Source of the DNA: a virus
IMG/VR virus record: IMGVR_UViG_3300020421_000056
Span: 1-40,263 of that record
Length of the DNA: 40,263 nt
Direction: 5' to 3' (one strand)
Part shown: positions 1 to 40,263 of the stretch, piece by piece
How the letters are laid out: the number at the start of each line of letters is the position of its first letter
Numbering within the stretch: position 1 is the stretch's first letter
Notes under the pieces: model-generated
Told to the model about the DNA's origin: nothing
Seen by the model: only the letters and a program-made list of their open reading frames with translations
The model's database searches: none
Made by a program: the position numbers and the translations under genes

Positions 1-2
1 AG

Positions 3-3000
3 ACAAAATGTTATAGAGACATTGGTCTTATCTTAGACGCTTATGTTTATCACCTCAAGTTTGGTGGTAATGAAAAAGTTGTTAATGCTGCACAACTATA
101 CTATAGAAACAATGAATATCCATATGGTGAAGAACTATATTACATTTCTGGTCAATTAACAGAAACAGTTGCGACATTTGCTTATGCAAAAAATCTTATG
201 ATTGCAGCAATGAAGAACCAAGGAGCTGTAACAGATCCTAATGTTCTAGTTGATTCTGCTTCTCCTGCATGTGCTGAAGTTGAAAGTGCTTTGAATACAT
301 TCCATAGTATTATTGATACTATTCTTACTGAAGGAAAAGGACTTGTAGAGATAACAAAACAAAATCCTAATAAACCAGGTAACTGGACTCCTACTGTAAC
401 ATATTCAAATTACAATATTTTGATGGATCCAGCGATTCCACAACAGGAATGCAGTACAGTAATTTCTGCAATGGATTCTTTATATACTAATTTGGATGAT
501 GTTCTTAAAGAAGAATCTGTAACAAGAACACTTCCAGATTATGTTGATGGTGAAACTAAAGAGTTTGAATTGTATTGGGATGATAATACTGTTGTAAACA
601 CAGAAGAGGATGAAGATTTATTCTTGACTCTAAATGCTGTTTTACAGAGACCTAAGTATACCGAGGGTTATCCACTAGACGATGCATATTTTATTGATAG
701 AACTGTAATTCCTAACTTAATTAAATTCGATGTTGCTCCTATTTGGGATCAAGACATTGGTGCAAAAACTATTGGTGAACCAACAGCAGTTGAAAAAGTA
801 GTTGGTATTGGAGTTGGTAACTACAAACGACTTACTATTGATTATAATCTAGTTAATGGTGTAAGGAATGGTCCTTTCTTAATTTTAGATGTAGAAGATT
901 ACACAGTACAAAGTATTGAAGCAGAAGATGCTCTATACGTATTCTTAGATGGAGTCCTACAGAGAGAAGGATACTCCTATACTGTATCTGGTCCTAACAT
1001 TACTTTCAATGTTCCTATTCAAAAGGAAATGAAGATTGACATCAGATATCTTTATGGTAGAGATGTTGGACAAGTATTGAACATCTATGACTATGCTCCA
1101 GACACGTATTTTGCACAAGGACAATTCTCATTTAATGCTGATCAAGTAGATATTGAGGAATACTTTAAGTTTAACTGGATGGGAGATTCTATTGGGTCTG
1201 CTGTTCATGTATGGCAAGTAAAACCTGATGGAACATACAACACAATTGGTGAAATTTCAAATCCAGTAAAAAATGCTGGGTTTGCATCATTCAATCTCAA
1301 GTGTCAAAACCCTTATACCATCGCTGGTTTGGACTATGTGTTTGCTGTAAAAGGTAAGTACAATAGAACCTTTACATTTGCTGACAGTAGTATTTCTAAT
1401 GTTAATATTACATTCAAAAAAGACGAATATAATAGAAAACTTCTTAGAGATGATAATGCTATTTGGTATGGAACTTTCTTCGGAAAAACATACAAACAAC
1501 CTTTTGTATATCTGTCTAATGGAGATAAAATTCGTGTAGATGGTGAAGAAGGATTTAGAAATATCAAACAGTTGCCTGATGAAGCTACCAGTAAAGATGG
1601 TAGAGATGGAGAGCAAACTACCGATGATATTTTTGGTACAGTATCAATTGAAAGATATACTGGGGTTTCAAGAGGTGAGGGTCTATCTGTAGTTGCTACT
1701 ATTGAGAATGGATCTGTTACCAAACTAACATGGAACCAACGTAGTTATGATCCTATTACACAACCTACTGCATATCAGTATTTTACACCACCTGTTCTTA
1801 AGTTTGAAACTTTAGATGGTAATGGTGGTGGTGCTAAAGCAAATGTTTTAGTAAGCAAAGGTCAAGTAATCAGTGTTGATCTAATCGATGGTGGTTCTGG
1901 ATATACTACTGCACCTAAAGTTATTACAACTAGGCAGTTTGATATTCTCAAAGAAAGAGACATTGGTGTATCAATCATCAATGTAAGTATGAATCCAGTC
2001 GTGGAGAACGCTGGAATCAGTATAACCTCTACCATTGATATTCTTGGCAATAGATTGGTTGATGCATTCTCTTTCTCTTCTGTTGATCTTTCAAGTCCTG
2101 CAGACATTTCTCGTAAGATTGAAGCAGAAATTCAAACAGGAGCACCTAACGTAGTTGGTGGTGGATCTGATATGCCAGTTGATTCTGAGCAACCTGGTGC
2201 TGCTCAGATTGTATACATTGAACCAGAACCTGTTGAAATTGAAGGAATTGGTGGTGTACTAAGATTACAGGATTCTGTATCTGTTGTCTCTGCAGAAATT
2301 CAAGATATTGTTATTGTCAATTCAATTACTACTGTAAGTAAGGCAATCACAACCACTATTGAGAATGTAATTCCTAATGATGCGTTGTCTAACGTCAACT
2401 ACTTTGAGAATGGTGCATATCTTGATGTTGACTTTAATATTGGTGATAGTATCGCTTATATTCCTGACACATTCAAGTTCTATGAGACAGGTCTCCTCTT
2501 AGTTGGTGATGAAGTTGTAAGTTATGCCAGAAAACTTTCTGACAGATTCCTAAACGTCATTAGAGCAAGAAGAGGAACTATTGAGCAAAATTGGGTTGCT
2601 GGTACTTTCTTAAGACAGATTCCAGAATTTGTATCTGTTGCTCCTGTTGGTCTTGTTCAGGTACAATCTGAAAGTGATGTTAAAATGGTTAGTGCATCTG
2701 CAACTGCAGGTGGATTTGAAAGAAAAACACAAAGACAGGTTGGTGCTTCTGATGAATTAGCAATCACCAGAGCAGCAACTGAAGTTGTTGTAATTCCACC
2801 ACCAGGTGGTGTTGTTGATGGATATCAAGAAGAAGTATTCTTGGCAGATCCAGTTGCTATTAGAGATGGCAACACAACTGGTGGGCATGATGGTGAAGTT
2901 GATCTTATTGAGATTAACGATGGTTATCATGTTGCTAGAAGAAACTCAACTGAAGTTCTTATTGTGAACTCTATCTTTGGAAGGACAGAACAATACATTG

Positions 3001-3422
3001 GAAATTATACCAAAACCAATGTAGGACATACTATCGGTCACTTTGAAGGTATTTTTGATGATGGTGCCGCTGGTGTGTCTGGATTGTCACTTGGGGAACT
3101 TGATTTGTACTTTGGCGCTTTAACAATCAAAGATTTTGAAGAGCGTGGTGACTCCAGTTATACACTATCTGGAGAGAAATTTATTATGATGCCACCATCA
3201 ATTCAGAATCCAGTTGCAATTAGTTCTTCTGCAGGAACAATTGGTGGAATTATTATTGTTCAGGATACTACTTACTTCCCTGATGAAGGACAGTTGTTTA
3301 CCAGTGGTGGAACTGTTATTCAGTACACTGGCAAAACATCAGTATCATTTACTGGATGCACTTTGGTTAGTGGTCCAAACTCAATTGCGAACGGAGACGA
3401 GTTAGTTCCGTTCACAAATTAA
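3..3422 (+). CDS. Baseplate wedge protein, gp7-position (5' end cut off by window)
   Basis: The reading frame is open from the first bases, so the gene begins upstream and at least 1139 residues are visible. It lies directly before a clear gp8 homologue, which is the place of gene 7 in T4; I assign it by position, not by a motif I recognise as gp7. The visible N-terminal part (nt 6-215) is a helical module with a C-Y-R-D start and a G-G-N motif that recurs in the giant fibre gene. Two beta modules with an L-x-x-x-L-x-x-V-L-Q-R core follow near nt 618-650 and 930-980. A G-S-G-Y module lies at nt 1870-1926. Two related modules near the C-terminus (about nt 2450-2630 and 3235-3420) share a G-x-L-x-x-x-G-x-x-V-x-Y core. 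This modular build fits a baseplate or fibre-attachment protein. Virion role likely; exact gp number less sure. Confidence 0.65.
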   Translation, partial: TKCYRDIGLILDAYVYHLKFGGNEKVVNAAQLYYRNNEYPYGEELYYISGQLTETVATFAYAKNLMIAAMKNQGAVTDPNVLVDSASPACAEVESALNTFHSIIDTILTEGKGLVEITKQNPNKPGNWTPTVTYSNYNILMDPAIPQQECSTVISAMDSLYTNLDDVLKEESVTRTLPDYVDGETKEFELYWDDNTVVNTEEDEDLFLTLNAVLQRPKYTEGYPLDDAYFIDRTVIPNLIKFDVAPIWDQDIGAKTIGEPTAVEKVVGIGVGNYKRLTIDYNLVNGVRNGPFLILDVEDYTVQSIEAEDALYVFLDGVLQREGYSYTVSGPNITFNVPIQKEMKIDIRYLYGRDVGQVLNIYDYAPDTYFAQGQFSFNADQVDIEEYFKFNWMGDSIGSAVHVWQVKPDGTYNTIGEISNPVKNAGFASFNLKCQNPYTIAGLDYVFAVKGKYNRTFTFADSSISNVNITFKKDEYNRKLLRDDNAIWYGTFFGKTYKQPFVYLSNGDKIRVDGEEGFRNIKQLPDEATSKDGRDGEQTTDDIFGTVSIERYTGVSRGEGLSVVATIENGSVTKLTWNQRSYDPITQPTAYQYFTPPVLKFETLDGNGGGAKANVLVSKGQVISVDLIDGGSGYTTAPKVITTRQFDILKERDIGVSIINVSMNPVVENAGISITSTIDILGNRLVDAFSFSSVDLSSPADISRKIEAEIQTGAPNVVGGGSDMPVDSEQPGAAQIVYIEPEPVEIEGIGGVLRLQDSVSVVSAEIQDIVIVNSITTVSKAITTTIENVIPNDALSNVNYFENGAYLDVDFNIGDSIAYIPDTFKFYETGLLLVGDEVVSYARKLSDRFLNVIRARRGTIEQNWVAGTFLRQIPEFVSVAPVGLVQVQSESDVKMVSASATAGGFERKTQRQVGASDELAITRAATEVVVIPPPGGVVDGYQEEVFLADPVAIRDGNTTGGHDGEVDLIEINDGYHVARRNSTEVLIVNSIFGRTEQYIGNYTKTNVGHTIGHFEGIFDDGAAGVSGLSLGELDLYFGALTIKDFEERGDSSYTLSGEKFIMMPPSIQNPVAISSSAGTIGGIIIVQDTTYFPDEGQLFTSGGTVIQYTGKTSVSFTGCTLVSGPNSIANGDELVPFTN

Positions 3423-3431
3423 TAAATACGG

Positions 3432-3445
3432 TATAAATATAAATA
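3432..3445 (+). promoter_or_regulatory. Tandem overlapping T4-type late promoter boxes before gp8
   Basis: TATAAATA occurs twice, at 3432-3439 and 3438-3445, sharing two bases. The second box ends 36 nt before the gp8 start. A further ATAAATAC lies at 3422-3429, overlapping the stop codon of the previous gene. This matches the late promoter core of T4 and the NATAAATA form reported for cyanomyoviruses. Confidence 0.75.
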
Positions 3446-3481
3446 ACTCAGGCACAAACACTACGTCGGAACAGAAAACCA

Positions 3482-5305
3482 ATGGCTGCTATCATCTCTG
3501 ATAAGTTTAGAATCTTTAATGCTAAACAATTCCTGGAATCGTTAACGGAAGGTCCCAACGATACCAGTGCGGAACGCTCTAGAATGTATTTCTTTGTGGG
3601 ACGCCCACAACCCTGGAAAGCATATCTAGAAATCCACTCGAAAAATGCGACGGCGTTTGCTGTAGGCAATGAAGTCTACGTTGGAACATATGGTTCCACC
3701 ACTTTCCGCGCCACAGTTTCTGCAGTTTATGATAGTGCCCTTCTTTTGACCGACGTTTTTGGCAGTGCTGGCGTTAACTCTGCTCCTACTATTAACTCTA
3801 CTCTAAAGGGTAGAACTGGTGGTGCTGGCGGATCCGACACTGGTGCCGAAGCAGTATCTGGCGTATATCGCTACGCTACAGAAGACGTTCCACCACTTCC
3901 TCTTGACAATCAGAGAGAAAAGAGAGCACTATACGACGAGTTGATTGCTGCCAAGCGTATTACTGACGCATTTGCACGTACTGTTGTTCGCCGTTACAAC
4001 TGGGATCTAGTTGCTAATCCTAAGTTTGACATGTGGAAGCCTGACTATTCTGCTACTCCTGGTGGCGGTGGTCAAATTGGTAAGCAAACAGCAACAGGTG
4101 CTAATAGTATTTCTGATGCTAAGTTCTATGTAATGAACTCCCAGTATGAAGTATTCAAGTGCCTCTATAATGGCGAGAACCCTTCTAACAGCACTGGACA
4201 GAACGCAACTGAAGAACCAAGCACAGGCGGTGCTAACTATGCTTCTGCTACTGGTCTCTACACTGAGACAACTGGTGCTGGTTACATTTGGAAGTATATG
4301 TACACCATCCCAACTGATGATGTACTGAAGTTCCTTTCTTCTGACTTCATGCCAATCGTTCTTCCTTCTAATGCTTCTAGACAAGCAACTGTAGCTCTTG
4401 CTACTGATGGTGCTTGTGACGTTGCTTTGATCGAAAACGCTGGTAGTGGTCTTCCTGCATCACAAACACTATACACATCTATCAAGGGTGATGGAACAGG
4501 TGGTGTTGTTGAATTCGTAACAAACGGTGCTGGTACTATTACATCTGCAAGCATCGAAACTCGTGGATCGGGTTACACCTATGCTAATGTTCTCCTTGGC
4601 AACGGTAACCTCTTCTCTAATGCTGGTTTAAGCAGTGCAGTTACAACTGGTGGTTCTGCTGTTGGTGCTATCGAAATTGTACTTCCTCCTGCAGGTGGTC
4701 ATGGTGCCGATCATGAGGTAGAACTCAATGGTAAGCGTGTTATGACGAACATTCGTCTAACCTACGCTGAAGGTGCTGGTGACTTCCCTGTTGATAACGA
4801 CTTCCGTCGTATTGGTATCATTGCTGATCCATATGACTTTGGAACAACAACGTTTGCAACTAATGACACTCGTTCTGGTCTAAGAGCATTGAAGATCACT
4901 GGTGCTACTGCTGACTTCTCTGTTGACGAGAAAATCCAACAAACTGTAACTGGTGGTACTGCATATGGTACGGTTGTTTCTTGGACACTAGATACTGGTT
5001 CTACAACCGCTGGTGTTCTTAAGTACATCCAAACTAATGATGCACACACTGATTCTGGTGTTGTAAGAGGATTTGAAAGCAACGGTTCTAACGCTGTTAC
5101 TGGTGAAACTTCTACTGCTTCTGGTAACGTCGATACTACTTACACCACTGCTGGATCTCCATTACTAGGTGCCACTTTCGCAAATGGTCTTGCTAATCCA
5201 GAAATTGAAAATAATTCTGGTAGTGTCATCTATGTTGAAAACAGACGACTAATTACTCGTGCTCCTGACCAGATTGAAGACATCAAACTAGTCATCGAGT
5301 TCTGA
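3482..5305 (+). CDS. 8: Baseplate wedge subunit gp8
   Basis: This is a homologue of T4 gp8, a wedge component of the baseplate. Several blocks align by eye with T4 gp8 as I remember it: F-V-G-R-P-Q-P-W at residues 38-45 (T4 F-G-R-S-E-P-W), G-Y-I-W-K-Y-M-Y-T-I-P at 267-277 (T4 G-Y-V-W-E-Y-L-F-E-I-P), F-R-R-I-G-I-I-A-D-P from 441 (T4 F-R-Q-I-S-I-I-T-N-P), and the C-terminal I-Y-V-E-N-R followed by D-Q-I-E-D-I-K. The protein has 607 residues against 334 in T4. Part of the extra length is a G-S-G-Y module (nt 4534-4600) and a T-G-G-T-A-Y-G module near nt 4950. The ATG at 3482 follows the tandem late promoters at a normal distance. The terminator at 5325 ends the unit. Arginine codons CGT and CGC are more common than in the neighbouring fibre genes. 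Confidence 0.92.
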   Translation: MAAIISDKFRIFNAKQFLESLTEGPNDTSAERSRMYFFVGRPQPWKAYLEIHSKNATAFAVGNEVYVGTYGSTTFRATVSAVYDSALLLTDVFGSAGVNSAPTINSTLKGRTGGAGGSDTGAEAVSGVYRYATEDVPPLPLDNQREKRALYDELIAAKRITDAFARTVVRRYNWDLVANPKFDMWKPDYSATPGGGGQIGKQTATGANSISDAKFYVMNSQYEVFKCLYNGENPSNSTGQNATEEPSTGGANYASATGLYTETTGAGYIWKYMYTIPTDDVLKFLSSDFMPIVLPSNASRQATVALATDGACDVALIENAGSGLPASQTLYTSIKGDGTGGVVEFVTNGAGTITSASIETRGSGYTYANVLLGNGNLFSNAGLSSAVTTGGSAVGAIEIVLPPAGGHGADHEVELNGKRVMTNIRLTYAEGAGDFPVDNDFRRIGIIADPYDFGTTTFATNDTRSGLRALKITGATADFSVDEKIQQTVTGGTAYGTVVSWTLDTGSTTAGVLKYIQTNDAHTDSGVVRGFESNGSNAVTGETSTASGNVDTTYTTAGSPLLGATFANGLANPEIENNSGSVIYVENRRLITRAPDQIEDIKLVIEF

Positions 5306-5324
5306 TCACAAATAAATAACCACG

Positions 5325-5356
5325 AATCCCCTGAGATAACTCGGGGGATTTTTTTT
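5325..5356 (+). terminator. Rho-independent terminator after gp8
   Basis: An 11-bp stem (5325-5335 with 5340-5350, one T-G wobble, GC-rich core CCCC/GGGG) has a tetraloop ATAA and is followed by a run of eight T (5349-5356). It begins 20 nt after the gp8 stop codon and ends just before the late promoter of the next unit. Confidence 0.93.
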
Positions 5357-5360
5357 ATCT

Positions 5361-5370
5361 CTATAAATAC
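5361..5370 (+). promoter_or_regulatory. Late promoter of the giant virion-protein unit
   Basis: CTATAAATAC at 5361-5370 contains TATAAATA (5362-5369), placed between the gp8 terminator and the ATG at 5406, 36 nt before that start. The same spacing is seen before gp8. Confidence 0.85.
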
Positions 5371-5405
5371 TAAGGACAAAGAATGCTAGTATTTGGCGGA
5401 AAACG

Positions 5406-8400
5406 ATGCCACAGAAGACAAACCTTAATGTAAGCCCTTACTATGAGGACTTTGATGCGAATAAGAATTTCTATAAAATTCTTTTCCGTCCTGGTTACTC
5501 TATTCAAGGTAGAGAATTAACACAACTACAATCGATTCTTCAGAATCAGGTTGAGAGTTTTGGTAAGTATGCCTTTAAGCAAGGTGAACTAGTAATTCCT
5601 GGTGAGGTTGGTCTTAACACAAAATTAGATTACGTTAAACTATCATCTGTTTCTGAAGTTGCTGTCAACGAAGGAAATGATATTGTTTACAAAAAGTATG
5701 ATATCTCACAATTAGTCGGTCAACAGTTGACTGGTCTAACTTCTGGAGTTACAGCAACAATTCTTGCTACTAAACTAGCAACAGAATCTACTTCAGACAC
5801 ACTATATGTAAATTATATTAACAGTGGTAGTTCTAATACAGAACCTACATTCCGTCAAGGTGAAACATTAGAAGTTGTTGATGGTGTCAACACACCGCTT
5901 CTAGTTGTTGGTACTGACGGTAGTGTTCTACCTACAAGCATTCAAGTAACAAATCCAGATACTGACGAAACTACTTCTTTAGAAAGTCCTGCAATGGGAT
6001 TTGGTTCTGCCGTTAAGGTAGAAGAAGGTATTTACTTTGTCAATGGTTACTTTGTTCGTTGTGATCAAGAACTATTGGTCATTGAAGAATATTACAACAA
6101 ACCATCAGCAAAAGTTGGTTTCACTATTAAAGAAGAGATTGTATCTCCAGAAGAAGATGTATCTCTATATGATAATGCAATTGGTTCTTCTAACTATACT
6201 GCACCTGGAGCGCATCGACTCAAGATTTCTTTGAGTTTGAAAGAATTTGCTCTAAATGCAATTACAGATAAAAACTTCATTCAATTACTAACTATCTCCA
6301 AGGGAGAAGTAAAGAGTAAAGTATCTTCTACAGATTTTAGTGTTATTGAGCAAACTCTAGCACGTAGAACTTTTGACGAATCAGGTGATTATGTTGTAGA
6401 TACATTTGATATTGATGTTAGGGAGTGGGCACAAAAAGATGGAAACAGAGGTTTCTATGGTGCAGATGACTTTGGTCTTTACAACAATCTAACTGCTGAT
6501 GAAGCATCCAGAAAAATGGTTGCTAGTATTGGTCCTGGTAAAGCATATATCAAAGGATATGAAATTGTCACAAAAGAAACTAAGTATCTAGATATCAATA
6601 AAGCGAGAGAAAGTTTATCTTCTGATAATGTAACTCTCAAAACTAAAGGTTTACCATCTTACAGTATTACTAATGTATATGGCAGTGTTCCTTTAAACAA
6701 GGAAGGATCTGACCTAACTGCATATCCTGATGTATTCTTATATTCTACATTCAATGATGGTTCTATTGGTTTAAATGATACTGAATTAACTTCAGATCAT
6801 AAGCAAACCGTCAATAGAAGAGGTCTTTCTTTTGATCCTACCGATGGTGTTAAAACTATCGCTCTACAAGTTACAAGTACATCTCAACTTATTGGTTCTG
6901 TATCTGATGCTACGTTCCAAACTACATTTGGAACTCTATACTATATTAAAACAAGAAGTGATTTAGGATCTCCAACATCTATTGGATCTTTCAAAACACT
7001 AGCATTCTCAACAACACCAAAACCTCTAGTCAACTCTTCTGAGTCAGTTCAGTATTTGGAATTGACGGTAACTGGTCGTAAAGATGAACTAGAACTATTG
7101 TTGCTTGAGTATGATCTATCTGATCCTGCATACTTAAGAAAGATTTTCTTAACAGAAGCAGAAGCTGCAACTGATAGTAATGAATTTGGATTTATTGTTG
7201 ACTATTCACCAACAATTACTCCTGTCATTGGTAAAGTAAAACCTAGTAACTTTGTACTACAAGACAGAGGTTCAGGTTTTAACTCTGATTCAGACATCAT
7301 TCTTTCTAGGGGAAGATTAGCTGCAGGAACTGCTGCATACAATGCAACGTTTGGATTCTCTTATTTTGATCCACAGTTCTTTACCAAAATTGTTTTAGAA
7401 AGTATTCCTGCTGGATATGATGCAGGTAAGTATGTTTTTGGTGTTGAAAGTGGAGCATATGGTGTTGTAGAAGGAACACCTGCAGGTGTCTATACTACTA
7501 GTAACCTCCTATTTGTTAAAACATTATCTGGTAGATTCTTATCTGGTGAAACAATCAGAGATGAAGATGGAAATACTGTAAGAATTGCTAGAGAGAATAC
7601 TATCTCTCACTTTATTGTTGCAAATAGAGGACTGGGGTATGCAGATGGTGTATCTCTACTAATTAATGGTCTTGAGTACGATTCGTCTAAGATTAATATC
7701 GAGAAAACTCCAGATGGTAAAATTTATAAAGCATCCGTAGCTAACAGATCTGCTGTTAACATTGAGTATGCACAACCACCTGCAGTTACTGCAAAGAATC
7801 CAGATGCTGCTGGAGCTCCAAATGCTGGTGCAAGTATTGTACCAGTTCTGTTTAGAGATACAGTAACTACATATACTCCACAGAATGTTAAATCCATTGG
7901 TTGTAGTTTTGGTGCAGGCAAAGAAAATAAATTTACTGCTGATGTTGTAGTTGATAGTCAGAAGTATTCTGAAATTAAAACCGTAACAGATTACACCTTC
8001 TTTGGATCAAAAGGATCTGTATTCTTAGAATCCACAAGTTTCAGTGCTGATGCATCTCAATCTATCCAGCAGGGCGACTTAGTTCAGTTCTCTGATGATG
8101 ACAACAACTTAGTTCGTTCTATTGTACAATATGGTACAAAACAGGAAGGTGCATATAAGTCAAGAATCTATCTAGATACCGCTTTACCAGGAGCAGTTAC
8201 AAATGCAAGTATTGTAAGATTGCGTCCTAAGGTATCCAATTCTACAAGTGGCACACTGCTATACCCAACTGGAAGTAAGCAAGTTTCTAGAATTTCTGCA
8301 GGAAACGATGATACTAAGATCAAGTATTACTTCCGTAGAGATTTTGTAACTACAGCATCTAGTGGTGGTGGTATTATTACGTTTGCAGCACAGTTGCCAT

Positions 8401-11400
8401 TTGGTACACAGAGATTTGCAAGATTCAGCGAAGAAAATTATATTGTCACTGTTCTTGATCCTGGTGATGCACCTGACATTGTGAAGGGTGACATCGTTTA
8501 TATTGCAGAAGATGCTGTTGAAGTTACTTCTTCTACTGATACAGCTAGTGGTCTTACTTCTGGTAGTATTAGTTTACAGTTACCATCAACATATTTTGGA
8601 ACTATTCCTAGCAATGGAACGTTCCCTAAACTTAAGTTGACTGCAACTCTAGAAGTATCTAACGCAAAACCAAGATTAAAAACTGTAGTTAGAAATAAGA
8701 GAATTACAGTTACATCTGCTGGTGACCGTGTTGTACCTCTAAGAGGAACAGATTATGATACAGAGGTTGTAGAAATTCTATCATACTCTGATGCATTTAA
8801 ACTCAAGTATGTTTACGAAGGAACTTCATCTCAACCACCACAGATTGATACTGCTGGAAACCTAATTTCTGGTACTGATGTAACTAGCAGATATTCATTT
8901 GATAGTGGACAGAGAGATACAATCTATGATGTTTCTCGTATTGTTCTAAAACCTGGATTTGAAGCAACTACAGGTCAACTTGTTATTGCTTTCGATTACT
9001 TTGAGCATTCTCAGGGTGACTTCTGTACTATTGATAGTTATCTACATGAAGCAGGAATTCCAGAAGATGAGATTCCATCTTTCGACTCTTCTGTTCTAGG
9101 TATTACAGAACTCAAAAATGTTATTGACTTCAGACCAAAGGTAGATAGTAAAGCAATTATTCCTGGTTTCCTTGATACATCATCATTGGAAGTTACAGAA
9201 GGATCCTTTGCTAGTGCTGGTGCAGTTATTACTAGTACACCTGCACCAGATAGAAATCTAGAGTTTACATTCTCCTTTAGTCAGAAGCAATATCTAGATC
9301 GTATTGATGGTATCTTCCTAGACAAGAGAGGAAACTTCATCGTCAAAGAAGGTAACTCTTCACTCAATCCATCCAAACCAGATCCTATTGAGGATGCTGT
9401 ACCTCTATTCTATGCTTACGTTCCAGCATTTACTACCACAAGTAAAGATGTAAGAATTACTCCAGTTGATAACCGTCGTTACACAATGCGTGACATCGGT
9501 AAACTAGAGAAGCGTATTGAACGTCTTGAGTATTATACCACACTTAGCATCCTAGAGCAGCAAGCTCTAAACATGCAAGTCAAAGATGAGATTGGTCTAG
9601 ACAGATTTAAATCTGGATTCTTTGTTGATAATTTTGAAGCACATAAAGTAGGTAATCTCAAATCTCTAGATTACAGATGTGCTATTGATTCACAGCAATC
9701 TGTATTAAGACCACAATCAAAAGAAGATTCTATTTCTCTAACAGAAGTAAATATCAGAGAAGATCAAAGAACTGTTTCTGGATATCAGAAAACTGGTAGT
9801 ATGGTAACGTTACCATATAAGAATCTTTCTCTACTAGGAAATAATTTTGCTTCTTCTAAAGTAAATCCAAATCCATTTGTTGTACTTCAATACGTTGGTG
9901 ATAGTGAACTTTCACCTTCAATTGATCAATGGTATGATCAAAGTGTTGAACCTGTAGTTGTAGATACTAACACTGATCTATTCAATATCTTCTTAGCAAA
10001 AGAAGATGTTAAAGAAAGTTTATCTAGTTTACACAACTCTTTTGTTGTTAACTGGGTTGGTGCATCTAGTTCGTTTACATCTATCAATTCTCTTGGAGAA
10101 GTAAATAGTCGTTCTGCAAATACTACTGTATCTTCTGCATCTGTAGGAAGTTCTTCAAACATTAGTCCACAGAACAATGAAGTTGGTAAAGGTTTACAGA
10201 CAAAGAGTGTTGGCGATAGTATCGTAGCAACATCTCTATCATTCTTTGCTAGAAGTGTTCCTGTCAAATTTAATATTGGCAGAATGAAACCAAATACTAA
10301 AGTTTATGTTTTCCTTGAAGGAAGAGATATTTCTCGCTGGGTAAATCCTGACCTTAGATATACTGGTATTGCTGGTAACTCTCTATCTGCTTTCAATGGA
10401 ACTATTACTACAGATGAATATGGTTATGCAAGTGGACTAATTGTTCTACCTGCTGGTTTACCACCACTAGAAAATGCAACATGGGGCGGAGATGTAAATA
10501 CTGTACCATATGATACATCTGCAGAAGAGTTGAACTTTACCGCAGGTACACTGACATTCAGATTTACTTCTAGTCCAACTAATTCAGAAAAAACAGGTGT
10601 AGATACTTACACTGAAGTTAAGTATTATGCTACTGGTATTTTACCAGAAAATCCACCAAGCATTGTATCTACAAAACCATCCATCTTCAAATCAAATGAA
10701 GGTGTACAGTTGATTGAGAGTAATACTGATAATCCAGTAAGACCTAATCCACTAGCTCAAACATTTAAGGTTGAAAATCTAGAGGGTGGTTGTTTCATCA
10801 CTGGTGTTGATCTGTACTTTAACAAGAAGAGTACAAATGTACCAGTCAAAACATATATCACTAATGTTGATGCAGAGAAACCTGCTAAGAACATTATTCC
10901 TGGTTCTGAGAAAACTTTATCTCCAAATACAATCCTTAAGTGTTTCGCTAGTGGAAACATGGCAGTATATAAAGGAGAAAGCGTAACTGGTGCATCTTCT
11001 GCTGCTTCTGGTCCTATTCTTAAGATCTTTGATAAGAATAATGTAGAACTAGTGTCTACTGCATCTGGCAAATATTCACTAACTAATGAGCAAGTTTACA
11101 CTGTAGTTCTTAGCAACCACAATGGTAGATCTTTCGTTCAGAATGAAGATCTAATTATTCCATCTGTAACTCTTGCTAATGCAACTGATGGTACTGATTT
11201 TGTTCTTGCTGTTGCAAAAGACAGCGGTAAGTTATCAGATATTAGAATTACTAATACTGGATTGAACTATGATAGTGCAATTTTAACTATCGAAAGTCCT
11301 CAACTTCCTGGTGGTTCTAATGCTACCGCAAGTATTGAAGTGTCTGGTGGTAGAATTTACAATGCTGAAATCTCACTAGCTGGTTTTGGATATACAGAGG

Positions 11401-13493
11401 CACCTTCAGTTGTCATCAAAGGCGTCGGTAATGGCGCTGGAGGGTGCGAAATCCAAACCTTTATTGAGATAGACACACCAGCAGTTAGAATGGGTGTAGC
11501 GGTCGATTCAGGGGATGCTACGCCATCTACTACACCAACTCGTTTCACCTTCGATTACCCTGTATATCTACAGAATGATACAGAATATGCTTTGGTCGTT
11601 GAGACAGATTCTATTGATTATGAACTATGGTCTTCCAAACTTGGTGAAACTGATATTGCTACAAGCACAGTTATTACAACTCAACCATCACTAGGTTCTG
11701 TATATCGTTCACAAAATACTGAAAGTTGGACTGAAGATATCTTTGAAGATCTTAAGTTCACTATGTATCGTGCTGAGTTTAATACTACAAGACCTGCAGA
11801 ACTACTATTGAAGAATACTAGTTTAGGTTATGAGTTGTTAAACAACAACCCATTTGAAACAAATGCTAGTGCAAACACAAATTCAACATCTAAGTTGTTC
11901 AAAAATAATAACTCTATCTTGAAAGTACATCATAGAGATAATGGTTTCGAGACAACTGGAAAATCCTATGTTTTCTATAGAACTGCTAGAGAGACAGGAG
12001 GTATTACTGAGAGTATCCTTAATAATACATTATTCCAAGTAAGTAACTCTGGTATTGATTTATATACAGTTTCCTCTGCTGGACAAGCTGCTGGAAATGG
12101 TGTTGGTGGTGGAGATAATGTTTATGCTACTTTCAACAGAAAGTTTGAAACTCTATATCCACAAGTTTCTTATCTATCATTTACAGGAACTACCTTATCA
12201 ACAGAAGTCAAAACTACAAATGTTGTACCAGTAGATTCAAAAACAACTAATTATACCTCTTATTCACAAGATGATTATGAAAGAACGTTCTTGAATGAAC
12301 CACATTACTTTACTAATCAGAAGATGGTTGCTTCTGACATTAATGAAACACTCAATAATTTGTCAGATTCCTTAAGATATAAGATGTCTCTATCATCTAC
12401 TGTGTCTCATTTGAGTCCAATTGTTGATCTTTCTACTGCTACTGTTAAAACAGTAAGTAATAGAATTGAAAATGCTATGGGTCAGGAAGATAGATTTGGT
12501 AGAAGAGATCAAATCATCGAGTTCTATCCAGTTTATGCTTTTAAACTTGCAGGACAAGGTGCTACTGAGATTCAAGACAATCAAACTATCAAAGGTGTAA
12601 CCACTAAAACTACTGGAACCATTGCAAGAGTTGACGGTGATACTGTTTATGTAAGAGTTAAAACATCACAATTCTTCCAAAAAGGAGAAACTGTAACTCT
12701 AGGAAACCAATTATCTCTTAATAGCGTAGTAGTTGATTCTACTCCTTCACAAGTTCTAACAACTATTGAAGATGCTGCAACAATTGTAGCACGTAATCCA
12801 AATGTCATGTTGGAAACATATGACAATGTTATTACAGGTAAGGCAACTATTTGGAATAGTAAAACACAGAAATTAACTCTAAGGGTTGATGTTCATCCTA
12901 TCAATAATAGTTTTACTGATAAGATTACTGATAATGTTTTCTATAACAGAAACGCTGTTACAGCAGATCAACTACCAGATATCTTCCGTGTAGGAGATTT
13001 TGTTAAGTATCCAAACCAACCAGAAATTGAAAATGCATATCTTGAGGTTGGAAAAGTAACTTATACCAATGGTTTAGATTTTGTTGCTGAAGATACATCC
13101 AAGAATGGATCTGCCGCGGCCAAGTATGTAACTAAAGAAGTTGCTATTGCTAATCCAGCAACTGCGATTGATGTTCATCTCTTAGCAAATGTTAAAGACA
13201 TTTCTAATATTGAAGTGTATTACAAGTACAAGAGAGCATCTAGTCAAGAAAACTTTGACGACATCGATTGGATCTACTTTAACGAAAAAGGAGAACCAGA
13301 TGTATTTGAAATTGCATCCAGTGAAAATACTATTTCTGGAATTGTAGAAAGACAATCTGCATATCAAGATCTTAAGTATAGTGTAGAAAATCTACCTGAA
13401 TATTCTTCATTCGCAGTCAAAATTGTAATGAAAGGAGTGGATCCATCATACGTTCCTAAAATTCAGGATATCAGAGCAGTAGCAGCATTCTAA
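5406..13493 (+). CDS. Giant virion structural protein, DUF4815-type N-terminus
   Basis: The protein has 2695 residues. The N-terminus, with N-V-S-P-Y-Y-E-D-F-D near residue 8 and G-R-E-L-T-Q-L-Q-S-I-L-Q-N-Q at about 35-48, matches what I know of the DUF4815 family of T4-like cyanophage structural proteins. A short predicted coiled coil, M-R-D-I-G-K-L-E-K-R-I-E-R-L-E-Y-Y, starts at residue 1361 and is also typical. Between and after these lie beta-rich repeats, including T-G-L-T-S-G modules near nt 5740 and 12590 and two G-x-x-Y modules at nt 11236-11445. It occupies the place of T4 genes 9 and 10, so a baseplate-periphery or fibre-anchoring role is likely, but sequence alone does not prove this. 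It is followed after 9 nt by a 71-aa gene. Late transcription is expected from the box at 5362. Function beyond virion structure is not established. Confidence 0.85.
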   Translation: MPQKTNLNVSPYYEDFDANKNFYKILFRPGYSIQGRELTQLQSILQNQVESFGKYAFKQGELVIPGEVGLNTKLDYVKLSSVSEVAVNEGNDIVYKKYDISQLVGQQLTGLTSGVTATILATKLATESTSDTLYVNYINSGSSNTEPTFRQGETLEVVDGVNTPLLVVGTDGSVLPTSIQVTNPDTDETTSLESPAMGFGSAVKVEEGIYFVNGYFVRCDQELLVIEEYYNKPSAKVGFTIKEEIVSPEEDVSLYDNAIGSSNYTAPGAHRLKISLSLKEFALNAITDKNFIQLLTISKGEVKSKVSSTDFSVIEQTLARRTFDESGDYVVDTFDIDVREWAQKDGNRGFYGADDFGLYNNLTADEASRKMVASIGPGKAYIKGYEIVTKETKYLDINKARESLSSDNVTLKTKGLPSYSITNVYGSVPLNKEGSDLTAYPDVFLYSTFNDGSIGLNDTELTSDHKQTVNRRGLSFDPTDGVKTIALQVTSTSQLIGSVSDATFQTTFGTLYYIKTRSDLGSPTSIGSFKTLAFSTTPKPLVNSSESVQYLELTVTGRKDELELLLLEYDLSDPAYLRKIFLTEAEAATDSNEFGFIVDYSPTITPVIGKVKPSNFVLQDRGSGFNSDSDIILSRGRLAAGTAAYNATFGFSYFDPQFFTKIVLESIPAGYDAGKYVFGVESGAYGVVEGTPAGVYTTSNLLFVKTLSGRFLSGETIRDEDGNTVRIARENTISHFIVANRGLGYADGVSLLINGLEYDSSKINIEKTPDGKIYKASVANRSAVNIEYAQPPAVTAKNPDAAGAPNAGASIVPVLFRDTVTTYTPQNVKSIGCSFGAGKENKFTADVVVDSQKYSEIKTVTDYTFFGSKGSVFLESTSFSADASQSIQQGDLVQFSDDDNNLVRSIVQYGTKQEGAYKSRIYLDTALPGAVTNASIVRLRPKVSNSTSGTLLYPTGSKQVSRISAGNDDTKIKYYFRRDFVTTASSGGGIITFAAQLPFGTQRFARFSEENYIVTVLDPGDAPDIVKGDIVYIAEDAVEVTSSTDTASGLTSGSISLQLPSTYFGTIPSNGTFPKLKLTATLEVSNAKPRLKTVVRNKRITVTSAGDRVVPLRGTDYDTEVVEILSYSDAFKLKYVYEGTSSQPPQIDTAGNLISGTDVTSRYSFDSGQRDTIYDVSRIVLKPGFEATTGQLVIAFDYFEHSQGDFCTIDSYLHEAGIPEDEIPSFDSSVLGITELKNVIDFRPKVDSKAIIPGFLDTSSLEVTEGSFASAGAVITSTPAPDRNLEFTFSFSQKQYLDRIDGIFLDKRGNFIVKEGNSSLNPSKPDPIEDAVPLFYAYVPAFTTTSKDVRITPVDNRRYTMRDIGKLEKRIERLEYYTTLSILEQQALNMQVKDEIGLDRFKSGFFVDNFEAHKVGNLKSLDYRCAIDSQQSVLRPQSKEDSISLTEVNIREDQRTVSGYQKTGSMVTLPYKNLSLLGNNFASSKVNPNPFVVLQYVGDSELSPSIDQWYDQSVEPVVVDTNTDLFNIFLAKEDVKESLSSLHNSFVVNWVGASSSFTSINSLGEVNSRSANTTVSSASVGSSSNISPQNNEVGKGLQTKSVGDSIVATSLSFFARSVPVKFNIGRMKPNTKVYVFLEGRDISRWVNPDLRYTGIAGNSLSAFNGTITTDEYGYASGLIVLPAGLPPLENATWGGDVNTVPYDTSAEELNFTAGTLTFRFTSSPTNSEKTGVDTYTEVKYYATGILPENPPSIVSTKPSIFKSNEGVQLIESNTDNPVRPNPLAQTFKVENLEGGCFITGVDLYFNKKSTNVPVKTYITNVDAEKPAKNIIPGSEKTLSPNTILKCFASGNMAVYKGESVTGASSAASGPILKIFDKNNVELVSTASGKYSLTNEQVYTVVLSNHNGRSFVQNEDLIIPSVTLANATDGTDFVLAVAKDSGKLSDIRITNTGLNYDSAILTIESPQLPGGSNATASIEVSGGRIYNAEISLAGFGYTEAPSVVIKGVGNGAGGCEIQTFIEIDTPAVRMGVAVDSGDATPSTTPTRFTFDYPVYLQNDTEYALVVETDSIDYELWSSKLGETDIATSTVITTQPSLGSVYRSQNTESWTEDIFEDLKFTMYRAEFNTTRPAELLLKNTSLGYELLNNNPFETNASANTNSTSKLFKNNNSILKVHHRDNGFETTGKSYVFYRTARETGGITESILNNTLFQVSNSGIDLYTVSSAGQAAGNGVGGGDNVYATFNRKFETLYPQVSYLSFTGTTLSTEVKTTNVVPVDSKTTNYTSYSQDDYERTFLNEPHYFTNQKMVASDINETLNNLSDSLRYKMSLSSTVSHLSPIVDLSTATVKTVSNRIENAMGQEDRFGRRDQIIEFYPVYAFKLAGQGATEIQDNQTIKGVTTKTTGTIARVDGDTVYVRVKTSQFFQKGETVTLGNQLSLNSVVVDSTPSQVLTTIEDAATIVARNPNVMLETYDNVITGKATIWNSKTQKLTLRVDVHPINNSFTDKITDNVFYNRNAVTADQLPDIFRVGDFVKYPNQPEIENAYLEVGKVTYTNGLDFVAEDTSKNGSAAAKYVTKEVAIANPATAIDVHLLANVKDISNIEVYYKYKRASSQENFDDIDWIYFNEKGEPDVFEIASSENTISGIVERQSAYQDLKYSVENLPEYSSFAVKIVMKGVDPSYVPKIQDIRAVAAF

Positions 13494-13502
13494 TTTCCGC
13501 GT

Positions 13503-13718
13503 ATGGACCACATCAAAGTTGAAGGGCACGATGGTCTCGTAAGAGACAAAAACACTGGTGCCATCATTAATCTGGACGATTCTGCTATATCTGCAAGACG
13601 CAAGTCAAAACAGATAGGTTCCGCGTTGGACGACATAAATATGTTGAAGAATGAAGTTTCTGAGATCAAATCTTTACTTAGAGAGTTAATTAAAAATGCC
13701 AGCAATTCAAGTAGCTAG
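13503..13718 (+). CDS. Small virion-region protein with C-terminal coiled coil
   Basis: This 71-aa protein has an N-terminal block with V-E-G-H-D-G-L-V-R-D and G-A-I-I-N, a pattern I associate with a small gene next to structural genes in many marine T4-like phages. Residues 38-65 form a heptad-like helix, so a trimeric or dimeric coiled coil is plausible. Its 3' end overlaps the next gene by 23 nt in another frame, which suggests translational coupling. It could be a linker or chaperone for the neighbouring fibre proteins; no function is proven. Confidence 0.75.
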   Translation: MDHIKVEGHDGLVRDKNTGAIINLDDSAISARRKSKQIGSALDDINMLKNEVSEIKSLLRELIKNASNSSS

Positions 13719-16700
13719 AACTGATACCTTTGAGAATCAAAGGCAAAAGATTAACACGATCAGTAATCAGATTTTTAGCATCGCTCAAGGTGGTAGCGAT
13801 CTATCTACTGGTATTTTAAAACTAGGTGACGGTACAAAGGCTACTCCGTCACTAGCTTTCACAAATGATGTTGATACAGGACTATACAGAGCAGGATCAA
13901 AAACAATTGGTATTATTTCTAATACCAAACTTCTTGCTACATTTAGTAATCAAAGTAATGAATTCTTTAATGATGTAAATTTCATTAAAAATGAAATATC
14001 ATCAGCATTCATTAATATTACTGACAGTGGTCAAAACTACGATGGAGGAACTTTTAGTGATGTTCCTGTTATTGGTGGATCTGGTATTGGTGGTTCACTT
14101 AATATTACAGTTGAGGCATTTACAGGAACAATCACTAACGTTGGTGTAGATTATATTGCAGGATCATTCTCTAGTGTCAATGTTTCTGGTGGAACTGGAA
14201 CTGGAGCAACAATTACTTTCCAAGTTCTTGGTATTGAAGGATCAACTACAAACAAAGGTAGTTCATACTCTGATGGTCTTTACAGTGATGTTCCATTTAC
14301 TGGCGGTACTGGATCGGGAGCAACATTTTCTTGTAATGTAAACGGTGGTGAGGTAGAAGGAGTTACCATTAGTGACGAGGGATCTGGATATAGAAATGGT
14401 GACGTTCTTTCAGCTAGTAATGCAGATCTTGGAGGATCTGGTGGAGGATTTGTTTATGAAATTAGTAATAGTCCTGGCACAATAGATACTGAATCTTTCC
14501 AATTTGTTGACAAAGGAACTGGGTATGCTGTTGGTGATGTATTAGGACTTCCAGGTGGTATTACTGGAGTATCAACTACTTTAGACAATACCTCTCAAGA
14601 TATTACTGTAACACAAGCACAAGCAGATCAAATTGAAACAGGGTTTGTTGTAACACAAACTGGTGGTGCTGGTGTTCTTGTAGGTAGTGGTGGTCCTGGT
14701 GGTGGTACTAATCCAACGGTATTCAATAAAAGTGGAACTACTATTACGTTGTCTGCTCAACCAGATACTTCTGGATCTGCTACTCTGAGTTTTCAACCAG
14801 CATATGGAACTCCAACGACACCATTCTCGTTTACTATCAGTAAAGTTGGAGCAGTAGAAAATGTATCTGTAAGTGCTGGTGGTAGTGGTTATGCTGGTGG
14901 TGATGTTCTTACTGTATCTCCATTTAATCTGGTTCAACCAATTACGTATACAGTAGATGTAACTCCAGTAGATAAACTTTCATTTACTGGAACACTTGCA
15001 ACTTCTTTTGTATCAGTAGGAGATTCGATTTATATTCCTGGTGGAGCAATTGAGAATACTCAGATTACATCACAAACAACTATTGCAGGTGAATCAAATA
15101 ATTCGTATAGTAATGTAACTGCAACTGGTGGAACTGGATCTGGAGCAGTATTTACAGTAAACAGAGGAATTAGTGGAGATGTTTCTACTGTAGACATTTC
15201 TACTGCTGGTGCTGCATATACAGCAGGTGATGTTCTTACTATTGCTGGTGCAGATGTTGGTGGAACAACGCCAACAGATAACATTGTATTTGAGGCACAA
15301 TCTGTTAGTGCAGATGGAGCTTCTGCAGAAGTTTATGAAGTCCTATCTTCTGGTGGCAATATCACTCTATTGGTTGTTGCTTCGGGTGGTAATTTTACAG
15401 AAAATGATTCCGTTGCAAAAGTTGGAGTTCCTGCCACACTAGCTCCAATTGATTCTCTTGATAGTGGTAACAAATATTTTATTGATACTGGATCTGGATC
15501 AGTATATCATCCATCTTTAACGTTATTTGCTGGCAACACATATAGATTTAATAATGCTTCACAGAGTTCTCACCCATTTAGATTTTCACAATTTCCAGAT
15601 GGTATTCATACTCCAAGTAAAGTTGTTGGATTAACAGCTACCCTAAATGATGCTAGCACTACAGTAACTCTTACAAGCACAACTGGCATTCTACAAGGCA
15701 TGAGTGTCACGTCAACTGGTGGCGGAGGTAGTGGAGGAACTGTTGATTCAGATACCTTTGTAGCATCAGTTGTAGATGCTACGACTATTACCTTAACAAA
15801 AGTTCCTAGTACATCTGGAGCTGCAACTTTAGATTTTACTGGATTTGCTTATACAGAGGGTGTTAGTTATGAAGGATCATATTCATCAATCTTAGTTACA
15901 GAGACCACACCAACTCTATATTATTATTGTGAAGTGCATCCTGATATGGGTGGCAGTGAAAACAATGAACCATCACTTACTATTGATCCAAATAACCCAA
16001 AAACTTTTGGAACTGGTTTTAGTATGACTCTGACAGATGTTTTATCAACATCTGCAGCTGCTATTGATATTAGCGAAAGAAAAATTACAACAAATGAAAT
16101 TGCTGTTGATACTGGAGCAATTGATACACTAACTGTTGCAACACAATTAAATGCTGATCAAATTGTTGGATCAGTAGCTGCATTGAATACGATTAATTCA
16201 AATGCTGCATTTGCTGTCAATTCAACTGGATATGATACTACTATCAATTCTGATAATTTAAAAGTAGGAACTTTATTCAACGTTGAAGCATCTTCAGGAG
16301 ATGTTCAAACTTCTGGTAATTTTAAAACATTAGCAACATTAAATGTTAATGACAAGATTACTGTAACAGATAATACAATTACATCTACTGCAGGAAATAA
16401 CTTAGTTCTACAACCAGCTTCTGGAAAAATTGCAAAAGTTGATGCTCTTTCTGCTCTAATCATTCCTGTTGGTGATACTGCAGGAAGACCTGGATCTGGA
16501 GTTGTTGAAAATGGTGCAATTAGATTCAATACAGATAATAGTCAGTATGAAGGATATAGTGCAGCAACTGGTTCTTGGTCTTCTCTTGGTGGTGTAAGAG
16601 ATATTGATGGTAACACTTATATTCTAGCAGAACTTACTGCTGGTGCTAATGATAATACACTTTGGTTCTATAACGATAGTCAAAACACATTAAAGTTAAC

Positions 16701-18000
16701 AGGAACTGAACTACAGTTTGTTGCAACCAAAACTATTTCTTCTCCTAAGTTAGGTCTTCCAACTTACTCTGTGTTTACACAAAACACTCCAGTTGTAATC
16801 GGAAACTATGTTAAGTATAGAAACAATCTGTATGAAGTTACAGGTGCTGGTACAACTGGTGGTCAAGGAACAGAACCAGTTCACACATCAGGTGCTGCTA
16901 ACAGTGGCACTGCACAACTTACTTTCTCGCAAGTAGCTGTTTCTGAGTTAATCTTTAATGAAGTAGATGAAGTAAGAATCGGACCTAATAAAGATTGTCC
17001 TTTAATTATTGGTCAAGAACTCAAACTACATGACAACAGAATTTCAACAACTGTTCAGGATTTAATCATTGAACCTAATGCAGGTAAACAAGTAATTGTA
17101 AACTCTGTAACACACTTTAGAATTCCTGCTGGTAATGATAATCAGAAATCTGTAGCTCCTGCTGGTGCTGGTTCTATTCGTTTCAACACTACAATTCAAC
17201 AGTTTGAAGGATATAGTGGTACTAACTGGTCTTCACTTGGTGGTGTTAGAGACGTTGATGGCAATACTTATATTATTCCAGAAACTGCTCCTGCAGCAAA
17301 TGAAAATATTCTATACTTCTATAATAATAACGTCAATACAATTCAGTTAACTGAAACTGTATTAGATTTTACTAATATTGATACTATCACAACTAGTGGT
17401 GGAACAAGTCTTGCTCTTGACACATCAACTTTAACATTAAACAGTAACGCAACTACTATTGATAACAGTGCTGCTGACAGAACATTTATTAGTACCACAA
17501 AACAATACCTTGATTTGGGTCTTTCAAGTGGATTAAATACTGATCCTGTTCTTAGATTAGATGATCAAGGTGATGTTTACTTAAACACAACATTTGGATC
17601 TGGATCTTTCAATGGTGTTAAGGTTCTTGATGGAGAACTAAAAGAATTTGAACTAGCTGATTTTAAAATTGCGACAACAACATTTGCTTTGATTAAAGGT
17701 GGTTTAGAATCTTCTAACGCTATTTTATATAATAGTGGAACATCCAAAGGATGTAAAGTATCAGTCGTATCACAATCCAGTTCTGGAAAGAGATCTTTTT
17801 GTGAATATTCAGTTATAGATAATGGTACTGACATCTTCCATAATGAATATGGATCTCTGAATACTTCTGGTGCTGATGGTTTCACAGCAGCATTTGACTT
17901 CACTGCTTCTACAGAAGCCAGAATTACATTAACCCTGACAAATGATCATGCGACTTCTGATGTTGTTAACTTCACCGTACTAGTTCAGGAACTCAAGTAA
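13696..18000 (+). CDS. Fibre-like virion protein with embedded cupredoxin-like domain
   Basis: The 1434-aa protein starts with a conserved-looking segment (V-A-R-T-D-T-F-E-N-Q-R-Q-K-I-N) followed by a fibre motif, P-S-L-A-F-T-N-D-V-D-T-G-L-Y-R. Residues about 105-525 hold repeated glycine-rich G-x-x-Y beta modules. Residues about 590-760 look like a cupredoxin domain with H626, C745, H748 and M751 as candidate copper ligands. The C-terminal part has two copies of a module containing I-R-F-N-T and S-S-L-G-G-V-R-D-x-D-G-N-T-Y-I (nt about 16510-16625 and 17175-17280). The last ~150 residues resemble a globular head domain without recognised family. The ATG at 13696 is inside the previous gene, and the stop codon shares its last base with the next ATG. 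It is probably a fibritin or whisker or fibre-type protein; the precise structural position is unknown. Confidence 0.8.
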   Translation: MPAIQVARTDTFENQRQKINTISNQIFSIAQGGSDLSTGILKLGDGTKATPSLAFTNDVDTGLYRAGSKTIGIISNTKLLATFSNQSNEFFNDVNFIKNEISSAFINITDSGQNYDGGTFSDVPVIGGSGIGGSLNITVEAFTGTITNVGVDYIAGSFSSVNVSGGTGTGATITFQVLGIEGSTTNKGSSYSDGLYSDVPFTGGTGSGATFSCNVNGGEVEGVTISDEGSGYRNGDVLSASNADLGGSGGGFVYEISNSPGTIDTESFQFVDKGTGYAVGDVLGLPGGITGVSTTLDNTSQDITVTQAQADQIETGFVVTQTGGAGVLVGSGGPGGGTNPTVFNKSGTTITLSAQPDTSGSATLSFQPAYGTPTTPFSFTISKVGAVENVSVSAGGSGYAGGDVLTVSPFNLVQPITYTVDVTPVDKLSFTGTLATSFVSVGDSIYIPGGAIENTQITSQTTIAGESNNSYSNVTATGGTGSGAVFTVNRGISGDVSTVDISTAGAAYTAGDVLTIAGADVGGTTPTDNIVFEAQSVSADGASAEVYEVLSSGGNITLLVVASGGNFTENDSVAKVGVPATLAPIDSLDSGNKYFIDTGSGSVYHPSLTLFAGNTYRFNNASQSSHPFRFSQFPDGIHTPSKVVGLTATLNDASTTVTLTSTTGILQGMSVTSTGGGGSGGTVDSDTFVASVVDATTITLTKVPSTSGAATLDFTGFAYTEGVSYEGSYSSILVTETTPTLYYYCEVHPDMGGSENNEPSLTIDPNNPKTFGTGFSMTLTDVLSTSAAAIDISERKITTNEIAVDTGAIDTLTVATQLNADQIVGSVAALNTINSNAAFAVNSTGYDTTINSDNLKVGTLFNVEASSGDVQTSGNFKTLATLNVNDKITVTDNTITSTAGNNLVLQPASGKIAKVDALSALIIPVGDTAGRPGSGVVENGAIRFNTDNSQYEGYSAATGSWSSLGGVRDIDGNTYILAELTAGANDNTLWFYNDSQNTLKLTGTELQFVATKTISSPKLGLPTYSVFTQNTPVVIGNYVKYRNNLYEVTGAGTTGGQGTEPVHTSGAANSGTAQLTFSQVAVSELIFNEVDEVRIGPNKDCPLIIGQELKLHDNRISTTVQDLIIEPNAGKQVIVNSVTHFRIPAGNDNQKSVAPAGAGSIRFNTTIQQFEGYSGTNWSSLGGVRDVDGNTYIIPETAPAANENILYFYNNNVNTIQLTETVLDFTNIDTITTSGGTSLALDTSTLTLNSNATTIDNSAADRTFISTTKQYLDLGLSSGLNTDPVLRLDDQGDVYLNTTFGSGSFNGVKVLDGELKEFELADFKIATTTFALIKGGLESSNAILYNSGTSKGCKVSVVSQSSSGKRSFCEYSVIDNGTDIFHNEYGSLNTSGADGFTAAFDFTASTEARITLTLTNDHATSDVVNFTVLVQELK
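14006..15264 (+). repeat. Cluster of degenerate G-x-x-Y beta modules in the 1434-aa protein
   Basis: About six degenerate modules of roughly 30-45 codons share a pattern: a beta strand, a G-S-G-Y-type turn, a D/G-x-x-x-D-V strand, and a G-G-T-G-S-G-A loop. Approximate copies are 14006-14117, 14128-14226, 14236-14466, 14497-14560, 14850-14920 and 15097-15264. Single or paired copies of the same module occur in five other virion genes in this window. Confidence 0.7.
15463..15975 (+). other. Predicted type 1 copper (cupredoxin-like) domain within fibre protein
   Basis: Residues about 590-760 contain a G-N-T-Y-R-F strand, S-S-H-P-F-R-F (H626) and the C-terminal loop L-Y-Y-Y-C-E-V-H-P-D-M-G-G with C745, H748 and M751. 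The spacing C-x2-H-x2-M equals that of amicyanin-type blue copper proteins, and one upstream His completes the four-ligand set. Residues about 641-717 (nt 15616-15846) look like an inserted module between two cupredoxin strands. The fold call is from motifs only. Confidence 0.65.
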
Positions 18001-18500
18001 TGGCAACCAATTTAACAAATTTTGATTCTTTAGGTGGATTCTCTGTAGGAGAAACAACTCATATTGACGAGAATCACAATGCTATGTCTCTCAATTCAAT
18101 TGAGATGAAAAATTTATTTTATGGAGATAGCAAAACAACTAATTATATCCTAAGAGGACTTAACACAGCAACATTACAACTAGATAATGTTGGAACCCAG
18201 ATTACAGTCGAGAGTAATACTGTTAATTTTATAACAGGACATTTTCTTGGTGTTAATCCTTCTGGTACTGTATTTACTGGAAAAATTGAAAGTGCTGTTT
18301 ATTGTGGTCCTGCTGGGGCAACTCAGGTTCTGTCAAGTATGCTTACCATCATTAAAGATGATATTCCAGATGCAGAATCGTGGACTATTGAACCAACCAC
18401 GGCAACAAATCGTTTTAGTTATTCCACTATCAGAACTGGAACAGTTCAAACAATTAAGTGGGCAGTATCGACAGAAGTTATCAGTATAGCTTGGACTTGA
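18000..18500 (+). CDS. Uncharacterised virion-region protein
   Basis: The product has 166 residues. Its ATG shares one base with the stop codon of the 1434-aa fibre gene (TAATG), so the two are probably translated together. I do not recognise the family. The N-terminal half contains short beta repeats resembling fibre shafts, and the C-terminal half (from about residue 95) looks like a compact globular domain that ends in a hydrophobic strand, I-S-I-A-W-T. There is no signal peptide or membrane segment. Its position between two fibre genes suggests an accessory virion protein such as a fibre cap or connector; this is inference from context. Confidence 0.7.
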   Translation: MATNLTNFDSLGGFSVGETTHIDENHNAMSLNSIEMKNLFYGDSKTTNYILRGLNTATLQLDNVGTQITVESNTVNFITGHFLGVNPSGTVFTGKIESAVYCGPAGATQVLSSMLTIIKDDIPDAESWTIEPTTATNRFSYSTIRTGTVQTIKWAVSTEVISIAWT

Positions 18501-18501
18501 T

Positions 18502-18510
18502 GCTAAATAT
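18502..18510 (+). promoter_or_regulatory. Possible degenerate late promoter before the giant fibre gene
   Basis: GCTAAATAT lies 2 nt after the preceding stop codon and about 35 nt before the ATG at 18545. It differs from the NATAAATA core at one position (CTAAATA). The same variant occurs before two other genes in this window, with similar spacing. Confidence 0.4.
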
Positions 18511-18544
18511 AGAATAGGTAAAAAGTCACGGACAAGGCAGCACC

Positions 18545-21500
18545 ATGAGTTTTCATATTAATTCCGATAAAGAGAAAATTAGGGGCGTAAACCCTAAACT
18601 CATCGGTGATAATGAGACTACTATTAGAGTTGGTTCGGGAGCGAACGAACGAGAAGTATTCAGAGCCGAACTAGATGTTTCTAGTGGATTGCCTCGTATT
18701 GGTATTAATAGAACTGGACAGAGAGTTAACAACATCGTTGTTGATTCTGGAGGTAGTGGATACAACCAACCACCAACTGTTGTTATTGACGCACCACCAG
18801 CTGGTGGACAACAGGCATTAGCATCTGCATTTATTTTTAATGGTGCAGTTGTTTCTGTTGCAGTTAATGATCCAGGTAATGGTTACCTAACCGCTCCAAA
18901 TGTTTCATTTACTGGTGGTAATGGTGCTGGTGCTTCAGCAACCTCTGTTCTTGATACTGTTGACTTTGAACTTGATATTAATGGTGCTATTAGAACCTCT
19001 ACGTCGATCATTTCAGACACGGCGAGAATTCTAAACCTTGATATTGAAAACTTTGTTACTCCAGATCTAAACTTAAGAGCACCTAATCTTAAGACCTACA
19101 TGAATGCCACTGGTACTCCATGGGCAGCTAATGTAATTGTACCAGAGAATTCTTATAGGTACGCACAAGGTAATGTATATCAAGCATTAAACACAGGAAC
19201 TACTGGAACTAGTGATCCAATCCATAAGGATGGAATCGTAAAAAATGGTGAGGTAAACTTCAAACACATTGGTTTCAGAGTTAATGATCCTAATGATTAT
19301 AAGTTCCTTGAAACTGGAGAAGCAGGTGTATACCCAAGATCAATCACTCCTTTACTAGGTGATAGATCCGATAAGATTGCAACTACAGAATACGTCCTCA
19401 ACCTAGCAACGAATGACGTTGGTGGTCGTGTTTATGTTTCACAGCAGATTGGTTCTGACCTTAACGATGGTCGTTCTGCTGTAAACCCAGTTAGAAGTAT
19501 TAAGAAAGCAGCACAGATTGCATGGTCAACACCTGGCGTTAAAGAAACACTTATTGTTTCTGGTGGTGACTACGTAGAAGATAACCCAATCTCACTACCA
19601 CCTGATTGCTCGGTTGTTGGTGATAACTTGCGTCTGGTAATTATCAGACCTGCAAACTTAGGAAAGCACATCTTCAAGTTTGGCGATAAAAACTATGTTA
19701 CTGGTGTAACATACAGAGATAAGATTGACGCAAACGGTGACCCAATCGGAACTTGGGACTTTGCTATGGTCTTTGATGACAAGCAAAGAATCATCATTGA
19801 TAATGAAGTCAATGGAGATTTTGGTGTTGAATTCCCAATCGGTCATCAAATTTTTGGACCTGAAAGATTTAGAATTGCTTTCCAAAATAACACAGGACTA
19901 GCACTTCTTCAATCTGGTGTTCAGGTTGTAGGTCTAAACACTGGTGCTAGAGCAGATACATTCAATGTACAATTCAATTCGGAAACGGGTGCTAATGCAT
20001 ATGTCTCTGGTACTATTGATGTACTACTAAGTTCTGGTTCCTTAATCGAAGGTGATCAGTACAGTTATATTACATCTGCAACTACAGGTTCAGCATTATC
20101 ATTAACTATTACATCTACTGCTGGTGCTAATAGATTAAGATTTACTTCAGACCCAACAGTAGACATTCCTTCTGGAACATATGTCTTCCTAGATGATGCT
20201 GACAATTCTAGTTTCTCTTCTGGTTATTATCAAGTAGCTAGTATTGATACTTCAAATGCACCAACTTATTGGGATGTACTATTTGTTCCAGTATTGGGTG
20301 CTCCTAGTTGGGATTCTAACGTATCAGAAACAATTACAATTAATGCTGCTACACCAGTAGAGAACACAATTGATACTGTCAATCTTAAATCAATTAGAGC
20401 TGAAGGTGAGGTTGTTTCTTATGACGAAGATGTTATTTCAGAATTACCTATTTCTAGAATTGACTTCTCTCTACAAGGAGATCCTAGCATTGCAACTGGT
20501 GGTTTCCAACAAGCTCAGTTTGGTAGTGCAGAAGACCTAGGTGGTATTGTTTTCTACACAAGTGCTCTTGTAGGTAGAACTAATACTCACGACTTCAAAG
20601 AAGGTCAAGAAATTGAACTTTCAGGTCTTCCAACTACTTCTCCTGATTTATCATTCCTCAATGGTAAGCAAAGAATTTATAAAGTTCTAGAAGATGCTGA
20701 TGGTCGTACAAGAAGATTTGTAATTCCTAAAAAGTTTCCAGGTCTTTCAAATTCAAACTTCAATCCTGGTGAATTTGCAAAGGTAAAATCTTATTCTAAG
20801 AGTGTTACCCTTTCGCTTCTAAACTCTCCAAACAAGTTTGCTCTATCTACACCAGTAGAAAGAAGGTTCCAAGATGCTTGTCAGTTAATCAGAAATAACA
20901 GAGATTATATTGCAGAGGAAGTAGTTGGTAGAATTAACGATCAATTCTCTAAAGATTATTTCTCTGTATATAATATTGATACTACTGCCAATACATTTGA
21001 CATTTTCCTAGGTCCCACAGATCACGTAAACACTTACGTTAGCGGTGGTACAGTAACCTTTAATGCTGTTTCTTATGCCATCAGCGATTTTGCATATGAC
21101 AATGTAGGTGGTGTTGCTACAGTTACAACAACTAATACTGCAGTCAATGCATTATCTGAGGATGATACTGTTAAACTAGCAGACATTCTGATCTCATGTG
21201 AAGCTGGTCAAAAAATCTATCCATCATATAGTTCTCCTACTTCTGGAAACAATACTGGTACTAATGGTGATGAGCAGTGTAAGCAAGACGTTATTCACTT
21301 CCTCAATGCTCTGGTAAGAGACCTTGAATTTGGATCTAACCATAACGTTATTGAAGCTGCTAAGAAGTATATTGTTGATGGAAAGATTGCTTACATTGAA
21401 GATGAGATTATCCAAAATGTACGTGCTATTGAATATGCTAGAGAACTAGCAACCTATGCAATGTGCAACTGGAGGATTAAGAACAGAACTACTGCTGATC

Positions 21501-24500
21501 CTCTATACACCACACAATACGCTACATCTACAAGGTATACTGATACTACTATTATCAACACAACTGCAGGAAACCCTGCTTGTGCTGATGTAGCATCTGC
21601 TATTGATACTCTATCATACTTGTGGGTTGATGTTATTTCAAATAATGCAACTGGAACACAGATTGATGCTGCATATTTGATCGCTAAAAACGCTGACTTA
21701 ATTGCAGATCAAGCACTTATTGATACTGAACTTGCATATCCAACACTAGGTCTTTCCGATGTACATCAAAGAAAGTGCCGTAGAGACATTAAGATTGTAC
21801 TACAAGGATTAGTAAGGGACTTAGTTCTTGGTGGAAACCACGGTATTGTTTCTGCTGCTGAAGCTTACTTCAGTGGAACAGTTCTTTCTGGTATTTCAGA
21901 GGCACAAAGACCTCAAACAATTTATGCTTTCCAAAGAGTAAAACTATATGCCATTTACGCAATGCGTAACTGGTCTGACGGAAACGTTTTAGAAACAACT
22001 CCAACAGGATCTACATACGTTCCTACTACTGGAGCTATGACAGTAGTCATTCCAGATCCAGCAGTAGCACCTGTAGCAAACTCTGATAGAATTGCTTTCC
22101 TAGAGGGAGCAATCACATATAGTTGTGCTGCTAACGGCGGTGGAAGCGATGCAAGTCCATATAGAACTGACATTAACTTCGGTCAAAGTTTCCTAATCAC
22201 TAACGTAGCTTCTAGTGGTGGTAACACTACTCTTAGTTTGAATGTTGGTGTAGCAGGAGCGAATACTGACGCACATACATTTGCAAGTGCTCTTGCTAAT
22301 GGCACTAAGGTTATCTACGGTCCTGTTGCTACTACATCACCTATTCCTAAGTTTGAAGATTGGAGTATCTTACAAGGACCAGGCGCTGCTCCAATTGGTA
22401 TTTTCACTCCAACTACTGCTACTTACGATCCAGCAAATGGTGATCTTACATTCACTACTGCAACTGCACATAATTTAACAACATCTAACTCAGTTCGTTT
22501 CCAACCAGAATCACTCACATTTACTTGTGATATGGATGGAGATGCTACAGAGCATAAGTATCCAAAAGATGGTCAACCAGCATACGGTAATAACCTTGTA
22601 ATTACTGGAACAACAACCAATACAGTTACGGTTAATGTTGGTGCATCTGGTTCTAACGTACAGTTTACACCAACTGCAGCAACATATACTCCTTCATCTG
22701 GAATCTTAACACTAGAGATTGGTGCTCATACTCTAGATGTTGGAGAAGGTGTTGTAATTGCTGACAATTCATTGACATTTACATGTACAATGGATGGAAA
22801 TTCTTCCCAGAAGACATATCCAAGACCAGCAATTGATAGAGCTGGTGGAAGATCACTTCCAATTACAGGAAAAACAGCAACATCAATTTCAGTTAATGTT
22901 GGCGTATCTCCTGATAATAAATTACTTACTGCTACAACAGGAACAACATATGATCCTACAACTGGAGATCTAGTTCTTCAAGTAGGTCAGCATGGTATTG
23001 GCGTAGGAAGAAACATTGTACTAGAAGATGGTGCTGTAACATTTACATGTGCTCAAGATGGTGATCAAACAACTCATGCATACCCTCGTTCTACTGACCC
23101 TGCATCGGGATCATCACTAGCGGTCACTGCTGTTGGAACTACATCACATTCAGTAACTAATGCACCATATGATCCAGCTACTGGTGTTGTAACATTCACA
23201 TTATCAACTCATGGATTCGCTACTGGTGATTACATTAAGATCGATGATAACGCATTAACATATACATGTGATCTAGATGGCAACACAGTAAACAAATCAT
23301 ATCCTCGTGCTGGATTTGATCCAGCAAGTAATCGTTGGTTAGAGATTACAAAGATCGACGACAATACATTCTCTGTTAATATTGGTGGTTCTTCTTACAC
23401 TGGAGCGCATACATTCGTAAGTGCTGCAGCAAATGGAATTAAGAGACAAGATGGAACATTAACTGTTAATGTTGGTACATCATCTAACACAACCGCACAT
23501 ACATTTGTAAGTGGTCTTGGAAATGGTGTTAAATTTACACCACAATCTTTACACACATTCGTATCTGCAACTGCTAATGCAGTATCACATTCTCCACAGT
23601 CACCTCATGCATTTGTAAGAGCAAGTGCAGATGCTGTAAGTGCTTACTCTTCTACCAGCAGTTCTGCTAATGCTATTTGTGCTGGTATAGAATCTAGTAT
23701 TGACACAGCATTAGAACTGTTTGAGGACATTCTAGATGGAACAACTGCTCCTGGTAATACTACTCAAACATTTGGATCTTTATATGATACTGCTGCTATT
23801 ATCAATTATCCTAGCAGTTACATCTTTGATTTCAACAATCAGAGAATGGCGATTCGTGGTGACTTTGATGACTTCCCAATCATTGAAGCATCTCCATACA
23901 CACAGAACGCATCTGTTATCTCCTTCAGAGGTGGTGGTGGTGCTCTAATTGATGGTGCTAAAGTTAAGCAACCTAACTGCCCATTCCCTGGTCTAGAACC
24001 AGATGGATCAGCATCCTTCCCTAATCAGGGTAAGTCCATGGTTGCTGCCGCATTCACGATTGTATCGTTTGGTGGTACTGGATATAAGATTATCAATGAT
24101 GGTTATGTACAGTTAGTTTCTGTATTCGTTATCTTCTGTCAAGATGGTGTTCTTGCTGAGTCGGGTGGTTACGCTTCTATCACCAACTCTGCTACCAACT
24201 TTGGTACATTTGCCCTAAGAGGTATTGGATATAGAGAAGAATGTTATGAGTTTGACCAAGCAACTGTTAACGTAGTTTCTCAAACTCCAACTGGTAGAAC
24301 CACCATGACAATTGGTGGTATTGGTAGAGAACCACTTGAGCACTACATTGTTAAAGTTGATGGATATAGAAATGCAGATCCAGCGAAAGAGTTCTTTATT
24401 GATGCCGTAGAAGGTGTTACAGTTGGACCTCCTTTCTCTGCAACGATCACAATTGATGACGGTATTGGAAATGGTCTCACACTTATCAGAGAATCTGATG

Positions 24501-27500
24501 GTGCTACTATCTCTGGTCTAACAGCACTACAGCAAGCACTTACACCTGCAGCTGCATCTAACGCAACAATTAAGTTACATAGACCATCTATTGTTAACTC
24601 CTCCTCCCATACCTGGGAATTCGCAGGTTCGGGTAATAACTACCTTGCACTACCTGAGAACGGTGGTACTAAAGTAGAAGCAAATGAGCAAGTATCTCAA
24701 GATTATGGTCGTGTATATGTCTCTGGTACTGACGAACTAGGTGACTTTAAAGTTGGTACATTCGCAAGAATCGAGAACAGAACTGGTAACATCACCTTCA
24801 CGGGTACGGTTACCATCTCTGAAGTTGAATTCTTGAAACTGAAAGGTGGCGACGTTGTTGTTACTGGTTTCGACGCATCTAACACACTTGGTGGTGCTAA
24901 CACTAGTGACTCTAAACTACCAACTCAGAAGGCAGTTAAGGATTACATCACTAACAACCTCGGTCCATATATCAACAAACCATATTCTACGAACGCTGTT
25001 CCTAGAGCACTGGTTGAACTTACTGACTCTGGTAAGATTTCTATCGACCAGATTCCAGCACTCAGACCTTTCCAAGTATTTACTGTTGCAACTCAAGCAG
25101 ACAGATTAAAGATTGAAGGAGCACTTGCTGGTGATATTGCTATCCAACAGGATACATCACAGTCATTCATCTTAAACAATGACCTCGAAAGTTTATTCTT
25201 AGGATTCCCAGTTGATCCTAATCTAGTATTCAACCTCAATGATGTTTATACTGGTTCTCCTTCTACAGGTAGAATCCAAGCTACTGAATACAGAGAGGGT
25301 GTAATTTCTAGAATCAATATTACAGATGGTGGTTCTGGATATACTGTTGCTCCTACTGTGACAATTTCTGGTGGTAACCCAGCAGCTGGTGCTGTAGCAG
25401 CAACTGCAACATGTACCATTGCAAACGGTGAAGTTGTTACTGTTACTATTGAGGAAAATGCAGGACTATTTGGTGGTAAAGGTTATACAACACAACCAGT
25501 AGTCACATTCCAAGCACCTCCTGGTGCAGGAACACAAGCAACTGGTGTTGTCTTAATTGAAAGTAGATTGTATGGTGATATTGTCAACAATATCAAGATG
25601 CTTGATACTGATACATTTGATGACAGTGATGCACCTGTAAATACTATCAATATCAGCAGAGTTGTTAATACATCTTCTACTAATGTTAATAACTGGGTAT
25701 CTCTATCATCTAACCAGATTGCTGCATCTGATATTACATCAGGTGTTATTGAAACAGATAGATTGGCAACGGGTGGTGCTGCTAGTTCCTTCACCTTCTT
25801 AAGAGGTGACCAAAACTATGCTCCTGCAGTACAATCTATCAAAGGTGCAGAAACAAGATACTTTGCACGACTTTACTCTCAGGCGTCAACTGGTGCTAAC
25901 GCACTAATTTTCGTAAGTAATTCCAATGCTTTAATTGGTCACGCAGTTGTTGCTGATACAGCAGGTATTGCAGCAAATACTAGTATCAACGGTGTTACAA
26001 CTGTTGGTGGATTAACTACAGTTTCTATCAACAATCCACTTTCAGCAACACTTGCTGCTGGAACTGTAATTCAATTCGAGAGAGGAGCTTCACCTCTAAC
26101 GTTTGATTCTTCAAATACTATTGGTAACTTTATTGATGGTGTTGTTATCGCTAATCCTGGTTCAGGATATACTGATGGACAATACTTTGACATCACTCTT
26201 GATGGTGGATCTGGAGTTGATCTAAGAGCTAACCTCATCATTTCTGGTGGTGAAGTAACTGATGCTACGGTAACAAATGCTGGTTCTGGTTATACATCAG
26301 ATTTCCAAATTACTCCTAATCCAGGTGCAATTGGTGGTGGATCTAACCTAGTTCTTCTTGCAAAAGTTAGTACCGTTAACAAACAGTTTGCTAACGTCGC
26401 AGTTGATATTCAAAGAGTTTCTGATCTAACAATTTCTGCTGATGAATTTGGAACCATTGGTGTTTCAAGATTTAGAAAATCTCAGTTCAATATTGGACAA
26501 GAAGGAAACGGTTCAATCACTATTAAAACAGGTCCAGATAGCGGACTTGACGCTGACTTACTAGATGGTCAGCAAGGTTCTTACTACCTCAACGGTGCAT
26601 TCTTCGTTGATAGTAGTATCAATCCAGATAAACTTGCTAGTGGTACTTACAGTATTGATATTAGTGGTAGATCTACTAACACACTTCGTGTTGACACTGG
26701 TATTAATAACCCAACTTCCAACCCAGCTCCAAGTGATGCTGTTCAGGGTATTACTTTAGCAACGGTATTCAATAGTTCTAACGGTCTATTGACTGCATTC
26801 CCAAGTGTTGATACTGGAAGTGCTAACTCTGCCAAGCATTTAGTCATGACTCTCCGTAATGGTGAGTCTGGTATTGATGCTACATTTGGTGGTGTAAGAC
26901 AATTAGCATTTGGTAATGACGATAGATTGTACTTACGTGGTTCTGGAGATGGAGTATCCTCTTATGGATCTTGGTATGAAGTATGGAACTCTGGTAACCA
27001 GGGTATCGACAGTGGAATGGATGCCGACAAACTCGATAATAAAGAGGGTGAGTGGTATCAAGATGGTTGGAATATCAAGAATAATGAAATCTTTGATACA
27101 AGACTTCCAACATGGAGAAGTTCCACCAAGTTTAGAAACAAGATTGAAGTTAAATCTTACACTGGAACAGACGTTGCTTACAGAATTCTAGTAAGACAAG
27201 TTCTTGATATCAGTCCTGGTGGAGATTTTGAACCAGGATCTCAAATTAATATTTACAATATCAACAAACAGGATATTGGTGACTTCTTTATTGATAATGC
27301 ACAGCAGTTAAATGATCAAAATGATTCTACTAAGAGCTACACAATGCTTATTGGTAGACTTGCTTCTGGTGGTAACCTTGCTTCTGCCGTATTCCTAGGC
27401 GTTGCTGGTGACGAAAGAAACTTTGAAAACTATGAAATTTATGATAGCAACACCACACAATTTGCAGAACTTGGAAATTCCAGTGGTGATGGTTTCCTAA

Positions 27501-29593
27501 GACTTGGTAGATATGATGGTAACTTTGCTACAAATCCATACATCTGGTTCAACTCATCACAGCAACAAGCTGTAGATGGAAGTGGTAATCCTAGTTTCAA
27601 CGCTGCCATTATTGCTGATGGTGGTAGTGCAACTGAGGGATCTGGTTCTCTAGAATTTATAGTTCTAGATGAAAATGAACTTAAGGTTAATAATAACATT
27701 ATCTGGAACGCAGGTAACGTAGCGTTCAATACTTCAAACGTAGCTTCTACGGGATCACTCAAATCTGCTGTAATGAGAGATACCAATGGCGATTTTGCCG
27801 CTGGTACTATCACCGCTGCTCTAACAGGTGCTGCATCACTCAACGTATTGAAGACGGGTGATACAATGACTGGTGCTCTAACGATCACTGGTAACAACAA
27901 TCTAACAGTTCAAGGAACTGGTGCTTTATCAGTTGGTGGTACTGGAACAATCGGTTCTAATTTCACTGTTGATGGTGGAGTTTTCTATGTTAATGCAACT
28001 GATAATGTAGTTAACGTTGGTCAAACAACCAACTCTAATAATACTACATTCAATGTTTATGATGCAACTGGTAGTTCCGAATTTGCCATTGGATCAGCAT
28101 TATCTTCACAAAGATCAATTTATCAATCAAGTGTATTCAATCAAATAGACACTGGTGAATCTGGTCTGATTCTACAACATGGTGCATCTGCTGCTGCTCA
28201 GTGGGGTATTTCAACACACAGAACAAGTAGTAGTGTTGGTGAACTTATCTTCAGAACTAGAACAGCAAACTCTAGTTCTGCTGAGAGAATGAAAATTACC
28301 AATGGTGGTAATGTTCTTCCTGGCGCTGATAGTGATCAAGATTTAGGTAGTGATTCTCTAAGATGGCAGAGTGTATACAGTGATATTACACATGCACTCA
28401 ACAGTGTAAGAATTGCAAAAGGAACTGCAAACCAAGAAGCAGATCTACATTTCAGAGGTGGTGCTGCTGGTGCTGGTGGTGGTAGAGGATTCCGTCTAGG
28501 ATCTAATATTGGTGGCGGTGCTGATATGTTTGAGATCTATGCATCTCAAACTAATGGTGGTGATGATTGGAAGAGTTTGTCAACTCCTGCTGGAGCTCCT
28601 GCACTTTCCATCAAAGGTGAAAATAATAGAATGGGTATCAATACCAATGTTACTTCTGGTACAGATACTACAGTTACACCTAATGTCAATAGAGATTACA
28701 TCTTGAATGTTCAGGGTGATATGAACCTCAACGGTCAATTCTTCCAGAACAATGCTGAGTTTGTAACTTCCAGATGGACAGAAGCTACTAACCAAACTGA
28801 TATCTATAGATTATCTAAGGTTGGTATCGGTCCTGAATCCAACGCAGTCAAACTTCCTCAGAAGGAATTGGTTGTTGGTGGAGACATTGATGTTAACAAC
28901 GGAGAATTTAAAGGAGATGGAACACTAACTGGTGGATCACAATGGTTCTCACCTGGTTACTTTGGTGTTGATAGAGCTGTTGAACTAGACCCAATGGAAA
29001 CATATGGTGCTGTTAAGTTTAGAAGAGTTAATGCTGGACAATACTACTGGTGGGTTCTAATTGTTGAGCAAACATCAGTTGGTAATTATACAGTACAATA
29101 TGGTGCAAAGATCAAAACTCCAACTGCTGGAACAACAGGTGAAATTTTAGAATTTGATTTTGCTAGTGCAGAAGCAACTGTTGGAACTCCACAACTAACA
29201 GCTGGTAAAATTTACAACCTTGCATGGTTGAGTGGTGACGGTGGATCTGGTGGAAGTCCTAGTGGAAGCATTTATGCTGATGCTACTAGTGGTGGTCTAG
29301 TTGACTATGTACAAACTAACGGTGCTCCAACTAGTGGTGGTACATACACTACATCAAGTAACAGCACTGGTAATAACATTCACATGCAGTTATTACCTGC
29401 TAAAGCATCACTATCTGCTAACGGTTTTGAACAGTGGACTGATAGTTATGGAATGTTCAAGAAATGTAAGCAGACAATTGATGAAACAGTTGTTGTTAAA
29501 AATGGAGAGTTCATTGTCTCCTTTGGTGACTTAACAATTGCACAAGGAAAAGAAGTTACTATCAATTCTGGTGGTAACTGGACAATTAAATAA
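18545..29593 (+). CDS. Giant tail fibre-like protein (3682 aa)
   Basis: This is by far the largest gene. The N-terminus carries two G-x-G-Y modules (nt 18725-18940). From about nt 19424 a right-handed beta-helix-like domain begins (Q-Q-I-G-S-D-L-N-D-G, then S-I-K-K-A-A and a V-x-G-D strand). A second beta-helix-like block with A-I-R-G-D-F and S-G-G-Y-A-S-I-T-N-S-A-T-N-F appears near nt 23848-24250. Between them lie two helical C-x-x-D modules (C912, C1078) and five tandem ~80-aa repeats. The C-terminal third has more G-S-G-Y modules and fibre repeats of the type L-D-A-D-L-L-D-G-Q-Q-G-S-Y-Y (nt 26550) and D-K-L-D-N-K-E-G (nt 27028). A degenerate late box precedes it. The role is probably host recognition or fibre structure. 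It is larger than any T4 fibre (gp34 is about 1290 residues). Confidence 0.88.
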   Translation: MSFHINSDKEKIRGVNPKLIGDNETTIRVGSGANEREVFRAELDVSSGLPRIGINRTGQRVNNIVVDSGGSGYNQPPTVVIDAPPAGGQQALASAFIFNGAVVSVAVNDPGNGYLTAPNVSFTGGNGAGASATSVLDTVDFELDINGAIRTSTSIISDTARILNLDIENFVTPDLNLRAPNLKTYMNATGTPWAANVIVPENSYRYAQGNVYQALNTGTTGTSDPIHKDGIVKNGEVNFKHIGFRVNDPNDYKFLETGEAGVYPRSITPLLGDRSDKIATTEYVLNLATNDVGGRVYVSQQIGSDLNDGRSAVNPVRSIKKAAQIAWSTPGVKETLIVSGGDYVEDNPISLPPDCSVVGDNLRLVIIRPANLGKHIFKFGDKNYVTGVTYRDKIDANGDPIGTWDFAMVFDDKQRIIIDNEVNGDFGVEFPIGHQIFGPERFRIAFQNNTGLALLQSGVQVVGLNTGARADTFNVQFNSETGANAYVSGTIDVLLSSGSLIEGDQYSYITSATTGSALSLTITSTAGANRLRFTSDPTVDIPSGTYVFLDDADNSSFSSGYYQVASIDTSNAPTYWDVLFVPVLGAPSWDSNVSETITINAATPVENTIDTVNLKSIRAEGEVVSYDEDVISELPISRIDFSLQGDPSIATGGFQQAQFGSAEDLGGIVFYTSALVGRTNTHDFKEGQEIELSGLPTTSPDLSFLNGKQRIYKVLEDADGRTRRFVIPKKFPGLSNSNFNPGEFAKVKSYSKSVTLSLLNSPNKFALSTPVERRFQDACQLIRNNRDYIAEEVVGRINDQFSKDYFSVYNIDTTANTFDIFLGPTDHVNTYVSGGTVTFNAVSYAISDFAYDNVGGVATVTTTNTAVNALSEDDTVKLADILISCEAGQKIYPSYSSPTSGNNTGTNGDEQCKQDVIHFLNALVRDLEFGSNHNVIEAAKKYIVDGKIAYIEDEIIQNVRAIEYARELATYAMCNWRIKNRTTADPLYTTQYATSTRYTDTTIINTTAGNPACADVASAIDTLSYLWVDVISNNATGTQIDAAYLIAKNADLIADQALIDTELAYPTLGLSDVHQRKCRRDIKIVLQGLVRDLVLGGNHGIVSAAEAYFSGTVLSGISEAQRPQTIYAFQRVKLYAIYAMRNWSDGNVLETTPTGSTYVPTTGAMTVVIPDPAVAPVANSDRIAFLEGAITYSCAANGGGSDASPYRTDINFGQSFLITNVASSGGNTTLSLNVGVAGANTDAHTFASALANGTKVIYGPVATTSPIPKFEDWSILQGPGAAPIGIFTPTTATYDPANGDLTFTTATAHNLTTSNSVRFQPESLTFTCDMDGDATEHKYPKDGQPAYGNNLVITGTTTNTVTVNVGASGSNVQFTPTAATYTPSSGILTLEIGAHTLDVGEGVVIADNSLTFTCTMDGNSSQKTYPRPAIDRAGGRSLPITGKTATSISVNVGVSPDNKLLTATTGTTYDPTTGDLVLQVGQHGIGVGRNIVLEDGAVTFTCAQDGDQTTHAYPRSTDPASGSSLAVTAVGTTSHSVTNAPYDPATGVVTFTLSTHGFATGDYIKIDDNALTYTCDLDGNTVNKSYPRAGFDPASNRWLEITKIDDNTFSVNIGGSSYTGAHTFVSAAANGIKRQDGTLTVNVGTSSNTTAHTFVSGLGNGVKFTPQSLHTFVSATANAVSHSPQSPHAFVRASADAVSAYSSTSSSANAICAGIESSIDTALELFEDILDGTTAPGNTTQTFGSLYDTAAIINYPSSYIFDFNNQRMAIRGDFDDFPIIEASPYTQNASVISFRGGGGALIDGAKVKQPNCPFPGLEPDGSASFPNQGKSMVAAAFTIVSFGGTGYKIINDGYVQLVSVFVIFCQDGVLAESGGYASITNSATNFGTFALRGIGYREECYEFDQATVNVVSQTPTGRTTMTIGGIGREPLEHYIVKVDGYRNADPAKEFFIDAVEGVTVGPPFSATITIDDGIGNGLTLIRESDGATISGLTALQQALTPAAASNATIKLHRPSIVNSSSHTWEFAGSGNNYLALPENGGTKVEANEQVSQDYGRVYVSGTDELGDFKVGTFARIENRTGNITFTGTVTISEVEFLKLKGGDVVVTGFDASNTLGGANTSDSKLPTQKAVKDYITNNLGPYINKPYSTNAVPRALVELTDSGKISIDQIPALRPFQVFTVATQADRLKIEGALAGDIAIQQDTSQSFILNNDLESLFLGFPVDPNLVFNLNDVYTGSPSTGRIQATEYREGVISRINITDGGSGYTVAPTVTISGGNPAAGAVAATATCTIANGEVVTVTIEENAGLFGGKGYTTQPVVTFQAPPGAGTQATGVVLIESRLYGDIVNNIKMLDTDTFDDSDAPVNTINISRVVNTSSTNVNNWVSLSSNQIAASDITSGVIETDRLATGGAASSFTFLRGDQNYAPAVQSIKGAETRYFARLYSQASTGANALIFVSNSNALIGHAVVADTAGIAANTSINGVTTVGGLTTVSINNPLSATLAAGTVIQFERGASPLTFDSSNTIGNFIDGVVIANPGSGYTDGQYFDITLDGGSGVDLRANLIISGGEVTDATVTNAGSGYTSDFQITPNPGAIGGGSNLVLLAKVSTVNKQFANVAVDIQRVSDLTISADEFGTIGVSRFRKSQFNIGQEGNGSITIKTGPDSGLDADLLDGQQGSYYLNGAFFVDSSINPDKLASGTYSIDISGRSTNTLRVDTGINNPTSNPAPSDAVQGITLATVFNSSNGLLTAFPSVDTGSANSAKHLVMTLRNGESGIDATFGGVRQLAFGNDDRLYLRGSGDGVSSYGSWYEVWNSGNQGIDSGMDADKLDNKEGEWYQDGWNIKNNEIFDTRLPTWRSSTKFRNKIEVKSYTGTDVAYRILVRQVLDISPGGDFEPGSQINIYNINKQDIGDFFIDNAQQLNDQNDSTKSYTMLIGRLASGGNLASAVFLGVAGDERNFENYEIYDSNTTQFAELGNSSGDGFLRLGRYDGNFATNPYIWFNSSQQQAVDGSGNPSFNAAIIADGGSATEGSGSLEFIVLDENELKVNNNIIWNAGNVAFNTSNVASTGSLKSAVMRDTNGDFAAGTITAALTGAASLNVLKTGDTMTGALTITGNNNLTVQGTGALSVGGTGTIGSNFTVDGGVFYVNATDNVVNVGQTTNSNNTTFNVYDATGSSEFAIGSALSSQRSIYQSSVFNQIDTGESGLILQHGASAAAQWGISTHRTSSSVGELIFRTRTANSSSAERMKITNGGNVLPGADSDQDLGSDSLRWQSVYSDITHALNSVRIAKGTANQEADLHFRGGAAGAGGGRGFRLGSNIGGGADMFEIYASQTNGGDDWKSLSTPAGAPALSIKGENNRMGINTNVTSGTDTTVTPNVNRDYILNVQGDMNLNGQFFQNNAEFVTSRWTEATNQTDIYRLSKVGIGPESNAVKLPQKELVVGGDIDVNNGEFKGDGTLTGGSQWFSPGYFGVDRAVELDPMETYGAVKFRRVNAGQYYWWVLIVEQTSVGNYTVQYGAKIKTPTAGTTGEILEFDFASAEATVGTPQLTAGKIYNLAWLSGDGGSGGSPSGSIYADATSGGLVDYVQTNGAPTSGGTYTTSSNSTGNNIHMQLLPAKASLSANGFEQWTDSYGMFKKCKQTIDETVVVKNGEFIVSFGDLTIAQGKEVTINSGGNWTIK
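21278..21980 (+). repeat. Two helical C-x-x-D / G-G-N modules in the giant fibre gene
   Basis: Two copies start at C912 (nt 21278, C-K-Q-D-V) and C1078 (nt 21776, C-R-R-D-I). Each continues with V-R-D-L-x-x-G-x-N-H, an A-A-x-x-Y helix, a spacer, and ends with a Y-A-x-x-A-M-x-N-W helix. The first bases of the window encode a third copy (C-Y-R-D-I-G) in the gp7-position protein. Confidence 0.7.
22010..23650 (+). repeat. Five tandem ~80-aa repeats plus short H-T-F-V-S repeats
   Basis: Five consecutive units begin near nt 22010, 22406, 22668, 22930 and 23159. Each has Y-x-P-x-x-G at the start, a T-F-T-C or T-Y-T-C strand followed by x-x-D/N-G, a Y-P-R or similar motif, and a V-N-V-G-x-S end. The last unit runs into several shorter A-H-T-F-V-S-x-x-A-N-G-type units that become increasingly divergent up to nt 23650. 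Copies differ at many positions, so this is an old protein-level repeat rather than a recent DNA duplication. Confidence 0.8.
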
Positions 29594-29599
29594 ATAACT

Positions 29600-29607
29600 A
29601 ATAAATA
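29600..29607 (+). promoter_or_regulatory. Late promoter before the glycine-rich adhesin pair
   Basis: AATAAATA at 29600-29607 matches the NATAAATA form and lies 25 nt before the ATG at 29633. A second AATAAATA-like stretch overlaps the upstream stop codon. Confidence 0.6.
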
Positions 29608-29632
29608 AGTAAGATACGAGAGTTTTTAGAAC

Positions 29633-30751
29633 ATGTCATCTCTTAATGTAGATAAACTGAATGTAACAACAGGAATTGAACTTCCTTCGTATACTGCAAG
29701 TAATAGACCTACTGGAACGGTGGGTCTAATGATCTTCAATTCCGATACTGGAACAGTTGAAATTTATGATGGTGCTTCATGGATTTCTACAGGTCAAGGT
29801 GGTATCGAAGCAACTGGTGGAATTGTAAGTGTTAGCGGTAATTACAAAATGCACGCTTTCACTCAACCAGGAACTTCTGCTTTCACAGTTAATTCAGTTC
29901 CCGCTGGAACAACTGCAGAAGTTTTAGTCGTTGCTGGTGGTGGCGGTGGCGGTGGTTCCTATGGCGGAGGAGGAGGCGGTGGAGGCGGTGGCGTTGTCCA
30001 TCATACTTCATATCCTATTTCCGTTGGAACTTATAACGTTGTTGTTGGTGACGGTGGTATATCAGGAGTTGGTTCGCCAGGAACTAATACTTCTAACTCT
30101 TCTGCAACTCATGGTCGTCCTGGTGGCGACAGTTACTTTGATAATATTCAAGCTATTGGTGGCGGTGGCGGAAACGAGTGTTTCTATTACTTCTCAATCT
30201 ACAAGAATGGTGGATCTGGTGGAGGTGGTGGAGATTATTGGCCAGCAACTAGAGCAGGAAACGTACCTGGTGGTAGAGCATGGACTGGAGGAAATGCTCT
30301 CCAAGGAAATAATGCAGGTGGAACATACTACGGAAACGCAGGTGGTAGCAGAGCATCGGAAGATGGTGGACATGCATCTCCTCATGAAGGTGCTGGTGGA
30401 GGTGGTGCAGGAGGTACTGCATCTGGAGGTAATTCCTCTACAGCAAGTAATGGCGGAATCGGAATTCAATTAAATCAATTCTCACCTTATGGATTCCCTT
30501 CAGGATGGTTCGCTGGTGGTGGTGGAGGTGGATACTACACTACAGGTGGAGGTTCTGCTAACAGAGCAAATAATTCTACTGGAGGTTACTACGGCGGTGG
30601 TGGTCGTGGTGGATCTACTGGTTATTCCTTATATGGAGAAGATGGTGTAAACGCTACAGGCGGTGGCGGCGGCGGTGGATCAGGTAACAATACCAACCCA
30701 CCAGCAGGTAGAGGCGGATCAGGAATTGTTATTGTACGTTATCAAATCTAA
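29633..30751 (+). CDS. Glycine-rich adhesin-like tail fibre protein 1
   Basis: The 372-aa protein has a short N-terminal domain with G-L-M-I-F-N-S-D-T-G-T-V-E-I-Y-D-G-A-S-W, a motif common at the base of phage fibres. After V-L-V-V-A-G-G-G come polyglycine tracts alternating with short variable loops rich in N, S, Y and W. It closes with G-G-S-G-I-V-I-V-R-Y. This matches the marine-phage glycine-rich domain and resembles in principle the polyglycine adhesins (gp38 type) that set host range in T-even phages. It is paralogous to the next gene, from which it is separated by 3 nt. The function as receptor-binding tip is inferred from composition and position after the giant fibre. Other frames over the GGN tracts are open but are artefacts. 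Confidence 0.82.
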   Translation: MSSLNVDKLNVTTGIELPSYTASNRPTGTVGLMIFNSDTGTVEIYDGASWISTGQGGIEATGGIVSVSGNYKMHAFTQPGTSAFTVNSVPAGTTAEVLVVAGGGGGGGSYGGGGGGGGGGVVHHTSYPISVGTYNVVVGDGGISGVGSPGTNTSNSSATHGRPGGDSYFDNIQAIGGGGGNECFYYFSIYKNGGSGGGGGDYWPATRAGNVPGGRAWTGGNALQGNNAGGTYYGNAGGSRASEDGGHASPHEGAGGGGAGGTASGGNSSTASNGGIGIQLNQFSPYGFPSGWFAGGGGGGYYTTGGGSANRANNSTGGYYGGGGRGGSTGYSLYGEDGVNATGGGGGGGSGNNTNPPAGRGGSGIVIVRYQI

Positions 30752-30754
30752 AAA

Positions 30755-32170
30755 ATGTCAAAGTTAACAGTAGGTACTCTAAGACCGTCCGAGGCATTTA
30801 CAGTTCCTCTTCAAACGACGGCAGTGAGAAATGCTACCAACCATGTTGTTGGAGCTATCATTTATAACACAGATACTGGTGCAGCTCAAGTTCTAACCGC
30901 AAACAGTGGTTGGTTAAATCTTGGTAAGGGAAAGGTGCAAGCTACTGGTGGAACTGTTACCACACCAGGTGATGGTTATAAGTATCATGCATTTACAAAT
31001 ACAGCATCCCCACAGACATTCACTGTTACCGCAGCTGGATTCCAAGCATCCATTGAACTTTTAATTGTCGCTGGTGGCGGCGGTGGAGGAGGTTCCCACG
31101 GCGGTGGCGGCGGTGGCGGCGGAGGAGGAGTCCTCTGGCAACCACAATGGTTCCCTGAGACAGGAGATTACACAGTAAAAGTTGGTGCTGGTGGGGCAGG
31201 TGGTCAGACTGGTTCTTACTACACAAATGGATATTATTACACAGGACAAGGAGATGGTAATTTCTTCCATGGTCGTAGAGGAGAAAATAGTTATGTGAAA
31301 AAAACTAATAATGACCAAATCCAATTCGTTGCCATTGGTGGCGGTGGTGGAATGGAATCATTCTACACAAATAACGAGCAAAGAACTAAAACTGGAACCA
31401 ATTATTGGGGAAAGAATGACGGTTTTGATGAAAGAGATGGTGGATCAGGTGGTGGATCAGGAGACCACTACAGTGGAGTTCAATCATGGGTAACTCATAA
31501 CACTGGTGGTAGATGCATCCAAGGAAACTTTGGTGGTTATGGATATGGTAATGGTGGTGGTAGCAGACACGCATGGGGAATCGGACCACACAACGGACCT
31601 TATAATAGAAAAAATAATGGAGATTATCCATCAGGTAACATGGGTTCTGATGGTGGATATGTTCCAGATTATGGAATGAATGGTCACGGACAAGACACTG
31701 GTCATGGACAACCACATGAAGGTGCTGGCGGTGGCGGAGCTGGAGGATTTGAATTAGGTCGTATGGGTAGTAATACTGATTATGGTCAAGTTAACTGGCC
31801 AGCATTGGTAAAACCTTGGAGTAATAGTGCGCCAGGTTCTGGTGGTCCTGGTAGATATTTTCCTGGTTTTGAAGCATGGGGAACTACACAAACCAACGGA
31901 ACTACTGGAAACAGAGGTTGGTTTGGTGGTGGTGGAGACGGTGGTCAATACTGGTACGCCACCAATGGTGACAGAGGAGAAAACTTTAAAGGTGGTGGCG
32001 GTGGAAGAGGAAACCACCAACACAATGGTTACTATGCAACCAATGGTCTTCCTAATACAGGAGGCGGCGGTGGCGGTGGATCACAAAATAATGCTGGTGG
32101 AGGAAATCAATCAGGACAACCTGCAGGTTCTGGTGGTTCTGGTATTGTTATTATCAGATATAAAGCGTAA
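30755..32170 (+). CDS. Glycine-rich adhesin-like tail fibre protein 2
   Basis: This 471-aa paralogue of the preceding protein shares the N-terminal G-A-I-I-Y-N-T-D-T-G motif, the E-L-L-I-V-A-G-G-G entry into polyglycine and the C-terminal G-G-S-G-I-V-I-I-R-Y. It is about 100 residues longer in the loop region, with extra N, H, Y and W-rich segments near residues 140-300. It ends exactly where the antisense oxygenase block ends, with no spacer, and its terminator lies inside that block. A host-range role is likely by analogy with polyglycine adhesins; which molecule it binds cannot be told. Confidence 0.82.
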   Translation: MSKLTVGTLRPSEAFTVPLQTTAVRNATNHVVGAIIYNTDTGAAQVLTANSGWLNLGKGKVQATGGTVTTPGDGYKYHAFTNTASPQTFTVTAAGFQASIELLIVAGGGGGGGSHGGGGGGGGGGVLWQPQWFPETGDYTVKVGAGGAGGQTGSYYTNGYYYTGQGDGNFFHGRRGENSYVKKTNNDQIQFVAIGGGGGMESFYTNNEQRTKTGTNYWGKNDGFDERDGGSGGGSGDHYSGVQSWVTHNTGGRCIQGNFGGYGYGNGGGSRHAWGIGPHNGPYNRKNNGDYPSGNMGSDGGYVPDYGMNGHGQDTGHGQPHEGAGGGGAGGFELGRMGSNTDYGQVNWPALVKPWSNSAPGSGGPGRYFPGFEAWGTTQTNGTTGNRGWFGGGGDGGQYWYATNGDRGENFKGGGGGRGNHQHNGYYATNGLPNTGGGGGGGSQNNAGGGNQSGQPAGSGGSGIVIIRYKA

Positions 32171-32749
32171 CTACCATGCCCAACAAACAAAGGTATCTCT
32201 CACTCCACTGAGTATTGGATTTACCCTATGTTGATATAAGAAATTAGAGGGGAAGCATACCACTTCCCCTTTTTTTAGTTTTATGGCATAATCTTCCCAG
32301 AATACTAATTCACCACCTTCGTAGTCATCGTTAAGAGCTCCAACAAAAGAGAGTGCAGGAATACCAGGATTACTACCATCAAATAAACTTTTAATGTGAT
32401 CAAAATGCATTTCCATTTTTTGATCAATGTGATAACGATTGAATCTAATTTCTGAATATGAAAAGATAAAATTAGATGTGTTGATATGGGATTCGTCTGA
32501 ATAATTTTTTTGATATCTGTTTCCAGTTTGCAAAACAAAAGAATTCAAAATTGAATCAAGAGGTTTTGAATAAGTTATATCTGGTTCTTTGGGTGCTTCT
32601 GTTGCTTCCACTGCATCTCCATATATGGATCCCCATTGATGCTTCTCCCAATGATTAGATTCTAATTCTTTTAGAACATAATCACATATAGGATCTGGTA
32701 TTGATTTTTCTACTAAGATAAAATCAAGGAGTTTGCTGGACTGCTTCAT
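32171..32749 (-). CDS. 2OG-Fe(II) oxygenase, prolyl-4-hydroxylase-like (last of five)
   Basis: The 192-aa protein has the double-stranded beta-helix signature of 2-oxoglutarate/Fe(II) dioxygenases. It shows R-Y-H near residue 107, the metal motif H115-x-D117, the strand G-G-E-L-V-F-W, the strand G-E-V-V-C-F-P-S, the distal metal ligand H174 in Y-Q-H-R-V, and R184 as the likely 2-oxoglutarate anchor. All key residues are present, so it should be active. It is the most distal gene of the minus-strand cassette; its start overlaps the preceding gene by 26 nt. Its 3' coding sequence contains, on the opposite strand, the terminator of the adhesin genes. The substrate is unknown; protein residues or small molecules are both possible. 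Confidence 0.85.
   Translation of the reverse strand: MKQSSKLLDFILVEKSIPDPICDYVLKELESNHWEKHQWGSIYGDAVEATEAPKEPDITYSKPLDSILNSFVLQTGNRYQKNYSDESHINTSNFIFSYSEIRFNRYHIDQKMEMHFDHIKSLFDGSNPGIPALSFVGALNDDYEGGELVFWEDYAIKLKKGEVVCFPSNFLYQHRVNPILSGVRDTFVCWAW
32248..32276 (+). terminator. Terminator of the fibre/adhesin unit, inside antisense coding sequence
   Basis: A perfect 8-bp stem AGGGGAAG/CTTCCCCT (32248-32255 with 32263-32270), loop CATACCA, is followed by T at 32270-32276. It works in the + direction, 78 nt after the stop codon of the second glycine-rich gene, within the coding sequence of the minus-strand oxygenase. On the minus strand there is no matching T-run. Confidence 0.88.
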
Positions 32750-33347
32750 TGAAAAATTGCTCGATGTTTAAACCTTTATCCTTAAATTCATACCACCCAG
32801 TGGCAATATATTTTGTTTGAGATGGACTTGCAATTCCATGATGTGTATGTGTCCAATATGCTGGCCAGATAACTAATCTTCCTTCTACAGCATCCGTTGC
32901 AATATCATAGTTTACAAAACGAGTTCCACCTTTATCGGTAACAGTATTCAAATAGAACATCCATGCCATAATTCTTCCTGTAGTACCATCCATACATTCA
33001 CAATGTGGAGCATGATATCCTTGTTCTGGTTCGTATTTTTGAATATTATATAACTCAGCTAACTCCCAAGTAGATACGTTATCAATCTCTGGATGTACTT
33101 CTCTATATTTTCCAATATACGTAAGAAGAGTAGAGGCAATAATTTTATCTGGTTCTGTCCAGTTATGAAAATTCATCCAAACATCAGTAGAATCTTTATA
33201 AGTTTTATCTACTTGAATATCCCAAGCATCTTTATATACCTGACCAGGATGTTTAAGGTTTGGTGGAGCACCATCAAAGAACTCCATAATTTCCTTACAC
33301 TGTTCTGGAGTAAGAGCGTTGTCGTATACTTCTATAAAATTTTTCAT
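32724..33347 (-). CDS. 2OG-Fe(II) oxygenase, prolyl-4-hydroxylase-like (fourth of five)
   Basis: The 207-aa protein has Y-N-I-Q-K-Y-E-P near residue 100, then Y-H-A-P-H-C-E with H115 and E117 as the H-x-E metal pair. These are followed by W-M-F-Y-L-N-T-V, G-G-T-R-F, G-R-L-V-I-W-P-A-Y-W-T-H-T-H-H-G (distal His 167 or 169) and K179-Y-I-A-T-G-W. A lysine stands where many family members have arginine for 2-oxoglutarate binding, which is also known in prolyl 4-hydroxylases. This pattern is recurrent in cyanophage oxygenases. It overlaps its upstream neighbour by 4 nt, so the genes are translationally coupled. Substrate unknown. Confidence 0.87.
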   Translation of the reverse strand: MKNFIEVYDNALTPEQCKEIMEFFDGAPPNLKHPGQVYKDAWDIQVDKTYKDSTDVWMNFHNWTEPDKIIASTLLTYIGKYREVHPEIDNVSTWELAELYNIQKYEPEQGYHAPHCECMDGTTGRIMAWMFYLNTVTDKGGTRFVNYDIATDAVEGRLVIWPAYWTHTHHGIASPSQTKYIATGWYEFKDKGLNIEQFFNEAVQQTP

Positions 33348-33904
33348 TTTAAATTAAAGGAAATAATTGTTCTTCTTTTATCACTCATATTTGAGGATGC
33401 TTCATGTTGAATAAAAGATGGAAATATAATAAGATCTCCTTCTTTTACCTTAGGCACATATGATTCATATTGACCTAATATACTTCTACTGTTTGATGGA
33501 TATGGACAGTAAAATGTTGTTGCTGAATGTTCTTCACTATCAAATTCTACATATAAAACTGCACTCCATCCACCAATGCCATGGTTATGAACTTGAAAAT
33601 TGTTATATTTTTCGTATGTTTGAAACCAGATAGCATTCAAGTCCCAACTTTCTTGAGTAGATGAGCAGAATGATTTCATTTCATCATCTATGCAACTTAG
33701 AATAGTATTAGCATACTCAGGTGGTTCATTCAAATTTTCAAAATAATCAGTATAGTGATTCTTATCACCATGACTACTGCTTTTTGATTTCTCCAATTTG
33801 TATTTTTTAAAATCTGGAAGGTTATCTAGGATAACCTTCTTTTTGTTTTTCCAATCTTCAATACTGAATAAGTAAAAAGGAATACTAAACTGGTTTTCAA
33901 TCAT
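33344..33904 (-). CDS. 2OG-Fe(II) oxygenase-like protein, H-x-H type (third of five)
   Basis: The 186-aa product shows V-H-N-H-G-I-G-G-W-S-A-V-L-Y-V with H106 and H108, the strand F-Y-C-P, then G-D-L-I-I-F-P-S-F-I-Q-H (distal H167) and R177/R178 before T-I-I-S-F-N. This order resembles the TIGR02466-type putative 2OG-Fe(II) oxygenases. The classical H-x-D is replaced by H-x-H in the visible motif, so the third metal ligand is unclear. The composition is rich in Lys, Ser and Asn. The start codon shares one base with the upstream stop codon and the stop overlaps the next start. Function beyond the fold is unknown. Confidence 0.78.
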   Translation of the reverse strand: MIENQFSIPFYLFSIEDWKNKKKVILDNLPDFKKYKLEKSKSSSHGDKNHYTDYFENLNEPPEYANTILSCIDDEMKSFCSSTQESWDLNAIWFQTYEKYNNFQVHNHGIGGWSAVLYVEFDSEEHSATTFYCPYPSNSRSILGQYESYVPKVKEGDLIIFPSFIQHEASSNMSDKRRTIISFNLK

Positions 33905-34587
33905 CAGTTTACGGTAAGATCCACAGCAATAATTTTATCATGCTCATCCCAATTACATTTTCCAGAAGGAAAACTGTTAAATGCAATTGACCATCTTGGA
34001 TCATCTCCTTGATGTGGTTCAGTATAATGCTTCATGTATGCAGGAAACAAAATTAATTGACCAGGATAAGCTCTAGGAGTCCAAGTGTCATTTGTAGTTT
34101 TATCAAATACTTGAAGACCTCTAAGTTTTTGTTCTACTGGATCTGTAAAACATGTTCCAATACCATCATGAAGATGAAAAACACCAGAGACCAATGACAT
34201 GGTATGGTAATGTGCATGGTGTTGTGCATGTTTAATTGACTTATTTCCCCACATCAAAGTAGGTTCAAGTTTTTCACATTGCATTTCAAAGCGTTTTCTA
34301 TAATACTCAAGGCAAATTTTTATCCATGCAGTAAGTTCAGCAAACTCTTGTCTCCTATGCAATTCTCTGTCTAAGGTTTGTACTGCTCTCACAATAACAG
34401 TTTGAGACATTTGTGAGGGAATTGGATCTTTAAATTTTAGAGCGTTTTGTTCTTCTTCTAACTGATGCCTTTTATCAACTTCTTCATCAAGAATAGGAAT
34501 TAATTTTTTCCAATCAACTTTTTCTGATAAGTCAAAGTTGAAAATGTATGAAGGAAAGATACCATCAATGCTTGCTTCTAGATCCAT
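33904..34587 (-). CDS. 2OG-Fe(II) oxygenase-like protein, H-x-H type (second of five)
   Basis: The 227-aa protein has a helical first half (residues 25-105, charged) and a C-terminal dioxygenase-like core. The core shows H-H-A-H-Y-H at 123-128 followed by S-L-V-S-G-V-F-H-L, then F-T-D-P, G-Q-L-I-L-F-P-A-Y-M-K-H (distal H187) and R198-W-S-I-A-F-N. This is again the TIGR02466-like arrangement. Several histidines compete for the metal position, and no plain H-x-D is seen. It shares a TAATG junction with the gene before it. It is related to its two neighbours in this subgroup, yet too different for a recent duplication. Substrate unknown. Confidence 0.8.
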   Translation of the reverse strand: MDLEASIDGIFPSYIFNFDLSEKVDWKKLIPILDEEVDKRHQLEEEQNALKFKDPIPSQMSQTVIVRAVQTLDRELHRRQEFAELTAWIKICLEYYRKRFEMQCEKLEPTLMWGNKSIKHAQHHAHYHTMSLVSGVFHLHDGIGTCFTDPVEQKLRGLQVFDKTTNDTWTPRAYPGQLILFPAYMKHYTEPHQGDDPRWSIAFNSFPSGKCNWDEHDKIIAVDLTVN

Positions 34588-35186
34588 TATGATAAGTCAC
34601 GAATAGTTTTTACAATGTTGAATGAGATTACAATTTTTTCCCCTTCTCCTTCCTGTTTAGTTGTTCCATGAATAAAATCACTTCTAAACATTAGAAGCCT
34701 AGCAGGTACACAAGGGTAATTGGTTGTAGACCAATTCAGTGGGTTGCTGTATTTAGGGGGTTCAAAAGGAGGGTCCATTTGATCATAAAACGTAATCGAA
34801 TTCTCTTCTGATGTCTTTACGTAGTATGCTCCTGACATAATACAACCAGGGTGTGAGTGTGGAAATAGAAAATCATCCTTGTTACTAATGTTACTCCACA
34901 TATTACCAATAAAACATTCTGAGATATAATCTTCACAATATCCCAAACGGTCCATATAGAAAGCAAAGTTATCCATGATTACTGAAGATAATTCAGAGAA
35001 CACTTCCTCTTTCTGTAATAATCTATTAGTCAGGTGAGATGAATTGACCTGAAATGCTTTTGTTCTTTCTGTTACTAACTCCTTACACTTCTTCTCTAGT
35101 TCTGGAAGAAGATCTTCACACACTTCATCTCTGATATACACTGTCCTCGGAAACCAGGTTTCAATCCTAGGTGGTTGATTTGACAT
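34587..35186 (-). CDS. 2OG-Fe(II) oxygenase-like protein, H-x-H type (first of five)
   Basis: The 199-aa protein starts the minus-strand cassette. It has F-P-H-S-H-P-G at 108-114 (H110, H112), then S-G-A-Y-Y-V, I-T-F-Y-D, A-R-L-L-M-F-R-S-D-F-I-H-G-T with distal H173, and K184-I-V-I-S-F-N. The order fits the TIGR02466-like putative 2OG-Fe(II) oxygenases. Lys replaces the usual Arg before the last strand. A near-consensus sigma70 promoter ends about 28 nt upstream of its ATG, giving a short leader. Three cysteines in the first 90 residues have no known role. Confidence 0.8.
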   Translation of the reverse strand: MSNQPPRIETWFPRTVYIRDEVCEDLLPELEKKCKELVTERTKAFQVNSSHLTNRLLQKEEVFSELSSVIMDNFAFYMDRLGYCEDYISECFIGNMWSNISNKDDFLFPHSHPGCIMSGAYYVKTSEENSITFYDQMDPPFEPPKYSNPLNWSTTNYPCVPARLLMFRSDFIHGTTKQEGEGEKIVISFNIVKTIRDLS

Positions 35187-35201
35187 TAATGTGCTATAGT
35201 T

Positions 35202-35208
35202 CTAAATA
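35202..35208 (+). promoter_or_regulatory. Possible degenerate late box (CTAAATA)
   Basis: CTAAATAC at 35202-35209 lies 28 nt before the ATG at 35237, at the spacing of the better late promoters. It is inside the leader of the divergent oxygenase operon. Confidence 0.35.
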
Positions 35209-35214
35209 CAATAT

Positions 35215-35243
35215 ACTATACCACGTTATATTAAAAATGTCAA
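35215..35243 (-). promoter_or_regulatory. Sigma70-type promoter of the oxygenase cassette
   Basis: On the minus strand, TTGACA (35243-35238, perfect -35) is followed after exactly 17 nt by TATAGT (35220-35215, five of six matches to TATAAT). The start site would fall near 35208 and the ATG is at 35186. This is the best host-type promoter in the window. The -35 box overlaps the start codon region of the divergent + strand gene. Confidence 0.85.
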
Positions 35244-35584
35244 TAGATATGGAAGGAAGAGTTGATATTGATCTTGAAACAGCAGAATTATTGACTCGCA
35301 AGACAGTTACTAGCGAAAGAGAAGTTGATTTTCGTAGAAAACTGGGCATCGTTTTTGGTGATCAGGTATTGGTTGCATTAGCACTTGATATTGCATATGA
35401 TATTATTCCTGGCAAGGGTGGTTTGTTCTGGAAAATTGCAGAACCTATTCTTGAGGAGTTTAAAGACGTAGTTGAAATGCTAAATCCTAATGAAATTAAG
35501 ATGTACGCTGATAAAAAACCAGATGAGTTAACACAAGCGCACTTGTTAACACTTGAGGAAGGACCAACACCTCCAAAAGGTTGA
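35237..35584 (+). CDS. Uncharacterised protein, first gene right of the oxygenase cassette
   Basis: The frame is open further upstream, to an ATG at 35171, but that extension crosses the divergent promoter and the first bases of the minus-strand gene. The ATG at 35237 follows a late-type box and gives a soluble 115-aa protein, so I prefer it. The sequence has an acidic N-terminus, a central hydrophobic helix region (G-D-Q-V-L-V-A-L-A-L-D-I-A-Y-D-I-I), an acidic helix and a Pro/Gly tail. I do not recognise a family. Its place just before the neck genes suggests a late, perhaps virion-associated, protein. Confidence 0.7.
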   Translation: MSIDMEGRVDIDLETAELLTRKTVTSEREVDFRRKLGIVFGDQVLVALALDIAYDIIPGKGGLFWKIAEPILEEFKDVVEMLNPNEIKMYADKKPDELTQAHLLTLEEGPTPPKG

Positions 35585-35585
35585 T

Positions 35586-35593
35586 TATAAATA
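35586..35593 (+). promoter_or_regulatory. Late promoter before the 65-aa gene
   Basis: TATAAATA at 35586-35593 (TTATAAATAC in context) begins 2 nt after the previous stop codon and ends 30 nt before the ATG at 35624. Confidence 0.8.
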
Positions 35594-35623
35594 CAGTCAT
35601 ACACACCATTATATGTGATTACT

Positions 35624-35821
35624 ATGGATCCCGCAGCACTAAAACAAAATTTTGAAGAGCAAATTGCTAGCACAGTAAAACAAATTACTGAACTAGAAGC
35701 AAATCTAGTTAAAGCAAAAGAATATAAAATTAAATTAGAGGGTGGTTTAGAAACTCTGAATCTTCTAGAGGAGAAACCAGCAGAAACTGCTCCACCAGAA
35801 GCAGAAACACCAGCAGAATAA
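35624..35821 (+). CDS. Small coiled-coil protein with Pro/Glu-rich tail
   Basis: The 65-aa protein consists of a charged helix with heptad-like spacing (residues 8-50) and a tail of P, A, E and T. A GTG three codons upstream (35615) would add three residues; I chose ATG because it fits the distance from the late promoter. There is no recognisable enzymatic motif. The gene stands alone between a late promoter and a terminator, which suggests strong separate late expression. It may be a small scaffold-type or virion-accessory protein; this is only a guess from composition. Confidence 0.75.
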   Translation: MDPAALKQNFEEQIASTVKQITELEANLVKAKEYKIKLEGGLETLNLLEEKPAETAPPEAETPAE

Positions 35822-35828
35822 ATACCAG

Positions 35829-35863
35829 ATCCCTTCTTCCTAAATAGGTAAGAAGGGATTTTT
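35829..35863 (+). terminator. Terminator before gp13
   Basis: A perfect 10-bp stem ATCCCTTCTT/AAGAAGGGAT (35829-35838 with 35850-35859) encloses an 11-nt loop and is followed by T at 35859-35863. The loop contains CTAAATAG (35840-35847), the same variant of the late box seen elsewhere, 24 nt before the gp13 start. Confidence 0.88.
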
Positions 35864-35870
35864 GTGTGTA

Positions 35871-36674
35871 ATGGCATCTCCAAGTTCTAGAGCTGAACTC
35901 ATCACATATTGCAAGAGGCAACTTGGCGAACCCGTGTTGCAAGTTAATATTGATGACGAACAGGTCAATAACGTAATAGACGACACGTTTCAGTTCTTCC
36001 AAGAGAATTGTTACAACGGTATGGAGCGTGCCTATTTGTTCCATGAAATTAGTGCTGACGATAAAACTAGGTTTGCAGCTAGCGTAACAACAACAGCAGC
36101 ATCATCTACAGATTGGAAAGAAACAACTAACTATATCCCAATCCCTGATCATGTAGTTGGTATCACCAAAGTTTTTGGTTTAGTCAGCAACTCAATCCGT
36201 TCAAACCTTTTTGGCGTTGAGTATCAGTTGTTCCTAAATGATCTCTATGCATTTGGATCACTTGATATCCTCAACTACTATATGAATAAACAGTATCTAG
36301 AAACTCTAGATATGATTCTGAACAACGGAGCATTCCAGCAGTTCAGATATACACAGCGTCGTGACCGTCTGTACTTGGATCTTGACAAGGATTTCTTAAA
36401 GCAAGATACTAATCTGCTTATTGAGTGTCATCGTCTCATTGATCCTACAGATGCTACTGAAATGAACAATGATATGTTTGTCAAGAGGTATGCTACTGCT
36501 CTGATGAAGAGACAGTGGGGTCAGAACTTGATCAAGTATAACAATGTTCAACTACCAGGTGGTATCACACTTAATGGTAGAGAGTTATATACAGACGCAC
36601 TAGCAGAAATTGAGAAAATCGAAAGCGAAGTTCTCAGTAAGTATGCAATACCACCAATGGATATGATCGGATAA
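35871..36674 (+). CDS. 13: Neck protein gp13 (head completion)
   Basis: The gene is a homologue of T4 gp13, which together with gp14 forms the neck between the filled head and the tail. The call rests on gene order (13-14-15-16) and on the typical N-terminus with S-R-A-E-L-I-T-Y-C-K-R-Q-L-G and the acidic D-D-E-Q-V-N-N-V-I-D-D helix, then F-Q-F-F-Q-E. The length is 267 residues (T4: about 309). An in-frame TTG at 35862 is possible, but it lies in the T-run of the terminator, so the ATG at 35871 is the better start. It is followed by gp14 after one base. The region has no insertions of fibre-type modules, unlike gp14. Confidence 0.9.
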   Translation: MASPSSRAELITYCKRQLGEPVLQVNIDDEQVNNVIDDTFQFFQENCYNGMERAYLFHEISADDKTRFAASVTTTAASSTDWKETTNYIPIPDHVVGITKVFGLVSNSIRSNLFGVEYQLFLNDLYAFGSLDILNYYMNKQYLETLDMILNNGAFQQFRYTQRRDRLYLDLDKDFLKQDTNLLIECHRLIDPTDATEMNNDMFVKRYATALMKRQWGQNLIKYNNVQLPGGITLNGRELYTDALAEIEKIESEVLSKYAIPPMDMIG

Positions 36675-36675
36675 A

Positions 36676-37803
36676 ATGCCTACCAGTTCCTATTTTCCAA
36701 CATACTATCAAGGTCACAGTGGCGAACAAGGTCTCGTACAGGATCTTGTGGATGAGCAAATCAAACTATTTGGTTCAGATGTATACTATATCCCTAAGAT
36801 AGTTCTACAAGACAGCACTTTGGATGAAGTTAGATACACTAAGTATCAAGAACAATTCCAAATTGAGATGTTGTTGCAGAACGTCACGGGTTTTGGTGAC
36901 AATGCTGAGTTCATCTCCAAGTTCGGTCTTAGGATTACAGATGAAATTCTCTTCCGCGTATCTACTAGGAGATGGGATGAGGAGGTAGCAGAGCATAATC
37001 CTAATCTCACAATTGATAGTAGACCCAATGAAGGTGATCTTTTATATTTCCCTATAACACAGGACATCTACGAGATCAAGTTTGTTGGTAAGGAAGAACC
37101 ATTCTATCAGTTTGGTAAGATTCAATTCTATGCTATCACTGCTGAACTTTACGAGGTTGGTCAAGACGACTTCGATACTGGTGTTGCAGAGATCGATGCA
37201 GTTGAACAACTGTTTGATAATGCCATCAAACTCTTTATGGATCCTGGTGGAACTGGTGACTTCGCTGTAGGTGAGGAAGTTGTTGGTGATGAGTTCCTTG
37301 CTAAAGCAATCGTAACTGATATCAGTGGAAATCAAGTAAATACAATTAGTATTACAGACGGTGGATCTCATTATAAACAAGCTACACCACCAACAGTAAC
37401 TATCACTGGAGGAGGTGGTACAGGTGCAACAGCGACTGCAACAGTTAGTAGCACTGGCATCGTCAATGGCCTTACTATCACTAATTCAGGTGATGGTTAT
37501 ACTTCCGCTCCTACTATTACTATTGATTACAGTCCTAAGGACAACAGAGCAGAAGTCAAATCTTGGGATTCAGCAACCAGAGCTCTACAAGTCATCAACA
37601 GAACAGGAACCTTCACCACTGCTGAGACAGTAACAGGTCTAACCTCAGGTGCTCAGTGGAGTCCTGAAACATTTGACACTCTAAATAATGTTAGCAGTAA
37701 CTACGATCAGAATAGACAGATCGAAGATTCTGGTGATGAGATTATCGATTGGACAGAAGGTAATCCATTCGGTGAGTTTGGTAATTTTACGGGTAGTATC
37801 TAA
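36676..37803 (+). CDS. 14: Neck protein gp14
   Basis: This is the partner of gp13 in the T4-type neck. Residues 1-190 look like the conserved neck domain, with S-Y-F-P-T-Y-Y, D-L-V-D-E-Q-I-K-L-F-G, R-W-D-E-E-V and G-D-L-L-Y-F-P-I. At 375 residues it is longer than T4 gp14 (about 256). The excess includes two G-x-x-Y beta modules at nt 37337-37528 and a T-G-L-T-S-G-A module near nt 37640, all of a kind found in the fibre genes. The C-terminus returns to an acidic tail with D-W-T-E-G-N-P-F-G-E-F-G. The stop codon shares one base with the gp15 start (TAATG). Confidence 0.9.
   Translation: MPTSSYFPTYYQGHSGEQGLVQDLVDEQIKLFGSDVYYIPKIVLQDSTLDEVRYTKYQEQFQIEMLLQNVTGFGDNAEFISKFGLRITDEILFRVSTRRWDEEVAEHNPNLTIDSRPNEGDLLYFPITQDIYEIKFVGKEEPFYQFGKIQFYAITAELYEVGQDDFDTGVAEIDAVEQLFDNAIKLFMDPGGTGDFAVGEEVVGDEFLAKAIVTDISGNQVNTISITDGGSHYKQATPPTVTITGGGGTGATATATVSSTGIVNGLTITNSGDGYTSAPTITIDYSPKDNRAEVKSWDSATRALQVINRTGTFTTAETVTGLTSGAQWSPETFDTLNNVSSNYDQNRQIEDSGDEIIDWTEGNPFGEFGNFTGSI
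37337..37528 (+). repeat. G-x-x-Y beta modules inserted in gp14
   Basis: Two units, with I-T-D-G-G-S-H-Y and I-T-N-S-G-D-G-Y cores and P-T-V-T-I or P-T-I-T-I strands, are separated by a G-G-G-G-T-G-A-T-A loop. They match the modules of the fibre proteins. Confidence 0.75.
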
Positions 37804-38603
37804 TGTTAGGATCACATTTTTACAATCAAATTGTTCGTAAGAACATTGTAGCGTTCGGTACGCTCTTCAACAATATTACGATGAAGAGCACTGATCCTAG
37901 TGACGGCAGTGTTTTAGAGGAGATTAAAGTTCCTCTAGCATATGGTCCTAAGCAAAAGTTTCTAACTCGTATAGAAGAAAACCAAACCAATAGAAAAGTA
38001 GCAATTACTTTACCTCGTCTCTATTTTGAGATGACAAGTATTGATTATGATGCTACTCGTAAAACATCTCCAATTCAAAAATATAAAACTATTGTCGCTA
38101 ATGATGGTAGTGAAATAAGAGCACAGTATGTTCCTGTCCCTTATAATCTAAGTTTTGAACTAGGAGTTATTGCTAAGTCACAGGACGACGCACTACAAAT
38201 TACCGAACAAATCTTACCATATTTTCAACCATCTTTCAGTGTCACTCTCAACATGATTCCTGACATGAATGAGAAACGTGATGTTGCTATCGTTTTAAAC
38301 AATATTGGTTATGAAGATGAGTGGGACGATAGTTTTTATGAACGTAGATACATTGTGTATACACTCAACTTCACAATGAAGTCATACATCTACGGTCCAT
38401 ACAACACTGCAGACGTTATCAAGAAAGCAATCATTCACGAAACGGTTGGAGATCTTGCAGTCAATCGCAGAACTATTACACGTACATACACACCCAAAGC
38501 AAAAACAGACATCAATACCGATGGTGTTATCGATGTAAATGATGATGCACTATTAGATTCTGGTGATGACTTTGGATTTAATGAAGGAATTGAGTTCTTA
38601 TGA
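37803..38603 (+). CDS. 15: Tail completion / sheath stabiliser gp15
   Basis: The protein (266 aa; T4 about 272) is a clear gp15 homologue. It starts with F-Y-N-x-x-x-R-x-x-x-x-x-G-x-L-F-x-N-I, has L-P-R-x-x-x-x-x-x-x-x-Y-x-A/D near residue 75, and carries E-Q-I-L-P-Y-F-Q-P, which is identical in T4 as I recall it. It caps the tail tube and sheath and joins them to the neck. The C-terminal tail is unusual: residues 236-247 form a D-x-N-x-D-G-x-I-D-x-x-D loop as in dockerin or EF-hand calcium sites, followed by an acidic stretch. It overlaps gp16 by 4 nt (ATGA), suggesting coupling. Confidence 0.93.
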   Translation: MLGSHFYNQIVRKNIVAFGTLFNNITMKSTDPSDGSVLEEIKVPLAYGPKQKFLTRIEENQTNRKVAITLPRLYFEMTSIDYDATRKTSPIQKYKTIVANDGSEIRAQYVPVPYNLSFELGVIAKSQDDALQITEQILPYFQPSFSVTLNMIPDMNEKRDVAIVLNNIGYEDEWDDSFYERRYIVYTLNFTMKSYIYGPYNTADVIKKAIIHETVGDLAVNRRTITRTYTPKAKTDINTDGVIDVNDDALLDSGDDFGFNEGIEFL

Positions 38604-39007
38604 GTAACCTAGAAGATAACATGGAGGAGATGCTGAACATCAGTGTTGAACCTGTCAGTGAACCTATCAAACCAAAACCCCCTGAGAAGAACCAGGATGA
38701 CCGTACAAAGGATTATGAGTACACAAGGGGGGAATTATACTCTTTGATCGATCACGGTCAGGAGGCGGTCAGAGGTGCCTTAGAGGTTGCTCAAGAATCT
38801 GGACACCCTAGAGCGTATGAAGTTGCTGTAGCAGCAATGAAACACGTTGCAGACATGACTGAAAAACTACAGGACTTACATAAAAAAATGAAAGACCTAG
38901 ATGAAGACAAGAAAGGTCCATCTAAAGTCACTAACAATGCAATGTTTGTAGGATCTACATCAGAACTACAGAAGATGCTCAAAGAAATGGGTGGTGGAAA
39001 AAGATAA
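38600..39007 (+). CDS. 16: Small terminase subunit gp16
   Basis: The 135-aa protein corresponds to T4 gp16 (about 164 aa), which regulates the large terminase during DNA packaging. The central helical hairpin, with A-V-R-G-A-L-E-V-A-Q-E-S-G-H-P-R-A-Y-E-V and then H-V-A-D-M-T-E-K-L-Q-D-L-H-K-K-M-K-D, matches the ring-forming coiled-coil core. The C-terminal N-N-A-M-F-V-G-S-T-S-E-L matches T4 N-A-T-V-F-M-G-S-P-T-E-L as I recall it. Gene order after gp15 supports the call. The N-terminus is acidic and proline-rich. The large subunit gp17 is expected downstream, outside the window. Confidence 0.92.
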   Translation: MSNLEDNMEEMLNISVEPVSEPIKPKPPEKNQDDRTKDYEYTRGELYSLIDHGQEAVRGALEVAQESGHPRAYEVAVAAMKHVADMTEKLQDLHKKMKDLDEDKKGPSKVTNNAMFVGSTSELQKMLKEMGGGKR

Positions 39008-39011
39008 AATG

Positions 39012-39019
39012 CATAAATA
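39012..39019 (+). promoter_or_regulatory. Possible late promoter after gp16
   Basis: CATAAATA at 39012-39019 matches NATAAATA and begins 4 nt after the gp16 stop. The next candidate starts are a GTG at 39071 and an ATG at 39091, somewhat farther than usual. A weak hairpin (CCCAC 39039-39043 with GTGGG 39056-39060) lies between. Confidence 0.5.
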
Positions 39020-39090
39020 ATAACACTTAGATCAACAACCCACTGTGTAGTTTTCGTGGGGAGGTCATAAGTGCAGCATTTTCAGCAACA

Positions 39091-39243
39091 ATGGATATCA
39101 AGAAAGAGCTCGAAGCAGTTCAGAAAAAGATAGACGATTTAAAAAGAAGACAAGAGAATATAGAGAAGATTAGAGAGCTTCAAGAGAGGCATAATAAGTT
39201 GAAAGGTATAGTGCCTTTTAACCATTCTAGTGAAATGTATTAG
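39091..39243 (+). CDS. Small predicted helical protein (50 aa)
   Basis: The reading frame ATG 39091 to TAG 39243 gives a highly charged protein in which residues 1-38 form a continuous helix with heptad-like spacing of I, L and V, followed by a short tail. The family is not recognised. It would otherwise be a 300-nt gap between gp16 and the next small gene. No Shine-Dalgarno sequence stands directly before this ATG; the strong GGAGG at 39060-39064 is placed for a GTG at 39071 in another frame. It could therefore be translated by coupling. Confidence 0.55.
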   Translation: MDIKKELEAVQKKIDDLKRRQENIEKIRELQERHNKLKGIVPFNHSSEMY

Positions 39244-39282
39244 ATTACAAACATACTTCTTTAAAAAAATATAAAATTGTAG

Positions 39283-39307
39283 TATAATTACTTGACGTGT
39301 ATATAAT
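39283..39307 (+). promoter_or_regulatory. Tandem TATAAT boxes before the photosynthesis cassette
   Basis: Two exact TATAAT hexamers occur at 39283-39288 and 39302-39307 in an AT-rich stretch upstream of the ATG at 39313. Neither has a good -35 box at 16-18 nt. The second box is only 5 nt before the start codon, so the first is the better candidate for this gene. A host-type promoter would fit early or middle expression of metabolic genes. Confidence 0.5.
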
Positions 39308-39312
39308 TAGAC

Positions 39313-39480
39313 ATGAGTTTTGAATCAGAAATGCGTTTTAATGACACTGATGTCACACGTCTGCTTACTGCCTGCAAACTCTACCAAGAACAAACTGGTA
39401 GTGAATGGATGTGGGAACAATATGATGCTTTGATTAATAAACTCAAGGTATATCAAGAACAATATTCAACCGACCAATGA
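39313..39480 (+). CDS. Small protein leading the petE-petF unit (55 aa)
   Basis: The frame from ATG 39313 to TGA 39480 encodes 55 residues, acidic overall and mostly helical, with W32-M-W34 in the middle and a single cysteine (C21). Similar short proteins recur in cyanophages as far as I know, without assigned function. Its stop codon overlaps the petE start by 4 nt (ATGA), which argues that it is a real gene translated with petE. Confidence 0.7.
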   Translation: MSFESEMRFNDTDVTRLLTACKLYQEQTGSEWMWEQYDALINKLKVYQEQYSTDQ

Positions 39481-39800
39481 GATTTTTATTTGCGTTTCTA
39501 GCAACGCTATTTTTTGCTGCGCCCGTATGGGCAGTCGATGTAGTTATGGGTTCCAACGGGAACTTAGTTTTTGAACCAAACGATATTACTATCAATGCAG
39601 GTGACACTATTCACTTTGTGAATGGTATGTTACCACCACACAATATTATTGTAGAGGGTCGCGCTGATCTATCACGCGAATCTCTTATGTTCTCTCCTGG
39701 TGAATCACAAGATATCACATTTGCTGACGCAGGTGATTATGATTTCTTCTGTGGTCCTCATCAGGGAGCAGGCATGGTAGGCACAATTCACGTTCAATAG
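39477..39800 (+). CDS. petE: Plastocyanin
   Basis: The 107-aa precursor has a signal peptide (residues 1-19, cut after P-V-W-A), as needed for export to the thylakoid lumen. The mature part of 88 residues is a type 1 copper protein with ligands H55 (P-P-H-N), C92, H95 and M100 in C-G-P-H-Q-G-A-G-M. It would carry electrons from cytochrome b6f to photosystem I or a terminal oxidase in the infected cyanobacterium. The residue before the ligand cysteine is F91, where most plastocyanins have Tyr83, and the P-H-Q-G replaces cyanobacterial P-H-R-G. It is acquired from a host and clustered with petF and PTOX, as in several known cyanophages. Confidence 0.95.
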   Translation: MRFLFAFLATLFFAAPVWAVDVVMGSNGNLVFEPNDITINAGDTIHFVNGMLPPHNIIVEGRADLSRESLMFSPGESQDITFADAGDYDFFCGPHQGAGMVGTIHVQ

Positions 39801-39812
39801 ATTAAATAACAG

Positions 39813-40100
39813 ATGTATACGATTACTTGGAAGACGAACGAAGGCGAGAGCACATTTGAGTGCGATGAAGATACAAACATTTTAGATGCTGCAGAGGAAG
39901 CAGGAGTCGATGGTCCATATTCTTGTAGAGCAGGTGCATGTTCTACATGTGCAGGAAAATTAGAATCAGGAACAGTAGATCAAGAAGAACAATCTTTTCT
40001 TGATGATGATCAAATTGAAGAAGGATTTATTCTAACTTGTGTGGCAAAACCCACAAGTGATTGTGTAGTTCTTACGGAACAAGAAGAACATCTATATTAA
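39813..40100 (+). CDS. petF: Plant-type [2Fe-2S] ferredoxin
   Basis: The 95-aa protein is a photosynthetic ferredoxin of normal length without signal peptide, so it acts in the cytoplasm. C38, C43, C46 and C76 are the four cluster ligands (C-x4-C-x2-C then L-T-C). The [11 protein letters not shown] block and the C-terminal acidic residues ending in L-Y match the family. It would accept electrons from photosystem I and pass them to host or phage reductases; a cyanophage ferredoxin is known from published work to support host-type reductases. It lies 12 nt after petE and shares its last base with the next start codon. Confidence 0.95.
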
Positions 40101-40263
40101 TGATGAAAAAATTCAATGAAGTTACTTTAAATATCACAGTAGCAATCATTGATTTCTTATATCAAGGCAGAGACTATCAACGCTTTTGGGTGCTTGAAGA
40201 AATTGCTAGGGCACCCTACTTTGCTTTTCTCAGTGTGTTGCATTTAAGAGAATCTATGGGGTT
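40100..40263 (+). CDS. Plastoquinol terminal oxidase (PTOX), 5' part only
   Basis: Only the first 54 residues are in the window; the gene runs off the end. The segment R-F-W-V-L-E-E-I-A-R-A-P-Y-F-A-F-L-S-V-L-H-L-R-E-S-M-G, read in pieces, matches the first iron-ligand helix of the alternative oxidase/PTOX family, where the motif is usually L-E-T. The glutamate ligand is present; the next residue is E instead of T. PTOX would oxidise plastoquinol with oxygen in the thylakoid and relieve electron pressure. A second ATG at 40103 is an equal start candidate. The remaining iron ligands cannot be checked. Confidence 0.82.
   Translation, partial: MMKKFNEVTLNITVAIIDFLYQGRDYQRFWVLEEIARAPYFAFLSVLHLRESMG

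What the first reader, a model, noticed from the sequence alone, without database searches (positions are those of the whole stretch)
15463..15975. Blue-copper-type domain inside a phage fibre protein
Residues about 590-760 of the 1434-aa protein show a cupredoxin-like order of strands and a complete type 1 copper set: H626, then C745, H748 and M751 with C-x2-H-x2-M spacing as in amicyanin. This is a virion protein, not an electron carrier, and the same window also encodes a true plastocyanin. A metal-binding or redox-active site on a fibre could act in stability, trimer assembly or surface sensing. I recall similar Y-Y-Y-C-x-x-H-x-x-M-G-G segments in marine phage fibres, without a described role.
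Basis: partly seen in the sequence, partly recalled or inferred. Interest (0 to 1): 0.75.

Follow-up and report, generated by a model that had tools for sequence, protein, structure and literature searches.

The report
Blue-copper-like domain on marine phages
A structural protein of an ocean virus of cyanobacteria carries a domain related to the small blue copper proteins of photosynthesis, with its four metal-holding residues intact; the same domain recurs across many marine phages and in surface proteins of marine microbes, so these virus particles probably carry copper or a similar metal, for a purpose still unknown.

Summary
The domain (aa ~591-768) is a cupredoxin-type module split by a ~70-aa nested insert. 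Insert-free relatives recur in tail-fibre, baseplate and connector proteins of marine phages only (220 GenBank records) and at the ends of surface proteins of marine bacteria and archaea. Of 55 distinct copies found without using the ligands, all keep all four. Relatives link by sequence to the plastocyanin/azurin family above Pfam's cut-off; the window copy itself does not reach it. AlphaFold is confident (pLDDT 89), but solved-fold matches are sub-threshold (cupredoxin AcoP, E 0.05) and ligand distances could not be measured. In orthologues with a second intact copy the nested copy has usually lost its ligands (9/12 versus 2/28), so one metal site per chain seems to be kept while the domain survives without it. 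Most likely: a virion-displayed type-1-copper-like site used in surface contact; metal identity and role are untested. I found no paper describing it.

The parts
13696..18000 (+). 1434-aa virion structural protein (phrog_6005) that carries the domain
   Evidence: ORF; phrog_6005 E=0; same gene order in Kyanoviridae phages
15466..15999 (+). cupredoxin-like domain, aa ~591-768, including the nested insert
   Evidence: two HMM segments in order, 6.6e-19 and 1.4e-12; AlphaFold pLDDT 89.1, pTM 0.82
15571..15573 (+). H626, proposed first His ligand, just before a strand (SSH-PFRFS)
   Evidence: H in 45 of 48 divergent copies; invariant in A3 and A4
15619..15831 (+). nested insert (aa ~642-712) splitting the domain; resembles aa ~290-370 of the same protein
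   Evidence: absent from short relatives L009, L028-L031; a query holding it matches the corresponding stretch of orthologues at 34-41% identity
15919..15954 (+). ligand loop LYYYC-EV-H-PD-MGG with C745, H748, M751
15928..15930 (+). C745, proposed Cys ligand at the end of a strand
   Evidence: the strand at model residues 156-160 ends on this Cys
15937..15939 (+). H748, proposed second His ligand
15946..15948 (+). M751, proposed axial Met ligand

Best explanation
Aa ~591-768 form a cupredoxin-family domain with a complete type-1 copper ligand set, carried as an accessory module on a baseplate-associated virion protein of a T4-like marine cyanophage. Shown: ligands, their conservation, the nested insert, recurrence in many marine phage virion proteins and cell-surface proteins, and sequence linkage of relatives to the plastocyanin/azurin family. 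Inferred: each chain displays one mononuclear copper (or similar soft-metal) site outside the particle, loaded after lysis because copper is normally kept out of the cyanobacterial cytosol; and the site is used in contact with the cell surface or other surfaces rather than for folding, because domain copies that lost the ligands persist while a second copy in the same chain keeps them.
For: Ligands exact. All four kept in 55/55 distinct short copies fetched by patterns that contain no ligand, and in 12/12 short copies in the first-scan and GenBank phage loci; 66/67 cellular copies keep the C-H-M loop. The rare departures are mostly loop-length variants C-x2-H-x3-M and C-x2-H-x4-M, as occur among real type-1 sites. 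A Woeseiaceae copy passes Pfam Copper-bind, 24.0 vs 21.2 bits, E 5.9e-5; phage copy L094 passes SoxE sulfocyanin, 21.3 vs 21; a sister phage domain scores E 6e-4 to Copper-bind and 24 of its 26 PDB matches are blue copper proteins, best E 0.02. hhalign of all copies to ten cupredoxins: probability 83%, E 9e-6 for one comparison. AlphaFold pLDDT 89, pTM 0.82, H before a strand and C at a strand end. Ligand loss in nested copies 9/12 when a second intact copy exists, 2/28 otherwise, Fisher p 3.7e-5; 38/40 proteins keep at least one intact set.
Against: No fold match below E 0.001 in the PDB; best cupredoxin AcoP at 0.05 with poor superposition (TM 0.26-0.33), and the truncated short-form model matched immunoglobulin domains. 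The window protein itself has no Pfam match. Two orthologues (S-PM2, L021) have no intact set in this protein, and S-PM2 shows no other copy at E<=0.01. On independent pairs the association is about 3.5 concordant, 0 discordant, p 0.125-0.25, so not significant after allowing for relatedness. hhalign aligned the cupredoxin His with the neighbouring GTH/GIH histidine (H638 here) rather than H626. Virion location rests on annotation; the surface-contact role has no direct evidence.
Confidence: 0.62

Rival explanations
1. Structural copper (or zinc) lock: the metal only stabilises the domain against seawater and light; no contact or redox role.
For: Metal binding stabilises known cupredoxins (established knowledge); ligands under strong conservation.
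Against: Nested copies without ligands persist as recognisable domains in many orthologues, so metal is not needed to keep the domain.
Confidence: 0.25
2. Redox or electron-transfer module: a working blue-copper centre on the tail exchanges electrons with host surface or periplasmic partners, or senses redox state, during adsorption.
For: Complete His2CysMet set with amicyanin-like spacing; cellular relatives lie on exported proteins.
Against: No partner or electron route known for a virion; the cellular relatives scanned sit on collagen, cadherin-like and fasciclin-type proteins rather than electron-transfer proteins.
Confidence: 0.12
3. Metal Trojan horse: virion-bound copper is recognised by host copper or metallophore uptake receptors, by analogy with the proposed iron route of tail fibres.
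For: Iron-binding HxH motifs in marine phage tail fibres are proposed to work this way (PMC11705849); the domain is confined to marine phages in the collection searched.
Against: No receptor evidence; the domain is also on cell-surface proteins of the microbes themselves.
Confidence: 0.08
4. Immunoglobulin-like beta-sandwich with no metal; the Cys/His/Met residues are coincidental or serve packing.
For: The short-form model matched immunoglobulin folds first; Ig-like domains are common on phages (background knowledge).
Against: Ligand invariance across copies under 70% identical, Copper-bind and SoxE hits, blue copper enrichment in the PDB search. The short-form model was cut before the last strand, which may explain its matches.
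Confidence: 0.07

Closest known systems
Pfam PF00127 Copper-bind (plastocyanin, azurin, amicyanin, pseudoazurin)
   Same: Order His ... Cys-x2-His-x2-4-Met; His just before a strand and Cys at the end of a strand; 13 residues from the conserved Gly to the His in both this domain and the window's plastocyanin (read from sequence); a cellular relative passes the curated cut-off
   Different: The window copy does not match the model; embedded in a 1434-aa virion protein and split by an insert
Amicyanin (C-x2-H-x2-M loop)
   Same: Same ligand-loop spacing (amicyanin spacing from general knowledge)
   Different: Amicyanin is a soluble periplasmic electron carrier; the sequence match is sub-threshold even for the phage sister domain
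AcoP cupredoxin (Acidithiobacillus)
   Same: Best and repeated cupredoxin in the PDB fold search of the window model
   Different: E 0.05, poor superposition, no sequence match
Iron-binding HxH sites in phage tail fibres (T4 gp37; Alteromonas phage R22Y, PMC11705849)
   Same: Metal site on a tail component, proposed also for marine phages
   Different: Octahedral His sites for iron in a fibre, not a folded cupredoxin domain
Ig-like accessory domains on tailed-phage structural proteins (background knowledge)
   Same: Mobile beta-sandwich module recurring in unrelated virion proteins
   Different: No metal ligands; this module carries a conserved His2CysMet set

Membership tests
Cupredoxin superfamily (type-1 blue copper) | Ligand order His ... 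Cys-x2-His-x2-4-Met | tested here: met
   H626, C745, H748, M751
Cupredoxin superfamily (type-1 blue copper) | Ligands conserved among homologues | tested here: met
   55/55 copies from retrieval without ligands; 186/190 strict C-x2-H-x2-M overall; lost at the orthologous nested site in 11 of 40, 9 of these with a second intact copy
Cupredoxin superfamily (type-1 blue copper) | Greek-key beta-barrel topology of cupredoxins | tested here: inconclusive
   All-beta confident model; AcoP matches at E 0.05-0.6 only; short model gives Ig folds
Cupredoxin superfamily (type-1 blue copper) | Four ligands close in space | not testable with these tools
Cupredoxin superfamily (type-1 blue copper) | Copper binding, absorbance near 600 nm | not testable with these tools
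   needs purified protein
Pfam PF00127 Copper-bind | Score above the curated cut-off | tested here: not met
   Window protein and domain: no match. Relatives: Woeseiaceae copy 24.0 vs 21.2 bits, met; phage copies E 0.0056 and 6e-4, below cut-off
Amicyanin/plastocyanin as soluble electron carrier | Small exported single-domain protein | tested here: not met
   One domain of a 1434-aa protein, no signal peptide apparent in the sequence
phrog_6005 virion structural protein | Profile match over most of its length | tested here: met
   1662 bits, best stretch aa 210-1434 of 1434

The most novel reading that the evidence does not exclude
Marine tailed phages carry working blue-copper centres on their tails, at least one per chain, that act in infection (redox sensing, copper-dependent adhesion or copper piracy), from a module shared with surface proteins of SAR86, Poseidoniales and other open-ocean microbes.
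Probability: 0.25. Interest if true: 0.9.

Novelty: new variant of a known kind. Interest (0 to 1): 0.68.

Why it matters
If metal binding holds, virions of abundant ocean phages would be copper ligands with a defined site, which bears on how cyanophages attach, on particle chemistry in seawater, and on trace-metal budgets. It gives a directly testable hypothesis (four ligands, one domain) for a class of proteins annotated only as 'virion structural', and it names an apparently undescribed extracellular copper-type domain in major marine microbes.

Tried and rejected
Direct Pfam, NCBIfam and PDB sequence searches of the window domain: nothing relevant. hhalign of smaller sets of forms to ten cupredoxins: weak, probability 6-51%. 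Short-form fold search probably misled by a model truncated before the last strand. PDB hits to antibodies, capsids and ribosomal L31 judged chance. 'Ligands not conserved' was considered from the orthologue alignment and qualified after finding the second intact copies. Viral Cu-nitrite reductase NirK (PMC8115048) is unrelated to this domain. Literature searches for cupredoxin or blue copper with phage tail, virion or baseplate found no description.

Full report
What is in the sequence. The window is a 40,263-base virus record with T4-like cyanophage genes: a gp8-like baseplate wedge protein (3482-5305), a 2695-aa DUF4815 protein, the 1434-aa protein in question (13696-18000), a 166-aa virion protein, a 3682-aa ORF in the place where relatives have tail-fibre-like genes, then neck and sheath-stabiliser genes. 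The 1434-aa protein is phrog_6005 (E=0), annotated as a virion structural protein; that annotation, and the same gene order in Kyanoviridae genomes, is the basis for placing it in the particle near the baseplate. H626, C745, H748 and M751 are exactly as described; C..H..M arises in 0.02% of shuffles of this protein.

The domain and its insert. Relatives come in two forms. Short forms of about 95 aa (L009, L028-L031) run NKYFID...GNTYRFD...SGHPLRFSTTSDGTHGGGSEYTTGV...APTLYYYCSxHSGMGG. The window form has the same blocks but with about 70 aa inserted between DGIHTPS and FAYTEGV. The insert resembles aa ~290-370 of the same protein by eye, and a query holding it matches that stretch in close orthologues at 34-41% identity. 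A profile of short forms matches the window protein in two segments in order, 6.6e-19 and 1.4e-12, and nothing else in the window convincingly. The spacing from the conserved Gly to the first His is 13 residues both here (GNTYRFNNASQSSH) and in the window's own plastocyanin (GDTIHFVNGMLPPH), read directly from the sequences.

Distribution. In 50,697 GenBank phages, 220 records match, all Synechococcus, Prochlorococcus, Pelagibacter, Methylophilales or uncultured marine phages as far as the names tell. The copies sit in several protein families: tail fibre, baseplate wedge, baseplate wedge-tail fibre connector, gp7 of P-HM1. In a genome collection 64 loci encode it: some are evident phage tail genes (a T7-tail N-terminus in a Pelagibacteraceae contig), others are cellular proteins with lipoprotein-like starts and collagen, cadherin-like or fasciclin domains in SAR86, Marine Group II archaea, Woeseiaceae, SAR92 and others, with the domain mostly at the C-terminus. 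Because the scans used patterns from marine members, absence elsewhere is only as good as those searches.

Ligand conservation. To avoid circularity I separated loci fetched with patterns that contain ligands from those that do not. All four ligands are kept in 55/55 distinct copies of the latter. They are also kept in 12/12 short copies in the first-scan and GenBank loci (one of the six patterns holds the ligand loop, so this set is not wholly free of bias). 66/67 cellular copies keep the C-H-M loop. Of 190 distinct copies, 186 have C-x2-H-x2-M; of the other four, two have C-x2-H-x3-M, one C-x2-H-x4-M, and one (the second copy of L251, in a protein with an intact first copy) has lost the site.

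Is it a cupredoxin? By sequence the window copy alone does not say so. The family does. The Woeseiaceae copy exceeds the Pfam Copper-bind cut-off (24.0 vs 21.2 bits, E 5.9e-5; identified as the same domain; read within its whole protein it scores 20.4, just under). L094 exceeds the SoxE sulfocyanin cut-off (21.3 vs 21). Five of 16 phage short forms hit Copper-bind weakly (best 0.0056). A sister domain at the end of ~680-aa cyanophage proteins (GDTLVFNVSASGHPFYVK...PGTYYYICQFHGGMVGQIIIS), matched by the same profile at about 1e-11 to 1e-13, hits Copper-bind at 6e-4, and 24 of its 26 PDB matches are plastocyanin, pseudoazurin, rusticyanin, auracyanin, azurin or amicyanin, the best at E 0.02. A profile of all copies against ten cupredoxins gives 83% probability, E 9e-6 for a single comparison. 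That alignment pairs the cupredoxin His with the neighbouring GTH/GIH His (H638 here); I prefer H626 because it is nearly invariant while the other is H in about half of divergent copies and because the Gly-His spacing fits. By structure, AlphaFold is confident (pLDDT 89, pTM 0.82; strands 30-34 and 43-46 with the His between them, and 156-160 ending on the Cys). Foldseek finds no PDB match below 0.001; AcoP is the best cupredoxin and recurs seven times, E 0.05-0.6, with poor superposition, presumably because of the insert. In the viral library the model superposes on independently predicted relatives over 167-188 columns at 2.4-3.7 A (P-TIM68 fibre, S-RIM14 connector, S-TIM5), and on the ACG-2014e orthologue at TM 0.83. 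Ligand distances could not be read.

Second copies and ligand loss. Some orthologues carry an additional short copy near aa 260-355. Across 40 orthologues the nested copy has lost its ligands in 9 of 12 proteins with an intact short copy and in 2 of 28 without (Fisher p 3.7e-5); two proteins with a degenerate first copy keep the nested one; 38 of 40 keep at least one set. States were read from the alignments and checked with a motif scan; one loss is a single Met to Glu (L024), and one (S-CAM4, L277) keeps the Cys and a shifted His. On the tree the nested loss needs 6 changes; independent pairs are 3-4 concordant and none discordant in the loss-first test, too few to be significant. Some rows are near-identical (L013/L015, L116/L117), so the Fisher value overstates the evidence. 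I read this as support, not proof, that one metal site per chain is what is maintained, and that the domain does not need the metal to persist.

Mechanism. Shown: conserved ligand set, modular spread, family linkage. Inferred: copper or a similar soft metal binds; the site is outside the particle; loading occurs after lysis; the role is surface contact. The argument for a contact role is indirect: the domain lies on tail parts of phages and on exported adhesin-like proteins of the same ocean microbes, and the metal seems not to be needed for the fold to persist. Redox use and metal piracy are not excluded; iron in phage tail fibres has been proposed to serve the latter (PMC11705849).

Novelty. 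Cupredoxins are well known; I found no paper describing one in a phage virion (open-access papers only). As an accessory virion module with a nested insert it is a new variant of a known kind.

Noticed in passing
39477-40100: petE (plastocyanin, C-x2-H-x4-M loop) directly followed by a petF-like 2Fe-2S ferredoxin ORF (39813-40100): an electron-transfer pair at the window's end.
   Followed up: partly
32171-35186 (-): Five consecutive minus-strand ORFs, several of which look by eye like 2OG-Fe(II) oxygenase-type proteins.
   Followed up: no
29633-32170: Two neighbouring Gly-rich proteins (372 and 471 aa) with long GGGG tracts and similar ends (IVIVRY/IVIIRY), apparently tandem duplicates; the first matches phrog_2295.
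   Followed up: no
L304, L305, L306, L308, L309 (also P-SSM2, MED4-213, S-BM3): A second cyanophage cupredoxin-type domain (PGTYYYICQFHGGMVGQIII) at the end of ~680-980-aa hypothetical or subtilisin-like protease proteins; 103 GenBank phage records match; clearer blue-copper similarity than the window domain.
   Followed up: partly
L208, L210, L215, L216, L222, L236: Contigs labelled Euryarchaeota / Marine Group II / Thalassarchaeaceae carry the domain at the C-terminus of ~340-400-aa proteins; the one scanned (L210) has a lipoprotein-like start and collagen-type repeats.
   Followed up: partly
L029, L031 short forms: Weak Pfam hits to PF25489 (At5g54830-like domain, E 0.014-0.032), a possible eukaryotic relative.
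   Followed up: no
L003 (S-B43): The phrog_6005 gene is short (1092 aa) and lies beside reverse-strand hypotheticals instead of the usual baseplate gene, with an odd C-x5-H loop: a rearranged locus.
   Followed up: no
16576-16719 and 17227-17370: A 144-nt direct repeat (73%) and many Gly/Thr-rich short repeats in the same gene.
   Followed up: no
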